Part shown: in pieces, positions 1-55,187 of the stretch
Layout: each line of letters starts with the position of its first letter
Position numbering within the stretch: the stretch's first letter is position 1
NCBI GenBank assembly: GCA_021799495.1
Contig: JAJZAI010000021.1
Span: 1 to 55,187 of the forward strand
Reading direction: 5' to 3'
DNA from: Deltaproteobacteria bacterium
Lineage (GTDB): Bacteria > Desulfobacterota > Binatia > Binatales > Binataceae
DNA length: 55,187 nt
Notes under the pieces: model-generated
Seen by the model: the letters and a program-made list of their open reading frames with translations, nothing else
Told to the model about the DNA's origin: nothing
Databases searched by the model: none
Program-made: the position numbers and the translations under genes

Positions 1-75
1 CCCATGGCCCGTCCCCTATGCATGAGGCTAGGCGCCGGCTCCATCGCCGGCGTAACCCTCGATACTGCATAGCCG

Positions 76-1383
76 GTGACGGGCCAACCCGTTCATCCGG
101 TCATATCGCCTGCTCCGCCGACGACGAACCCGAAAACCGCGCGCAGCCTGCGTGCGCTCGATATCGTGAACCTCCTTCAAGCCGATATCGGCGCCGGCGT
201 CGGACCATTCCTCGCCGTATATCTGATGGCGGCGCGGCGCTGGCGGCCGGAGATGATCGGTCTGACGCTCTCCGCTCAGGGACTCGCCTCGGTGCTTGCG
301 CAAACTCCTGGCGGAGCGTTGGTCGATTATCTCTGGCGCAAACGGTTATTGATCGCCGCCGGCGCGATCGGCGTCGGCATTGGCAGCCTAGCGACCATCC
401 ATGCGCACAGCCGTCGTGCGGTCATCGCAGCGCAAGCGTTCACCGGCGCCGCCGGAGTTCTGCTCGGACCCGCGATCGCCGCGGTGACGCTCGGCCTCGT
501 TGGTCGCGCGGCGTTCTCACGGCGAATCGGCCGCAATGAATCGTTCAATCACGCCGGCAATGTTATCGCGGCGGCAATTGCCGGGCTGATCGGAAAGATA
601 TGGGGACCGTCGGCGATTTTTGAATTCGCCGCGCTTGCCAGCCTTGCGACCGCGGGCGCGGCGCTGGCGATCGACGAACGGCAAATCGATCATGACCTTG
701 CCCGCGAGGCGCCACCGGACGGCGAAACCGCGAAACGCTTTGCCGGGATGCGTGAGCTTCCTTCGGATCGGCGCATTCCAACTTTCTTTGGATGCGCGGT
801 GTTGTTTCATTTCGCAAACGCCGCGATGCTGCCGCTGGTCGGCCAGCGGCTCGCCGCTGAAAGCCGCGCCAACGCCACGCTTTATATGTCGGCGTGCATC
901 CTGGTTGCTCAGGCCGTGATGGCGATCGTCGCGCCGCTCGCCGGGCGCGCAGCCCGGGTCGGGCGCAAGAGCGTATTGATGGCCGGATTCGCGGCGCTGC
1001 CGCTTCGCGGCATCCTCTATACCTTCAGTTCCGCGCCTTGGTACTTGATTTCAGTGCAAGCGCTCGACGGAATCGGCGCCGGCGTCTTCGGCGTGGTCGC
1101 CGTAATTATAATCTCGGATTTGGCGCGCGGCACCGGTCGCTTCAACCTGATGCAGGGCGCGCTGGCCACGGTCATCGGCGTCGGCGCATCGGCCAGCAAT
1201 TTCCTGACCGGAGTCGTCGTACAGCATGCCGGCTACAACGCCGGCTTTATTGTCCTGTCGGCGATCGCCGCATCCGCGTTGGCGGCGTTGGCATTTGCGA
1301 TGCCTGAGACGCTGCCAGCCGATGAAGCCGCGTCGGCGCTTACGGAAATCGCCGACGACTCCGGCTACAGGCACCGGCAATAG
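76..1383 (+). CDS. MFS transporter, 12-TM type
   Basis: This is a 435-residue polytopic inner-membrane protein of the major facilitator superfamily, with alternating hydrophobic segments over most of its length. The early loop after the second helix (GGALVDYLWRKRLL, about residues 78-91) resembles the MFS loop motif G-x-x-x-D-x-x-x-R-R, and a similar motif (GRAARVGRKSVL) follows the central loop at the start of the second half. The central loop, about residues 200-235, is charged and Pro-rich, as expected between two six-helix bundles. The substrate cannot be read from the sequence; small-molecule or drug efflux is the family default. The start is a GTG without a clear Shine-Dalgarno site. 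It stands alone and convergent to rsmI, with 15 bases between the two stops. Confidence 0.85.
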   Translation: MTGQPVHPVISPAPPTTNPKTARSLRALDIVNLLQADIGAGVGPFLAVYLMAARRWRPEMIGLTLSAQGLASVLAQTPGGALVDYLWRKRLLIAAGAIGVGIGSLATIHAHSRRAVIAAQAFTGAAGVLLGPAIAAVTLGLVGRAAFSRRIGRNESFNHAGNVIAAAIAGLIGKIWGPSAIFEFAALASLATAGAALAIDERQIDHDLAREAPPDGETAKRFAGMRELPSDRRIPTFFGCAVLFHFANAAMLPLVGQRLAAESRANATLYMSACILVAQAVMAIVAPLAGRAARVGRKSVLMAGFAALPLRGILYTFSSAPWYLISVQALDGIGAGVFGVVAVIIISDLARGTGRFNLMQGALATVIGVGASASNFLTGVVVQHAGYNAGFIVLSAIAASALAALAFAMPETLPADEAASALTEIADDSGYRHRQ

Positions 1384-1398
1384 CCATTTGCGCACGGC

Positions 1399-2277
1399 TT
1401 ATTGGACGTCTTCGTCGCGGCCACGGCGGGCGAGTTCGCGCTGATAGAGCGCTCGGCGGCTCTGACCGGTCAGCTTCGCGATCACGGCGCTCGCCTGCTT
1501 GAGGCTGAGTCCGGCATCGATTAATTTGGCGACCGTCAGCGCGCCGCCCGCGCTTTCATCGAATTGTTCCTGCTCCGATTCGGGCGCGCCGCCAACGACG
1601 ATCGTGATTTCGCCGCGCGCCTCCTGATTCGCAAAGCGATCGCGCAGTTCGCCGAGCGCGCCGCGCCGCGTCTCTTCGTATGTTTTCGTGATCTCGCGAA
1701 CCACCACGGCCGGCCGGTCTTCACCGAACGCAGCTGCCATCTCGGCCAAGGTCCCGCTCAGCCGGCGCGGCGATTCGTAAAAGATTATCGTTCGGGTTTC
1801 GCGCGCCAACTTCGCGAGCGCCGCGCGCCGCGCGCTCTCGCGCGCCGGAAGAAAACCCTCGAAGACGAAGCGATCGGTCGGCAGGCCGGAGACCGACAGC
1901 GCCGCGATCGCCGCCGACGGCCCCGGCACGGCGGCGACGCGAATTCCCGCGTCGAGCGCCGCGCGCACCAGCCGAAACCCGGGATCGGAGATCGCCGGCG
2001 TGCCGGCGTCGCTAATCAATGCGACCGATTCTCCAGCGCGCATCCGGTCGATCAGTTCGGACGTGCGCCGGCGCTCGTTGTGCTCGAAATAACTGACGGT
2101 CGGCGTGCGAATCTGTAGCGCCGCCAGCATCCGACCCGCGCGCCGCGTATCCTCGGAGGCGATCAAATCGGCCTCGGCGAGGACGCGGCGCGCCCGCGGA
2201 CTCAGGTCTTCCGGATTTCCGATCGGTGTGGCGACGACATATAGCGCGCCCGCGGCGCGATCGCCGGCCACCGCCAT
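1399..2277 (-). CDS. rsmI: 16S rRNA (cytidine-1402-2'-O)-methyltransferase RsmI
   Basis: This cytoplasmic SAM-dependent tetrapyrrole-methylase-fold enzyme methylates the ribose of C1402 in 16S rRNA at the decoding centre. The 292-residue length is normal for the family. Diagnostic segments are VVATPIGNPEDLSPRA near the N-terminus, ASEDTRR, the SAM-binding stretch ALISDAGTPAISDPG, and VPGPSAAIAALSVSGLP followed by FEGFLP. The C-terminal part (LTVAKLIDAGLSLKQASAVI) is the small helical domain seen in many RsmI proteins. It lies 13 bases downstream of the stop of the SnoaL-like gene on the same strand, so they may be cotranscribed, though the functions are unrelated. The call is secure from family motifs. 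Confidence 0.95.
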   Translation of the reverse strand: MAVAGDRAAGALYVVATPIGNPEDLSPRARRVLAEADLIASEDTRRAGRMLAALQIRTPTVSYFEHNERRRTSELIDRMRAGESVALISDAGTPAISDPGFRLVRAALDAGIRVAAVPGPSAAIAALSVSGLPTDRFVFEGFLPARESARRAALAKLARETRTIIFYESPRRLSGTLAEMAAAFGEDRPAVVVREITKTYEETRRGALGELRDRFANQEARGEITIVVGGAPESEQEQFDESAGGALTVAKLIDAGLSLKQASAVIAKLTGQSRRALYQRELARRGRDEDVQ

Positions 2278-2290
2278 CGAACGCCCCCGC

Positions 2291-2737
2291 TCAGCCTTTT
2301 TGCGGCTGGCGCGGCTCCATCCGCAACGCCTTGAAGCGGCGCGACTGGAATTTCCACTGGTCGCCCTGCTTCACGTACTCGTCGTTGTAATAGCCGGTGC
2401 CGATCCAGGCCATGTCGTTGCTCGCGTCGCGCAATTCGACATAGCAGCGTCCGGACGCTTTGCCGCCGCCTTTGAGTTCGATCACGTGATTGTGGATGTA
2501 CGGGCGGGGCGTCAGGTTCGCGAGGCCGTCCTTGTACATCTTCAAAAGATTGGCGCGGCCGGTGCTGTTGCTCTCCGAATTGTGACCAAGGATCGTGAAG
2601 GAGCCGTCTTCCACGAACAGATTGACGATCCCCTCGACGTCGCCCTGCCACACGCAATCGCAGTAACGCTGCGGCAATTCGCGGATACTCTCGCGATCGG
2701 CAAGTTCAGTTACAAGCTGCTCGATGCCTTTGGCCAT
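2291..2737 (-). CDS. SnoaL-like / NTF2-fold protein
   Basis: This 148-residue protein has the pattern of the NTF2-like superfamily, SnoaL_4 type. An N-terminal helix (ELADRESIRELPQRYCDCVWQGD) is followed by VNLFVEDGSFTI, then HNHVIELKGGGKASGRCYVEL and a closing strand WKFQSRRFKALRM. This is the layout of the cone-shaped alpha+beta barrel found in small dehydratases, isomerases and ring-hydroxylating dioxygenase beta subunits. No catalytic role can be assigned, because the polar pocket residues vary among family members. The neighbouring SDR upstream on the same strand suggests shared use in small-molecule catabolism, which is inference from context only. The ATG start is followed directly by a family-typical N-terminus. 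Confidence 0.75.
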   Translation of the reverse strand: MAKGIEQLVTELADRESIRELPQRYCDCVWQGDVEGIVNLFVEDGSFTILGHNSESNSTGRANLLKMYKDGLANLTPRPYIHNHVIELKGGGKASGRCYVELRDASNDMAWIGTGYYNDEYVKQGDQWKFQSRRFKALRMEPRQPQKG

Positions 2738-2881
2738 CGTGATTCTCCTTCGATGCTCAATAATCCCGTTGACGCGCTTTTGCCATCGCCGCGCAACGGC
2801 GGTCGGGCTATCCGTTCGACGATCAGCGCCGGACCATATTCATCGGCCGCCCGCCGGATCGCGGGCGCGACGCGGCGCCGG

Positions 2882-3670
2882 TCAGTGCTGGCCGCCCATC
2901 CGATGGCCGGCGGTCCATCCGCCGTCCACGACCACCGCCTGTCCCGTTATGAACGAGGCGTCGTCCGAGCACAGGAACAGCGCCGTGCGCGCGATCTCCT
3001 CGGGCTGGCCGGTGCGCTGCAACAGATGCATCGACGCGGCGCCCTTGCGCGCGCGCTCGCGCTTTTCCGCGGAAAGCTTGTCGTAGCCGGTTTCCGAAAG
3101 CGGCGTGGTGATTACGCCGGGACAGATGCAGTTCACGCGGATTCCCTGCTCCGAGTAATCCATCGCCATCGATTTGGTCAGCAGAATTACGCCGGCCTTG
3201 GCCGCGCAGTAGTGAGCCATCCGCCGGATCCCTTCGATTCCCGCGACCGAGGCGGTGCTGAGGATCACGCCGCGGGTCTTGAGCAGTTCGGGAATCGCAT
3301 ATTTGCAGCCGAGAAATACGCCCTTCAGATCGACATCGACCACGCGATCCCATTCTTCCTCGGACATCTGATGCAGCGGGCGGGCGAAGCCGATGCCGGC
3401 GTTGTTGTAGATGATATCGAGACGGCCGAAATGCTTGACGGTTTCGGCGACCATCCGCTCGGCGTCGGCGGCTTTGGAAACGTCGGCTTTAAGCGCGATC
3501 GCCTTGCCGCCCGCCTGTGTGATTTCGCCGACGACTTTCCGCGCGTCTTCTTCCTTCCAATCGGCGACGGCGACGCTCGCCCCCTCACTCGCGAACAGCA
3601 GCGAAGTGGCGCGTCCGATTCCGGAACCGCCGCCGGTGATAAGAGCGATTTTGTTGTCGAGCTTGCCCAT
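2882..3670 (-). CDS. SDR-family NAD(P)-dependent oxidoreductase
   Basis: This is a classical short-chain dehydrogenase/reductase of 262 residues. It shows the cofactor-binding TGGGSGIG motif (residues 13-20), the structural NNAG motif (89-92), the catalytic Ser141, Tyr154 and Lys158 in the S-x12-Y-x3-K arrangement, and the closing FITGQAVVVDGGWTAGH. Asp37 after the second beta strand suggests a preference for NAD(H). I chose the internal ATG at 3670 because a GGGAG Shine-Dalgarno-like sequence precedes it and the family alignment begins there. The frame is open for 70 further codons upstream, but these encode an Arg-rich non-family sequence. The substrate is unknown. It is upstream of the SnoaL-like gene with a 144-base gap. 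Confidence 0.9.
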   Translation of the reverse strand: MGKLDNKIALITGGGSGIGRATSLLFASEGASVAVADWKEEDARKVVGEITQAGGKAIALKADVSKAADAERMVAETVKHFGRLDIIYNNAGIGFARPLHQMSEEEWDRVVDVDLKGVFLGCKYAIPELLKTRGVILSTASVAGIEGIRRMAHYCAAKAGVILLTKSMAMDYSEQGIRVNCICPGVITTPLSETGYDKLSAEKRERARKGAASMHLLQRTGQPEEIARTALFLCSDDASFITGQAVVVDGGWTAGHRMGGQH

Positions 3671-4013
3671 GATGAAAAAATCTCCCCAAGTTAATCCCCG
3701 CCGATCGGTCGGGGCCACAAAAGTCGCAGAATAGCCCGCCCGGCATCCAATTTGGAAACGCCTCCGGCGGCGCCGCCACAATGAGCCGTCCGCCGGCGGT
3801 TCGTCGTTGAAAGCGGGTTTTCCCCGAAAAACTTTTGATGGCCGTTCAAAGCAAGCGCGGCATGCGAAAGCTATATTCAAAAATCATTTGCGATGATTTC
3901 AGCTTGATTGGAGCTAACCGCGCGTAATAATATTTTGATTGTTCTAATTGAAGATGACATCAAAGCAAAACAATGAATTATTCTATATGCATGTATTAAG
4001 GAGCCAAAAGGCT
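3671..4013. other. Intergenic region, AT-rich promoter-like stretch
   Basis: These 343 bases separate the divergent SDR and secreted-protein genes. The half next to the SDR gene is ordinary high-GC DNA. From about 3880 to 4000 the sequence becomes markedly AT-rich (for example AATAATATTTTGATT around 3925-3940), unlike the surrounding chromosome. This is where promoter elements for the secreted protein at 4014 should lie. I cannot fix a -35/-10 pair with confidence. An AAGGAG ribosome-binding site at 3998-4003 sits 10 bases before the ATG at 4014. Confidence 0.5.
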
Positions 4014-4526
4014 ATGAGAAAAGCTCTCGTGCTTGCCGGATTGGCGTGTTTGATCCCGATTCGGGCGATCGCCGCCGCGCCCAAACTCGCGGGGACATAC
4101 GCGATGACCTACAACGAGTTCTGCCAGGTCACGCTCGATGTCGCCAACGGCACGGACACCGACAGCACCACGTCGCAGTCGTTCGTCGCGAGCATCACGA
4201 CCGTTAACGACGGCAAAATCTCGATATCCACGGCCACGGCGACCTTCACTCCCAAAACCGGCACGGTCGCGCTGAGCGCCACTGGCACCAAAGGTTCCAT
4301 CCTCATTATTCCGGGCCTCAGCGGAACAAACGAAACGATGGCGCCGCAATCCTTCAGCGGAACCGCTCCCTATTCCACGACCACGACGACATTTACGATG
4401 AATGGCGTCACCTTCGATGCGGCGTACGGCATGATCGTGCTCGGCGTTGCGAAATATGTGAGCTTCACGGCGATCGATCCGGCCAAGCCCGCATGCGTGA
4501 TTCAGGGCACGGCGATGCATCAGTAA
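4014..4526 (+). CDS. Secreted Thr/Ser-rich protein of unknown function
   Basis: I do not recognise a family. The 170-residue product starts with a clear Sec signal peptide (MRKALVLAGLACLIPIRAIAAAP, cleavage near residue 21-23). The mature part is rich in Thr, Ser and Gly and looks like an extended beta structure, with alternating polar and hydrophobic residues such as GKISISTATATFTPKTGTVALSATG. It has two cysteines, one in NEFCQVTL and one in PACVIQG near the C-terminus, which could form a disulfide. I chose the ATG at 4014 over upstream in-frame ATGs because of the AAGGAG at 3998-4003 and because the signal peptide begins there. Its upstream region is AT-rich, as is that of the broken secreted gene at 46125. 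Confidence 0.7.
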   Translation: MRKALVLAGLACLIPIRAIAAAPKLAGTYAMTYNEFCQVTLDVANGTDTDSTTSQSFVASITTVNDGKISISTATATFTPKTGTVALSATGTKGSILIIPGLSGTNETMAPQSFSGTAPYSTTTTTFTMNGVTFDAAYGMIVLGVAKYVSFTAIDPAKPACVIQGTAMHQ

Positions 4527-4544
4527 CCGCCCGCTTTTGCGCGC

Positions 4545-4588
4545 GCGGACGGGACGATCGGCTCCATCACGCCGATCGTTCCGTCCGC
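4545..4588. terminator. Strong hairpin between convergent genes
   Basis: An 18-bp inverted repeat with one mismatch (arms 4545-4562 and 4571-4588, loop 4563-4570) follows the stop of the secreted-protein gene at 4526. On the plus strand it is followed by A residues rather than T, so it is not a textbook intrinsic terminator for that gene. It may still stabilise the 3' end of the mRNA. Confidence 0.5.
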
Positions 4589-4620
4589 AAAAAAAAAGAC
4601 CGATCCGCGATGGATCGGCC
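4589..4620 (-). terminator. Rho-independent terminator of the zinc-ribbon gene
   Basis: Read on the minus strand, a hairpin with arms at 4612-4620 and 4598-4606 and a 5-base loop is followed by a run of nine T residues (4597-4589). It lies 24 bases past the stop of the minus-strand gene ending at 4644. Confidence 0.8.
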
Positions 4621-4643
4621 AGGCAAAAAGCGAGGACCGCGTC

Positions 4644-4922
4644 CTATTTGGATTCTGGATGGGCGAGGCGGTCCAGCATTTTCACGATCTTGTCCCAGGT
4701 GAACCACGCGCCGTGGCGCTTCGGACAAACCAATCCGCCGGTGCCGTGCTCGGAGTCGGGAACGAGTTTCTGTTCGCATTCCGGGCAGGTGGCTTCGGCG
4801 CTTTTTTGGGCGCGCATTTTCTCGAGCAGTTCCTGATCGCGCTTGCGCGCCCATTCGTTTTCACGCGCGGCCTCGACGTCCTGCAATTTCTGGCCGAAGC
4901 GATCTCTTTCGTCGTTGCTCAT
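4644..4922 (-). CDS. Small zinc-ribbon protein
   Basis: A 92-residue cytoplasmic protein. The first 40 residues form a charged helix or coiled coil (DERDRFGQKLQDVEAARENEW). The second half carries a metal-site pattern, Cys46-x2-Cys49 in CPEC and Cys66-x3-His70 in CPKRHGAWF. It resembles the TFIIB-type zinc-ribbon domain of small bacterial proteins (CP-x-C-x-G-x-W), but His70 takes the place of the usual fourth Cys. The function is unknown. The ATG start is preceded by a purine-rich sequence, and a strong intrinsic terminator follows the gene. The FmdB-like gene, also a zinc ribbon, lies 49 bases upstream on the same strand. Confidence 0.7.
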   Translation of the reverse strand: MSNDERDRFGQKLQDVEAARENEWARKRDQELLEKMRAQKSAEATCPECEQKLVPDSEHGTGGLVCPKRHGAWFTWDKIVKMLDRLAHPESK

Positions 4923-4971
4923 TATTTTCCTCGCCGGCGGCTGATTCCTGATCGAAGCGCCGCGCCCGCGC

Positions 4972-5307
4972 TCATTCCATGTCCTTGATTAGTTTTCCAG
5001 TGCGCGCTTTTTCGACGGTTTCGTCAAATTTCGATCCGAGATCGACGCCCATCTCGCCCGCGCGTTTCTTCGCCCACAGCCCGACATTGCGCGAATCGCC
5101 GTAAAACGATTCGTCCGGCCGCCGCGAGGTATCCAGATTCGCAAGCCGCGACGCTTCGCTCTCGACCACCGCGAACGACGACATCACGCGCCGGGTGCGC
5201 GCGCTCGCGCAATGCGGACAGGCTGGCCGCGAGGCGCGCTTCGATCCAAGCATCACGTGCGCGGAGATACGGCCGCAGTCGGCACATTCAAACTCAAAGA
5301 TTGGCAT
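4972..5307 (-). CDS. FmdB-family zinc-ribbon protein
   Basis: This 111-residue protein opens with MPIFEFECADCGRISAHVML and a second Cys pair in RPACPHCAS, giving Cys8-x2-Cys11 and Cys30-x2-Cys33. This is the FmdB/CxxC_CxxC_SSSS putative regulatory zinc ribbon found at the N-terminus of many short bacterial proteins. The remainder (FYGDSRNVGLWAKKRAGEMGV and a C-terminal DETVEKARTGKLIKDM) is hydrophilic and helical. The role of the family is not established: the name derives from a gene near formamidase/formamide-related loci and regulation was proposed. It probably forms a unit with the downstream small zinc-ribbon gene. Confidence 0.75.
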   Translation of the reverse strand: MPIFEFECADCGRISAHVMLGSKRASRPACPHCASARTRRVMSSFAVVESEASRLANLDTSRRPDESFYGDSRNVGLWAKKRAGEMGVDLGSKFDETVEKARTGKLIKDME

Positions 5308-5435
5308 CGCAACTCAAGGATAATCGAGCGCCCATCCAGCGGCAATTGACTCGTCACCGCTGGTCGCCGAAAACCGCGACGCCGTGCTGGTGCGGTCGCG
5401 CCAACAACCGTATTTTTCGGCGCGAAGAGACTGGG

Positions 5436-5663
5436 TCAGGAAAAGCGGCGTCCGCCCAGATAGGGCGACACCAGCGAACTTCCCGCAAACAACACGACTC
5501 CAATCGCCAATACCGTCAGGCCGGTTATCACCCACCACGTGGAACCGTCGGTCAACCCGAGGATAATCATCACGACGCCCCATCCGGGCAGCAGCAGCGA
5601 CACGATCAGCCGCATCACGAAGCTGACCGCGCGTTCCGCCTGGCTCGACCCTTCGTTCGCCAT
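5436..5663 (-). CDS. Small two-helix membrane protein
   Basis: A hypothetical protein of about 75 residues with two membrane segments (FVMRLIVSLLLPGWGVVMIILGL and WWVITGLTVLAIGVVLFAG) and short charged ends. I recognise no family. The frame is open further upstream, with alternative starts at 5684 (ATG) and 5693 (TTG). I prefer the ATG at 5663 because a GAGGG lies just upstream. It sits 21 bases or more downstream of the GT39 gene on the same strand and may be cotranscribed with it. Confidence 0.55.
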   Translation of the reverse strand: MANEGSSQAERAVSFVMRLIVSLLLPGWGVVMIILGLTDGSTWWVITGLTVLAIGVVLFAGSSLVSPYLGGRRFS

Positions 5664-5714
5664 CTGACCCTCATTCGCGACCATGGCTGCCAATCGATGC
5701 GTCGCGACCGTCCC

Positions 5715-7547
5715 CTATTTAACCGACCCCGTGTCCGTCTTCAATCCGGCGCCCGCTTCGACTGGCGTCGCGGCCGGCGCACGCATCAGGTAGAGCGTCG
5801 GCTGATTCCCGCCGAGCGCGCCCGAATGCATCACGACAACCAGCGCCCGGCGTACCGGCGGAGCGAGCAGGACCAATTCGGTCGGCCGGGCGATCAGATA
5901 CGTGGGACGGCTTCCCGCCGGGCCGATGCGGGCGAGTTCGCGCGGCAGATGCGGTATCGCGCCGCGGTAATACCAGGCCACTTCTTCGTCATTAACGGCC
6001 ACGTACAACCGATCGCCATCGACGCGCGCTTCGACACGCCGCACAAACGGGCCGAGGCATACCGTGCCGGCCTCTATCGGCCTGAGCACGCCGGCGAACA
6101 GAACGCTGCCGGCCAGGCTGATGAGGCCGATTCCGGCGCCCGCGATTGCCGTCGTCCGCCGCCGCAACCCGGATATCGCGATCAGCCCGCCGGCGGCCGT
6201 CGCGGCGATGAAAATTGCGAATGGAATTTGGAGCGTCCTGACGCCGCTCAAAAAGATGTTCGCGTAGGAAGCGTCGCTCGACTCCAAATGGGCTTGAAGC
6301 GGCGCCAAATGGATGCCCGCGCGCATCACGGCGACGAGCGCGATCATCGCCACCGGCATGGCGACCGCAATCGCCCACGCGATCGCATCGCGGACGCGCG
6401 CGGCGGCCGTGTTGTCCCGGAGCGCGCCCACGAACAATCCGGCGTAGAGCATCGCGAACGGCGGAATCGCCGGCAGGATATAGTCGTCGCGTTTGGCGCT
6501 GCCGAGCGAAAACAGAATTACGACGGCCAAGGCGAGCGCGGCGTAACAGCGAATCGCGCCACGCTTCGATTCGTCGAAACCGCCTACAAAGGCCGCGATT
6601 AGCAGCGGCGCCGCGAGCAGGCTGAGCGGCATCATCGCGCCCAACAATCGCGCGACGATGTAGTAAACCGGACGCGCCGCCTCGCCCGTGCCACCCATCG
6701 CGGCCGGCATGAAATGGCCGAAATTCTCATCGAAAAAGACGCCGCCCCAATCCCGCGAGCGGCCGGCGATAAACGCCGGAACGTACCACGCCGCGCCGAT
6801 CGCGAGCGCGATCGCAAGCATCCCGTAGGGCCATCCGCGCCGCGCGAACCTGAGCGGATTATCACGTTCCAGCGGGATATAGATAAGCGCGGCGAGGCCC
6901 GCCAGAACGATCACGACAGGGCCTTTTGTGAGCACGCCAAGCCCCAGAAACACGCCCGCCGCGAGCGGTCCGGCGCGTCCCGAGGCGCCATTTAATGGCC
7001 CGCGCATCGCCCGCCACGCACCGAGCAGCAGCAGCGTCATCACCATGTCGGTCAGGGCGACATTCGCGCGCACCGCGAAGCCATAGCTGCCCACAAGAAA
7101 AAGAAACGCGAGCCATCCGCCGACGGCGCCAAAATCCGCCGCCGCCCAGTCCGTCGCCATCGCGGCGACGCTCGCGCCCGCGGCCAGCGACGGCAACCGC
7201 GCCTCGGTCTGCGTAATCGGCCCGCCGCGCAGCCACGGCCAGATCGATCCAAGCCAGTAAAACATCGGCGGCTTGCGCTCGACGTAGCCGTAATAATCCA
7301 GCGGCAGCAGCCAATTCCCATGCTTGACGATATCGACGATCCACTGCGCCGACTGGGTTTCAGCGTCCTTGTCGAAGGGCGCGCGCATCCCGGGCGTCAT
7401 CAGCGCGAGCGCGATCGCGAAAGCGGCGAGCGCGCGCGCAATCCTCCGCCCGGCCGCGCCCGCGGCGCCATTTTGCGTCCCGGCCGGTACGGCGGCGCCG
7501 CCCAAGGCCGCCGGCGCGGCCGTCCGTTCCGCCCTGCCCTGCTCCAT
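5715..7547 (-). CDS. GT39/ArnT-like membrane glycosyltransferase
   Basis: A 610-residue integral membrane protein with around a dozen hydrophobic segments. The N-terminal half carries features of the PMT/ArnT (GT-C fold) family: an acidic loop after the first helix (PFDKDAETQSAQWIVDIVKHGNWLLP, near residues 57-82), then YVERKPPMFYWLGS, where Arg-Lys-Pro-Pro is the classic substrate-loop sequence of these enzymes. Such proteins transfer sugars from polyprenyl-phosphate donors to lipid A or proteins on the periplasmic face. The acceptor here is unknown. The C-terminal soluble part (after about residue 490) is probably periplasmic. The ATG at 7547 lacks a convincing Shine-Dalgarno sequence. It lies 17 bases downstream of the isoaspartyl peptidase stop on the same strand. 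Confidence 0.8.
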   Translation of the reverse strand: MEQGRAERTAAPAALGGAAVPAGTQNGAAGAAGRRIARALAAFAIALALMTPGMRAPFDKDAETQSAQWIVDIVKHGNWLLPLDYYGYVERKPPMFYWLGSIWPWLRGGPITQTEARLPSLAAGASVAAMATDWAAADFGAVGGWLAFLFLVGSYGFAVRANVALTDMVMTLLLLGAWRAMRGPLNGASGRAGPLAAGVFLGLGVLTKGPVVIVLAGLAALIYIPLERDNPLRFARRGWPYGMLAIALAIGAAWYVPAFIAGRSRDWGGVFFDENFGHFMPAAMGGTGEAARPVYYIVARLLGAMMPLSLLAAPLLIAAFVGGFDESKRGAIRCYAALALAVVILFSLGSAKRDDYILPAIPPFAMLYAGLFVGALRDNTAAARVRDAIAWAIAVAMPVAMIALVAVMRAGIHLAPLQAHLESSDASYANIFLSGVRTLQIPFAIFIAATAAGGLIAISGLRRRTTAIAGAGIGLISLAGSVLFAGVLRPIEAGTVCLGPFVRRVEARVDGDRLYVAVNDEEVAWYYRGAIPHLPRELARIGPAGSRPTYLIARPTELVLLAPPVRRALVVVMHSGALGGNQPTLYLMRAPAATPVEAGAGLKTDTGSVK

Positions 7548-7564
7548 CGGAGGTTCAGCTTATG

Positions 7565-8524
7565 CTATCCGGCGACGGCCAGCATCGACGGCGGCGCCAG
7601 ATGGCGTATTCCGGCGGACGGAGTGAACGTGGCGATCTCCATCGCCGGCGCGTTGTGGGCGAAACCGATTCGGCCTTTCGCGTCAATCAGAATCACGCCG
7701 GCTTCGGCGCCTTCAAGCGCCCGCAACGCGAACTCCGCCGCGCGCGACGGCTCGCGCCGCGCCACGGCCTCGACGGCGATGCGGCACAATCCGGCCCGCA
7801 TGATCGCCTCGCCCGATCCGGTGGCCGACGCGGCGCCGCGCGCCGACGCGAACAATCCGGCGCCGATTATGGCCGAATCGCCGATCCGCCCCGGCAGCTT
7901 GCCGGGCACGCCGCCGGTCGAAGTGGCGGCGGCAAGGTTGCCGAAACGATCGCGCGCGACCGCGCCGACCGTGCCATGCTCGCGAGCGGGATCGGCCGGC
8001 GCTTCCGCCGCGCTTTTGCCGATCGCTTCGCGAGTCTGAATCCAGCGCTCGCGCGCGCGCTGGCTAATCAGCTCGCCCGGACGGCAAAGCGGAATTCCCG
8101 CCCGCCGCGCGATTCGCTCCGCCCCCGCTCCTGCCATCAGCAGATGCGGCGTCAGCTCCATCACGGCGCGCGCCAGCCGAATCGGATTGCGCACGCGCGT
8201 GATCAACACCACGCCGCCGGCGCGAATCGCCGTCTTGCGCGGCGCCGCGATAGTGTCGGCGCAGATCACGGCCGCGTCCATCTCAACCCGCCCATCGGTG
8301 GTGAGCAAAGAGCCGTAGCCGGCGTTGAAGAAGGGATCGTCCTCAAGCGCGGTCACCGCCGCGATTACGGCGTCGAGCGCCGCGCCGCCGCCGCGCAGGA
8401 TTTCCGCGCCGCGCGCAATCGCGGCGAGCAATCCGCGCCGGCGCGCCGGACGGTCGGCCGGCAGGGCGCGCCCGCCCGCGCCGCCATGCACGATCATCGC
8501 GGAACCGGTCGGCGAATTCTCCAT
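7565..8524 (-). CDS. iaaA: Isoaspartyl peptidase / L-asparaginase, type 2 (Ntn hydrolase)
   Basis: A 319-residue plant-type asparaginase, which is a precursor cleaved autocatalytically to alpha and beta chains. The nucleophile is Thr185 in the HGTVGAVA motif, which would become the N-terminus of the beta chain. Other family landmarks are the N-terminal IVHGGAGG, FNAGYGSLLTTDGRVEMDAAV, and in the beta chain ATSTGGVPGKLPGRIGDSAIIGAG and ATGSGEAIMR. Known enzymes hydrolyse isoaspartyl dipeptides and L-asparagine in the cytoplasm and serve in protein-damage salvage. It begins 5 bases after the stop of the Tam-like methyltransferase, so the two are likely one transcript. Specificity for isoAsp versus Asn is not decidable from the sequence. 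Confidence 0.9.
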   Translation of the reverse strand: MENSPTGSAMIVHGGAGGRALPADRPARRRGLLAAIARGAEILRGGGAALDAVIAAVTALEDDPFFNAGYGSLLTTDGRVEMDAAVICADTIAAPRKTAIRAGGVVLITRVRNPIRLARAVMELTPHLLMAGAGAERIARRAGIPLCRPGELISQRARERWIQTREAIGKSAAEAPADPAREHGTVGAVARDRFGNLAAATSTGGVPGKLPGRIGDSAIIGAGLFASARGAASATGSGEAIMRAGLCRIAVEAVARREPSRAAEFALRALEGAEAGVILIDAKGRIGFAHNAPAMEIATFTPSAGIRHLAPPSMLAVAG

Positions 8525-8529
8525 GTACT

Positions 8530-9336
8530 TCAGATGGCAGGCCGCCGCGCGAAAATAAACAGGCGGCGGAAATTGAACGTCAACGGACCGGATGTTCCGT
8601 AGGCGGTTTCAAGCCGGCGCCTCAGGTCGCTGACAAACTCCTCGTGCGCTTCGACTGGAAGTCGATTCAGGAATGGACGCAGCGCGGTCGCGCGCGACCA
8701 TTCCACGACCTCGGCCGGCGCGCCCATCGGATGGGCGAACGTATGGTAAAAGCAATCGATCGCGGCGAAGCCAAGGCCGATCAGAATTTCGCGATAGATT
8801 TCGGGCGGCGCGACGTTCTCGCGCGACGGCGTCGCCGCGCCGTCAAGCCGATCGCGCCATGGCGCCTCGGCGGCCATCGCCGCGATCGTCGCCTGCGCGG
8901 TCTCATGTTCATTGGCCGGCATCTGGATCGCGATTTCGCCGCCGGGAGCGAGCGCCTCGAAGCAGGCCTTTAGAATCGCGCGATGGTCGCCGATCCATTG
9001 CAGCGCGGCGTTCGAGAAGATTGTGGTGTACTCGCCGCTGGCGGAAAAATTGCGGATGTCCTCGCGGGCGAACGCGACGCGCGCGCGAAGCTCCGGGGCG
9101 AGTTGTGCGCGGAGTTCATCGGCCTTTTCGATCATCGCGGGCGAAGAATCGACGCCGCGCGCGTGGCCGCCCGAGCGGCGGGCGAGTTCGGTCGCATGTT
9201 CGCCCGTACCGCATCCGAGATCGACGATTCGTTCTTCGGCGCCGCGCGCGAAACGCAGCCGGGCGAAGATCAATTCGACCGGCTCGGCGCGATAGCGGCG
9301 GAAGCGATGATAAAGCTCGGGCTCCCAGTCAGCCAT
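8530..9336 (-). CDS. tam: Trans-aconitate 2-methyltransferase-like SAM methyltransferase
   Basis: A 268-residue class I SAM-dependent methyltransferase. The glycine-rich motif VDLGCGTGEHA (about residues 37-47), the following acidic residue in GVDSSPAMIEKA, and IFSNAALQWIGDH are diagnostic of Tam, as is the N-terminal W-x-P-E-L-Y-x-R-F-R (WEPELYHRFR). Tam methylates trans-aconitate, a spontaneous by-product of the aconitase reaction that inhibits the TCA cycle. acnA lies about 2 kb away on the same strand, which is consistent but not adjacent. The assignment to Tam rather than a related methyltransferase rests on the N-terminal motif and length. Confidence 0.8.
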   Translation of the reverse strand: MADWEPELYHRFRRYRAEPVELIFARLRFARGAEERIVDLGCGTGEHATELARRSGGHARGVDSSPAMIEKADELRAQLAPELRARVAFAREDIRNFSASGEYTTIFSNAALQWIGDHRAILKACFEALAPGGEIAIQMPANEHETAQATIAAMAAEAPWRDRLDGAATPSRENVAPPEIYREILIGLGFAAIDCFYHTFAHPMGAPAEVVEWSRATALRPFLNRLPVEAHEEFVSDLRRRLETAYGTSGPLTFNFRRLFIFARRPAI

Positions 9337-9419
9337 GAAAGATGCTCACCTTGCGTGCGTCGCCCGAGCATACGGCGCGGCCGGATTGCGAACAAGCGCG
9401 GGCGGCGTCGAGACGCTGA

Positions 9420-9494
9420 TGGATTCTCGGGTCAAGCCCGAGAATGACGTTTTCTACTTTCTTCCGTCATGGCCGGGCTTGACCAGGCCATCCA
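9420..9494. repeat. Palindromic element pair, copy 1 (left of GIY-YIG gene)
   Basis: Two 29-bp palindromic units face each other: 9420-9448 (core CTCGGGTCAAGCCCGAG) and 9466-9494 (core CCGGGCTTGACCAGG), with the conserved GACG and GTCATGG edges between them. The first unit plus 10 following bases (9420-9458) recurs identically at 9812-9850. The layout resembles paired REP elements (BIME-like) of other bacteria. Confidence 0.85.
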
Positions 9495-9518
9495 CGCTTC
9501 GCTACCTGCGTTCAAGCG

Positions 9519-9806
9519 ATGAAAGGCGGATGGGTCTATATCATGACGAATCGCCGCAACGGCACGCTTTACATCGGCGTAACTTCCGATCTCGTCCGCC
9601 GTGTATGGGAGCATCGCGAAGAACTGGCCGAGGGTTTCACCAAACGCTACGGACTGAAGCGCCTAGTTCACGCCGAACGGTATGACGACATCAGAGACGT
9701 AATTCAGCGTGAGAAGAACCTAAAGCGCTGGCCGCGCGCATGGAAGCTGACGCTGATTGGACGCAACAATCCGTCGTGGGACGATCTCTATGCGAGCCTG
9801 ACGTGA
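9519..9806 (+). CDS. GIY-YIG nuclease family protein
   Basis: A 95-residue single-domain protein of the GIY-YIG superfamily, in the UvrC N-terminal/YhbQ-like group. The two signature strands are W-V-Y-I-M (residues 5-9) and L-Y-I-G-V (17-21), followed by the helix carrying the catalytic Arg (DLVRRVWEHR, residues 24-33). The general acid/metal-binding Glu is probably the one in VIQREKNLKRW. Free-standing members are presumed DNA nucleases, but their biological roles are mostly unknown. The start ATG follows an in-frame upstream region without homology. The gene is bracketed by identical 39-bp direct repeats (9420-9458 and 9812-9850), only 5 bases past its stop on the right, so gene and repeats may travel as one unit. 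Confidence 0.9.
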   Translation: MKGGWVYIMTNRRNGTLYIGVTSDLVRRVWEHREELAEGFTKRYGLKRLVHAERYDDIRDVIQREKNLKRWPRAWKLTLIGRNNPSWDDLYASLT

Positions 9807-10246
9807 GCCCGTGGATTCTCGGGTCAAGCCCGAGAATGACGTTTTCTACTACCCACCGTCACAGTCAAATCGCGCCCGCGAATGATCTGTCTGCTTTTTT
9901 CCCGTCATGGCCGGGCTTGACCCGGCCATCTATCGCGGGGGCATTGGACCCTCGGGTCAAGCCCGAGGGTGACGTTTTCTTGTTTCCTCCGTCATGGCGG
10001 GACACGCCCTACACGAACGAGCTGCACCCGCGAATGGTCTGTCCCGATTTTTCCGAAACGGCCGAGTCGTGCCGGCAAATGGCCTGTTCCGCTTTTTTTC
10101 TGTCATGGCCGGGCTTGACCCGGCCATCCATCGCGGCGGCGCTTGACAACGACGCGATGGCGGACGATTTTTTCCGAATAATCCGACAATCGATCGAAGA
10201 ACGCGGCGCGCCCGCCGCCAGCGGCGCGACTCGCACAGGAGCGACG
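9807..10246. repeat. Repeat cluster between GIY-YIG and aldo/keto reductase genes
   Basis: These 440 bases hold no convincing gene but at least four more copies of the 29-bp palindrome. Copies in one orientation are 9812-9840 and 9945-9973 (compensatory change CCCTCGGG...CCCGAGGG). Copies in the opposite orientation are 9904-9932 and 10102-10130, with a degenerate one from 9991 to about 10010. A second conserved segment, CGAATG-x-TCTGTC followed by a T-run and GTCATGG, precedes the opposite-orientation copies (about 9877-9910, 10030-10055 and 10076-10108). The last part, 10140-10246, is unique sequence leading into the AGGAG ribosome-binding site of the aldo/keto reductase. Confidence 0.85.
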
Positions 10247-11269
10247 ATGCAGTACACCAGGCTCGGCAATACCGGCATGACCGTCTCGCGCATCTGTCTC
10301 GGATGCATGAGTTACGGCGACAAAAAATGGCGCGAATGGACGGTCGGCGCGGACGAGGCGCGCGAACATTTCAAACTCGCGCTCGAAGCGGGAGTCACCT
10401 TTTTCGACACCGCCGACGTCTATTCGGTCGGCGTCAGCGAAGAAATCACGGGGCGCTGGCTGAACGAGATGGCGTCGCGCGACGATATCGTGCTCGCGAC
10501 CAAGGTGCACGGCCAGATGGCGAAGGGACCGAACCGGCGCGGTCTCAGCCGCAAGCATATCATGGAAGCCTGCGAGAACTCGCTGCGCCGGCTCAAGATG
10601 GATTACATCGACCTCTACCAGATCCATCGATGGGACAATTCGACGCCGATCGAAGAAACGCTCGACGCGCTCGATTCGCTCGTGCGCCAGGGCAAGGTGC
10701 GCTACCTCGGCGCGAGCAGCATGGCGGCGTGGCAGTTCTCGAAGGCGCTCTATGCCGCGCGCGAGCACGGATGGCATCGGTTTGTCTCGATGCAGAACCA
10801 TTACAACCTGGTCTATCGCGAAGAAGAGCGCGAGATGATTCCGCTGTGCATCGAGCAGGGCGTCGGCGTGATTCCGTGGAGTCCTCTGGCGCGCGGCTTT
10901 CTGGCCGGGAATCGGCGGCGCGAAGGCGGAGACGCGGCGACGACGCGGGCGCGCACGGACGAATTCGCGCGCGGCCTCTACTACCAGGAGCACGACTACG
11001 ATATCGCCGAGGCGACCGAGAAGGTCGCGAAGGCGCGCGGGGTGACGCCCGCGCAGGTCGCGTGCGCGTGGATTTTGCAGGCGCCGGGAGTGACCGCGCC
11101 GATTATCGGCGCGACCAAGGCGCATCATCTGAAGGAGATAATCGCGTCGGTCGATATTGCATTGACGACCGAGGAAGTCGCGGCGCTGGAGGCGCCCTAT
11201 CAGCCGCATCCGGTGCTCGGCCACGAGCAGCCGAAACCGGCGCGGATGCTCGCCGACGTTCGGCGCTGA
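10247..11269 (+). CDS. Aldo/keto reductase
   Basis: A 340-residue NADPH-dependent aldo/keto reductase with TIM-barrel fold. The catalytic tetrad is visible as Asp54 and Tyr59 (FFDTADVYS), Lys86 (LATKVHG) and His127 (DLYQIHRWD). The C-terminal nucleotide-binding stretch includes APIIGATKAHHLKE. Residues 1-20 (MQYTRLGNTGMTVSRICLGC) are typical of the YajO/tas-like group that reduces small carbonyls. I chose the ATG at 10247, supported by CAGGAG about 7 bases upstream. The frame is open far upstream, but only through repeat DNA. The gene is flanked by a 42-bp inverted repeat with a single mismatch (10089-10130 and 11277-11318). Confidence 0.92.
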   Translation: MQYTRLGNTGMTVSRICLGCMSYGDKKWREWTVGADEAREHFKLALEAGVTFFDTADVYSVGVSEEITGRWLNEMASRDDIVLATKVHGQMAKGPNRRGLSRKHIMEACENSLRRLKMDYIDLYQIHRWDNSTPIEETLDALDSLVRQGKVRYLGASSMAAWQFSKALYAAREHGWHRFVSMQNHYNLVYREEEREMIPLCIEQGVGVIPWSPLARGFLAGNRRREGGDAATTRARTDEFARGLYYQEHDYDIAEATEKVAKARGVTPAQVACAWILQAPGVTAPIIGATKAHHLKEIIASVDIALTTEEVAALEAPYQPHPVLGHEQPKPARMLADVRR

Positions 11270-11276
11270 AGACCGA

Positions 11277-11318
11277 TGGATGGCCGGGTCAAGCCCGGCC
11301 ACGACAGAAAAAAAGCGG
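11277..11318. repeat. Inverted copy of the palindromic element, right of aldo/keto reductase
   Basis: The sequence 11277-11318 is the reverse complement of 10089-10130 with one mismatch, including the 7-base T-run and the GGCCGGG/CCCGGCC core. It begins 7 bases after the aldo/keto reductase stop. The rest of the gap up to acnA (11319-11426) shows no other structure that I recognise. Confidence 0.85.
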
Positions 11319-11426
11319 GACAGTCATCCGCAAACGCAGCCCGGCAATGACGGGCAATCGGATCGCGTCAGCGGCGCGGCGCTTGCGGTTTATTGCAAGC
11401 GCCGTGACGCAAACGACGGATCGCCG

Positions 11427-14192
11427 TCAGGCGCGGAGCAGTTCGCGCAGGACGTAGGGCAGCACGCCGCCGTGGCGGATATATTCGACGTCCTCGGGCG
11501 TATCGACGCGCGCCAGCACGTCGAACTCCTTCACTTTGCCGTTCTCCCCGGCGCGGACCTTGAGCGTCTGTTTGGGCTTGAGGCCGCCTTTCAGGCCCGC
11601 GATCGAATAGACCTCGCGGCCGGTCAGGCCGAGGCTTTCGCGGTTCTGTCCATTGACGAACTCGAGCGCCAGCACGCCCATCCCGACCAGATTGCTGCGA
11701 TGGATGCGCTCGAAGCTCTCGGCGATCACGGCGCGGACGCCAAGCAACTGCGTGCCCTTCGCGGCCCAGTCGCGCGACGAGCCGGAGCCGTACTCCTTGC
11801 CGGCGATGATCACGAGCGGCACGCCTTCTTTGCGGTACTGTTCGGCGGCCTCGTAGATCGTCGTCTTCGCGCCGTCCGGCAGATGCGCCGTGACGCCGCC
11901 CTCGACGCCCGGCACGAGCAGGTTCTTCAGGCGGATATTGGCGAAGGTCCCGCGCACCATCACCTCATGATTGCCGCGGCGCGCGCCGTAGGAGTTGAAA
12001 TCCTTCGGCTGGACGCCGTTGGCGACGAGATAGCGGCCGGCGGGGCCGTCAGCCGCGATCGAACCGGCGGGCGAGATGTGGTCGGTGGTGACGCTGTCGC
12101 CGAGGACCGCGAGCGCGCGGGCGCCGGCGATATCGCCAAGCGGCGCGGGCGTGGGGCCGACGCCGTCGAAGAACGGCGGCGCTTTAACGTAGGAAGAATC
12201 GTCCGACCACTGGAACAGGTTGCCGTCGGGAATCTTGAGGCCGCGCCAACGCTCGTCGCCCTCGAAGACCTGTCCGTATTCCGCGCGGAACATCGAGGAA
12301 TCGACGGCGGCCGAGATGGCGGCGTCGATTTCCGCGGCGGCCGGCCAGAGCTCGCGCAGATAAACCGGCGCGCCGCTGGAATCGCGCGCGAGCGGTTCGA
12401 CGTTCGGATCGAAATCCATCGTGCCGGCGATCGCGTATGCGACCACCAGCGGCGGCGAGGCGAGATAATTGAAGCGCACGACCGGGTTGATGCGCCCCTC
12501 GAAATTGCGATTGCCGCTCAGAATCGCGGCGGCGACCAGATTGCCCTGCTTGACCGCGCCCGCGATCGGCTCGGCGACGGGGCCGCTGTTGCCGATACAG
12601 GTGGTGCATCCGTAGCCGACGAGGTTGAAGCGCAGCCGCTCGAGATATTCCATCAGGCCGGCGCGCTTGAGATATGCGGTGACGACCTTGGAGCCGGGCG
12701 CGAGGCTGGTTTTGACCCACGGCTTGACGGTCAGGCCGCGTTCGACCGCTTTTTTGGCGAGCAGTCCGGCGCCGATCAGCACGGAAGGATTTGAAGTGTT
12801 GGTGCAGCTCGTGATCGCGGCGATAACGAGCGCGCCGTGGCCGAGCGGAAATTTTCCGCCGTCCATCGCGACTTCGACCTGCGCCGCGATCGGACCGGTT
12901 TCGGGCGGCGCGACGCGCTCGTGCGGAGCGACCTCGGGATTTCCGCCTTCGGCGACCCATCGCTCGACGACCTTCTGATCGACTGAATCGTGATTGGCGA
13001 CCTCTTTGGCGAGATCGGAACGGAAAGCGCGCTTCGCACCGGAGAGCGCGATCCGATCCTGCGGGCGGCGCGGCCCGGCGAGACTCGGTTCGACGTCGCC
13101 GAGATTGAGTTCCAGCGTGTCGGTGAAAATCGGCTCCGGCGAGGCCGCGGTGCGGAACAGTCCCTGCGCTTTACAGTAGGCCTCGACCAGCTTGACCTGC
13201 TCGTCCGAACGTCCAGTCAGGCGCAGATAGGCGAGGGTCTGATCGTCAACCGGGAAGAAGCCGATCGTGGCGCCGTATTCGGGCGACATGTTGCCGATCG
13301 TGGCGCGGTCGGCGACGCTCAGGTTGGCGATTCCATCGCCGTAAAATTCGACGAACTTGTTGACCACGCCCCGCTTGCGCAGCATCTGGGTGACGGTCAG
13401 CACAAGGTCGGTGGCCGTGGCGCCGGGCCGCAGCGCGCCCGTCAGGCGCATCCCGACCACCTGCGGAACCAGCATCGGGCTCGACCGGCCGAGCATCGCG
13501 ACCTCGGCCTCGATTCCGCCGACGCCCCATCCGACGACGCCAAGCCCGTTGACCATCGTGGTATGCGAATCGGTGCCGAAGACGCTGTCGGGATAGGCTT
13601 CGCCGGCGGCGGAGACGAAGACGACCGGGGCGAGATATTCGAGATTCACCTGATGGACGATGCCGGTGTCGGGCGGCACGACGCGGAAATTGTCGAACGC
13701 GCGCTGGCCCCAGCGCAGGAACTGGTAACGCTCCTGATTGCGCTCGAATTCGAGTTCGGCGTTGCGCGCGAAGGAACCGGGCAGGCCGTAGGAATCGACC
13801 TGCACGGAATGGTCGATCACGAGGTCGGCGGGCTGCAGCGGGTTGATGCGGGCGGGATCGCCGCCGAGCCGGCGAATCGCGTCGCGCATCACGGCGAGAT
13901 CGGCCACCACCGGGACGCCGGTGAAATCCTGCAACAGCACGCGGGCGGGCATGAAGGAAAATTCGCGATCGCCGCCGCGCGCGCCGTTCCATCGCGCCAG
14001 CGCCTCGACATGCTCGGCGGTGACGTTGGCGCCGTCCTCGCGGCGGAGCACGTTTTCAAGCAGGACCTTGATCGAAAACGGCAGGCGCGACAGGTCGAAG
14101 CCGCGCTTGGCGAGGGCTTCGAGCGAGTGGATAACGCAGCTCCTGGAGCCGGCGCTGAGAGTTGTGCGGGTGCTGAAAGTGTCTTTGCTCAT
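11427..14192 (-). CDS. acnA: Aconitate hydratase AcnA
   Basis: A 921-residue aconitase of the AcnA/IRP1 type, which interconverts citrate and isocitrate in the TCA cycle using a [4Fe-4S] cluster. Cluster ligands are the Cys in ITSCTNTSNPS and the Cys pair in GYGCTTCIGNSGP. Other family blocks are VLLQDFTGVP, GTDSHTTMVNGLGVVGWGVGGIEAE, GDSVTTDHISPAG, and the swivelling domain with KEYGSGSSRDWAAKG and ESFERIHRSNLVGMGVLALEF. Length is normal and all ligands are present. It stands 115 bases upstream of the convergent repeat element and is transcribed away from the gene at 14308. The Tam-like methyltransferase nearby could remove its inhibitory by-product. Confidence 0.97.
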   Translation of the reverse strand: MSKDTFSTRTTLSAGSRSCVIHSLEALAKRGFDLSRLPFSIKVLLENVLRREDGANVTAEHVEALARWNGARGGDREFSFMPARVLLQDFTGVPVVADLAVMRDAIRRLGGDPARINPLQPADLVIDHSVQVDSYGLPGSFARNAELEFERNQERYQFLRWGQRAFDNFRVVPPDTGIVHQVNLEYLAPVVFVSAAGEAYPDSVFGTDSHTTMVNGLGVVGWGVGGIEAEVAMLGRSSPMLVPQVVGMRLTGALRPGATATDLVLTVTQMLRKRGVVNKFVEFYGDGIANLSVADRATIGNMSPEYGATIGFFPVDDQTLAYLRLTGRSDEQVKLVEAYCKAQGLFRTAASPEPIFTDTLELNLGDVEPSLAGPRRPQDRIALSGAKRAFRSDLAKEVANHDSVDQKVVERWVAEGGNPEVAPHERVAPPETGPIAAQVEVAMDGGKFPLGHGALVIAAITSCTNTSNPSVLIGAGLLAKKAVERGLTVKPWVKTSLAPGSKVVTAYLKRAGLMEYLERLRFNLVGYGCTTCIGNSGPVAEPIAGAVKQGNLVAAAILSGNRNFEGRINPVVRFNYLASPPLVVAYAIAGTMDFDPNVEPLARDSSGAPVYLRELWPAAAEIDAAISAAVDSSMFRAEYGQVFEGDERWRGLKIPDGNLFQWSDDSSYVKAPPFFDGVGPTPAPLGDIAGARALAVLGDSVTTDHISPAGSIAADGPAGRYLVANGVQPKDFNSYGARRGNHEVMVRGTFANIRLKNLLVPGVEGGVTAHLPDGAKTTIYEAAEQYRKEGVPLVIIAGKEYGSGSSRDWAAKGTQLLGVRAVIAESFERIHRSNLVGMGVLALEFVNGQNRESLGLTGREVYSIAGLKGGLKPKQTLKVRAGENGKVKEFDVLARVDTPEDVEYIRHGGVLPYVLRELLRA

Positions 14193-14307
14193 CTGAGTAA
14201 ACCGTTCCGATCGATGATCCAGTTATCGCGCGTGCGCGACCGCCGCCAAAGCATCAGAATAGCCTTTGCGGAGCAGGCGGGAAAACCGCGCGCCGGGCGG
14301 CGCCGCA

Positions 14308-14778
14308 TCACGGCAATTCGCGCAGCAGATGGCCGTTGCTGTCGTAAAAATCGAGGGCGGAATCGCCCGCGCTGTCAACGCCGAGGAGCGCGCGCTGGCG
14401 GCCGTGCGCATCGAACAGGCGCACGGCTGGAATATCGTCGCCGGTGACGCCGATAATCACGCGGGTGGCGCCGGTGTCGTCGGCGAGGAGCAGGCCGAGA
14501 TTCTGCTCCTTGCCGAAACCGATCGCGGCGCGGGTCTTGCCGAAGTCGTCGTACATCTGGAAGACGGGCATCAGTTCATGATCGAGCCGCAGCGCGGCAT
14601 GGGGATGGCCGTGCGCATCGACCAGCAAAATCTCCTGGGCGGCGATCGATTTTGGCGGCGCGTCCGCGGCGATCGCGGTTCGCGACGCGGCCAATCGGCC
14701 GCTGATCGCGCCGCCGATTATTCCGCCGATCAGCGCGACCGCGAGATAGAGCCCTTTTCCGCCCGTCGTATTTGCCAT
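14308..14778 (-). CDS. Membrane-anchored protein with D-x-x-G-x-x-R-x-x-L/I-G repeats
   Basis: A 156-residue protein with an N-terminal membrane anchor (GLYLAVALIGGIIGGAISGRL, residues 9-29), then about 110 residues of tandem imperfect repeats. Each repeat of about 20-30 residues has an aspartate or phenylalanine, a DxxG turn and a hydrophobic strand: LVDAHGHPHAALRL, MYDDFGKTRAAIGFG, LADDTGATRVIIGV, LFDAHGRQRALLGVD and FYDSNGHLLREL. This suggests a beta-hairpin repeat domain exposed in the periplasm. I know no assigned function. A GGAGG ribosome-binding site precedes the ATG. The gene lies between acnA and the PPOX gene, all on the minus strand, but gaps of about 115-125 bases suggest separate transcription. 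Confidence 0.65.
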   Translation of the reverse strand: MANTTGGKGLYLAVALIGGIIGGAISGRLAASRTAIAADAPPKSIAAQEILLVDAHGHPHAALRLDHELMPVFQMYDDFGKTRAAIGFGKEQNLGLLLADDTGATRVIIGVTGDDIPAVRLFDAHGRQRALLGVDSAGDSALDFYDSNGHLLRELP

Positions 14779-14902
14779 CGAAACGTTCCTCCGCGCAGGC
14801 TGGCAAGAGGAATTCCGAGCCGCAAGCGGACGGACGCCGGCCTCGCCCGAGCATCAAATTACCGGCGATGCGCGCCGCGCAAAAGTGGCTGCCGGCGCGC
14901 CG

Positions 14903-15355
14903 TCAGGCCGACGGCGGGCGCATCGCGTAAACCCGCGTCAACGCGACCTCGATTTCGACGACCTGGCGCGGCTTGCCGCGGCGGCCCGGACGGGCCGGCC
15001 GCAGGCTCAACGGTATTTCGCGGGCGCGGCCATAAACGATCGCCGCGGCGCCATCGGCGTTCCAGGCGGTAAACGCCACGCGCGGATTTCGCGCGAGGTC
15101 GGCGCGGCGGACGGTGTTGTCGTAAACAACCATCCGGAGCGTCGTTCCGGCGAGCGTCGCATGGACCGGCGCGATATGCGGCTGGCCGGCGGGGCCGACC
15201 GTCGCCATCGCGACCAGCCGTATGCCGCGCCAGAATTCGACGAATTCCGCCGCCGTCATCTGCCGGGGCGGATATCCGACCGAATCGCCGACCGCGGGCG
15301 TCGCGGTCGCGGCGCTGCGATCGAGCAGGCGCTGCAGCAAGCCAAGTTCATCCAT
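14903..15355 (-). CDS. Pyridoxamine 5'-phosphate oxidase-family protein
   Basis: A 150-residue split-barrel flavin-binding protein. The N-terminal part of the barrel is AEFVEFWRGIRLVAMATVGPAGQPHIAPVHATL, followed by LRMVVYDNTVRRADLARNPRVAFTAW, the pattern of the PPOX class. Such proteins bind FMN, F420 or heme and reduce varied substrates. The FMN-phosphate residues of true PdxH are not evident, so a role in vitamin B6 synthesis is unlikely. Its ATG overlaps the cydB stop by one base (TAATG), so it is translationally coupled to the bd oxidase genes. A role in protecting or assembling the oxidase is possible, but that is inference from position. Confidence 0.8.
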   Translation of the reverse strand: MDELGLLQRLLDRSAATATPAVGDSVGYPPRQMTAAEFVEFWRGIRLVAMATVGPAGQPHIAPVHATLAGTTLRMVVYDNTVRRADLARNPRVAFTAWNADGAAAIVYGRAREIPLSLRPARPGRRGKPRQVVEIEVALTRVYAMRPPSA

Positions 15356-16407
15356 TACTTTAGGTTTATCGGTTTCGGCGTTCGCGTTTCCAACCGGACC
15401 GCCGCATCGGCGCGACGTCCGCGTTTGAAGACCGCCAACAGATATCCGTATGAGGGAAGGAGAATCAATGCGCCGGCCGCAAGCGCGGAGGCGAGGATTT
15501 CAAGCGTGCGCGGCGGCGCCGAGGCGTTGAAAATCGTGAGGTCGGGTTCAAGCAGATAGGGATATTGAGCCAGCGCCCATCCCCAGAGAATCAAAGCGAC
15601 CTGCGCCGCGGCGCAAATTCGCGCGAGCGCGAAACGATGCGTCCATAACGCCCATAGTGCGGCAAGCGCGGCGACGGTGGTCAGCCAGAAGATCGGCCAG
15701 GTCCAAGCGCGATGAGTCAAGCCGTTCCAGATCAGCGGCGCGCCGCGCATCGAGAGCAGGAGAACGGCGCCCGCGAGCAGTCCAACGATAATCGACGCGA
15801 CGATCGCGCGGATGCGGAAGTCCGCCGCAAGCGCCGGATCCGGCGCTTCCGCCGCGGCGTAAACCGCGGCCAAATACGCGAACATCGCGAGCGCGAAGAG
15901 GCCGGCGCCGAAGCAGAACGGCGTCATCCATGGCAAAATAAAATCGCTCAAGCGATGCGCATTGGGGGGAACCCGGCCGGAAGCGATCGCGCCGATAATG
16001 ACGCCGAGCAACAGTGGCGTGATCAGCGACGCGATGGCGAAAATCCTGCCCCATCGCCGGCGCGCGCGATCGTTGCCCAATCCGTAGCTGCGAAAACTGA
16101 ACGCGGAACCGCGCATCACCACGCCGATCAGCATCAGCGTGACCGGCACATGCATCGCGGTCATGATTCGGGCGAACGCGGGCGGAAAGGCGTTGAAGAG
16201 AATCACGACGACCAGGATCAGCCAGACGTGATCGGCTTCCCAGATCGGACCGATCGCGTGAGTGAGCAATTCGCGTTGCGCTTCGGCGCGCGGCCCCATC
16301 GCGAAGAGCTCCCAGACGCCGCTGCCGTAATCCGCGCCGCCCGTCAGCACGTACAAGGTTAAATTAGCCAGCAGAACTCCGGCGACGAACCATAGCGCGA
16401 ACGGCAT
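15355..16407 (-). CDS. cydB: Cytochrome bd ubiquinol oxidase subunit II
   Basis: A 350-residue polytopic protein of the CydB family. The N-terminus MPFALWFVAGVLLANLTLYVLTGGADYGSGVWEL and the following ITHAIGPIWEADHVWLI-like block (THAIGPIWEADHVWL) are the strongest family signatures. Later segments give the expected eight or nine membrane helices. CydB pairs with CydA in the quinol-oxidising, oxygen-reducing terminal oxidase of the inner membrane. The ATG at 16407 begins 2 bases after the cydA stop; the frame is open further upstream only inside cydA. Homologous proteins average 335-380 residues, so the size fits. Confidence 0.93.
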   Translation of the reverse strand: MPFALWFVAGVLLANLTLYVLTGGADYGSGVWELFAMGPRAEAQRELLTHAIGPIWEADHVWLILVVVILFNAFPPAFARIMTAMHVPVTLMLIGVVMRGSAFSFRSYGLGNDRARRRWGRIFAIASLITPLLLGVIIGAIASGRVPPNAHRLSDFILPWMTPFCFGAGLFALAMFAYLAAVYAAAEAPDPALAADFRIRAIVASIIVGLLAGAVLLLSMRGAPLIWNGLTHRAWTWPIFWLTTVAALAALWALWTHRFALARICAAAQVALILWGWALAQYPYLLEPDLTIFNASAPPRTLEILASALAAGALILLPSYGYLLAVFKRGRRADAAVRLETRTPKPINLK

Positions 16408-16409
16408 CG

Positions 16410-17744
16410 TCACTCTCCAATCGCGAGCAGCGCGTCGATTTCCTCGCTGGTCGGACTTTCGAGCACCTGACGCCACATCAGGAACGCCACCGTCACGCCG
16501 AGAAACAGGTAGAGCAGCGAATACAGCGTGAAGGTGACGTAGAGGCCAGGCATCGGCGTGACCGCATCCGCCGTGCGCATCACGCCATAAATAATCCACG
16601 GCTGGCGTCCGACTTCCGTCACAACCCAACCCGCTTCGACGGCGACAAGGCCGAGCGGCGCGCTAATCGCCAGCGTCCGCATAAACCATATCGATGCGAA
16701 AATTCCGCGCCGGCGCAGCGCCAGCCAGATACCCCAGAGCGCCACAGCGGCCATGGCAAAGCCTGCGCCCACCATGATTTGAAAGGCCAGATGCACAGCG
16801 ATCAGCGGACTCGGCCAGTCGTTTTCTGGAAACGAATCGAGTCCGCGCATCACGGCGTCGGGATTATGGTAGGTCATGATGCTAAGCATCGATGGCAGTT
16901 CGATCGCATAGCGCAGCCGGCGCGCCTTGACGTCTGGGATGCCGCCGATCGCGAGCGGCGCGTGCGGTCCGGTTTGGAACAACCCCTCGAAGGCGGCGAT
17001 CTTGGCCGGCTGGAAGCGCGCGACGGCCCGTGCGGACGCATCGCCGCTGATCGGCTGGAGCAACGCCGCGATCGCGCCAATCGTGAATGCGATCGCGATC
17101 GCGCGGCGATGAAAAAGATTGTCGCGGTCGCGCAGCCACATCGCGGCGTGTATCCCCGCGACAACGAAACCCGTAGCGCAGTAGGCCGCGATTGTCATGT
17201 GGACGGTCTCATGCAGGGCGGCTGGATTCGTCAGCGTCGCGATCGGGTTGATATCTTCCGGACGGCCGTTGACCAGCCTGAAACCGACCGGCGTGTTCAT
17301 CCACGAGTTCACGATCACCACAAAGACGCCGGAGATAACGCCGGAGACAGCGACGATCGCGCCCGCCGCGAGATGGGCCCGCGGCGAAACGCGATCCCAT
17401 CCGTACATGTAGATGCCGAGGAAGATCGCCTCGGTGAAAAACGCGAAGCCTTCCAGCGAAAACGGCATGCCGATAATTGCGCCCGCCCAGCGCATGAAAT
17501 TCGGCCAGAGCAAACCCAGCTCGAATGAAAGCACCGTGCCGGAAACGGCGCCGACCGCGAACATGATCGCCGCGCCGATCGACCATCTTCGCGCCAGCAG
17601 CAGATACACTTCGTCGCCGGTGCGAAGATAACGCCATTCGGCCACGACCATCATCAGCGGCATCGCGATACCGACGCAGGCGAAGACGATGTGGAAGGCG
17701 AGCGACATCGCCATTTGGGAACGGGCTGCAATCAGATGCATCAT
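16410..17744 (-). CDS. cydA: Cytochrome bd ubiquinol oxidase subunit I (short Q-loop type)
   Basis: A 444-residue heme-bearing subunit of the bd oxidase. Conserved residues visible are His18 (axial ligand of heme b595), Glu98 and Glu105 in the proton/heme region (FSLEGFAFFTEAIFLG), His182 (heme b558 ligand in HETVHMT), the Met in FQIMVG, and the GRQPW motif. The quinol loop keeps the Lys and Glu of PAKIAAFEG. With 444 residues it lacks the Q-loop insertion of the E. coli enzyme (522 residues) and belongs to the short-loop, CIO-like class often less sensitive to cyanide. Such oxidases serve microaerobic growth and stress tolerance. ackA lies 48 bases upstream on the same strand. No small CydX-like ORF was seen. 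Confidence 0.95.
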   Translation of the reverse strand: MMHLIAARSQMAMSLAFHIVFACVGIAMPLMMVVAEWRYLRTGDEVYLLLARRWSIGAAIMFAVGAVSGTVLSFELGLLWPNFMRWAGAIIGMPFSLEGFAFFTEAIFLGIYMYGWDRVSPRAHLAAGAIVAVSGVISGVFVVIVNSWMNTPVGFRLVNGRPEDINPIATLTNPAALHETVHMTIAAYCATGFVVAGIHAAMWLRDRDNLFHRRAIAIAFTIGAIAALLQPISGDASARAVARFQPAKIAAFEGLFQTGPHAPLAIGGIPDVKARRLRYAIELPSMLSIMTYHNPDAVMRGLDSFPENDWPSPLIAVHLAFQIMVGAGFAMAAVALWGIWLALRRRGIFASIWFMRTLAISAPLGLVAVEAGWVVTEVGRQPWIIYGVMRTADAVTPMPGLYVTFTLYSLLYLFLGVTVAFLMWRQVLESPTSEEIDALLAIGE

Positions 17745-17792
17745 TTGCTCACCGGAACGTAAAAGAGCGGGCGCGGGACGCAGCCGCCGGAC

Positions 17793-18980
17793 TCAGCCCG
17801 CGTCGCGCAAAAGCCGCTCGGCGGCGCGCGCAATCTGGAGTTCCTCATCCAGCGGCATGACCCATAATTCCACGGCTCCACCGTCCGCGCTGAAACATTT
17901 TTCGCTGCCGTTCGCCGCCGCATTGCGCCGCGCGTCGAAAACTACGCCGAGGGCGTCCAGGCCCGCGCAGATTCGTTCGCGAACAACGATGGAATTCTCG
18001 CCGATTCCGCCGCCGAAAATAATCGCGTCGGCGCGGCCGAGCGCGGCGAGATAGGCGCCGATATATTTGCGCGCGCGGTAGCAGAACATCTCGATCGCCA
18101 GCGCCGCGTCCGCGTTCGCCGCGGCGTCGCGCTCGAGTTCGCGCATGTCGCCGCTCCGCCCCGAGACGCCGCGCAAGCCCGAGTCGTGATTCAGGATTCG
18201 CTCGACCTCGGCCGCCGAAATTTTTTCCGCGCCGGCGAGATAACCCACAATCGCGGGATCTATATCTCCGGAACGCGTCGCCATCATCAGGCCTTCCAGC
18301 GGCGTCAGGCCCATCGACGTATCGACGGAACGTCCGGCTTTAATCGCCGCGATCGAGCATCCGGCGCCGAGCTGCAACGTAATCAAATCGAGATCGCCGG
18401 GCGATTTCCGCACAATTTCCGCGTACCGATCGCGCATCCACGAATGGCCGACGCCATGAAATCCGTAGCGGCGGATAGCGTGGCGATCGGCCAGCACGCG
18501 CGGAATCGCATAATTGCGCGCGTGCGGCGGAAGCGTGCGATGGAACGACGTATCCGCGACGACGATCGACGGCGCCTGCGGAAATCTGGCGCGCACCGCG
18601 TTCAGCGTGTCGATCGCGGGCGGATTATGCAGCGGCGCGAATCGCGACGCCGCTTCGAGCGCCGCGATCACGCCGTCGTCGGCGATCGCCGGACCTTGAA
18701 CGGATGCGCCGCCATGCACGATGCGATGCGCGATCGCGTCAGGCCGCGGCGCGCCGGCATCGCCGAGCCAATCGAGCGCGCGCAGCGCGGCTTCGCGATG
18801 GTTTCCGACGGCGATCGCAGCGTCAAACTTGCGGCCGTCCGCCGTCGCCATTGAGGCGTGCGCGCCGGGGCCAATTTCCTGAAACACTCCGCGCGCCAAT
18901 CGCCGCCGCGCGCCGCCCGCGATTTCGAGCAATTCGAATTTGAGCGAAGAACTGCCGCAGTTGAATACCAGAATTCGCAT
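17793..18980 (-). CDS. ackA: Acetate kinase
   Basis: A 395-residue enzyme of the ASKHA superfamily that interconverts acetyl phosphate plus ADP with acetate plus ATP in the cytoplasm. Signatures are the N-terminal VFNCGSSSLKF, AHRIVHGG (Arg of the active site), the second signature YGFHGVGHSW, LQLGAGCSIAAI and SVDTSMGLTPLEGLMM, and the adenosine site IIFGGGIGENS. The usual HLGNG is LQLGAG here. There is no adjacent phosphotransacetylase gene, so acetyl phosphate must come from elsewhere or from a phosphoketolase. It sits upstream of cydAB on the same strand with a short gap, suggesting low-oxygen coexpression. The acetyl-CoA hydrolase/transferase at 21883 is a second acetate-linked enzyme nearby. 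Confidence 0.94.
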   Translation of the reverse strand: MRILVFNCGSSSLKFELLEIAGGARRRLARGVFQEIGPGAHASMATADGRKFDAAIAVGNHREAALRALDWLGDAGAPRPDAIAHRIVHGGASVQGPAIADDGVIAALEAASRFAPLHNPPAIDTLNAVRARFPQAPSIVVADTSFHRTLPPHARNYAIPRVLADRHAIRRYGFHGVGHSWMRDRYAEIVRKSPGDLDLITLQLGAGCSIAAIKAGRSVDTSMGLTPLEGLMMATRSGDIDPAIVGYLAGAEKISAAEVERILNHDSGLRGVSGRSGDMRELERDAAANADAALAIEMFCYRARKYIGAYLAALGRADAIIFGGGIGENSIVVRERICAGLDALGVVFDARRNAAANGSEKCFSADGGAVELWVMPLDEELQIARAAERLLRDAG

Positions 18981-19059
18981 TGGCCGCGCGCGACTTGCCC
19001 CGATCGCGCTTTGAATACGCTAGCCTTTCGCGGATGCCGAGGCCAATCGCGGCGCAAGC

Positions 19060-20040
19060 TTACGGCAGCAGCACGCTCGAGCCCGTGGTCTGGCGTTCGC
19101 CGAGCGCGCGATGGGCCGCGGCGGCCTCGGCGAGAGGAAATTCGCGCGGCGGCGCCAGCTTGATTACGCCGCGTCCGATCGCGTCGAACAGCGCCTGCGC
19201 GCGTTCGACCAGATCCTCGCGCCGCGCGGTGTACGACCACAGCGTCGGCCGCGTAAGGTACAGAGACCCCTTGGCGCTGAGCACATTGATGCTGAACGGC
19301 GACACCGTTCCCGACGCCTGTCCGTAACTCACCATCATGCCGCGCGGACTCAGGCAGTCGAGCGATTTCATGAACGTCGCTTCGCCGACCGCGTCGTAAA
19401 CCACCGGGACCATCGCGCCGCCGGTGATTTCCCTGACGCGCGCGACGAAATCCTCGCGGCTGTAAACGATCGTGTGCGCGCATCCGTGCGCCGCGGCGAG
19501 CCGCGCCTTGTCGTCCGTGCCGACCGTGCCGATTACGGTGGCGCCCAGATGCGCCGCCCACTGGCATAGAATCAGGCCGACTCCGCCCGCGGCCGCATGA
19601 ACCAGAATCGTCTCGCCGCGGCGCAACGGCCGCGTCGAATGAATCAGGAAATGCGCGGTCATCCCTTTGAGCATCGCCGCCGCCGCCGTCTTGTCGCCGA
19701 TCGCGTCAGGCAGCTTGACGAGGAAGCGCGCGGGCATCACGCGCGCTTCGGCATACGAGCCGAGCGGCCCGCCGGCATACGCCACGCGATCGCCGACTTT
19801 GACTTCGGCCACGTCCGGGCCGACCGCTTCGACCACGCCGGCGCCTTCGTTGCCCGGCGTGAAAGGCATCGACGGCGCCGGATAGACGCCCTTGCGGAAA
19901 TAGATATCGACGAAATTCAGGCCGATCGCGCGATGACGCACGCGCGCTTCGCCGGCTCCGGGCGCGGGAATTTCGGCCGTCTTGAATTCGAGCACTTCCG
20001 GCTCGCCGGTTTTTGCGACGACGATCGCTCCGCATTTCAT
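19060..20040 (-). CDS. Quinone oxidoreductase-type MDR (zeta-crystallin family)
   Basis: A 326-residue zinc-free medium-chain dehydrogenase/reductase. It has the QOR signature GNEGAGVVEAVGPDVAEVKVGDRVAYAG and the NADPH-binding VHAAAGGVGLILCQWAAHLGATVIGTVG. RHRAIGLNFVDIYFRKGVYP is the usual N-terminal block of NADPH:quinone reductase. These cytoplasmic enzymes reduce quinones or enones with NADPH. It precedes ackA with a 79-base gap on the same strand and may be cotranscribed. The start ATG is preceded by GGAGGAA a few bases upstream. Confidence 0.9.
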   Translation of the reverse strand: MKCGAIVVAKTGEPEVLEFKTAEIPAPGAGEARVRHRAIGLNFVDIYFRKGVYPAPSMPFTPGNEGAGVVEAVGPDVAEVKVGDRVAYAGGPLGSYAEARVMPARFLVKLPDAIGDKTAAAAMLKGMTAHFLIHSTRPLRRGETILVHAAAGGVGLILCQWAAHLGATVIGTVGTDDKARLAAAHGCAHTIVYSREDFVARVREITGGAMVPVVYDAVGEATFMKSLDCLSPRGMMVSYGQASGTVSPFSINVLSAKGSLYLTRPTLWSYTARREDLVERAQALFDAIGRGVIKLAPPREFPLAEAAAAHRALGERQTTGSSVLLP

Positions 20041-20118
20041 CCGAAATTCCTCCGCACGGCTGAATTGCCTTGACGTTAGCCGCGCTTCCCGCGTTCCGGC
20101 AAGCGACGATGCGGTCGA

Positions 20119-21015
20119 TTACCGCATACCGTTCCAGTCGGGCTCGGCCGCTTCGCGCCAGCGCGCCCGAATCGCCTCAAATTCCGCGGCGGGCATCGGG
20201 CCGGATTCGAGCAATCTCGCGTTCTCGGCCCATCGCGATGGCCGCGTCGTGCCGACAATCGCGGTATGCACGCCGGGAGCCGCTAGCGTGAAACGAAGCG
20301 CCGCGCCGACCGCGTCCCCAGCCGCTTTGCGCAGGATCGGATAGTCGAGCTGGCGCAGCCGCCGCCAATAGGGCCGCTCGTATTCCGGTACGCTCCAGCG
20401 ATTTTTGAGCCACGCCGCGTTCGCGATCGGCCGCTTGGCGATCACTCCCATGCCGCGCGCGGCGGCGGCCGGCAGCGCGCGATCGAACGCCTCCTGGTCG
20501 GCGATATTCACGGAAATCTGCAATGTGTCGAACACGCCAAGCTCGATCGCGGCGAGCGCGGCGTCGCCGTCGCCGCTGTAACCGATCGCGCGCGCCACGC
20601 CTTTCTCCCGCATCCGCACCAACGCCGCGATCAATGCGTCGTTGCGCAGCGCGCCCGCGTCACACGAATGGAACTGGAGCAAATCGACGTATTCAGTCCG
20701 CAGCCGCGCGAGGCTCCGCGCGACGCTCATCTCAACCAACTCGGGCGTCCAATCCTCCGCCATCAAGCCCGACGCGTGGCCGCACTTCGTGAACAGGCAA
20801 TATTCGCGCCGCCGATGGCCGACGGCCTTCCCGATCAATTCCTCGCTCACGTCGTAACAGGCGGCGGTGTCGATTACGTTCAGCCCCAAATCGAGGGCGG
20901 CGTTGAGCAGCTTTTCGACCGTGCGCGGAGCGATGTTCTGATAGCCGATTTCGGACGCGCCAAAGCCGAGCACACTTACGATCATTTCGGTTTTGCCGAG
21001 CCGCCGCGTCTCCAT
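20119..21015 (-). CDS. Aldo/keto reductase (second, unrelated subgroup)
   Basis: A 298-residue aldo/keto reductase. The tetrad appears as Asp49 and Tyr54 (VIDTAACYDVS), Lys77 (LFTKCGH) and the His of LLQFHSCDAG. The substrate is not deducible. Start chosen at the internal ATG at 21015 (METRRLGKTEMIVS), the family N-terminus, with a GGGAG-like site upstream; the frame remains open 13 codons further. It differs clearly from the reductase at 10247 (shorter, different loops), so the two are not recent duplicates. It lies 78 bases upstream of the quinone oxidoreductase on the same strand. Confidence 0.9.
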   Translation of the reverse strand: METRRLGKTEMIVSVLGFGASEIGYQNIAPRTVEKLLNAALDLGLNVIDTAACYDVSEELIGKAVGHRRREYCLFTKCGHASGLMAEDWTPELVEMSVARSLARLRTEYVDLLQFHSCDAGALRNDALIAALVRMREKGVARAIGYSGDGDAALAAIELGVFDTLQISVNIADQEAFDRALPAAAARGMGVIAKRPIANAAWLKNRWSVPEYERPYWRRLRQLDYPILRKAAGDAVGAALRFTLAAPGVHTAIVGTTRPSRWAENARLLESGPMPAAEFEAIRARWREAAEPDWNGMR

Positions 21016-21096
21016 GTTTGCCCTTCGCTCCCGCCGGATTCGTTGATAAACCAAGCGTAGCGGGCGCCAGCGCGAACGCCAACCCGCGCCGCGGAA

Positions 21097-21459
21097 TCAT
21101 CGATAGCGATGGAGTTCTTTCGGCAGCGTGAATGCGCCGGCGGAATCGCACGGAAAAGCGACGGCTTCAATCACCGCGTCCGGCTTCAACGCGCCGTAAA
21201 GATGCGGAAAAACTTCGCCGGCGCGCAGATCGCCCTGAGCAACCGGAGATTCGAACCGCAGCGGCGCGTCCAGCCGCGCCTCGTCGATACAGAGCGCCAC
21301 GAGCCCGCGCCGTCCGCGGAACCATCCGTTGGCCGTCGCGACCAGTTGCGCGAGCGTCGAGCAATGGATGAATCCGTCGCCGCGCAGCGATTCCGGCGCA
21401 TATTCACCGACGGCGCGCGCGCTCTCCCACTCCGCCCGTTCCACCAGATGGAAAATCAT
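21097..21459 (-). CDS. DUF952-family protein
   Basis: A 120-residue cytoplasmic protein that matches the DUF952 pattern: IFHLVERAEWESA at the N-terminus, GDGFIHCSTLAQLVATANGWF in the middle, and GEVFPHLYGALKPDAV near the C-terminus. The conserved HCS and FPHLYG motifs are the family hallmark. Its fold is related to ADP-ribosyltransferase-like or RNA 2'-phosphotransferase-like proteins, but no activity is established. It is the first gene of the minus-strand run down to the PPOX gene and lies 81 bases upstream of the aldo/keto reductase. Confidence 0.8.
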   Translation of the reverse strand: MIFHLVERAEWESARAVGEYAPESLRGDGFIHCSTLAQLVATANGWFRGRRGLVALCIDEARLDAPLRFESPVAQGDLRAGEVFPHLYGALKPDAVIEAVAFPCDSAGAFTLPKELHRYR

Positions 21460-21646
21460 CTTTTTCGCCGCCTGGTATTTTATATCCGAGAATCTTTGTG
21501 CATCCCTATTCGCGGGATTGATTCCGCATCCGCATGGCCAGCCGCCGCCCTTCCGCGCTATGACGCGATTTTTCTGGCATTCCAGACGTCATAACGCGAA
21601 AATAATCACATTGGCGCTTGGCTCATCGGCGAAGCGATTACAGACG

Positions 21647-21817
21647 ATGCCGGTAAACGTGGTGAAATCCTATGAGGATGAAATCGCGTGGGAACGCGCC
21701 AAGGAGCGCGCGCGCGAACAATACCACGACGCCACCGGCGCCCGGTTTTACCGAATCGTGATGGCGATCTACAAAAAGATGACGCATTACGACGAACGCC
21801 GCCGCGACGAACGCTGA
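21647..21817 (+). CDS. Small charged protein, 56 residues
   Basis: A short ORF with the look of a real gene: ATG at 21647, highly charged helical sequence (SYEDEIAWERAKERAREQYH, then FYRIVMAIYKKMTHYDE), and a run of Arg at the end. The long frame upstream of this ATG is composed of AT-rich and low-complexity sequence without protein character. No family or function recognised. It is 65 bases upstream of the acetyl-CoA hydrolase/transferase gene on the same strand and could share its transcript. Confidence 0.5.
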   Translation: MPVNVVKSYEDEIAWERAKERAREQYHDATGARFYRIVMAIYKKMTHYDERRRDER

Positions 21818-21882
21818 TGCGCGAATGGCCGCATTCCGCCAACACATTCCACCCAATTCTTCCCTTAATTCCGGATACTTGA

Positions 21883-23193
21883 ATGTTTGAAAGCGAATAT
21901 CGGTCAAAGCTGATGACGGCGGCCGAAGCCGTCAAACTCATTCCCGCCCGCGGCAACTTTTCGATGGGCATGGCGATCAGCGAACCTCCCGCGCTGCTCG
22001 CGGCCCTTGAAGAGCGCGTCAAGCGCGGCGAAATCGAACGCCTCAATTTATACTATTCGCATTCGGTGGCGGCCGCCGCGACGACGATTCTCAAATACGA
22101 ATACCTCGACGCCATCCGGCCGCATCCGTTCTTTCCGACCATAATCGAACGAACGCTCGGCCGCCGCGGCGAACAGGAAGGCCGCCGCGTGATCGAGTAC
22201 ATGCCGGGAAATTTCAGCGCGATGCCGCGCACGCTGGATGCCATCGGAATCGACGCGTTCGTGCTGATGGTCGCGCCGATGGACAAAGGCGGTTTTTTCA
22301 GTTGCGGCACCAACGGCGACTATACGATTCCCGCCGCGCGCTTCGCCAAACGGCTGCTGGTCGAAGTGAATCCGCGGATGCCGCGCGTGTTCGGCGACTC
22401 GGCGGTGCATATTTCGCAGGTCGCCGCGATCGTCGAACACGACAGTCCGCTGTTCAGCGTGCCGATGCGCGAGCCGAACGAGATGGATCGCAAAATCGGC
22501 GGACTTATCGCCGCGATGACTCCGGACCGCGCCACGCTGCAAATCGGCATCGGCGCCGTGCCGAACGCGGTGTGTCTGCAACTCAAGGATCACAAAGACC
22601 TCGGCGTGCATACCGAGCTGATGATGCCGCCGGTGGTCGAGTTGATTCGCGCGGGCGCCATCACCAATCGATGCAAAAACATCAATCGCGGCAAAAACGT
22701 TTATACCCTGGCCGCCGGCGACGAAGCCTTCTACGAATTCCTGAATGACAACTCGAGCATGGAGGCGTATCCGGTCGATTACGTGAACGATCCCGCCGTA
22801 ATCGGCCGCAACGACCGGGTCATTTCGATCAGCGCCTTTCTTGAAGTGGCGCTGGACGGCGCGGTGAACTCCGAGGCGATCGCGGGACGGCAATACAGCG
22901 CGCCGGGCGGCCAGCTCGATTTCGTGCGCGGCGCCCAATGTTCACGCGAGGGAAAATCGATCCTTGCCGCCCACTCCACCGCGAGCGCCGGCAAGATCTC
23001 GCGAATCGTGCCGCGGCTCGGCGGTCCGGTGACCGACCCGCGCGCGGACGTGCAATACGTCGTGACCGAATACGGCGTCGCCGATCTGTTTGGAAAATCG
23101 GTTGCAGAACGGGCCGAAGCGTTAATCGCGATCGCGCATCCGGATTTTCGCGGCGAACTGACGGCGGCCGCGCGCGAGCTGGGGTATTTCTAG
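21883..23193 (+). CDS. Acetyl-CoA hydrolase/transferase-family protein
   Basis: A 436-residue class I CoA transferase of the acetyl-CoA hydrolase / 4-hydroxybutyrate CoA-transferase family. Landmarks are the N-terminal RGNFSMGMAISEPPALLAAL, IGIGAVPNAV, the catalytic Glu in GVHTELMMPPVVEL (about residue 244), GAVNSE near the middle of the C-terminal half, and VVTEYGVADLFGKSV at the end. These enzymes move CoA between acetyl-CoA and short-chain acids. The donor and acceptor are not readable here. The start ATG lacks a strong Shine-Dalgarno site. It is convergent with the antiporter gene, whose stop overlaps its own by a few bases (23190-23193). It complements ackA for acetate metabolism. Confidence 0.88.
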   Translation: MFESEYRSKLMTAAEAVKLIPARGNFSMGMAISEPPALLAALEERVKRGEIERLNLYYSHSVAAAATTILKYEYLDAIRPHPFFPTIIERTLGRRGEQEGRRVIEYMPGNFSAMPRTLDAIGIDAFVLMVAPMDKGGFFSCGTNGDYTIPAARFAKRLLVEVNPRMPRVFGDSAVHISQVAAIVEHDSPLFSVPMREPNEMDRKIGGLIAAMTPDRATLQIGIGAVPNAVCLQLKDHKDLGVHTELMMPPVVELIRAGAITNRCKNINRGKNVYTLAAGDEAFYEFLNDNSSMEAYPVDYVNDPAVIGRNDRVISISAFLEVALDGAVNSEAIAGRQYSAPGGQLDFVRGAQCSREGKSILAAHSTASAGKISRIVPRLGGPVTDPRADVQYVVTEYGVADLFGKSVAERAEALIAIAHPDFRGELTAAARELGYF

Positions 23194-25253
23194 GATCGGA
23201 GCGGCATCGGCGGCGAAGCGTTTGCGCGCGCCGCGAGGATTTCGCGGGCGGACGCGATCGACGCCGCCGCTCCGGCCAGCGCCAGCGTGTCGCCCGCGCG
23301 CAAAATCTCTTCGGATTCCGGAAAGATCACTTCGCCGCCGTCGCGGGAGATCGCGACCACCATCGCGCCGGTCAGCGCGCGCAGATTCAACTCGGCAAGC
23401 GTGCGGCCGATCGCCGGGCTCTCCGGCGGCAGTTGAATCGGAACCAGCGAACCGGCTTCCGGCGTTTGCTCGCCGCCCGATGGAAGCGCCGGCGGCGCGG
23501 CGGTTTTGATATTGGCGAAACGGCGCAACAGCAATTTTGCGGCGGTCGGCAACTGTCCGCGCAAGTCGCGCGCGCTTCGCCAGATCAGGATTCCGAGCGC
23601 GCTTGCCAAAGCGATCAGCACGGCGGCGCCGTCCAGCGGCCGGAGGAAAGGCGCGGTCAGCGCCAGCATCACCGCGATTACGGCGAAAAGGATCGCGATT
23701 TGAAGAATCCGCCCAAGCGCTTCGAGCGCCGGTTCGCCGGCCGCGCCGGTCTCGTCCGTGCGCACCATCCCGCCAGCCAGCGATCGCGCCAAGCCCCGCG
23801 TGCCGCGCAAAATCAGTCCGAACAGCGCCGCCGCGAGACCGAGCGTCATGGCTTTCACCAGCAGATCCGCCGCCCGCAGCGTGACTCCCGCGGCGCTCGC
23901 GATCATCGCCGCGCCGCTTTCGCCGACGAATTCGTAAGCGATGACGATCGCCACGAACGCCGTCATCGCCGATAAAATCAAAAGCTCGAAACGGCGCGCC
24001 CGCGCCGGCGGCGAATGACGCCGCAGGCGCTCCATCCAGGCGTCGTAAATCGCCTGCAGCGCGCCCAGCGGCGCGGGCATGCGCGCGTCGATATATTTTC
24101 CCGCCCGTTCAGCCGCGCGGATCATGAATGGCGTGGAAAAGGTCGTGATCGCCGAAACCGCGATCGCCAGCGAATAAAGAAATTCACGGGTCGCCGCATG
24201 TTGCACGCCGGCGCTTGCGATGATGAACGAAAATTCGCCAATCTGCGCCATCGCCATCCCGGCTTCGACCGAGTTGCGCGTCGAATTCCCGCACAGCAAG
24301 GCGCCGATGCCAACGCCGGCGAATTTCCCGACAATGACCACCGCCACGAGCGCCGCGAGCGCCGGCCAGTACCGCGCCAGATCGGCTGGGTTCAGCATCA
24401 TTCCGACCGAGACGAAAAAAACCGCGCCAAAGATGTCGCGCAACGGCGCCACCAGATGTTCGACGCGCCCGCCCTCGCCCGACTCCGCCACCATCACGCC
24501 CGCCAAAAATGCTCCCAACGCCACCGAATAGCCCGCCATCTCTGCGGCCATCGCGAATGCGAAACAGATGCCCACGGCGACGACGATCAGGGTCTCATCG
24601 CGTTCGAGACGGGCGGCCAAACGAATCGCGCGCGGCGCCAGCAGCATTCCGGCGGCGATCAACACCGCCAGAAACAGCGTCAGCCGGCCCACCGTTTCGA
24701 TCAGCAATCGCGCCGACAATCCCGCTCCGGTCGCGACCGTCGTGAGCACCGTAAGGATAATTACGGCGGCCAGGTCCTCGAACAGCGTGATGCCGAAAAC
24801 CAGTTCGGCAAGCCCCTGATCGACCTTCCGCTCGGCGAAGGCCTTGGCGATGATCGTCGTGCTCGAAATCGACAGGATCGCTCCCGCAAAAACGCTCTCC
24901 AGCGTCGTCCAGCCGAAGGCGAGGCCGACGGCGTAGCCGAGCCAGATGAGCAGTCCGACCTGCACCACGGTGATAAAGCCCGCCGTCGGCGCAAGCCGCA
25001 CCAGCTTGCGCACGCTGAATTCGAGGCCGAGCGCGAACATCAGCAGGATTACGCCAAGCTCCGAAAGCTTGTTGATGCGATCGACGTCCGCGACCAGCGG
25101 AAAGGGCACGTGCGGCCCAACCATCAGGCCCGCCACCAGATATCCGACCACGAGCGGTTGCCGCAGTTTTTGAAAAACGATCGAAACGACGGCGCCGACG
25201 CACAGCGCGAGCGCCAAATCTTCAAGAAAGCTATGCGCGATCAGTGTGGGCAA
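23190..25253 (-). CDS. CPA2 cation:proton antiporter with C-terminal RCK-C (TrkA-C) domain
   Basis: About 687 residues. The N-terminal two-thirds is a Na+/H+ exchanger-like transporter of the KefB/KefC type, with EDLALALCVGAVVSIVF, GYLVAGLMVGPH, LGVILLMFALGLEFSV, ISSTTIIAKAFAERKVDQG, LFEDLAAVIIL and VALGAFLAGVMVAES. The C-terminus is a TrkA-C domain (IGRTLAELNLRALTGAMVVAISRDGG, ILRAGDTLALAGAA). Between them, instead of a Rossmann TrkA-N domain, are about four extra membrane helices and linkers. Function: potassium or sodium export with proton exchange at the inner membrane. I chose the TTG at 25253 because GGAAGGAAA precedes it and because the longer open frame would run through the upstream hydrolase gene. 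Confidence 0.85.
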   Translation of the reverse strand: MPTLIAHSFLEDLALALCVGAVVSIVFQKLRQPLVVGYLVAGLMVGPHVPFPLVADVDRINKLSELGVILLMFALGLEFSVRKLVRLAPTAGFITVVQVGLLIWLGYAVGLAFGWTTLESVFAGAILSISSTTIIAKAFAERKVDQGLAELVFGITLFEDLAAVIILTVLTTVATGAGLSARLLIETVGRLTLFLAVLIAAGMLLAPRAIRLAARLERDETLIVVAVGICFAFAMAAEMAGYSVALGAFLAGVMVAESGEGGRVEHLVAPLRDIFGAVFFVSVGMMLNPADLARYWPALAALVAVVIVGKFAGVGIGALLCGNSTRNSVEAGMAMAQIGEFSFIIASAGVQHAATREFLYSLAIAVSAITTFSTPFMIRAAERAGKYIDARMPAPLGALQAIYDAWMERLRRHSPPARARRFELLILSAMTAFVAIVIAYEFVGESGAAMIASAAGVTLRAADLLVKAMTLGLAAALFGLILRGTRGLARSLAGGMVRTDETGAAGEPALEALGRILQIAILFAVIAVMLALTAPFLRPLDGAAVLIALASALGILIWRSARDLRGQLPTAAKLLLRRFANIKTAAPPALPSGGEQTPEAGSLVPIQLPPESPAIGRTLAELNLRALTGAMVVAISRDGGEVIFPESEEILRAGDTLALAGAAASIASAREILAARANASPPMPLRS

Positions 25254-25350
25254 ACAGTTTCCTTCCGTGGGCGCGGGATTCGATCGAAACGACAGCGCCT
25301 GAAGCCAATCCGGATGACGGCGCGGCCCGCTCCCGGCGGTCGCCGCGCAC

Positions 25351-26223
25351 CTACATGATTTTTCCGGTTGTCGAGCGCGGATCGCGAGACGTCCAGCGGC
25401 CCGCTTCAACCTGATGGAAAAAATCGGCCAGCGTTTCATTGAAGCGCGCCGGTTCCTCAAGGTTCACCGCATGGCCCGTCCGCGGCATCACGACGAGTCC
25501 GGCGGAAACGATCGTGCGCTTCATCATCAGCGCCGGTTCGAGGCACTGGTCGTCCTCGTCGCCGGTGATAATCAAGGCCGGCGTCCCGATCCGGCGCATC
25601 GCGTCGGTCAGGTCGAATAACGACGGCCGCCGTTTTTGCACTCCGCGCAACGTAAGGGCCGCGCCCTGCGGCGAATGCTCCGCCAGATGAGTCCGAAATT
25701 CCTCCCATCCGCGTGAGTCCTTGTTGAGGAGCTGCACGCGCGACGGGCCAAGCGCGTAGGCGTGCGCCGCCTCATCCATCGGCGCCGATTCGAATCGATG
25801 CGCCGCGGCTTCCGTTTCGCGCGCGAATTGTTCGCGATATGCAGGCGCGGCCCCGTAACCGCATCCCACGATTACGAGCGCGCTCGCGCGCTCCGGATAG
25901 GCAAGCCCGAAATGAAGCGTGGCGAACGCGCCCATTGAAACGCCGACGATATGCGCGCGCTTGAGGCCGAGTCCATCGAGGACGGCAAGAATGTCGTCGC
26001 GGGCCTGAGCCTGCGAATATCTGGCCGGATCGTCGGGAACGTCGGACGGCGGATAACCGCGCGCATTATAGGCGACGCAATGATAACGTCGCCCAAAAAA
26101 CCGCATCTGGGTCTCGTAGCTACGGCAATCGCCCGCAAATTCGTGAGCGAAAACGATCGGATGGCCGGCGCCAGTCTCCTCGTAATAGAGCTTCACGCCG
26201 TCCGGAGCGGTTATGTGCGGCAT
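25351..26223 (-). CDS. Alpha/beta hydrolase
   Basis: A 290-residue alpha/beta-hydrolase-fold enzyme of the haloperoxidase/esterase group. The nucleophile is Ser96 in VGVSMGAFA. The acid is probably the Asp in ITGDEDDQCLEP and the catalytic His is in PRTGHAVNLEEP. The oxyanion region is VFAHEFAGDCRSYETQ near residue 25. The substrate is unknown; similar proteins act on 3-oxoadipate enol-lactone or other esters. It ends 97 bases upstream of the antiporter start on the same strand. Confidence 0.88.
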   Translation of the reverse strand: MPHITAPDGVKLYYEETGAGHPIVFAHEFAGDCRSYETQMRFFGRRYHCVAYNARGYPPSDVPDDPARYSQAQARDDILAVLDGLGLKRAHIVGVSMGAFATLHFGLAYPERASALVIVGCGYGAAPAYREQFARETEAAAHRFESAPMDEAAHAYALGPSRVQLLNKDSRGWEEFRTHLAEHSPQGAALTLRGVQKRRPSLFDLTDAMRRIGTPALIITGDEDDQCLEPALMMKRTIVSAGLVVMPRTGHAVNLEEPARFNETLADFFHQVEAGRWTSRDPRSTTGKIM

Positions 26224-26328
26224 CGCGGCGACCTCGCGGCGCTCGAAACCGAGCGCTTATGACGGATGATTAGCGCAATGCCGTGAGGCTGGCGAACCCG
26301 CGCAGGCGCCGGATCAGGCGCACGGCGG

Positions 26329-26742
26329 CTATGCCGGATATCCCGGCGCACGCGGATTCGCCGTCCGCGCAATCGCCGAAACGTTCGAGTTCAACTTGAT
26401 ATCCATCCGCGGCGAATGACCCCTCACGTGGACGCGATAGTACTCGCCCGGGCCCGAAGCGCTGAGGGCGCGCACACGCATAAAATATTTTCCGGGCTGG
26501 ACGCCCTTAATCTCATAACGGCCGTGGAGATCGGTTACCGCACTCCCCCAGTTCTCGCCAAACCAGTCGGTAAGCGAAATCTTGATTCCCGGAACCGGCT
26601 GGCCAAGCGGATCCAAAACGACCCCGCTGACCACATTGACCTGCGACGCGGGCACGTTGGCGTCTGTGCGCGCTTCGGACACAAGGATAAGCGCGAAGGA
26701 AAAAAAGACGGCATAGGCAAGAAAAATTGTGGAGGGTTTCAT
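26329..26742 (-). CDS. Secreted carboxypeptidase-regulatory-like protein
   Basis: A 137-residue exported protein. After a signal peptide (MKPSTIFLAYAVFFSFALILVSEA) the mature part is a single Ig-like beta-sandwich of the carboxypeptidase regulatory-like type: VSGVVLDPLGQPVPGIKISL, SAVTDLHGRYEIKGVQPGKYFMRVRAL. The tail is short and Asn/Ala-rich. Such domains commonly mediate extracellular binding and have no catalytic role. Start chosen at the ATG at 26742 after GGAG-ATTAC, at the beginning of the signal peptide. The protein shares the G-SAVTD-x2-G-x-Y-x-I strand with the secreted protein at 47326. Confidence 0.75.
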   Translation of the reverse strand: MKPSTIFLAYAVFFSFALILVSEARTDANVPASQVNVVSGVVLDPLGQPVPGIKISLTDWFGENWGSAVTDLHGRYEIKGVQPGKYFMRVRALSASGPGEYYRVHVRGHSPRMDIKLNSNVSAIARTANPRAPGYPA

Positions 26743-26919
26743 GTAATCTCCAGAATTCATTTGACGAGATCGCGAAGCAAGCGGCGTTCCTGACAGGCTC
26801 CTGTCTATGATGTACTTTAATATTCACAAACATTCAAAGACAAACACGCGGCATACATCGTGGTGACGGCGACAAATTTTGGTCGATTTGATCGATCGCC
26901 CAACCCGGCGCGCGCTTCG

Positions 26920-29202
26920 TCAGATCAGGCCGATACCGCCCTTGCGCATCAGCCGAACGCCAATCTTGCGCAAAAATCCCGTCGGCAGTTCCGCTCCGAT
27001 CATCGCGAAGATGACGTCGTTATCAAGCTCAATTGGACCTGTGGCTTCGGCCTCTGCGGAGCCGCCCGCAGCCGCGCTTTTGACTCGTTCGAGCACGACT
27101 TTTCCCGGCAAAATCCGTTTGAGCGCGGTCGCGGGTAAAACGGTGACAAGGCCCGCGCGCTGCAAATCGCTGACTTTTTCCGCGTTATCGCGCGATACGT
27201 TGGTCAGCACCGCTGAGCGATACGAATAAACCACATGATTGCCCAATTCCGGCCGGGCCAGCGCCTGCACCACCTCGGAACCGGAATTGCCGCCGCCCAC
27301 CACAAGAATCCGACGCTGATGAAATTCATCAGCGTCGATAAGATTGTAAAAAACCCGCTCCGGCTCTTCGCCAGTCAGTCCCAGATGGCGCGGATTGCCG
27401 CGCACGCCGATCGCAAGGACGACGGTGCGAGCGCGATAGACGTTGCCACGTTCCGTGCGGACAAAGAAACGCTCGCCGCTGGCCGCGATATCGACAACCT
27501 CTTCGCGGTCCATTATCACCAGGTTCAATTCCGCGATGATCCGTTCCCATTCCTGGATCAGGCGCTCGCGCGAATTGTCGCCCTCAAGAAAAAACGAGCC
27601 ATATTCCGCGATATCGATCGGCGTCGCCTGCACGAATTTGGCGCGCGGGTAGGCGCGCAACGTGCTCGCCGGCGTCATCCGTTCCAGCGTGACGTAATTC
27701 AGTCCCATGCTTGCCGCAGTGGCGGTTGCGCCAAGGCCCGCGGGACCACATCCGACAATCAAAACATCGTATAGATTGGGATCGGTCGAACGCGGCATCC
27801 GGCGCAATTCCGCCGCAATCGCTTCAATCACCTGACGGCCCGACCGCATCGCCAGATTGATCGAAGCGGTGCCGGCCGCCTCGCCGATAACGTAGAGACG
27901 CCGCACGCTGGTCTGGAAGGTATCGTCGAGCGCCGGCGTCTCGCGCGTGCGCTGCGGCGCCACGCCGGCGATCACGTCCGGCTCGACCGGCGCCTGCGGC
28001 AATATCATGACCAATCCAAAGACACAGATCGCGGCGACGGCGAGGCCAACCAGGCCGATCGGCCATGGACGAACCGTAATCGTCGGGGCGGCCAAAGGCG
28101 CCCGCACATGGCCATGCGCGCTTAAAACCGGCAGTTGAATCGTCCAGGCCAAGCGTTTTTCGGCGCCGGACAATCGCGTCAGCGCGGGCCTGATGAAATC
28201 GTTGGACGGTACGGGACCGTGAGTGTGAAAAAGATGGCAGTCCGAGCAGGCTGTCACATGCTTGACGATGGCGCCGCCAGCGGCGCCATCGTCAGCCGCG
28301 AATGCGACCGCGCCTGACCCGATAAGTCTGCCGGCGGCAACTTCTGGCGCGGCGCCCTGATGCGCATGGCATTTGAAGCACTGTTCGATCTTTAGCGAAG
28401 CCGCGTCATCCGGCGCGACGCTCGACGCCATCGCGAAATGACATTCCGCGCATGGCGTGCGCAGATGGCGGGGCGAATGCGTGAAGACCGCATTGATGTG
28501 CAGCACCCGCGACGTGTATGCGAGCGATTCCGGCGACGTTCCAGCCGACGCGGGCAATTGCAGGAACGAATCCTGCGGCGCGACATGGCATCCGGCGCCA
28601 GCGCATCCGCTCCATTTGAAACTCATCTTTTCCGCGCCGGGCGGTTTGACCGGCGCGACCGCATGGCACGCTTCGCATCGAAAGCCGCCCGGAATCGCCG
28701 GATAATGCGACTCGATCAGCAGCTTGTGCTCGTGATGATTGAAAGGCTTGCGAAACGTGTAGCTGGCCGCCTCGTGCCGCTCCATGAACGCCGCCATGTG
28801 CTCCTGCACGCCGGCTATCGACGGATGTTTGTGACACCATTGGCAGGCGAAAGTCGCCGTCGCTTCGAGATCGACGCGCGCGCCCTGATGCTCGCGATGG
28901 CAACTGCGGCAGGTTAACTCGCTGTCGGGCGTGACGAACAGGGTCCGTCCCGCAACCAGGCCGTCGCTAGCCGAGGTCACGTCGAGCCCGCCGTGCGGGT
29001 TCATGTCCTCGATCGATCCGTGGCAGGCGATACATCGTTGGTTTTGCACGCCGCGCCAAGGCGCATGGCACGCCGCGCATCCGCCCGAAAGACGCTGATG
29101 GGCGGCGAGCAGCGGACCGGGTTCGTAGCTGCGATGCGTCGCGAGCATCGCGCCGACGAAGGCGATGACGATCGCGCCGGCGATAAAGGCCGCCCGCCTC
29201 AC
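26920..29202 (-). CDS. Nine-heme cytochrome c fused to FAD/NAD(P) oxidoreductase
   Basis: A 760-residue fusion. A membrane anchor (residues 4-22) precedes a region with eight CXXCH heme sites (starting at 42, 57, 98, 120, 176, 251, 275 and 319) and one CX4CH site (200-206), giving nine probable hemes, rich in extra His for axial ligation. A second helix follows (about 382-401). The segment TFQTSVRRLYVIGEAAGT (about 429-445) resembles the FAD-tail motif that normally closes a thioredoxin-reductase-like domain. The FAD site is GCGPAG (484-489) and the NAD(P) site GGGNSG (636-641). No CxxC redox pair is present, so it is not a disulfide reductase. Start: GTG at 29202 overlaps the upstream stop (GTGA). 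Hemes would be periplasmic, the flavin domain cytoplasmic. Confidence 0.85.
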   Translation of the reverse strand: MRRAAFIAGAIVIAFVGAMLATHRSYEPGPLLAAHQRLSGGCAACHAPWRGVQNQRCIACHGSIEDMNPHGGLDVTSASDGLVAGRTLFVTPDSELTCRSCHREHQGARVDLEATATFACQWCHKHPSIAGVQEHMAAFMERHEAASYTFRKPFNHHEHKLLIESHYPAIPGGFRCEACHAVAPVKPPGAEKMSFKWSGCAGAGCHVAPQDSFLQLPASAGTSPESLAYTSRVLHINAVFTHSPRHLRTPCAECHFAMASSVAPDDAASLKIEQCFKCHAHQGAAPEVAAGRLIGSGAVAFAADDGAAGGAIVKHVTACSDCHLFHTHGPVPSNDFIRPALTRLSGAEKRLAWTIQLPVLSAHGHVRAPLAAPTITVRPWPIGLVGLAVAAICVFGLVMILPQAPVEPDVIAGVAPQRTRETPALDDTFQTSVRRLYVIGEAAGTASINLAMRSGRQVIEAIAAELRRMPRSTDPNLYDVLIVGCGPAGLGATATAASMGLNYVTLERMTPASTLRAYPRAKFVQATPIDIAEYGSFFLEGDNSRERLIQEWERIIAELNLVIMDREEVVDIAASGERFFVRTERGNVYRARTVVLAIGVRGNPRHLGLTGEEPERVFYNLIDADEFHQRRILVVGGGNSGSEVVQALARPELGNHVVYSYRSAVLTNVSRDNAEKVSDLQRAGLVTVLPATALKRILPGKVVLERVKSAAAGGSAEAEATGPIELDNDVIFAMIGAELPTGFLRKIGVRLMRKGGIGLI

Positions 29203-30101
29203 GGCAGACCCACGTAATAAAGCGCGCCGGCGATATGAAAGACGACCGCGACGCCGAAAATGGCGACCAGCGCGATATGGAATACCAGCCAAGCCGCGCT
29301 CAGGCGCAAGTTGAAACGATTAAGCTCAAGCCGGATTTTGGTTGCGGCCAGATCGATCAGCCGCTCGAATAACTGCCGATCGCCGGACAAACCGGCCGCC
29401 GCGCGGCGGGCGTGGCCGCAAGCCGCGGCGGCGGGATCGCGGCCGGCCAGCGTCGCGAAAAACAATCGCGCCGGCGGTTGCGACCCGATCAGCAACGGCC
29501 GCACTTCCGCCAGATAAAGCCGCACCAACTGTTCGGAATGGCCGAGAATCGTCTCTTCCGCTTCGATGTAAATCTGATGGTACGCGGTTTCGACGTCTTC
29601 GAGGCGCACCTCGTAATCCGGCCGCTTGCGCATCGCCGGCGGCATCAGGTCATGGATCAATGTGCCGCATAGCCCGCTCCCCACGACCAGAAAGACCAGA
29701 ACGAAAATCAACCGTTCCAGCGGCGTCGCGGGACCGGCGTTGACATGCCACCAGAACGGCAGCAGCGCGGAAATTCCCAGCGTTATATGGATCGTGCGCC
29801 AGGTTTCAAGGCGATCGGCCGTGACCATCCGCCGCGCGATCGCGCGCGGCAGGCGCGCCGCCGCGCGCAGCCATCGCACTGACAACCAGAGCGATCGTTT
29901 GCGGGCGCTGTACATCGCCGCCAGCAAAAATACGGCGAGCGTGAGCAGGCCCGTGCGGTACGAGCCAAGCCGCGGCCCGACGCCGGAAGTCAAGGCATGA
30001 ACCGCCGCGACCGCCGCGGCGCAAATTGCCGCCCACAAGGTCACCGACGCAACAGGAGCGGTATGACGCCGATCAGCGGCCTCGCCTATTCGCTCGCCCA
30101 C
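29199..30101 (-). CDS. Diheme cytochrome b-like membrane protein
   Basis: About 300 residues with five predicted helices (near 18-36, 48-66, 104-121, 129-150, 266-292). Helix three holds His105 and His119; helix five holds His275 and His289. Two helices with His pairs 14 residues apart are the arrangement that holds two b hemes in cytochrome b proteins. A soluble loop of about 110 residues (150-262) lies between the last two helices. I expect it to exchange electrons between the quinone pool and partners on either side. It is translationally coupled to the heme/flavin fusion (GTGA overlap) and follows the iron-sulfur gene by 21 bases. The GTG at 30101 is the longest start; a later GTG is possible. 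Confidence 0.75.
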   Translation of the reverse strand: MGERIGEAADRRHTAPVASVTLWAAICAAAVAAVHALTSGVGPRLGSYRTGLLTLAVFLLAAMYSARKRSLWLSVRWLRAAARLPRAIARRMVTADRLETWRTIHITLGISALLPFWWHVNAGPATPLERLIFVLVFLVVGSGLCGTLIHDLMPPAMRKRPDYEVRLEDVETAYHQIYIEAEETILGHSEQLVRLYLAEVRPLLIGSQPPARLFFATLAGRDPAAAACGHARRAAAGLSGDRQLFERLIDLAATKIRLELNRFNLRLSAAWLVFHIALVAIFGVAVVFHIAGALYYVGLP

Positions 30102-30122
30102 CCTGCTCGCTCAGCCCGCGGC

Positions 30123-31697
30123 CTAATCGCTGCCGCCGCGCGCCTTGCGCACGCGCGACCCTTCGCTGATGGCGCCGGTCTCCTCGAAGAGTTTCGCCGG
30201 GTCGATCCTGATCGCCGCGCCCGTCGGACAATTATGCACGCAACCCATGAAGGGCAGGCCGTCGCAGAGATCGCACTTGATCGGAAACGCCGGCGGCGTA
30301 TGTTCGCGAACGTCCGCGAGCGGCGCCGGCTTGCGCCTGGAGCCGCCGTCGCGCTCCGCGCCGAACAGTCGCGCCCAGAGTCCCGGCTCGCCGACATCGT
30401 GCGCCGCGGCGGGAAACGGACGGAAGAAATTGGCGTCGTTCATGATGCGTGATTTGCGCGCCTGCGCGCGATCGAACGTCGGCGCGTCGATCATCGCGAT
30501 ATTGTCGTAAGGGCACGCGATCGCGCAATTGCCGCAGCCGATGCACATCTCGTACTGGAAATAGATCTCGCCTTCGGGCCGCCGCTTGATCGCGCCGGTC
30601 GGGCAACTGTTCATGCATTTGGGATCGTCGCAATGGCGGCAGGCGCTCGGCACCAGATAGTGGCCAAGCTTGATGCCGTTGCGAATCAGGCGGCTGCGGC
30701 CGTGCAGCGTCTCGCAGGCCTTGACGCAGTTGTCGCAATTGATGCACAGGTCGAGGTCCATCACCAGCAGCGCGTCGGCCTGAATCACGCCAAGCTGGCC
30801 GCTGCGCTCGAGCAGCTCCGAAATCTCGGGCGTGACGTTGCGCTCCTGCTCGCGGCGGCGCTCGATCGCCCTGCGCGCGCTCTCTTCGACCTGCGGAAAG
30901 CGCCGGCAGAGGCCGAGGAAGTCCTCGCGGCTGATCTTGATCAGTTCGCATTTGCCGGCGGTGAGAACGCTGGCCCAGCGCACGCCCGTCTCGAACAGCG
31001 CCATCTCGCCGAAATATTCGCCCGCGCGCAGATAGGCGAGCACGCGATGGCTGCCGTCCTCGCGCGCGCGCGCCACCTGCACGAAGCCGTCGCGCACGAG
31101 ATAGAGCGCGTCGCCCGGTTCGCCCTGCGTCACAATCGGGATGCCGCGCAGGTCGTAGCGCAGGATTTCGCATTTCTCCGCGAGTTCGTTGATGCTCGCG
31201 AGCGGCACGCCGCGGAACAACTCGTTCTCGATCGCCGCGATTCGCACGGCGCGATCGCGATAGCGCCGCGCCAGCGCCTCGCGCGCGTATTGATTGATCT
31301 CGACGTGCTTCAGGGCGTGGCGCGGAATGTAGAAAATCTCCACGTCCTCGCGCGCGACCACGTCGACCGTCCGCGGCAGGCCTCCGATCGCGCCGAGTTC
31401 GCCGAACTGGTTGCCGGCTTTGAGCGTCGCGACGAAATGCGCCTCTTCGGGGCCGCTGTCGTCGCGCAAATCGACGCTGCCGGCCAGGATGCAGCACAGG
31501 TCGAGTTCGTATTCGCCCTTGCGGCAGATTATCTCGCCGGCCTTGAACGTCCGCGTCCGCATCGCGGGATCCTGTTCATACGCCTTCAGGAACGTGTCGC
31601 GTTGTTCGTCGCTGAAACGGCTGAAAATATCGAGCGCCGTCAGCCGCCGCCACAGCAGCCACGGCGGAACGCGCTCGGTCGCGGGATCGTTCGCCAC
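30123..31697 (-). CDS. Dual cyclic-nucleotide-binding / 4x[4Fe-4S] ferredoxin protein
   Basis: A 524-residue soluble protein. Two cNMP-binding domains come first: domain one about 22-140 with FGELGAIGGLPRTVDV (98-113), domain two about 158-275 with FGEMALFETGVRWAS (229-243), each keeping the phosphate-binding Arg. The C-terminal half has 16 Cys in four groups: 318/321/324/328, 353/356/361/365, 385/388/391/395 and 475/478/486/490, the pattern of four-cluster electron-transfer subunits such as HybA or DmsB. It has no DNA-binding helix-turn-helix, so it is not a CRP-type regulator. It heads a three-gene operon. Likely role: an electron carrier gated or tuned by a nucleotide signal; gating is inference. 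Confidence 0.85.
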   Translation of the reverse strand: MANDPATERVPPWLLWRRLTALDIFSRFSDEQRDTFLKAYEQDPAMRTRTFKAGEIICRKGEYELDLCCILAGSVDLRDDSGPEEAHFVATLKAGNQFGELGAIGGLPRTVDVVAREDVEIFYIPRHALKHVEINQYAREALARRYRDRAVRIAAIENELFRGVPLASINELAEKCEILRYDLRGIPIVTQGEPGDALYLVRDGFVQVARAREDGSHRVLAYLRAGEYFGEMALFETGVRWASVLTAGKCELIKISREDFLGLCRRFPQVEESARRAIERRREQERNVTPEISELLERSGQLGVIQADALLVMDLDLCINCDNCVKACETLHGRSRLIRNGIKLGHYLVPSACRHCDDPKCMNSCPTGAIKRRPEGEIYFQYEMCIGCGNCAIACPYDNIAMIDAPTFDRAQARKSRIMNDANFFRPFPAAAHDVGEPGLWARLFGAERDGGSRRKPAPLADVREHTPPAFPIKCDLCDGLPFMGCVHNCPTGAAIRIDPAKLFEETGAISEGSRVRKARGGSD

Positions 31698-32093
31698 AAA
31701 CCCGAGTAAGCCTTGGCGCTATTTGGATGTCAATCGCGTGAGCGCGCATAAAGCGCATCAAGGCCGTGGAGCGATCTGTCGCCGGTTTTGTTTCGCGCGG
31801 GCGGCGGCGAGCCGTTTCGATAATGCGCTGAAGCGGGCCATGCGGTGTGATTTGCTATTCAAGAGGTCAATTTGCCTGCTTGAAATAGGTAATCCAATAT
31901 ATTTCTCATTCGGAATGAATAGGGCGATATACGATTCAAAATTCGCGCTTAATCCGGCAAAAAACCCAAACTGGCGAATATAGCCGGGGAAATCGCTTTG
32001 ACACGATCCAGCCGCGCGCCTAATAATTTCGAGGCAGATTCGGTTTCGGAAAATCGCAGACGATCCTCAGCCGCCGGCGAAGCCAGATAAAGC
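31698..32093. other. Divergent intergenic region between redox operon and histidine kinase
   Basis: These 396 bases separate two divergent transcripts. The part from about 31850 to 31990 is AT-rich and contains likely promoters (for example AATCCAATATATTTC near 31890-31906). I saw no palindrome that I could match with confidence to a CRP/FNR or response-regulator site, and no gene-like ORF. Confidence 0.5.
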
Positions 32094-33320
32094 GTGAAGA
32101 ATTCGGATTTCAGCGCCGAAGAACTCAAGCTAATCGCCGATACCGCGAGGCGGCTCCAGCCAGAGCTGAAATCGATCGCCGAGCGCTGGGCGCGAAAATT
32201 GCCGATCGACGCGCCGGAAGACAAGCGCGAAGCGATTCGCGCCACCGTCGCGGCAATGGGGCTGGAGTTTCTGTGTTCGCTGTACGAGCGGCTGGTCAAC
32301 CGCGACCCGGAGGGAGCGATCGCGGAATACAGCCGGATTCTGGAGCGGCAGATGCGCGAGCGGATGCGTCCGGCGCCAGCCGGCCGCGCCAAAATTGAGG
32401 ATCTGTACGATTTCTCAAAATCTTTGCGCGACGAAGTGCACGAATCCCTGCTGCAAGTCCTGAGCTGTCTGCCCGAAACCGCGCAGCGGGCGCGCCTCGC
32501 TTACGCTCGTATCTGGAACGAAACCGCGGAAGCGCTGACCATTATCTATGCGCGGCTCTATCGCGAAATCGTCGCGGACTCGGAGCGGGCCTTGATCGCG
32601 GCGCGCGACGCCGCGCTCGAAGCGTCGCGGCTCAAGTCCGCGTTCGTCGCCAACGTCACGCACGAAATCCGCACGCCGCTAAATGTGATTCTCGGCTATG
32701 CGGATCTGATGGCCGAACGGCTGGCGGAATTGCGCGACGAAAGCGGCGCCCAGTACGCCGACTCGATCCATCGCGCGGGCAACCGCCTGCTGGCCACGAT
32801 CGGCGCGATCCTCGACCTGTCGCGAATCGAATCGGGCGCCTACGAAATCAGTCCCGCGCCGATCAGGCTGGCGGCCGCGGTCGAACGGCAGGTGCGCGAT
32901 CTCGGCGTGCTTGCGCGCAAAAAAGGTCTCGAGCTGGTGCTGAATATCGAAACGCCCGACGCAACCGTGATGTTCGACGAGCAATGCCTGTCCAACACGA
33001 TCACCAATCTGCTGCAGAACGCGATCAAATTCACCGATTCCGGCGGCGTCGCGCTGCGCATTTTCCGGGAAAACGGCGGCGGCGTCTGTCTTGAGGTGGC
33101 GGACACCGGCGTCGGCATCGATCCGCTCTACCTGCCGAATCTGTTCGAGCCGTTTTCGCAGGAGGCGATGGGCGCGACGCGGCGATTCGAGGGCGCCGGT
33201 CTGGGACTCGCGCTGGTGAAGCGCTACGTGGAGTTGAATGGCGCGCGCGTGGACGTGGTTAGCGAAAAGCGCGCCGGCACGACTTTTCGCGTGCATTTTC
33301 CGCAAATTCTCGACGCCTGA
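32094..33320 (+). CDS. Soluble sensor histidine kinase
   Basis: A 408-residue histidine kinase with no membrane helix, so the signal is cytoplasmic. The N-terminal 165 residues are all-helical (LKLIADTARRLQPELKSIAERWARKLP...), similar in style to the RsbRD/globin-like sensor domains, though I see no clear heme His. The transmitter has the H-box with His190 (ANVTHEIRTPLN), the N-box (NTITNLLQNAIKFTD), G1 (DTGVGID), F-box (FEPFSQ) and G2 (GAGLGLAL). There is no receiver domain and no adjacent response regulator. The GTG start follows a weak AG-rich sequence. It is divergent from the redox operon and could sense a redox or nucleotide signal for it. Confidence 0.88.
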   Translation: MKNSDFSAEELKLIADTARRLQPELKSIAERWARKLPIDAPEDKREAIRATVAAMGLEFLCSLYERLVNRDPEGAIAEYSRILERQMRERMRPAPAGRAKIEDLYDFSKSLRDEVHESLLQVLSCLPETAQRARLAYARIWNETAEALTIIYARLYREIVADSERALIAARDAALEASRLKSAFVANVTHEIRTPLNVILGYADLMAERLAELRDESGAQYADSIHRAGNRLLATIGAILDLSRIESGAYEISPAPIRLAAAVERQVRDLGVLARKKGLELVLNIETPDATVMFDEQCLSNTITNLLQNAIKFTDSGGVALRIFRENGGGVCLEVADTGVGIDPLYLPNLFEPFSQEAMGATRRFEGAGLGLALVKRYVELNGARVDVVSEKRAGTTFRVHFPQILDA

Positions 33321-33475
33321 TGAATCGTGCGGGCGATGCTGTCTTGTAGTGGACAATCCATCGCGCGCGGCATACATTAGTTAGGGTAATTGTCCGGACG
33401 CACTTTTCATTTAAACCCGCCTCGGGTTTTTCTGTCTCGCGCGCTTCCCGGCCTTGATCGAAGGAGGGGCAATAG

Positions 33476-33856
33476 ATGCCCACGAAATTGTATGTAGGCA
33501 ACCTCGCCTACTCGGTTACCAATGACGACCTGGAAGCGTTGTTTTCGCAGGCGGGAAAGGTCGACAGCGCCACTGTGGTAGTGGACAAATTCTCCGGCCA
33601 GTCCCGCGGTTTCGGTTTCGTCGAAATGGCGGACTCGAACGAAGCCGCCAAGGCGATCGAAGAGTTCAACGACGCCGAACTCAAGGGCCGCAACATCCGC
33701 GTCAACGAAGCGCGTCCGCGCGAGGCCGGTTCCGGTCCGCGTGGGGGTGGTTTCGGCGGCGGCGGCGGTGGTGGACGTGATCGTCGCGGTGGCGGCGGCG
33801 GCCCGCGCGGCGGCGGCGGTTTTGGCGGCGGCGGCGGCCGCGATCGTCGCTGGTAG
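33476..33856 (+). CDS. RRM RNA-binding protein with Gly-rich tail
   Basis: A 126-residue protein with one RNA recognition motif. RNP2 is KLYVGNLAYS (residues 3-12) and RNP1 is RGFGFVEM (44-51), followed by a tail of about 40 residues made of Gly and Arg (GGGRDRRGGGGG). This is the bacterial Rbp type, related to cold-induced RNA-binding proteins of cyanobacteria and others, that bind single-stranded RNA. The start has a GAAGGAGG ribosome-binding site 8-9 bases upstream. The gene is monocistronic, with a terminator hairpin 16 bases past the stop. The 5' leader of about 150 bases could carry cold-shock control, but I see no specific motif. Confidence 0.92.
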   Translation: MPTKLYVGNLAYSVTNDDLEALFSQAGKVDSATVVVDKFSGQSRGFGFVEMADSNEAAKAIEEFNDAELKGRNIRVNEARPREAGSGPRGGGFGGGGGGGRDRRGGGGGPRGGGGFGGGGGRDRRW

Positions 33857-33872
33857 CAGCTAAACAGCAAAG

Positions 33873-33906
33873 ACCCGGAGCGGGCCAAACGCCGCTCCGG
33901 GTTCTT
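33873..33906 (+). terminator. Intrinsic terminator of the RRM gene
   Basis: An 11-bp perfect stem (33873-33883 with 33892-33902) and 8-base loop, followed by TCTTCATTTTC, lies 16 bases after the stop of the RRM gene. Confidence 0.8.
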
Positions 33907-34134
33907 CATTTTCAACCCGCTCTGGCCGGCGGACCTTCGGCCCGCTGAGACGATTGTGGCCTGAATCAGGCTGCTCAGCAATGGCAGTCGCCTGATTTTA
34001 CGCTTCTTCTCCGCTGAATTGCCGCATCTGGCGCCAAGCGGCCCGCGATTTGCCGCGCTTTTCCACACTTTGCTATAGGTCGTAGGGTTGTCAGGCTGTT
34101 ATCCGCCAAACGAAACAGACCAGGAGAATCGCCA

Positions 34135-35049
34135 GTGTTAAGCGCCGCCGAACAGATCGATCATCTCAAATTGTCCGCCCAGCACGCCGGCTTGAACCTG
34201 CCGCAAGTCGCACTGCCCGAATCGCATCACGTGGTGGTCGGGCGGATGCGGCTGCATTATCTCGATTGGGGCGCCAAGGAACGCCATCCGATCGTTTTTC
34301 TGCACGGCGGCGGACTGAATGCTCATACGTGGGACCTCGTGTGCCTGATGCTGCGCGAGCGCTACCACTGCATCGCGCTCGACCAGCGCGGCCACGGCGA
34401 CAGCGAATGGGAGCCGACCGCGGACTATCGCTTCGAGAGCCAGGTCGCCGACCTCGAAGGTTTTATCGAAAAGCTCAAACTCGCGCGTCCGCTGATCGTC
34501 GGCCATTCGATGGGCGGATTCGCCGCGATGGGCTATGCGATCCGGCACGCGGACAAAATGGCGGGGCTGGTGCTCGTCGATATCGCGCCGGAAATCGCGA
34601 CGCAGGGTTCGCTGCGCATTCGCAATTTTATCAATCAGGACCGTGAACTGGATTCGGTCGAGGCGTTCGTCGAGCGGGCGCTGAAATTCAATCCGATGCG
34701 CAATCGGGAGCTGCTGCGCCGCAGCCTGCTGCACAATCTCCGGCAGTTGCCGAGCGGCAGGTGGACGTGGAAGCACGATCCCAAGCGCATCTCGCCGAAT
34801 TTCGAGCAGGAGCGCCACGAGCGCGTCACCCGTATCAACGACAACGCGGCGAATATCGTCTGCCCGGTGTTGGTGATGCGCGGCGAGCGCAGCGACGTGC
34901 TGACCGACGAGAGCGCGGAGAAATTCGCGAAACTGGCGCCGCGCGGCCGATGGATGCGGATTGCGAACGCCGGTCATACGATCCAGGGCGACAATCCGCG
35001 CGCGCTGCTTGACGCGCTCGAACCGTTTCTCGCCGAAGCCGGCGTCTGA
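34135..35049 (+). CDS. Alpha/beta hydrolase
   Basis: A 304-residue alpha/beta-hydrolase. Motifs are VFLHGGGLNAHTWD (oxyanion region), ALDQRGHGDSEW, the nucleophile Ser125 in VGHSMGGFAAM, the Asp in GERSDVLTD and the His in ANAGHTIQGDNP near the C-terminus. It is typical of esterases or meta-cleavage/dehalogenase-like hydrolases; no substrate can be named. The GTG start follows an AGGAG sequence (about 34123) at good spacing. It is convergent with the CaiB gene at 35068, with 18 bases between stops, and is preceded by 230 bases without other genes. Confidence 0.88.
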   Translation: MLSAAEQIDHLKLSAQHAGLNLPQVALPESHHVVVGRMRLHYLDWGAKERHPIVFLHGGGLNAHTWDLVCLMLRERYHCIALDQRGHGDSEWEPTADYRFESQVADLEGFIEKLKLARPLIVGHSMGGFAAMGYAIRHADKMAGLVLVDIAPEIATQGSLRIRNFINQDRELDSVEAFVERALKFNPMRNRELLRRSLLHNLRQLPSGRWTWKHDPKRISPNFEQERHERVTRINDNAANIVCPVLVMRGERSDVLTDESAEKFAKLAPRGRWMRIANAGHTIQGDNPRALLDALEPFLAEAGV

Positions 35050-35067
35050 CGGCGGCGGCGCGGCGGG

Positions 35068-36294
35068 TCAGCTCTCGCCGCGCCGGAGCACGCCGCGCGC
35101 CTCGAGCTCGCGCACGCGCTCTTCCGAATAGCCGAGCAGGCCGGTCAGCACCTCGCGGTTATGCTCGCCCATCAGCGGCGCGTCGAGCGTGAGCGGCTCC
35201 GGAAAATCCGAGAAGCGCAGCGCGAATCCCGGAACATCGAACTCGCCCAAGATGCGATCGCGAATCGTCCTGACCGTGCCGCGCGCGCGCAGATGCGGAT
35301 GGCGCACCGCTTCCTCGACCGACAGCACGGGGGCCATCGGCACGCGCTGTTCGCGCATCGCCGCGATCGCGTCGTCGTCGCTCGGCATCGAGCGAATCCA
35401 GCTTTCGATCGTCTCGATCAGGGCGTCGAGATTGCGGAGCCGATCGTCGTTGGTCGCGAAGCGCGGATCGGTGGCCAGTTCCGGCTGGCCCATCGCGGCG
35501 CACAACTTTTGCCAGTGCTGCTGGAGCGGCGCGATTATGATGATGTAGCGATCGCGGCCGCGGAACACGCCCGCCGGCACGGCGTACCACGAATGCAAAC
35601 CCGAGCGGGTCGGCCGCACTTCGCCGCGGCTCAGCGTATGCGTCTCGATGCTGGCCTCGTGGTAGTGGAAATAGGTGTCGAGCAGCGAGACGTCGAGATG
35701 CTGGCCGCGCCCGGTGCGCTCGCGGTAGAGCAGCGCGGCGCAGATCGCGCCCATCGCGTGCACGCCGGTTGAAACGTCGCCGATCGCGATCATCGGAAAA
35801 TAGGGCGCGCCATCCTTTTCGCCGCCCATCGAGGTGACGCCGGCGTATGCGGCGCCGAGAAAATCGAACCCCGGCTCCAGCGCCAGCGGCCCGGTCTGGC
35901 CGAAGGCCGACATCGAGCACATCACGATTTTCGGATTGATCGCGCGCACGGTTTCGTAGTCGAGGCCGAGCCGATCGATCACGCCCGGCGCGTAGTTCTG
36001 CACCAGTACGTCGGCCTTCGCGGCTAGGTCGCGCAGAATCGTGCGCGCCTCGGGATTTTTCGGATCGACGCAAACGTCCTTCTTGCCGCGGTTATGCTGC
36101 ACGAAATAGCCGCTGCGCTCGCCGACGCGCACGGGACCGAGGCGCCCTGGGTCGCCGGCGGGAGCCAGTTCGACCTTGATTACCTCGGCGCCCATCTCGG
36201 CGAGCATCAGCGTCGCCGTGGGTCCCGCCACCACCTGCGTGAAATCGAGCACGCGATAACCGTCAAGCACGTGCCGGCCAATGCCCGGATTCAT
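35068..36294 (-). CDS. CaiB/BaiF family CoA transferase (copy A)
   Basis: A 408-residue class III CoA transferase, which moves CoA between acyl-CoA thioesters and free acids through an aspartyl anhydride. The catalytic Asp is Asp173 in IGDVSTGVHAMG. Family motifs are VLDFTQVVAGPTATLMLAEMGAEVIKVE, GYFVQHNRGKKDV, and LLYRERTGRGQHLDVSLLD. The acceptor is unknown; carnitine, formyl, and other carboxylic acids are known substrates. The ATG at 36294 has GGAGG a few bases upstream. It follows the paralogue at 36333 by 38 bases and the two proteins share the same length and most motifs. Confidence 0.92.
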   Translation of the reverse strand: MNPGIGRHVLDGYRVLDFTQVVAGPTATLMLAEMGAEVIKVELAPAGDPGRLGPVRVGERSGYFVQHNRGKKDVCVDPKNPEARTILRDLAAKADVLVQNYAPGVIDRLGLDYETVRAINPKIVMCSMSAFGQTGPLALEPGFDFLGAAYAGVTSMGGEKDGAPYFPMIAIGDVSTGVHAMGAICAALLYRERTGRGQHLDVSLLDTYFHYHEASIETHTLSRGEVRPTRSGLHSWYAVPAGVFRGRDRYIIIIAPLQQHWQKLCAAMGQPELATDPRFATNDDRLRNLDALIETIESWIRSMPSDDDAIAAMREQRVPMAPVLSVEEAVRHPHLRARGTVRTIRDRILGEFDVPGFALRFSDFPEPLTLDAPLMGEHNREVLTGLLGYSEERVRELEARGVLRRGES

Positions 36295-36332
36295 AGTCGC
36301 CTCCTGATCTGGCGCGAGGTCGAGGATTGCGG

Positions 36333-37559
36333 TCAGCGGTCGCCGCGATGCAGCACGCCTTTGGCTTCGAGCGCGCGCACCTGTGCGGGCGCGTAGCCGA
36401 GATGGCGCGCGAGCACCTGCTCGTTGTGCTCGCCGAGCGTCGGCGCCTGAAGTTCGAGCGTGCGCGGAAATTCCGAAAAGCGCAGCGGAAAGCCCGGCAC
36501 GTCGAATTCGCCGAGCATCCGGTCGCGCACCCGCCGCACGGTGCCGCGCTGGCGCAAATGCGGATGGTTCATCGCCTCTTCCAGCGTCAGCACGGGCGCG
36601 AAGGGCACCCGATGCTCGCGCAGCGCGGCCATCACGGCGTCGTCGCCGGGCAACGACGCGATCCATCCCTCGATCAGCGCGGCGAGTTCGTCCAGATGCG
36701 CGACGCGGGCGGAATTGTCGGCGAAGCGCGGATCGTTGGTCAGCTCCGGACGGCCCATCGCGGCGCACAGTTTCGCCCACAGATGATCGATTTGGGCAAA
36801 GATGACGAAATAACGATCGCGTCCTTTGAAGATGCCGGCCGGCGCGGTGTAGGTCGCATGGCTGCCCATCCGTTTCGGCCGGATCGCGCCGCCGCTCAGG
36901 CTTTGAAGCTGCACCGGCGCCTCGTGATAGTGGAAATAGCTGTCGAGCAAGGCGCAATCGACGTACTGGCCCTTGCCGGTGCGCTCGCGATAGAGCAGCG
37001 CGCAGGCGACCGCGCCGAGCGCGTGAACGCCGGTCGAAACGTCGCCAATCGCGATTGTCGGCACGATCGGCTGGCCGTCGGGCAGGCCGATCATGTGAAG
37101 CGTGCCGGCGTACGCCGCGCCGCTCCAATCGAAGCCCGGCTCCTGCGCCAGCGGTCCGTCCTGGCCGAACGCGGACACCGAGCACATCACCACCCGCGGA
37201 TTGAGCTTGCTGACGACATCGTAGCCGAGGCCGAGGCGCGCGATCACGCCGGGCGCGAAATTCTCGACGATAACGTCCACCCTGGACGCCAGCTCTTTCA
37301 GAATCGCCAAACCTTCGGGACTTTTCGCGTCAAGACAGAGGCTCTGCTTGCCGCGATTATGCTGCACGAAATAGCCGCTGCGGCCGTCTTTCTGGACCGG
37401 CCATATGCGGCTCGGATCGCCGGCCGGCGCGACCTCAATCTTGATCACCTCGGCGCCCATCTCCGCCATCATCAGGGTCACCGTCGGCCCGGCGACGAAC
37501 TGGGTGAAATCGAGGACTTTGTACCCTTCGAGAACGTGAATCGGATTCGCTGCGCTCAT
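36333..37559 (-). CDS. CaiB/BaiF family CoA transferase (copy B)
   Basis: A second 408-residue class III CoA transferase with catalytic Asp173 in IGDVSTGVHALG and the motifs VLDFTQFVAGPTVTLMMAEMGAEVIKIE, GYFVQHNRGKQSL, and LLYRERTGKGQYVDCALLD. It aligns with copy A without visible gaps over most of its length and clearly arose by duplication. The differences cluster in substrate-facing segments (for example DFLGAAYAGVTSMGG in copy A versus DWSGAAYAGTLHMIG here). The ATG is preceded by GGGGAGATCG. Same strand, directly upstream of copy A, so both are likely on one transcript and may act on related acids or as a pair in a cycle. Confidence 0.92.
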   Translation of the reverse strand: MSAANPIHVLEGYKVLDFTQFVAGPTVTLMMAEMGAEVIKIEVAPAGDPSRIWPVQKDGRSGYFVQHNRGKQSLCLDAKSPEGLAILKELASRVDVIVENFAPGVIARLGLGYDVVSKLNPRVVMCSVSAFGQDGPLAQEPGFDWSGAAYAGTLHMIGLPDGQPIVPTIAIGDVSTGVHALGAVACALLYRERTGKGQYVDCALLDSYFHYHEAPVQLQSLSGGAIRPKRMGSHATYTAPAGIFKGRDRYFVIFAQIDHLWAKLCAAMGRPELTNDPRFADNSARVAHLDELAALIEGWIASLPGDDAVMAALREHRVPFAPVLTLEEAMNHPHLRQRGTVRRVRDRMLGEFDVPGFPLRFSEFPRTLELQAPTLGEHNEQVLARHLGYAPAQVRALEAKGVLHRGDR

Positions 37560-37669
37560 GCGATCTCCCCTTGACCACGGCCGGAAATTTCGACGCGGCC
37601 GTCCGCCCCGTTTCCCTATAGCACTTCGGACGTGAAATTAGATGCCGCCGCCGATCGTTAAATTGATTT

Positions 37670-39271
37670 CTAATGCATAACCGCGTCGGTCTTGGTCCCG
37701 CCGCCGACCCGTTTCAACAGAAAACACCAGGGCGCGCAAAACAAAGCGATAATCGCCAGCATCCGATAGACGTCGTTGTACGCCAGCAGCCACGCCTGCG
37801 CCTGAATCATGTTGTAAACCATCCCAAGCCCCTGTTTCTGCCCGGTGACCATCTGATGCAGGAACGAAAAGCGCGGACTGCCGGGCATCAACGGCGCGCC
37901 GCCGCTCACCCGCCATGCGTCGAAAACCGAAAAGTGCTGCACGAGATAGGCCTGATTCACCTGTTCACGGCCGGTCAGCATATTGCTGACGCTCGAGATG
38001 CCGATCGCGGCGCCGGTGTTGACCATCATGTTGAACAGGCTGGACGCGAAGCCCATCCGTTCCGGCTTGATTTGGCCCAATCCAGCGGCGGTGACGGTCG
38101 GAAAGACGACGCCAAGTCCAAGGCCGAACAAAAGTATCGGCCAGAGCACGGCGCGCTCGCTCACCTGCAGGTTCCAATGCGACATGATCCAGATTTGCGA
38201 CGCGGCGAGCATAAATCCCGCGCCGATCAACGGACGCATGTCGTAGCCGCGCCGCGACAGTTGGCCAACCGCGATCAGCGCCACGACCACGCCCAAGCCG
38301 CGCGGCGCCACGACCAGTCCCGCCTGCCAAGCGTCGTAGCCGAGCAGCTCCTGCGTGAACAGCGGGTTCAGCAGGTTGATGCTGAACAGCACCAGCGATT
38401 GCAGCGAAATCAGGACGATCGCGAGCGTGAAACCGAAAATCTTGACCATCCGCAAATCGAGGATCGGGTCGGGAAAGCGCAGCTCGTGGAAAACCAGCGC
38501 GATCAGCGCGAGCGCCGACGCGCCGCTGAAAATCCGCACCCACGTGGCCGCGAACCAATCCGCCCGCTGGCCGCGATCGAGCACGATTTGCAGCAATCCC
38601 AGGCCAAGCGCGAGGTAGATGATGCCGAGGTAATCGACCCGCCCGCTGCCGCGCTGCTTGTGCAGATACGGCGGATCGTGCACGAACGCGTAAACCATCA
38701 TCGCCGCGACCGCGCCCGCCGGCACGTTGATGTAAAACGTCCAGCGCCAGTTCCAGTTCATCGTGATCCAGCCGCCCAGCGTCGGTCCCGCGATCGGACC
38801 GACCATCAGGCCCAGTCCGAACACGGCCATCGCCAGCGTATGCTCGGCGGGCGGAAAAGTTTCAAAAAGAATCGCCTGCGCCAGCGGCATCATCGCCGCG
38901 CCCGCCGCGCCCTGCATCAGCCGGAACACGACCATCTGATCGATCGTCCGAGCGACGCCGCAGAACGCCGACGAAATCATGAAGAGCACGACCGACAGGA
39001 TGAAGTAGCGCTTGCGGCCCATCCGCGCCGCGATCCATCCCGTCATCGGAATCATCACGCCGTTGGAGACGAGGAAGCTGGTCACCACCCACGTCACTTC
39101 ATCGACGCTCGCGGCGAAACTGCCCTGCATATACGGCAGCGCGACATTGACGATCGAGGTGTCGAGGACCTGAAGAAACGCGCCGAGCATCACCGCCGCG
39201 GCGATCAGCCACTTGTGGGCGCGCTGGGCCTCGGCATGCGGAAGCGTCGCGGTGACAGTTGATGCCGCCAT
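37670..39271 (-). CDS. DHA2-family (EmrB/QacA-like) MFS transporter
   Basis: A 533-residue 14-helix drug:H+ antiporter. Signatures: LQVLDTSIVNVALPYMQGSFAAS (motif D1), GWIAARMGRKRYF (motif A), FRLMQGAAGAAMMPLAQAILFETFPP (motif B) and MVGPIAGPTLGGWI (motif C). EmrB-like pumps usually pair with an EmrA membrane-fusion protein, which is absent here. The reading frame extends further upstream, but the MFS domain starts at the ATG at 39271; the AAGGAG upstream is about 16 bases away, which is long. The protein could export toxins or native metabolites. Confidence 0.9.
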   Translation of the reverse strand: MAASTVTATLPHAEAQRAHKWLIAAAVMLGAFLQVLDTSIVNVALPYMQGSFAASVDEVTWVVTSFLVSNGVMIPMTGWIAARMGRKRYFILSVVLFMISSAFCGVARTIDQMVVFRLMQGAAGAAMMPLAQAILFETFPPAEHTLAMAVFGLGLMVGPIAGPTLGGWITMNWNWRWTFYINVPAGAVAAMMVYAFVHDPPYLHKQRGSGRVDYLGIIYLALGLGLLQIVLDRGQRADWFAATWVRIFSGASALALIALVFHELRFPDPILDLRMVKIFGFTLAIVLISLQSLVLFSINLLNPLFTQELLGYDAWQAGLVVAPRGLGVVVALIAVGQLSRRGYDMRPLIGAGFMLAASQIWIMSHWNLQVSERAVLWPILLFGLGLGVVFPTVTAAGLGQIKPERMGFASSLFNMMVNTGAAIGISSVSNMLTGREQVNQAYLVQHFSVFDAWRVSGGAPLMPGSPRFSFLHQMVTGQKQGLGMVYNMIQAQAWLLAYNDVYRMLAIIALFCAPWCFLLKRVGGGTKTDAVMH

Positions 39272-39498
39272 CGAGCGGTTTTTCTTTCTCCTTGCGGCCG
39301 AAAGGCGTTCCCCATGCGCCGGAAACGGCGCCGCCGCAAGGGCTAAATACCACGTTCGCGGCAAAAGCGTAGCGGCATGCGCGCGCCGCCGCTTCGTCGC
39401 GCGCTTTTGATGTCCAAAGAACGTGAAAATTATCACGTTGACGTAGACGGCAAGCGCGGCGCAGTCTCAAGACGGAGCCTGCGCAGAGCGCGCCGCTG

Positions 39499-40050
39499 AT
39501 GCGATCGATCGGCCATGACGTAATCGCGTTGAAGACTGAATCGGCCTCAGAAACCGAGCCGCGGCGCTATCGATCACGCTGGCGGCTGGCGCTCCTGCTG
39601 ATTCTTACGGAACTCACGGCAATCGGCCTTCGCGGATGCACGGCGGTCAAAACTCCGCCGCCGAAACCCGCCGTGGAATTGTCGGGCGTATGGCGCGGCG
39701 AATCGCTGCTGACGCCGTGCGGATGGGCCGCACATGGGGAAAGCGTCTGCAACGCGATGAACATAATCACGTTCACGCTGATGCAGTCCGGTGCGCAGCT
39801 CAGCGGCCAATACGCCTGCGCCTATGGAAATTACCTCTGCCGCCATAACGGAATGGACGACGCCGGATACATCGCGTCCGGCCTGGTGAGCGGCCGGCGG
39901 CTGACGATGCGCGTGATGATTCCCGCCGACGTCTCGAGCTGCATGTTTTACGGAACGGTCGCTTCACATCGTATCGTGGGCCGCTATATCTGCTACGAAG
40001 GCGGCGGCATCGCCGAAGAGGGCGATTGGCGCGTCGGCCAAGTCTATTGA
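39499..40050 (+). CDS. Putative lipoprotein of unknown function
   Basis: A 183-residue product. Residues 27-46 (RWRLALLLILTELTAIGLRG) followed by Cys resemble a lipoprotein signal with L-R-G-C as a poor lipobox. The mature part has several Cys (PCGWAAHGESVC, YACAYGNYLCR, SCMFYG, YICYEGGG) and a G-x-W-R/G pattern with antiparallel strands (VELSGVWRGESL, GAQLSGQYACAY, IVGRYICYEG), which suggests a small beta-barrel or lipocalin-like fold with disulfides. No family is recognised. The start is uncertain because no strong ribosome-binding site is visible and an internal start is possible. It is divergent from the DHA2 transporter. Confidence 0.55.
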   Translation: MRSIGHDVIALKTESASETEPRRYRSRWRLALLLILTELTAIGLRGCTAVKTPPPKPAVELSGVWRGESLLTPCGWAAHGESVCNAMNIITFTLMQSGAQLSGQYACAYGNYLCRHNGMDDAGYIASGLVSGRRLTMRVMIPADVSSCMFYGTVASHRIVGRYICYEGGGIAEEGDWRVGQVY

Positions 40051-40368
40051 CGGCGTAAGCGGCGCTCGATCGCCATCCGCCGGCGGCCGGGCTTCCCAGG
40101 AGCGGCCTGATCCACCTATATGCGCCCCACGCCGCCTGTCGCGACTCTTAAAGCGAACGCTCGTTGCGGCGTTGGACAATCGCCGCGCCCCTTCTGTAAC
40201 ATCGCCGCGCCAGATGGGGTGTTTACCGGGTTTCCGTAGATTGCGCGGCGGGCAGTCACCTAATCCACGGATTTCAAGTTCGATCATTACGGCCCGATCC
40301 GGATGCGACTCGGCGCGTATGACCGGCCCCCCTGCGCCACGTCATTTCAAGGAGGACGTCGTGAGGCC
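40051..40368. other. Intergenic region before pntAA
   Basis: These 318 bases between the putative lipoprotein and pntAA hold no convincing gene. An AAGGAGG at about 40349-40355, 13 bases before the ATG, is the ribosome-binding site of pntAA. I could not match the GC-rich leader to a known riboswitch or promoter motif. Confidence 0.5.
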
Positions 40369-41550
40369 ATGATTGTTGGGGTCCCGAAAGAGCTCTATCC
40401 GGGCGAACGGCGCGTGGCGCTTGTGCCAGCCGTAATTCCGACCTTCGCCAAGGCGGGATGCGAGGTGCTGGTCGAAGCGGGCGCGGGCGAGGCGGCCGGA
40501 TTTCTCGACGCCGCCTATGTCGAAAAAGGGGCCAGGATCATCGCCGATCGCGCCGAATTGTTCCGTGCGGCCGGCATGATCGTCCAGGTGCTGTGCCACG
40601 GCGCCAACGACAAGAATGGCGCCGCCGATCTCGCCCTGCTCCGTCCAGGCCAAATCCTGATTGGTTTCATGCGGCCGCTCGGCTCGGCCGAGACGCTCAA
40701 GGAAATCGCGGCCACCGGCGCGATTGCGTTCTCCGTCGAGATGATGCCGCGGATCACGCGCAGCCAAAGCATGGACGCGCTTTCGGCGATGGCCACCGTA
40801 TGCGGCTACAAGGCCGTGATTATCGCCTCCGACTTGCTGCCGAAGTTCTTCCCGATGCTGACCACCGCGGCAGGAACAATCACGCCCGCGCGGGTGCTGG
40901 TGCTGGGCGCCGGCGTGGCCGGCCTGCAGGCGATCGCGACTTCGCGGCGGCTCGGCGCGGTGGTTTCGGGCTACGACGTGAGGCCGGCCGCCAAGGAGCA
41001 GATCCAGAGCGTCGGCGGCCGCGTCGTGGAGCTGCCGTTGGAAGTCGCGAACGCCGAAGACGCGCGCGGCTACGCGCAGGCCCAGGATGAATCGTTTTAC
41101 CGCCGCCAACGCGAGGTGCTGGGCCGCGTCGTCAGCGAAAGCGACGTCGTGATCTCGACCGCCGTCGTGCCCGGAAAACGCGCGCCGGTGCTGATCACCG
41201 CCGAAATGGTCAAGGGGATGGCGCCCGGATCGGTGATTGTCGATCTGGCGGCCGAACGCGGCGGCAACTGCGAACTGACGCAGTCCAACCGGGTCCTGGT
41301 CGAGCACGGCGTGACGATCGTCGGCGCTTTCAACCTCGCCAGCACCGTGCCCTATCACGCGAGCCAGATGTACGCGCGCAACCTCGCCGCCTATGTGCCG
41401 CATCTGCTGAAAGACGGCGCGCTGCATATCGACCCCGAGGATCAGATTGCCGGAGACACCATGGTCACGCGCGACGGCGAAATCGTCCACAAGCTGGTGC
41501 GCGAGGCGCTGGCCCCGGCGGCCGAGCCGGCGCGGAGCGCCAACCCGTGA
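40369..41550 (+). CDS. pntAA: NAD(P) transhydrogenase subunit alpha, part 1 (PntAA)
   Basis: A 393-residue soluble NAD(H)-binding domain I of the proton-translocating transhydrogenase. Landmarks: GVPKELYPGERRVALVP, EMMPRITRSQSMDALSAM, the NAD(H) Rossmann site LVLGAGVAGLQAIATSRRLGAVVSGYDVRP, and STAVVPGKRAPVLITAEMV. It lacks the membrane part of E. coli PntA, which here is encoded separately by the next gene, as in Rhodospirillum-type enzymes. The complex couples hydride transfer from NADH to NADP+ to proton entry and supplies NADPH. Start ATG at 40369 is supported by AAGGAGG upstream and by the family N-terminus. Confidence 0.95.
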   Translation: MIVGVPKELYPGERRVALVPAVIPTFAKAGCEVLVEAGAGEAAGFLDAAYVEKGARIIADRAELFRAAGMIVQVLCHGANDKNGAADLALLRPGQILIGFMRPLGSAETLKEIAATGAIAFSVEMMPRITRSQSMDALSAMATVCGYKAVIIASDLLPKFFPMLTTAAGTITPARVLVLGAGVAGLQAIATSRRLGAVVSGYDVRPAAKEQIQSVGGRVVELPLEVANAEDARGYAQAQDESFYRRQREVLGRVVSESDVVISTAVVPGKRAPVLITAEMVKGMAPGSVIVDLAAERGGNCELTQSNRVLVEHGVTIVGAFNLASTVPYHASQMYARNLAAYVPHLLKDGALHIDPEDQIAGDTMVTRDGEIVHKLVREALAPAAEPARSANP

Positions 41551-41628
41551 AGCGCGGCCGGCCGAACGGCGCCGCGCCCGGACCGTTGCCGCAATCCGCG
41601 CAACCGTAATCACTCCAAGGAGCAATCC

Positions 41629-41931
41629 GTGCCTACCGGATTTATAACCAATCTCTACGTTTTCGTGCTGGCGGGATTCGTCGGTTTTGAAGTTATCCGC
41701 CGCGTCTCGCCGCTGTTGCATACGCCCCTGATGGCGCTGACCAACGCGCTCGACGCGATCGTCGTGGTCGCCGCGATCATCATCGCCGGCCGCCAGGGAA
41801 CCGCGCTTTCCGCCACCCTGGGCGCGATCGCGGTCGCGGCGGCTTTCAGCAACATGGTCGGCGGCTTTCTGATCACCGACCGGATGGTGCGGATGTTCAA
41901 ACTGAGCGGACGGGAAAGGAAGCAGTCGTGA
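41629..41931 (+). CDS. pntAB: NAD(P) transhydrogenase subunit alpha, part 2 (PntAB)
   Basis: A 100-residue membrane subunit with three predicted helices (FITNLYVFVLAGFVGFEVI, LTNALDAIVVVAAIIIAG, ATLGAIAVAAAFSNMVGGF). The TPLMALTNALDA segment is diagnostic of the alpha-2 part of transhydrogenase. It forms part of the proton channel (domain II) together with PntB. The GTG start follows AAGGAG about 8 bases upstream; the stop overlaps the GTG of pntB (GTGA). Confidence 0.93.
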   Translation: MPTGFITNLYVFVLAGFVGFEVIRRVSPLLHTPLMALTNALDAIVVVAAIIIAGRQGTALSATLGAIAVAAAFSNMVGGFLITDRMVRMFKLSGRERKQS

Positions 41932-43316
41932 CCACAGCCCAATATCTGCCGGACTTCGTCTATATCGCGGCGATTGCGCTGTTCGTCCTGTCGCTCCGAT
42001 GGTTAAGCTCGCCCGCGACCGCGCGGCGCGGCGTGCTGGCCGGCGAAATCGGCGCGGCTCTTGCCGTCGTCACGACGCTCTTCAATCCTGAACTGGTCCA
42101 ATACCGCTGGATCATCATCGCACTGGCGGGCGGCGCCGCGATCGGCATTCCGCTCGGAATGGTGCCGATGACGGCGGTGCCGCAGCGGACCGCGATGAGC
42201 CACGCGTTTGGCGCGCTGGCGGCCGCGCTGATCGGAATTTCCGAGTACTACATGCGGCTTCCGAACATCAACAAGTTCGAGATGACGGAAATCGCGCTTG
42301 AAGTGATCATCGGCTCGCTCAGCTTTACGGGCAGCCTGATCGCGGCCGGCAAGCTGCAGGAAATCCTGCCGCAGCGGCCGATCGTTTATAAAGGGCAGAA
42401 CTACGTCAGCCTTTCGGTGCTGGCCGCGGCGATCATTCTCGCGCTGATGCTCATCTTCAATCCGGTCCGGACCGCGGTGTTTCCGCTGATGGTGGTCATA
42501 TCGCTGTTTTTCGGCTTCCTGCTGGTCATGCCGATCGGCGGCGCGGACATGCCGACCGTGATCTCGCTGCTCAACTCCTACGTCGGCTTCACCGCCGCCC
42601 TGCTCGGCTTCGTGCTCAACACCAAGGTGCTGGTGGTGGCGGGCGCGCTCGACGGCGCTTCGGGCTTCATCCTGTCGGTGATCATGTGCCGCGCGATGAA
42701 CCGGTCGTTTACGAACGTGATGTTTGGAGCGTTCGGGCAGCTCCAGGTTTCCGCCGCCGGAACCGTCGAGGAGCGCAGCGTGCGCACCGCGACGCCCGAG
42801 GACGCGGCCGCGATTCTCGAAGCGGCGAACTACGTGATGGTCGTGCCGGGCTACGGCATGGCGGTGGCGCAGGCACAGCACAAGGTGCGCGAATTTTACG
42901 ATGCGCTCACCAAACGCGGCATCGATGTCAAGTTCGCAATCCATCCGGTCGCCGGCCGGATGCCCGGCCATATGAACGTCCTGCTGGCCGAGGCCGACGT
43001 GCCTTACGACAAGCTGATCGAGATGGAGGACGCCAACACCGAATTTCCGCAAGTCGACGTCGCGCTGGTGATCGGGGCGAACGACGTGACCAACCCGGCG
43101 GCCCGCACCGACAAGAGCAGCCCGATCTACGGCATGCCGATCCTTGAAGTCGAAAAGGCGCGCACCGTGATGGTGATCAAGCGCGGCATGAGTCCAGGCT
43201 TCGCCGGCATCGACAACCAGCTCTACTACCTGGACAAGACGTTGATGCTGTTCGGCGACGCCAAGAATTTCGTCGGCAATATCGTGCGCGAACTGACCAG
43301 CGGCGGCGGCCATTGA
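41928..43316 (+). CDS. pntB: NAD(P) transhydrogenase subunit beta
   Basis: A 462-residue protein with an N-terminal membrane domain of eight or nine helices and a C-terminal NADP(H)-binding domain III. Signatures include AMSHAFGALAAALIGISEYY, MPTVISLLNSYVGFTAALLGFVL, the NADP-site sequence VPGYGMAVAQAQHKVREF, HPVAGRMPGHMNVLLAEADVPYD, and VIGANDVTNPAARTDKSSPIYGMP. All expected motifs are intact. Overlaps the pntAB stop by four bases (GTGA). A terminator-like hairpin follows at 43359-43386. Confidence 0.96.
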   Translation: MTTAQYLPDFVYIAAIALFVLSLRWLSSPATARRGVLAGEIGAALAVVTTLFNPELVQYRWIIIALAGGAAIGIPLGMVPMTAVPQRTAMSHAFGALAAALIGISEYYMRLPNINKFEMTEIALEVIIGSLSFTGSLIAAGKLQEILPQRPIVYKGQNYVSLSVLAAAIILALMLIFNPVRTAVFPLMVVISLFFGFLLVMPIGGADMPTVISLLNSYVGFTAALLGFVLNTKVLVVAGALDGASGFILSVIMCRAMNRSFTNVMFGAFGQLQVSAAGTVEERSVRTATPEDAAAILEAANYVMVVPGYGMAVAQAQHKVREFYDALTKRGIDVKFAIHPVAGRMPGHMNVLLAEADVPYDKLIEMEDANTEFPQVDVALVIGANDVTNPAARTDKSSPIYGMPILEVEKARTVMVIKRGMSPGFAGIDNQLYYLDKTLMLFGDAKNFVGNIVRELTSGGGH

Positions 43317-43350
43317 GAGCGCGGCGCGCGCCAACGCCGGGCTGACATTG

Positions 43351-43386
43351 GCATAAAAAACGGCCGGAGCTGGCGCTCCGGCCGTT
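43351..43386 (-). terminator. Bidirectional hairpin between pntB and MDR gene
   Basis: A 12-bp perfect stem (43359-43370 with 43375-43386) and 4-base loop lies between the two convergent genes. On the minus strand it is followed by a T-run (complement of 43354-43360), a textbook intrinsic terminator for the MDR gene. On the plus strand the trailing bases are CCATTTCC, so termination of pntB is weaker. Confidence 0.85.
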
Positions 43387-43412
43387 CCATTTCCGCTGGC
43401 GAAATTCCGGCT

Positions 43413-44459
43413 TCAGGCGGCGGGCGGCACGATCGCGATCTTGCCGCCGACCGCGTTCGTTTCCATCAGGTCCTGCGCCTCGCCTAGATCCTTCAGGTCC
43501 ATGATTTTACCGACGACCGGTTTGATCTGGCCCGATTCGACGAACCGCATCGCGTCGATCAGCTCGCCTTTGTTGCCGAGATGCGAACCGAGATAGTTCT
43601 GCTGCTTGTTCCAGAGCAGGCGGATATCCATGTGCGCGTCGAAGCCCGAGGTGGCGCCGCAGGTCACGATAGTGCCGCCCCACTTCAGGCACTGCATCGA
43701 GACCGGCCACGTATCGGCGCCGGTATGCTCGAATACGATATCGGCGCGCCGGCCGTCGGTGATGCGCCGCACTTCCTGAAAGATGTCGTGCTTCTTGCGA
43801 TTGAGCGCGAATTCGGCGCCGAGGTTGCGGCACAGCTCGAGCTTGTCGTCCGATGAGGCGACCGCGATCGCGCGCGCATTGAAGAGCTTGGCGACCTGAA
43901 TCGCCATCACGCCCAAGCCCCCCGCCGCGCCCCAGACGAGCACGAAATCTCCAGCCTGGACGCGCGCCCGCGTCACCAGCATTCGCCATACGGTGACCAG
44001 CACCAGCGGAATCGTCGCGGCTTCGGCGAAGCTCAGATTCGACGGCTTGGGAAGAGTGTTGACCGCGGGCACCTTGCAGTATTCGCCATGTCCGCCGTCG
44101 AGCGGCCCGGTCTGAAAGCCCCAGATTTTGAAATCCGGGCAGAAATATTCTTCGCCGCGCGTGCAGTAATAGCATTGGCGGCACGAGATGCCGCAGTGGA
44201 CGACGACCTCGTCGCCGATCTTGACGTTGCGCACTTCGCTGCCGGCTTCGACCACGACGCCGGCAACGTCGGACCCCGAAATGTGCGGAAGAAGAATCTT
44301 CATGCCGGGCAGTCCGCGGCGCGCCCAGATGTCGTTGAAATTGCACGCCGACGCCTTGACCCGGATCACCACGTCGTTGGGACCCGCTTTGGGCTGCGGA
44401 GTATCGCGATACTGCAGCACCTCGCGGCCGCCATGCCCCTCGAATACTATCGCCTTCAT
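43413..44459 (-). CDS. Zinc-type MDR dehydrogenase
   Basis: A 348-residue medium-chain dehydrogenase/reductase with a structural zinc lobe (Cys93, Cys96, Cys99, Cys107 in the stretch ISCRQCYYCTRGEEYFC). Cys39 and His59 correspond to catalytic zinc ligands, but the usual Glu after His is replaced (HISGSD), so catalytic zinc binding is uncertain. The cofactor motif is VWGAAGGLGVMAIQVAKLF, followed by AVASSDDKLE, suggesting NADP(H). It resembles crotonyl-CoA carboxylase/reductase relatives and alcohol dehydrogenases; the substrate is unknown. It is convergent with pntB. No strong Shine-Dalgarno is visible at the ATG. Confidence 0.88.
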   Translation of the reverse strand: MKAIVFEGHGGREVLQYRDTPQPKAGPNDVVIRVKASACNFNDIWARRGLPGMKILLPHISGSDVAGVVVEAGSEVRNVKIGDEVVVHCGISCRQCYYCTRGEEYFCPDFKIWGFQTGPLDGGHGEYCKVPAVNTLPKPSNLSFAEAATIPLVLVTVWRMLVTRARVQAGDFVLVWGAAGGLGVMAIQVAKLFNARAIAVASSDDKLELCRNLGAEFALNRKKHDIFQEVRRITDGRRADIVFEHTGADTWPVSMQCLKWGGTIVTCGATSGFDAHMDIRLLWNKQQNYLGSHLGNKGELIDAMRFVESGQIKPVVGKIMDLKDLGEAQDLMETNAVGGKIAIVPPAA

Positions 44460-44781
44460 CTAGAACCCTTTTGTTGCGCCGCGCTCCGCCGGATTCGCGG
44501 AGACGCGCAGGAGTGCAAAGAGGTTATAGGTTGCCGGAAGCCTTGACAACTCATGATCAGGCAACGCAAACAGACGATTGCTTTCGTTGCTTGACGCGAC
44601 TATCGGAGTCGGCTAGGAAAAGCCGCGCGATTCGGTTTCGCCCTCCGCACGCCGGGCAGGCCATGCGCCGCGCTGGCCGTGCGCCGTCCTGACTCGCTAA
44701 ACTCGCCGTGGCGGCGTGCGCCCGGCGCTTCCGCCGCGGGCCGCGTTTCGCAAGATTTGATAAACGGAGAAAGCTCAGACC

Positions 44782-45819
44782 ATGTTCGTGTTGGAAAACG
44801 GCAATCGCATCGTCATCCCGCGCACCGAGATGACTTATCCGGGCCACAGCCTGAAGCTGCATCAGAACGCCGCCGATCCCGTGAAGTCGCCGGTCGATCA
44901 TGTGATGGCGGATTTCGAAGACGCCTGCCCATACGAGTTCAAGGGCGAAAAGAGCCGCAAGGTGATGGTCGAGGCGCTCAACACGCTCGACTTCGGCAAA
45001 AAGGTCGTCACCATCCGCCCGAACAATATCCATTCGCCGTTCTTCAAGGGCGACATGGAGGCGATCGTGCTGGGCGCGCCGAACCGCTTTCACGGCATCA
45101 TCCTGCCCAAAACGCGCGGCCCCGAGGAAATCAAAACGGTCGCGAAGCTGCTCGACGACCTCGAAAAGCGGGCCGGATGGAAATACAAGATCCAGATTGA
45201 GTCGTTGATCGAAACGCCGCACGCGCTGATCAACGCCTACGCGATCGCGACCGCGTCGGAGCGGATGGCCGGCCTGATTTTCGGCATCGCGGACTACGCC
45301 GCCAATCTCGGCATCCGCGAGATCGTCGAAAACCAGAACCAGAATTTCCATTACTCGAAACAGGCAGTGGTGGTCGCCGCCAAAGCCGCGGGCCTGCACG
45401 CCGTGGACAATGTCTATCTGCGCCTGTGGCGCAAAGAGGATTCGCCCGAACGGGTCGCGGAATTGCAGCGCGGCCTGCGCGAAAAGAACGAAGGCGCCGC
45501 GAATCTCGGGATGGACGGCACGTGGGTGATCCATCCGCAGCAGGCGCCGATTTGCAACGCCTGCTTCACGCCCAGCCAAGACCAGGTCGACGAAGCGCGC
45601 CGCGTAATCAAGCTCTATCACGAGAAGGGCGGCGGCTCGATGGCCGATCCCAAGACCGGCGAAATGATCGACGAGGCGACGATCAAAATCGGCCTGATGG
45701 ACCTGGCCAAAGGCGCGCAGGCGGGGATGGTCGGCGCCGAAGAACTCGGCGAATGGTCGCAAAAGAGCAAAGCGATCACAGGCTACGATATTCTTGAGCT
45801 GATGCGCCGCACGGCCTGA
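44782..45819 (+). CDS. HpcH/HpaI-type CoA-ester lyase (malyl-CoA lyase-like)
   Basis: A 345-residue TIM-barrel enzyme of the CitE/malyl-CoA lyase family. The metal-site segment is VMADFEDACPYEFKGEKSRK; PNNIHSPFFKGDM, ILPKTRGPEEIK and IQIESLIETPHALINA follow, with catalytic Glu residues in the last. Such enzymes cleave or form beta-hydroxyacyl-CoA esters such as malyl-CoA or citramalyl-CoA with Mg2+. The C-terminal extension (after GTWVIHPQQAPICNACF) has the usual helical lid. The start ATG follows GGAGAAAG about 10 bases upstream. Monocistronic, with a terminator-like hairpin 55 bases after the stop. It may act in glyoxylate or C4/C5 dicarboxylate metabolism. Confidence 0.88.
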   Translation: MFVLENGNRIVIPRTEMTYPGHSLKLHQNAADPVKSPVDHVMADFEDACPYEFKGEKSRKVMVEALNTLDFGKKVVTIRPNNIHSPFFKGDMEAIVLGAPNRFHGIILPKTRGPEEIKTVAKLLDDLEKRAGWKYKIQIESLIETPHALINAYAIATASERMAGLIFGIADYAANLGIREIVENQNQNFHYSKQAVVVAAKAAGLHAVDNVYLRLWRKEDSPERVAELQRGLREKNEGAANLGMDGTWVIHPQQAPICNACFTPSQDQVDEARRVIKLYHEKGGGSMADPKTGEMIDEATIKIGLMDLAKGAQAGMVGAEELGEWSQKSKAITGYDILELMRRTA

Positions 45820-45873
45820 TTCGCCGTCCCGCGACGCCTCCGACGCGGAGCTTCGCGAACAACTTTGTCAATT

Positions 45874-45907
45874 CGAGAGGCGGGAGATTTCCATCTCCCG
45901 CCTCTCG
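45874..45907 (+). terminator. Perfect 15-bp hairpin after the CoA lyase
   Basis: Arms 45874-45888 and 45893-45907 pair without mismatch around a TTCC loop. No long T-run follows, so it may act as an mRNA-stabilising or factor-assisted terminator. Confidence 0.75.
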
Positions 45908-46124
45908 GTTATGGTCGCTTAAAGAAGCTTTTTAGCGACTATTCATTCACCGCTCAAAATATTGCAATTGACCGCCGCAAAAGCGTTGACACAGCTTTGG
46001 CGCTTGTCATATTTCCTTATCGTCTTAAATCAACAAATTGACCTAAAAAGATATAAATACAATCTTTGCAATCTCAACAGAGATCGATAAGTTTTGTTAG
46101 CAACTCAAAGAAGGAGATGTTGGT
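45908..46124 (+). promoter_or_regulatory. AT-rich upstream region of the secreted-protein gene
   Basis: Together with the hairpin at 45874-45907 this fills the 305-base gap after the CoA lyase. From about 45930 the sequence is much richer in A and T than the window average. A TTGACA (45984-45989) with ATATTT (46007-46012) 17 bases further on could be a sigma70-type promoter. AAGGAG at 46111-46116 is the ribosome-binding site for the ATG at 46125. No operator is recognised. Confidence 0.5.
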
Positions 46125-46741
46125 ATGAGGAAGTATGTGGGGATGCTTGCCGTAGGGGTGCTCGTCTTCGCAAGCGTAGGAATCGTGCGCGCCGCGAGCG
46201 GTCCGGGAACCAAACCGGTTTCGGCTCTCATCAAAGGAGTCGGAACCGTGGCCCCATCCGCTGACGTTGACACTCGAACGGCAATGCGTGCAACGTGACC
46301 AACTGGGTGGATTATTGCGAGAGCGGCAACTGTTCGTGCCTCACGCTTACCTCGCCGGTGGTGGTCGGCAACCGCAAATTGACGGTCTCGAACGTCTTTT
46401 TCACTATCGACAATGGCATCAGTCCCGCCACTGAGCCGACGGTCGGCAACGGACCGAATCCAAGTTGCAACTTTGCACTGGGAACCATGGATTTGGCCTC
46501 GAGCGACGGCTCCTCCAGCGAAACGATCAACATCATCGGCACAACCTGCAAGCACGTGATCGGAATATCCGCGAAAAATCCAGGAGGAACCCACGATAAA
46601 GACCTGCTCAGCGGAGGATGGGGCATTTCGGCCGATCCGGCGCCATCGCCGCTTGCATCAGGATGGGGCACGATGACCGGCACGGCGATCAGCAAGACCC
46701 AAGCGGTTTCGTTGAAATTTTCCGGTTGGGTCAGCCAATAG
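46125..46741 (+). pseudogene. Frameshifted secreted-protein gene
   Basis: An ATG at 46125 with a strong AAGGAG site opens a frame that encodes a clear signal peptide (MRKYVGMLAVGVLVFASVGIVRAA) and continues to ...VAPSADVDT. It then hits a stop at 46296-46298. The rest of the gene lies in another frame: it reads SNGNACNVTNWVDYCESG from about 46274 and continues to the stop at 46741 with Cys, Gly and Ser-rich sequence (NCSCLTLTSPVVVGN, TCKHVIGISAKNPGG, KTQAVSLKFSGWVSQ). One base missing near 46272-46274 explains the break. The intact product would be about 205 residues and exported. Whether this is a true mutation, a phase-variable site or a sequencing error cannot be decided here. Confidence 0.7.
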
Positions 46742-47325
46742 TTTTCGCGCGATAGCATCAAGGGCTGGTTTAAGCGGCCCTTGATCGTCATTTTTGAGGC
46801 AACGGGAGGCTGATGGCAGCCTTCCGTTGCCATATTCAGCCTTTAAAATTCAAGATTTTCCATCAGGCGTTACGGCGAGCTGGCCTGAATTGGGATGAAT
46901 AATCCTAATATTGCTGATTAAAGTTTTTTCGACAGGATGTTGTCGATTGAAAGCAAATTACTGCAAACATGGCCTAGTAACGGCCAGAATCGAGATGTTT
47001 TCCGTAAATTCGATGCAGCAAGTTCACGCTTGCGAAGGATGAATAAAATAAGACATGCATGGTTAACGCTTGACTGCTTATCGACGCTAGTGGTAATTCC
47101 TGACCAAGCTCAGCGCTTGGCGGCTTTAACGCAGCGCATCGCGCTGCCGCGACAAGCGTCGATTCGACGGTTAGAGTAAGGAAAACTCCGTTCCCCGTTG
47201 CGGCTGGGAAAAGAACCGGCGGTATGGCGCAGAGCCAGCGCGTACGCGGTTTCGCCGAGACGGGATAGCGGACGCATTCCCGGCGACACAAAGTCCGGCG
47301 TTCAGGCAGTGAGGTTCCAAAGCTT
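46742..47325. other. Intergenic region before the exopolysaccharide locus
   Basis: This 584-base stretch has no convincing gene. 46750-46830 contains an imperfect inverted repeat (AAGGGCTGG...CCCTT and AACGGAAGG...) that may act as a terminator. 46850-47080 is AT-rich. 47180-47325 is GC-rich and could form a structured leader for the secreted-protein gene at 47326, but it did not match a riboswitch consensus that I could trust. Short ORFs here look like chance frames. Confidence 0.5.
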
Positions 47326-47850
47326 ATGAAACGCAAAGTATCGAAGGTCTTCGCGATTTTCGTTTCGATTGGATTGGTTGCGTCGCAAGCGATGGCCGCC
47401 ACGGTCTGCGGAATTGCGCAAAATCCGCAGGGATCGCCTCTCGCCGGAGCGACGGTGACCGTCAAGGATGCGTCGGGAAAAGTTCTCGGCTCGGCGGTGA
47501 CCGACGGCAAGGGCAACTATTCGATCGACAACGTCTCGAACGGAACGGTCGATCTTTTCCTCGACACCGGCAGCACCACGCTTAAGGACGGCTCGGGCGT
47601 GTTAAATCTTGCCGGCGCGACCGAAGCCGTCAACTGGGAAGTTTCCAGCAACGCCAATGCGATCGCCACGCAAGGCGGCACCTGCGTCGATCCTCCGGGA
47701 CCGCTGACCTCGGCGGAATGGGCCTCGATCGGTGTTCTGGGACTCGGCGTGGCGGCCGGTGGCGCGGCGATCGGATGGGCCGAAAGCGGCAATCGCAGCG
47801 ACAGTCAGCATCCGCATCCGATCCCGCATCCCATAACGAATCAAGAGTAA
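47326..47850 (+). CDS. Secreted carboxypeptidase-regulatory-like protein, exopolysaccharide-linked
   Basis: A 174-residue exported protein. A signal peptide (KVFAIFVSIGLVASQAMAA, cleavage near residue 24) precedes one beta-sandwich domain of the carboxypeptidase regulatory-like type (VCGIAQNPQGSPLAGATVTV, GSAVTDGKGNYSIDNV). A linker with a Cys and PPGPLTS leads to a membrane-like glycine-rich helix (WASIGVLGLGVAAGGAAIGWA) and a His/Pro-rich tail. The tail suggests membrane retention after export. It is 22 bases upstream of the exporter lipoprotein ORF, so it likely belongs to the exopolysaccharide operon as a surface or assembly factor. Confidence 0.7.
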   Translation: MKRKVSKVFAIFVSIGLVASQAMAATVCGIAQNPQGSPLAGATVTVKDASGKVLGSAVTDGKGNYSIDNVSNGTVDLFLDTGSTTLKDGSGVLNLAGATEAVNWEVSSNANAIATQGGTCVDPPGPLTSAEWASIGVLGLGVAAGGAAIGWAESGNRSDSQHPHPIPHPITNQE

Positions 47851-47872
47851 GTTCGATTATTGGTTCCGCGAT

Positions 47873-49288
47873 GTGACGGTCGGGCGGTATCCGCCTGACC
47901 GCCATCGCGCCGCTGAATGCGTCCGTCGTTTCGCGGCGCTGTCAATCTTGACAGACACTATCACAGAAAATTTTCGCGCCCGCGCTGCTTCATCGTCCGC
48001 CGCGTTGGGTTTGAGGCTTGTCCTCGGCTTGCTGATCGCGGCCGGACTGGCGATCGCCGGATGCGGCAGCAGCGATCCGATGCATGTGGACAAAGCGGAT
48101 GTGACCGCAAGCGCCGCCGCCGCCGAGCAGGACTCGCCGCAACCGGACGATCCTGAGCTGGACAAGCTTTGGAGCGAACGCACCGCCCAAATTTCCTCCA
48201 ACGACGACTATCCGATCGGCCCCGGCGACGTTTTGACGATTACCGTTCCGCAAGTTCCGGAAATCCAGGATTTGAAGGTTCGCGTGACCACCGCCGGAAC
48301 GTTCGAATTGCCGATGGTCGGCGCGGTGCAGGCGGGCGGACTCACGGAAGAACAACTCGAAGCCGCGCTCGATCAAAAACTTGGCACGATCATGTACAGC
48401 CCGCAGGCTTCGGTATTCGTCAACGAGTACCATAATCGCGAAGTCGCGGTGATTGGCGCCGTCAACCATCCCGGCCTGGTGACGCTCGAAAGTCCGGACG
48501 AGACCATTCTTGACGCGCTCACCCAGGCCGGCGGCCTGGTCTCGTCCGCGGCGGACGAATTGATCATGATTCCGGCGCAAACCGGAGCGGGGCTGAACAT
48601 GGCCAAACAGGTCTCGATGGTCGCGTACAGCGCGGCGCCTGGAGCCGGCGAAGCGTTGCCTTCGGCGGCCGGCGCGGAAGCCGGCAACGGCGCTCCGCCG
48701 CCCGCCGGAGAGATCGCGCCGCATCAGGCGGGCGGTGAAATTCCCGGCGGCAACGCCGCGCTCAACGCCCATGCCCAGCGCATTCAAGCCGAGCAGCACG
48801 CGTCGCTCGAGCCGGACGTCGCGGCCAACGCGCTCCGGCTGTTGCCGCCGAACGCGCATCCGCTGACCATCAAGATCCACAGCACCTCGCTCTCGGGCGC
48901 GGGAAAATATATCAACATGCCGCTCAGGCCCGGTGACGTTATCGTGGTGCCGGGGGGCGGCAACGTGATGGTCGTCGGCTGGGTGCAAACGCCCGGCTAC
49001 TTTTCGGTCGGTTCGGGCCTGACCGCGATGGGCGCGATCGGCGCGGCCGGCGGGCCGATGTACGCCGCGGACACCTCGGACATCACGCTGATCCGCACTG
49101 CCAAAGATGGCTCCAAAAAAACCATCGCCATCAATCTGGGCAAGATCACCAACGGCAAGGAACCTGACATTCCGGTCAAAGCGAATGACGTAATCGACGT
49201 ACCCTACTCCAACGCCAGGATTGGGCCCTATATTTTCTATCAAATCCTGTCGCGGATGGGCGTCATGGGACCCGCGGTGCCGTTCTGA
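47873..49288 (+). CDS. Wza-like polysaccharide export lipoprotein
   Basis: A polysaccharide biosynthesis/export protein (outer-membrane polysaccharide exporter family). It has a lipoprotein signal (LVLGLLIAAGLAIAGC), a Poly_export domain (YPIGPGDVLTITVPQVPEIQDLKVRV, then GTFELPMVGAVQAGGLTEEQLEAAL), and two SLBB-type regions (REVAVIGAVNHPGLVTLES and NVMVVGWVQTPGYFSVGSG) separated by a low-complexity Ala/Gly linker. In related systems it forms the octameric outer-membrane channel docking with the Wzc kinase. From the GTG at 47873 it would be 471 residues, with the lipobox Cys at position 64, which is late. A TTG at 47948 would give a more normal signal of 38 residues. Its stop overlaps the wzc-like start (TGATG). 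Confidence 0.85.
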   Translation: MTVGRYPPDRHRAAECVRRFAALSILTDTITENFRARAASSSAALGLRLVLGLLIAAGLAIAGCGSSDPMHVDKADVTASAAAAEQDSPQPDDPELDKLWSERTAQISSNDDYPIGPGDVLTITVPQVPEIQDLKVRVTTAGTFELPMVGAVQAGGLTEEQLEAALDQKLGTIMYSPQASVFVNEYHNREVAVIGAVNHPGLVTLESPDETILDALTQAGGLVSSAADELIMIPAQTGAGLNMAKQVSMVAYSAAPGAGEALPSAAGAEAGNGAPPPAGEIAPHQAGGEIPGGNAALNAHAQRIQAEQHASLEPDVAANALRLLPPNAHPLTIKIHSTSLSGAGKYINMPLRPGDVIVVPGGGNVMVVGWVQTPGYFSVGSGLTAMGAIGAAGGPMYAADTSDITLIRTAKDGSKKTIAINLGKITNGKEPDIPVKANDVIDVPYSNARIGPYIFYQILSRMGVMGPAVPF

Positions 49289-51654
49289 TGGAACCTTCGC
49301 GCTATTATATCCGGCGTTCCGGCGGCCTGCCGGCCGAAGCGCCGATCGAAACCGAAGCGTCGCCGGTGTTCGTCGATCCGGGCCAGCCCCTCATCGACAT
49401 CAGCCAATACTGGCGAATCGTTCTCAAGCGCTACCGCCTGATCGTGGCGATCCTCGTCGGCGTCGTGATGCTCGTGATGATCAAGACGATGACCGAAACG
49501 CCGATCTACACGGCGGAAACCACGATCATGATTCAACCGGCCGGCGTCGGCGACGGCTCCAACACGCTGGAGGACCTCGTCCAGATCGAGGCGGCGGCGA
49601 ACGATACGGACCTCTATTACAAAACCCAGTGCGCGATTCTCGAAAGCCGCGCGCTCGCGGCCTCCGTGATTAAATCGCTCGGCTTGGAGCAAGACTCCGC
49701 GTTCGCCGGCGCTCCGGTCAAGCCGGGCGTATTCGATCGGGTGATCGCGCGCATCGCCGGCGGCGCGCACGCCGCGGCGCATCCCGCGAAAAAAGTCCGT
49801 CTCGGCGCGGAATTCGACAATGATCTCGGCGTGCCGGCCGGCCTCGTTCACGCCTACCAGGCGTCGCTCGTGGTCAAGCCCATGCAGGATACGGACCTCA
49901 TCAAAATCTCCTTCAGCTGGTCCGATCCCACGCTCGCCGCGCGCATCGCCAACGCCCACGTTCTTGCCTATGAACGGCGTGACGCCGAGATGCACGGCCA
50001 GGCCAACGAGGAGGCCGCGCGCTACCTGCAGAGCAAATTAATCGAGGTCAAGGACCATCTGGAAAAGTCTGAAGCGGCGCTTAACGACTACCGCCGCGAG
50101 AAGGGCATCATTCCCGGCCTGATTTCGCTCGACGGCAAGGACGCCGTGATTCTCGACCGGCTGAGCGCGTTGAGCGCCGACCTGACCAAAGCGCAGGTCG
50201 CGCGGATCAGCCTTGAAGCGCAAATCGCGCTGATCCGCAAACACGACTACAACTCGCTGGCCGCGGTGCTCGAGGATCCGGAAATCCAATCCGCCAACAA
50301 GGAGCTCGACGGCCTCTACACGCAGCGGGCGGCGCTGGCGAACCAGTTCAAGGACAACTATCCGCCGCTGGCCAAACTCGACGCGCAAATCCGCGAAATG
50401 CAGGCGCGCATCGCGCTCACCGTGCAAAAGAAAGTCGCCGCGATTCGATCGGAATACGACGAGGCGGTCGAAAAGGAAAAAGACCTGCAGGCGGAGATGG
50501 AACTGCAGCGGCAGGAGACCCTGAAGCTGAACGACTCCGCCGCCCAATACGCGATCCTGCAGCGCGACGTCGACACCAACCGCGAGCTCTACAACGCCAT
50601 CCTCAAGCGCGTCAAAGACGTCGAGGTATCCGGCGACACGCGCAACAACGACGTTTCGGTAATCAACTCGGCCGAAACGCCGGGCGCGCCCACCAGTCCC
50701 AACAAATCGCGGAATTTCGCGCTCTCCATCTTCGGCGGGCTGGGGCTTGGCCTCGCCGCGGCGTTCATGCTCGAGATGCTCGACAACACGCTCAAAAATC
50801 CCGAGGAAGCGGAACAATATCTGCACCTGCCCAACCTCGGCGTGGTTCCGGAATTTTCGAGCATCAACGGCAAGAGCGCCTATGCTCCGCGCGAGCTGCC
50901 GCAAGGTTTCGGGGCCGGCGGGACCGCCGCCGTGCTGCCGCCCGGACGCGAGCTGGTCACGACGCACGGCACCTATTCGCGCGTCGGCGAGGCCTATCGC
51001 AATCTGCGCACGGCGCTGCTGATGTCGCGCGCGGGCGGCCCGCCCAAGGTGACGCTCTTCACCAGCGCCACCAGCCGCGAGGGCAAGACCGTCACGTCGG
51101 TGAACATGGCGGTGATGCTCGCGCAACTGGGCGGCCCGGTGCTGCTGATCGACGCCGACTTGCGGCGCGCCCGATGCCATCGCGTGCTCGCCGTGGACAA
51201 CCATCTCGGACTGACCGAAGTGTTGACCGGCGCGCGCGAGCCGCGGGAGATGGTTCGATCGACGGAAATCGAAAACCTCCACTTCCTCGGCTCGGGATCG
51301 GTCCCGCCCAATCCGACGGAGTTGCTCAACTCGAAGCGGATGATCGAGCTCGTCGGCCAGTTGCGCGAAAATTACGAATATATCGTCATCGATTGCGCGC
51401 CCGTGCTGCCGGTGAGCGACGCGATGGTGCTCGCGAAGCTGACCGACGGCGTCGTGGTCGTGGCGAACGGCTCGGCGACGCCGCGCCAGCAGGTCAGGAC
51501 CGCCTGCGCGCGTCTCGAATACGCCCGCGCCAAAATCCTTGGCGTCGTGCTCAACAAGATCAAGCTGCACAGCCACGACTATCACTACTACTACCATCAG
51601 GATTACTACGCTTACGGCGCCGACGGACGCGCCGATGAAGACGAATACGCCTGA
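49288..51654 (+). CDS. Wzc-like chain-length determinant / tyrosine autokinase
   Basis: A 788-residue BY-kinase. Layout: N-terminal helix (YRLIVAILVGVVMLVMIKTM, about 48-67), Wzz-type periplasmic domain with coiled coil (about 80-460), second helix (NFALSIFGGLGLGLAAAFMLEML, about 473-495), then the kinase. The kinase has Walker A (TSREGKTVTS), Walker A' (VLLIDADLRRAR) and Walker B (YIVIDCAPV). The Tyr cluster at the end (HDYHYYYHQDYYAYG plus a final EY, eight Tyr) is the autophosphorylation site. It controls polymer length and export together with the Wza-like lipoprotein. Start ATG overlaps the previous stop by one base. Confidence 0.94.
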   Translation: MEPSRYYIRRSGGLPAEAPIETEASPVFVDPGQPLIDISQYWRIVLKRYRLIVAILVGVVMLVMIKTMTETPIYTAETTIMIQPAGVGDGSNTLEDLVQIEAAANDTDLYYKTQCAILESRALAASVIKSLGLEQDSAFAGAPVKPGVFDRVIARIAGGAHAAAHPAKKVRLGAEFDNDLGVPAGLVHAYQASLVVKPMQDTDLIKISFSWSDPTLAARIANAHVLAYERRDAEMHGQANEEAARYLQSKLIEVKDHLEKSEAALNDYRREKGIIPGLISLDGKDAVILDRLSALSADLTKAQVARISLEAQIALIRKHDYNSLAAVLEDPEIQSANKELDGLYTQRAALANQFKDNYPPLAKLDAQIREMQARIALTVQKKVAAIRSEYDEAVEKEKDLQAEMELQRQETLKLNDSAAQYAILQRDVDTNRELYNAILKRVKDVEVSGDTRNNDVSVINSAETPGAPTSPNKSRNFALSIFGGLGLGLAAAFMLEMLDNTLKNPEEAEQYLHLPNLGVVPEFSSINGKSAYAPRELPQGFGAGGTAAVLPPGRELVTTHGTYSRVGEAYRNLRTALLMSRAGGPPKVTLFTSATSREGKTVTSVNMAVMLAQLGGPVLLIDADLRRARCHRVLAVDNHLGLTEVLTGAREPREMVRSTEIENLHFLGSGSVPPNPTELLNSKRMIELVGQLRENYEYIVIDCAPVLPVSDAMVLAKLTDGVVVVANGSATPRQQVRTACARLEYARAKILGVVLNKIKLHSHDYHYYYHQDYYAYGADGRADEDEYA

Positions 51655-51737
51655 GTAGACTCGAACAATTCGCGGGCCGCTCCGGCTCCGCTTCGCGCTT
51701 TGGCCGCGACGCCTTTATTTCCGGCGACGCGGCCAAC

Positions 51738-54638
51738 TTGCGCTGGTGCGACGCGCTCGTGGCAGCGGGCGTTCTCGCGCTCGCCGCGTTTTCCGCGCTG
51801 GCCCTCGGCGCCGTCCACAAATGGGCCTACACGACGGTCGAAATCTGGGCCTTCGCGCTGCTGATCTTCTGGATGGTCCAGGTCTGGCGGGAAGGCGCCG
51901 CGCCCGCGCGGATCAGCGTCTCCCGTCCGGACCTGCGCGCGATCGCCATTCCCGCGCTCGCCTTCGCCGGATTGATCGCGATTCAAACCGCGCCGCTTCC
52001 GCCCTCGTTCCTGAAAACCATCTCGCCCGCCACCTGGAAGTTCTACGCAATAAGCTTCCCCGGATGGCCGGCGGAGTCGCCGTTCGAAGCCTTGCGCTCC
52101 GCCTGGAACGTCAAGCCGAATCCCCACGCGCCGGTAATCCGTGTGGTGCTGCCGCCGGTTGACAGTTCGCCGAGCCGGCGTGCGGAAGCCGCCGCGCCGG
52201 AAAACGCCGCCGCCGCCCGTCCCGTTCCCATCGACAAGCTCGGCGTCAAGCCGCTCCGCGGCATGGGCGCGTGGCGCTGGAAGCCGCTTGCGATCGCTCC
52301 TGCCGTAACGTTCGCAAGCCTGATCGAGCTTCTCGCCTGCGGCGCAATCTTCTTTATCGTGCTGGCTTTTCCGGCCGGATTCCCTGGCGCCGAACGCGAG
52401 GCCAACGCCCGCTTCATCAACTCGATCGTCACCGGCGTGATCGCGATCGCCACGGCGCTGGCGCTGCTCGCAATCGCCGAGCGCGCGTCGTGGAACGGCA
52501 AAATCCTTTGGACGTTCGTCCCCAACGACTGGGGCGTTCCGCAATTGGAAAACGTGCGCGCCAGCGGCCCCTTCGTCAACCCGGACCATTTCGCGGATTT
52601 TCTGGCGATGGCGCTGCCGCTCGCCGTGGTCGGCTCGGTTTTCCCACTCTACTCGGCCCGCGGCCGGCGCGATCGCCGGATGGAATGCATGATCGCCGCA
52701 TTCGTGATCGGCGCGGCTCTGGTGCTGAGCCTGTCGCGCGCCGGATGGATCGCCGCAATCCTCGGAATCACGGTGGGTCTCGGAACCAGCTTCAGGCGCG
52801 CTCCCGATCGCGCGCCGCGCTTCCTGCGACTCCATCGCCAGCGCGCCGTGCCGATCGTGGTCGGCGCGATCGGCGCGGGATTCGCGCTGCTCCTGTTCGT
52901 GCTCGGTCCGGCGGCGCGCAGCGCCGCGAGCGCCCGGCTTGAGACGGTCGCGGGAATTTCCGGCCAATTCGCATACAAGGAAATCGCCTGGCGCGACACC
53001 ATTCCGATGATCCTGAATTTTCCGCTGTTCGGCGTCGGACTCGGATGCTGGCCGGAATTGTTCCCCCATTTTCACGAACCACCATGGCTCGAATTTTTCT
53101 ACCGCCAGCCTGAAAACGACTATATCCAGTTGCTTGCCGAAACCGGCCTGGCCGGCGCCACGCTCGCCCTGTCCTTCGCCGCCGTCCTCGCAGCGCGGAT
53201 GCGTTCGGCGGCGCGCGGATTGAGCGAACGTCACTGGCCGATGGCGGCCGGACTCGGCGGCGGCGTCGCGGCCGTGCTCTTTCACGAAATATTCGATTTC
53301 AGCCTCCATACCACCGCCAACGCCGTGTTCTTTTCGGTAATTCTGGCGGCCTTCGCCCGGCTCGTGCTGACCCATCGCGACGACGCGGCGCGAAAGCCGC
53401 GCACCGTCGCCGAACCCAGCGCAATGACCTGGATCGGCTCGGGCGCGCTCGCGGCGTTCGCGGCGGCGATGATCGTTGCCGCGATTATCCAGGCGCCCGC
53501 CAATTATCCCTACGATATCGGCCGCCCGCGCACCTTCGGCGCCGCGGAACGCATCGTCGCGGCGCATCCCGCCGTCGCCAGCGCCCATCTCGCGCTCGCC
53601 GCCCTGATGCCCGAGGGCGCGCCGCTTGCGCAGCGCGAATCACAATTGCGCGCCGCGGTCTGGCTCGATCCCAACGATCCGCTCGCGCGCGACCTGTACG
53701 CGCGCAGCCTTTTGCTGAGCGGCGATAAATCGAAGGCGCTGCATGAAATCACGCTGTCGGTCGCCGATTCGCCGGCCACCGACACTCATTTCTACCTGGC
53801 TTCGCGCATGATTCCGTGGCTGCTTCCCGAGGAACAGAAAGCGATTTCGTCCGGTTATCGCCGCGCGATCGCGTCAGGTTATGGCGGCGCCGTGCCGGCG
53901 CTCGCGACCTTTTACGGAGCGCTCGGCCGCTACGCCGAGGCCGGCCGTCTCGCCGAACAGGCCGCGCGCGCGGCCTCCGACGACACCGAGCGCCAGAACG
54001 ATTTGGTCGAGGCCGGCCGCGACTACGCGCACGCCCTCGACTACCGCGAAGCCGCCAATGATATTCGCGCGGCGATCGCAATCGATCCGGCGCGGACCGA
54101 TCCTTATCGCGCGTTGATCGAAGCGGTGATGGGCCCGCAAGGCGACATCAAGGGGGCGCAAGAACTGATCAACGCGGCCGAAAACGCCGGAGCCGATCCG
54201 GTTACGCTCGAATACGCGCTCGCCGACGCGGCGAATCAGGCCGGAGACATGAACGCGGCCGAACAGGCGCTCGCCGACGCGGTCAAGGCGGACCCCAGCT
54301 TCGGACCGACCATGCGGCTCGGGGGATTTTATATGGATGAGCGCAAATTCGATCAGGCGACGCTCGCCTATCAGCGCGCCGTGAACATAAATCCCGATTC
54401 CGCCGAGGCCTACTTCATGCTCGCACAGGCCGAACAAGGCGATTTCGATTACGCCTCCGCCGACCGCGACTACGCGCACGCGGTCGCGCTGGCGCCGGCC
54501 AACACCGGCTTTCGCGCGGCCTATCGCGATTTTCAAACCCATACCGCCGAAGCCGCCCGTGAATCGCCGGCGGCATCGCCCACGCCGGCATCCGCCACCC
54601 CATCCGGCGGCGCGGCCGATGAATCTGCTGTTCCTTAA
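51738..54638 (+). CDS. O-antigen ligase / Wzy-type polymerase fused to TPR domain
   Basis: About 966 residues from the TTG at 51738. The first 580 residues form a polytopic membrane domain of the O-antigen ligase (Wzy_C) superfamily, with the conserved large-loop region FGVGLGCWPELFPHF and PENDYIQLLAETGLAGA (about 430-475). The rest (after about residue 595) is a string of helical TPR-like repeats (RTDPYRALIEAV, NAAEQALADAVKADPSFGPT, AYQRAVNINPDSAEAYFMLAQAEQ) with a Pro/Ala-rich tail. Such fusions polymerise or ligate polysaccharide at the periplasmic face, the TPR part likely recruiting partners. The frame is open upstream to 51639 (CTG at 51651 overlaps the kinase stop), so the start is uncertain. 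Confidence 0.85.
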   Translation: MRWCDALVAAGVLALAAFSALALGAVHKWAYTTVEIWAFALLIFWMVQVWREGAAPARISVSRPDLRAIAIPALAFAGLIAIQTAPLPPSFLKTISPATWKFYAISFPGWPAESPFEALRSAWNVKPNPHAPVIRVVLPPVDSSPSRRAEAAAPENAAAARPVPIDKLGVKPLRGMGAWRWKPLAIAPAVTFASLIELLACGAIFFIVLAFPAGFPGAEREANARFINSIVTGVIAIATALALLAIAERASWNGKILWTFVPNDWGVPQLENVRASGPFVNPDHFADFLAMALPLAVVGSVFPLYSARGRRDRRMECMIAAFVIGAALVLSLSRAGWIAAILGITVGLGTSFRRAPDRAPRFLRLHRQRAVPIVVGAIGAGFALLLFVLGPAARSAASARLETVAGISGQFAYKEIAWRDTIPMILNFPLFGVGLGCWPELFPHFHEPPWLEFFYRQPENDYIQLLAETGLAGATLALSFAAVLAARMRSAARGLSERHWPMAAGLGGGVAAVLFHEIFDFSLHTTANAVFFSVILAAFARLVLTHRDDAARKPRTVAEPSAMTWIGSGALAAFAAAMIVAAIIQAPANYPYDIGRPRTFGAAERIVAAHPAVASAHLALAALMPEGAPLAQRESQLRAAVWLDPNDPLARDLYARSLLLSGDKSKALHEITLSVADSPATDTHFYLASRMIPWLLPEEQKAISSGYRRAIASGYGGAVPALATFYGALGRYAEAGRLAEQAARAASDDTERQNDLVEAGRDYAHALDYREAANDIRAAIAIDPARTDPYRALIEAVMGPQGDIKGAQELINAAENAGADPVTLEYALADAANQAGDMNAAEQALADAVKADPSFGPTMRLGGFYMDERKFDQATLAYQRAVNINPDSAEAYFMLAQAEQGDFDYASADRDYAHAVALAPANTGFRAAYRDFQTHTAEAARESPAASPTPASATPSGGAADESAVP

Positions 54639-54915
54639 TCCCGCCGGCAGTCCCGGCGGCGCCGAACGCGCCTTGCTCGACGTGATGGCCAGCCTTGCCG
54701 CCGCGCGTCCCGGATGGCGCCTGGGCCTGATTGCCGCCGCCGACGGCGAATTCGTCGCAGAGGCGCGCGCGCTGGGCGTGGACGCCGCGGTCATGAAATT
54801 TCCGCGCGCGATCTCGCTGCTGGGCGATGCCGCGGCCGGCGGTCCTGCAGGCGATCACAGACATCCACTCGCCGTCGCCGGCCGTGTGGCGATCGCGGCG
54901 CCCGCGACCGCCTGA
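54619..54915 (+). CDS. N-terminal fragment of a GT4 glycosyltransferase, chimeric 3' end
   Basis: The ATG at 54619 opens a frame overlapping the polymerase stop by 20 bases. It begins as a typical GT-B glycosyltransferase: [27 protein letters not shown], with the GGAER donor-domain loop. The family resemblance continues to about [15 protein letters not shown] (near 54845). The remaining codons to 54915 look unrelated, Pro/Ala/Arg-rich, and the frame stops abruptly. The gene is probably intact in the true genome but truncated here by a chimeric junction. Confidence 0.6.
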
Positions 54916-55100
54916 TTGAGCACAATCTACGCCTAGTCGCGCACATCGTTAAAAAGTTCGACGGCTGCGGGGAAAACGCCGAGGACCTGATCTCCATTGG
55001 GACGGTCGGCCTTATCAAGGGCGTGGAGACGTTCAACCAGGACAAAGGAACCCGGCTGGCGACCTATGCCGCGCGCTGCATCGAAAACGACATCCTCATT
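54888..55100 (+). pseudogene. Fragment of a sporulation-type sigma factor (SigE/SigK-like)
   Basis: A 71-codon open stretch encodes [20 protein letters not shown], then [20 protein letters not shown] and [15 protein letters not shown]. This is region 2 of sigma-70 family factors, closest by eye to the SigE/SigK group of spore-forming Firmicutes. It has no start and is cut at both ends: upstream it adjoins a glycosyltransferase fragment and after 55100 the sequence ([14 protein letters not shown]...) is no longer sigma-like. Codons such as CTA are more frequent here than elsewhere in the window. A chimeric assembly is the simplest explanation. Confidence 0.6.
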
Positions 55101-55187
55101 CCGACTACGGGCGGGATCGCCTGGAATCCTGGCGCGCACGACCAGCATCGCTTCGTGAACCGCTACATTTACGACCAGTTGGCGCAC

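Follow-up and report, generated by a model that had tools for sequence, protein, structure and literature searches.

Introduction

The step from NAD(P)H to cytochromes is usually assigned to the quinone pool. NADPH oxidases and ferric reductases combine cytoplasmic NAD(P)H and FAD with two stacked b hemes and an acceptor on the outside. The three adjacent genes described here, referred to as the trio, would work alike, but they have another flavin fold, place the predicted b hemes on a separate protein, and add a ferredoxin and nine c-type heme sites. In CymA, in NrfH, and in the clusters of iron reducers that pair a cytochrome b with multiheme c, a periplasmic multiheme cytochrome c is found with a membrane anchor or a b-type partner, as predicted for the trio. 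To our knowledge, no multiheme quinol oxidase of the CymA/NrfH type has a cytoplasmic FAD/NAD(P) domain on its heme polypeptide. A cytochrome b with multiheme c has been proposed for MBNT15 (PMC9386147, partial text). Transfer from NAD(P)H to the outside has also been proposed for Nqr/Rnf-like complexes and for the four-histidine membrane cytochromes of the DUF4405, PepSY, and MsrQ groups (PMC11334425, partial text). Those systems have covalent FMN proteins outside, whereas the trio has a multiheme c, and its small membrane protein, CYB, gives no DUF4405 match at the curated cut-off.

Two further groups of proteins resemble parts of the trio. The four-cluster ferredoxin subunits of the DmsB type have a 16-Cys arrangement of the same kind as the cNMP-ferredoxin protein of the trio; the latter adds N-terminal tandem cyclic-nucleotide-binding domains, and the trio has no molybdenum catalytic subunit. 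The thioredoxin reductase (TrxR)-like ferredoxin/flavodoxin-NADP reductases and YpdA/Bdr share the FAD and NAD(P) fold of the third protein, the fusion, and gave its top sequence and fold matches. TrxR-like ferredoxin-NADP reductases (FNRs) that lack CxxC, as the fusion does, are already described (PMC8564101, partial text). In contrast to these enzymes, the flavin domain of the fusion is permuted, is joined to nine c-type heme sites and a membrane helix, and has a degraded 2'-phosphate Arg motif. Each fold of the trio is already known from other proteins. For the permuted TrxR-like domain, and for the trio as a combination, no description was found in the open-access literature searched, and for the fused heme wire and nucleotide reductase the author of an earlier note on this DNA likewise knew of no described system of exactly this form. 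The available parts of PMC10553843 and PMC9012536 contain nothing resembling the fusion or the trio.

Results

The window is the whole stretch of DNA analyzed, 55,187 nucleotides of contig JAJZAI010000021.1 from a Deltaproteobacteria bacterium. Translation of the minus strand from 26920 to 29202 gave a single frame of 760 amino acids. The cNMP-ferredoxin gene is followed at a short distance by CYB, and the end of CYB overlaps the start of the fusion. Together the three make up an operon-like block. Gene order, motifs, conservation, and permutation are observed directly in the sequence. The features are as follows.

30123..31697, minus strand, cNMP-ferredoxin gene: two cyclic-nucleotide-binding domains and a 16-Cys ferredoxin part
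29199..30101, minus strand, CYB, predicted di-heme cytochrome b: H105, H119, H275, H289; end overlaps the fusion start
26920..29202, minus strand, fusion gene: 760 amino acids, GTG start, stop at 26920-26922; anchor, hemes, helix, permuted flavin domain
29137..29193, minus strand, N-terminal hydrophobic signal or anchor: residues 4-22
28234..29079, minus strand, nine heme-attachment sites: residues 42-323
28585..28605, minus strand, CX4CH site: residues 200-206; CXXCH instead in some relatives
28003..28059, minus strand, second hydrophobic helix: residues 382-400
27805..27945, minus strand, displaced C-terminal tail of the thioredoxin-reductase-like fold: residues 420-466, before the FAD motif; canonical-profile positions 272-319
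26947..27774, minus strand, FAD and NAD(P) core: residues 477-752; canonical-profile positions 6-271; PF13738
27736..27753, minus strand, FAD glycine motif GCGPAG: residues 484-489
27280..27297, minus strand, NAD(P) glycine motif GGGNSG: residues 636-641

An Rfam scan of the window gave no match reaching the gathering score. From its N terminus, the fusion consists of the hydrophobic anchor, the nine heme sites, the second hydrophobic helix, and the flavin domain (approximately residues 420 to 752). Hydropathy, computed over 19 residues, was 2.33 for residues 4 to 22 and 2.79 for residues 382 to 400, and peaked at 1.40 elsewhere. The whole-protein structure model is weak (mean pLDDT, 43.8); at this low confidence it places helices at residues 2 to 21 and 381 to 398. 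The second segment, a predicted membrane helix, is the one that the earlier note had placed near residues 382 to 401. We assign the sidedness of the fusion from two general facts, namely, that c-type hemes are attached outside the cytoplasm and that NAD(P)H is inside. The charges around helix 382-400 do not support this assumed sidedness: read from the sequence letters, an Arg precedes the helix and no charge follows closely.

Eight CXXCH sites and one CX4CH site between residues 42 and 323 had been counted before, and the count held. The CXXCH motifs start at residues 42, 57, 98, 120, 176, 251, 275, and 319. No Cys or His of the nine sites varies among the 14 aligned fusions, which are 13 distinct sequences since L030 and L109 are one contig. 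In the same rows, 11 additional His residues are invariant, a number that suffices for distal ligands. The alignment left out L038, which has GCGPSG and was removed by the motif filter, and the partial loci of G001, G005, and G011; checked separately, L038 has eight CXXCH sites and one CX4CH site, as in the window fusion. At the column of the odd CX4CH site, five rows of the alignment (four when L030 and L109 are counted once) have CXXCH, which argues that this site, too, would bind heme. The fusion matched the Pfam model Cytochrom_c3_2 (E, 1.8e-8), and its NrfH- and DmsE-type matches were weak (E, 2.3e-4 and 5.1e-4, respectively) and under cut-offs. With several conserved CXXCH-type sites and a predicted exported domain, the fusion classifies as a putative multiheme c-type cytochrome. 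Three matches to Cytochrom_C_asm (c-heme maturation) were over the cut-off in the window's own genome.

The FAD and NAD(P) glycine motifs proposed earlier were recovered together with Pfam matches to Pyr_redox_3 (PF13738; E, 3.1e-28; residues 481 to 751) and PF07992 (E, 3.4e-20). The sole Cys beyond residue 410 is C485, so the flavin domain has no CxxC, as had been claimed. In its paired FAD and NAD(P) Rossmann folds, the domain follows the TrxR type (thioredoxin-reductase/YpdA-like). Its structure model is only fair (mean pLDDT, 64.0; pTM, 0.52); the top Foldseek match of the model was YpdA (7a76; E, 7.3e-18), and in VIA it compared with 7a7b at a Z score of 17.1, but with an rmsd of 14.2 over 254 residues. 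The NCBIfam model for YpdA scored the fusion at 103.2 bits, against a cut-off of 339.9. C485 is the second residue of GCGPAG, and the YpdA-type Cys (Cys14) is one we take to belong at the fifth position of GxGPC, which in the fusion is Ala488, three residues further on. TrxR-like FNRs have an HRRxxxR-type motif for NADPH (PMC8564101, partial text). The fusion retains its first Arg and has N in place of the last (SYRSAVLTN), and this NADPH 2'-phosphate motif is degraded in the clade. Because the final Arg is lost, NADH appears as likely a cofactor of the fusion as NADPH. The fusion does not contain the Fer4 part that many relatives have beside the flavin domain.

The earlier note had recognized a circularly permuted order, in which the tail that normally closes the fold precedes the FAD motif. 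A profile built from 16 canonical-order relatives matched the flavin domain in two pieces, with profile positions 272 to 319 at residues 420 to 466, followed by positions 6 to 271 at residues 477 to 752. A rotated copy of the domain matched as one piece, at 170.4 bits compared to 152.0 bits when the moved tail was shuffled. The tail-first order recurred in all 28 candidate loci labeled permuted, one of them on a Bacteroidota (Emticicia) plasmid, and the canonical order of FAD, NAD(P), and C-terminal tail was absent from the fusion and from all of these rows; rows were labeled "permuted" or "canonical" manually, according to how their matches covered A1, in which the tail comes first, and the profile served to check these labels. 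Canonical rows matched the profile as one piece in 23 of 24 cases, although 16 of the 24 had built it; of the 8 independent rows, 7 matched as one piece, and L021 gave two pieces, arranged canonically. L017 was inspected only by eye, and L016 and L069 were scanned. At the sequence level, the circular permutation of the flavin domain is real.

The fold comparison is compatible with this order. Residues 70 to 350 (approximately) of the flavin model aligned to YpdA 1 to 268 and the first 70 or so were left over, as the aligners keep sequence order; rmsd across the comparison list was 9.3 to 16.5 Å. Structure prediction, which the earlier note had suggested for the placement of residues 425 to 460, returned a core resembling YpdA, but the models (pLDDT, 43.8 for the whole protein and 64.0 for the domain) are too weak to place these residues. 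A tree of 52 cores required four label changes, of which the starred branches force at least two, and did not trace the permuted order to one origin. In this tree, the canonical-order TR-cNMP-Fer4 proteins L064 (G099) and L065 (G026) grouped with the permuted L060 (support, 99/95). A second permutation, or a reversal, may have occurred in the flavin family; long branches make the tree unsure.

Some match to the fusion, weak ones included, was present in 27 of 38 genomes (the window's own and 37 relatives). The protein was found in all six other genomes of the genus, cut or split by contig ends in G001 and G005. Among 148 genomes of the class, 21 had a match starting at the displaced tail, 16 in the window's family and 5 in other families (G027, G049, G082, G088, and G093), and four further genomes matched the FAD-NAD core only. 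Within the family the distribution is patchy, with at least 20 genomes lacking a match at an E value of 1e-30. The tail-first form was present in 10 of 297 genomes drawn from the phylum, in one case split across two contigs. An assembly or frame error, which the earlier note had named as a way in which the heme-flavin fusion could prove spurious, is ruled out as its source: the frame is intact in independent genomes, and 16 genomes of the family carry the protein. The note had also reasoned that separate heme and flavin genes in relatives would count against it. They are indeed separate in distant relatives, but they are still neighbors there, which supports the link.

The trio was adjacent, on the same strand and in the same order, at 14 of 14 distinct intact fusion loci examined (the window, L026, L029, L030, L035 to L042, L107, and L108; the cNMP-ferredoxin gene of L107 is cut by the fetched stretch). 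Beyond the genus, the trio persists in mostly different surroundings, and it is thus the trio that forms the conserved unit. The gene list of the window shows no obvious electron donor or acceptor gene beside it. A Pfam scan of the trio matched neither an NqrB/RnfD-like membrane subunit nor an FMN-carrying subunit.

The CYB histidine pairs H105/H119 and H275/H289, each with a spacing of 14, are invariant in 16 of 16 aligned CYB-like proteins; five distant members were picked as neighbors or fusion partners, and the alignment leans on the motif. Against the CYB profile, distant proteins scored weakly (E, 1.6e-4, 0.0035, 0.012, and 5), and the G027 protein scored strongly (1e-18). The window CYB matched no Pfam model at the cut-off, PF14358 (DUF4405) included; the same model was weak, and under the cut-off, for L106 (E, 0.037) and L032 (E, 6.8e-4). 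Compared with solved structures, the CYB profile gave chance matches and no solved cytochrome b. Since neither Pfam nor solved structures provide a match, the label "cytochrome b" rests on the histidine pattern, from which CYB is predicted to be a di-heme membrane protein. The earlier note had envisaged a transmembrane wire in a single protein. The fusion itself is real; yet helix 382-400 shows no heme ligand, and CYB, present at every intact locus examined, is, together with the cNMP-ferredoxin protein, better suited to the membrane step, so that a single-protein wire is unlikely.

In the cNMP-ferredoxin protein, PF00027 matched two stretches (E, 1.1e-37), which together match PKA regulatory subunits over residues 45 to 264. 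The phosphate-binding Arg of the GE...R cassette is kept in the first cNMP domain in 13 of 14 rows and is missing or shifted in the second domain in 4 of 14. Of the 16 cluster Cys residues in the ferredoxin part, 15 are kept in 14 of 14 rows and the remaining one is kept in 13. DmsB and DsrO were the top matches of this part, under cut-offs. Pfam matched no DNA-binding domain in the protein, and a transcription factor role was rejected on this ground.

The same parts occur in relatives with other linkages. In G027, from another family of the class, consecutive genes encode a cNMP-ferredoxin protein, a CYB-like protein, and a permuted-flavin fusion that combines three FHA domains with ten heme sites, a Fer4 part too weak for the Pfam cut-offs, and the permuted flavin domain. 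One additional CXXCH of the G027 fusion lies inside the ferredoxin part. L032 is a single protein in which a weak cNMP match, under the cut-off at an E value of 0.0058, is joined to Fer4, the permuted flavin domain, and a weakly CYB-like end. Stand-alone permuted-flavin proteins are open frames of about 440 to 550 amino acids. Eight such loci were examined (L096 to L099, L102 to L104, and L110), and at seven of them a multiheme cytochrome lies within about 4 kb; the largest cytochrome per locus has 16 to 40 CXXCH sites, some frames being cut by ends. The eighth, L104, has no multiheme neighbor and sits near a contig end. A CYB-like neighbor was present at four of the eight, identified by alignment for L097, L098, and L099 and by eye for L110 (two His pairs). 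Fer4 was over the cut-off in all four stand-alone proteins scanned (L096, L097, L102, and L110), and in several stand-alone proteins one cluster Cys is replaced, as read from the letters. An annotated outer-membrane beta-barrel lies near L110, and a weak porin match, under the cut-off, lies near L098.

At the loci L100, L101, and L111, the permuted domain lies inside a different membrane protein that has no multiheme neighbor. Fusion to a membrane protein with Fer4-type motifs, with no multiheme gene seen next to it, was the arrangement in G222, in G187, and on a Pseudoalteromonas plasmid. The canonical order is found in a TR-cNMP-Fer4 protein of G026 and, at L016 and L069, in TR proteins that also carry FHA plus a 2Fe-2S part.

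Discussion

We consider it slightly better than an even bet (a probability of about 0.52) that the trio (31697-26920) forms one inner-membrane electron transfer complex, a conduit from NAD(P)H through FAD, [4Fe-4S] clusters, and heme b to heme c. We infer which cofactors it contains, its sidedness and assembly, the direction of flow, and the gating by nucleotides. In this conduit, the cytoplasmic permuted flavin domain would exchange hydride with NAD(P)H at FAD and, like a TrxR-type ferredoxin-NADP reductase, would split electron pairs into single electrons. These would be relayed by the cNMP-ferredoxin protein, through four [4Fe-4S] clusters, to CYB, whose two b hemes would bridge the membrane and hand them to the nine periplasmic c hemes of the fusion polypeptide. 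By tethering the cytoplasmic flavin and periplasmic heme domains, the single helix would hold both ends of the wire in one complex. The two cyclic-nucleotide-binding domains perhaps gate electron flow or assembly. The likeliest direction would be from cytoplasm to periplasm, where acceptors in the periplasm or farther out would take up the reductant to be disposed of. The conservation of the trio, the invariant His and Cys residues, the c-heme maturation matches in the window's own genome, and the recurrence of the same parts, linked differently, in relatives support the conduit. Against it count the helix charges, the degraded 2'-phosphate motif, the missing or shifted Arg in the second cNMP domain, the weak models, the lack of a Pfam or solved-structure match for CYB, the weak scores of distant CYB-like proteins, L104, the occurrence of L100, L101, and L111 without a multiheme gene, and the absence of a donor or acceptor gene.

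The same anatomy suits either direction, and multiheme modules with b cytochromes run both ways in known systems. Electrons could thus pass from periplasmic donors through the hemes to NAD(P)+ or a cytoplasmic ferredoxin, driven by a favorable donor or by the membrane potential. We regard such a reverse flow as unlikely: the window's gene list revealed no periplasmic dehydrogenase next to the trio, and the very large multiheme cytochromes near stand-alone relatives, with the beta-barrel at L110 and the weak porin match at L098, are more usual in outward transfer. It is also rather improbable that CYB has a quinone site at which the flavin/ferredoxin branch and the heme branch each exchange with the quinone pool and not with one another. 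Small di-heme b cytochromes often bind quinone. The cytochrome b plus multiheme c clusters of MBNT15 are proposed to draw on the quinone pool (PMC9386147, partial text). In the trio, however, the flavin and heme domains are physically fused, which points to a single path.

Signal-type domains recur with the flavin module (cNMP in the window and G026; FHA in G027, L016, and L069), and these could read the periplasmic heme state and report it inward, making the trio a redox sensor and not a respiratory wire. This is quite improbable, as the Pfam scan of the trio matched no DNA-binding, cyclase, or kinase domain that could serve as an output, and 16 cluster cysteines and nine hemes exceed a sensor's needs. 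YpdA being the top profile and fold match, the flavin domain might instead act like YpdA/Bdr and reduce a low-molecular-weight disulfide, drawing the electrons from the hemes. The lack of CxxC, the misplacement of C485 relative to the YpdA-type Cys, and the score of 103.2 versus 339.9 bits make this very improbable. A simple disulfide reductase was rejected because the flavin domain has no CxxC.

If the conduit is right, carriers could pass electrons from NAD(P)H straight to cytochromes in the periplasm or on the outer surface, independently of quinone-linked dehydrogenases. A broader proposal is tentative and probably goes too far: the trio may represent a class of transmembrane NAD(P)H:multiheme-cytochrome complexes that is widespread but undescribed, in which a permuted TrxR-like flavoprotein works with a ferredoxin and a small di-heme cytochrome b, and which is switched here, via tandem PKA-R-like domains of the ferredoxin, by a cyclic nucleotide. 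Such a second-messenger switch on an electron wire, if true, would mean that in the window's lineage one second messenger directly gates electron export without transcription. The flavin domain is in addition a natural circular permutation in a very common flavoenzyme fold, retained across distant bacteria. The split form is open to testing, as it has a cultured carrier in Emticicia oligotrophica DSM 17448. Its plasmid pEMTOL02 encodes CcsA, a 281-amino-acid CYB-like protein, the 440-amino-acid permuted protein WP_015031197, and cytochromes with 23 and 40 CXXCH sites. In the stand-alone Emticicia relative and in the G027 protein, as the assumed sidedness would predict, Lys/Arg directly follows the membrane helix when the letters are read.

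Surroundings of the fusion gene

Downstream of the gene fusing nine c-type heme sites, a membrane helix and a permuted flavin domain, the window encodes a small protein:

26329-26760, minus strand, 143-aa protein

Among 16 related loci searched, some of which end short of this position, the protein was matched in five (L026, L028, L029, L041 and L042), none of which belongs to another genus. In relative G059, the cNMP-ferredoxin frame is doubled in tandem (L108:7801-10998), upstream of the genes for the predicted di-heme cytochrome b (CYB) and the fusion.

Flavin domains in other proteins

The permuted flavin domain also occurs in a 3-FHA-domain polypeptide of G027 (L033:3-3977), together with ten heme sites and a weak Fer4 part; cNMP-ferredoxin and CYB-like genes lie upstream (locus L106). 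In L100, L101 and L111:5932-8286 (Pseudoalteromonas sp. Bsw20308 plasmid), its fusion partner is a membrane protein carrying Fer4-type motifs, and glycosyltransferase genes adjoin this gene in L100 and L111. At three loci with stand-alone permuted-flavin genes, ankyrin-repeat and Sel1-repeat proteins are encoded close to these genes and to large multiheme cytochromes (L097:3916-6024, L099:1226-5287 and L102:5086-6453); in L099, a single frame holds both ankyrin repeats and 26 CXXCH sites.

In an 833-aa single frame of G026 (L034:3088-5586), a canonical-order thioredoxin-reductase (TR) domain is fused to a Fer4 part as well as to a pair of cNMP domains. This frame unites counterparts of the window's cNMP-ferredoxin and flavin parts, but with the flavin order unpermuted. 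Single proteins of L016 (G028) and L069 (G082) run from a canonical-order TR-like domain through FHA domain(s) to a 2Fe-2S-type end, for which the domain scan gave a Fer2 match above the Pfam cut-off in L016 and slightly below it in L069. The sequence letters of L017 (G035) resemble these TR/FHA/2Fe-2S-type proteins.
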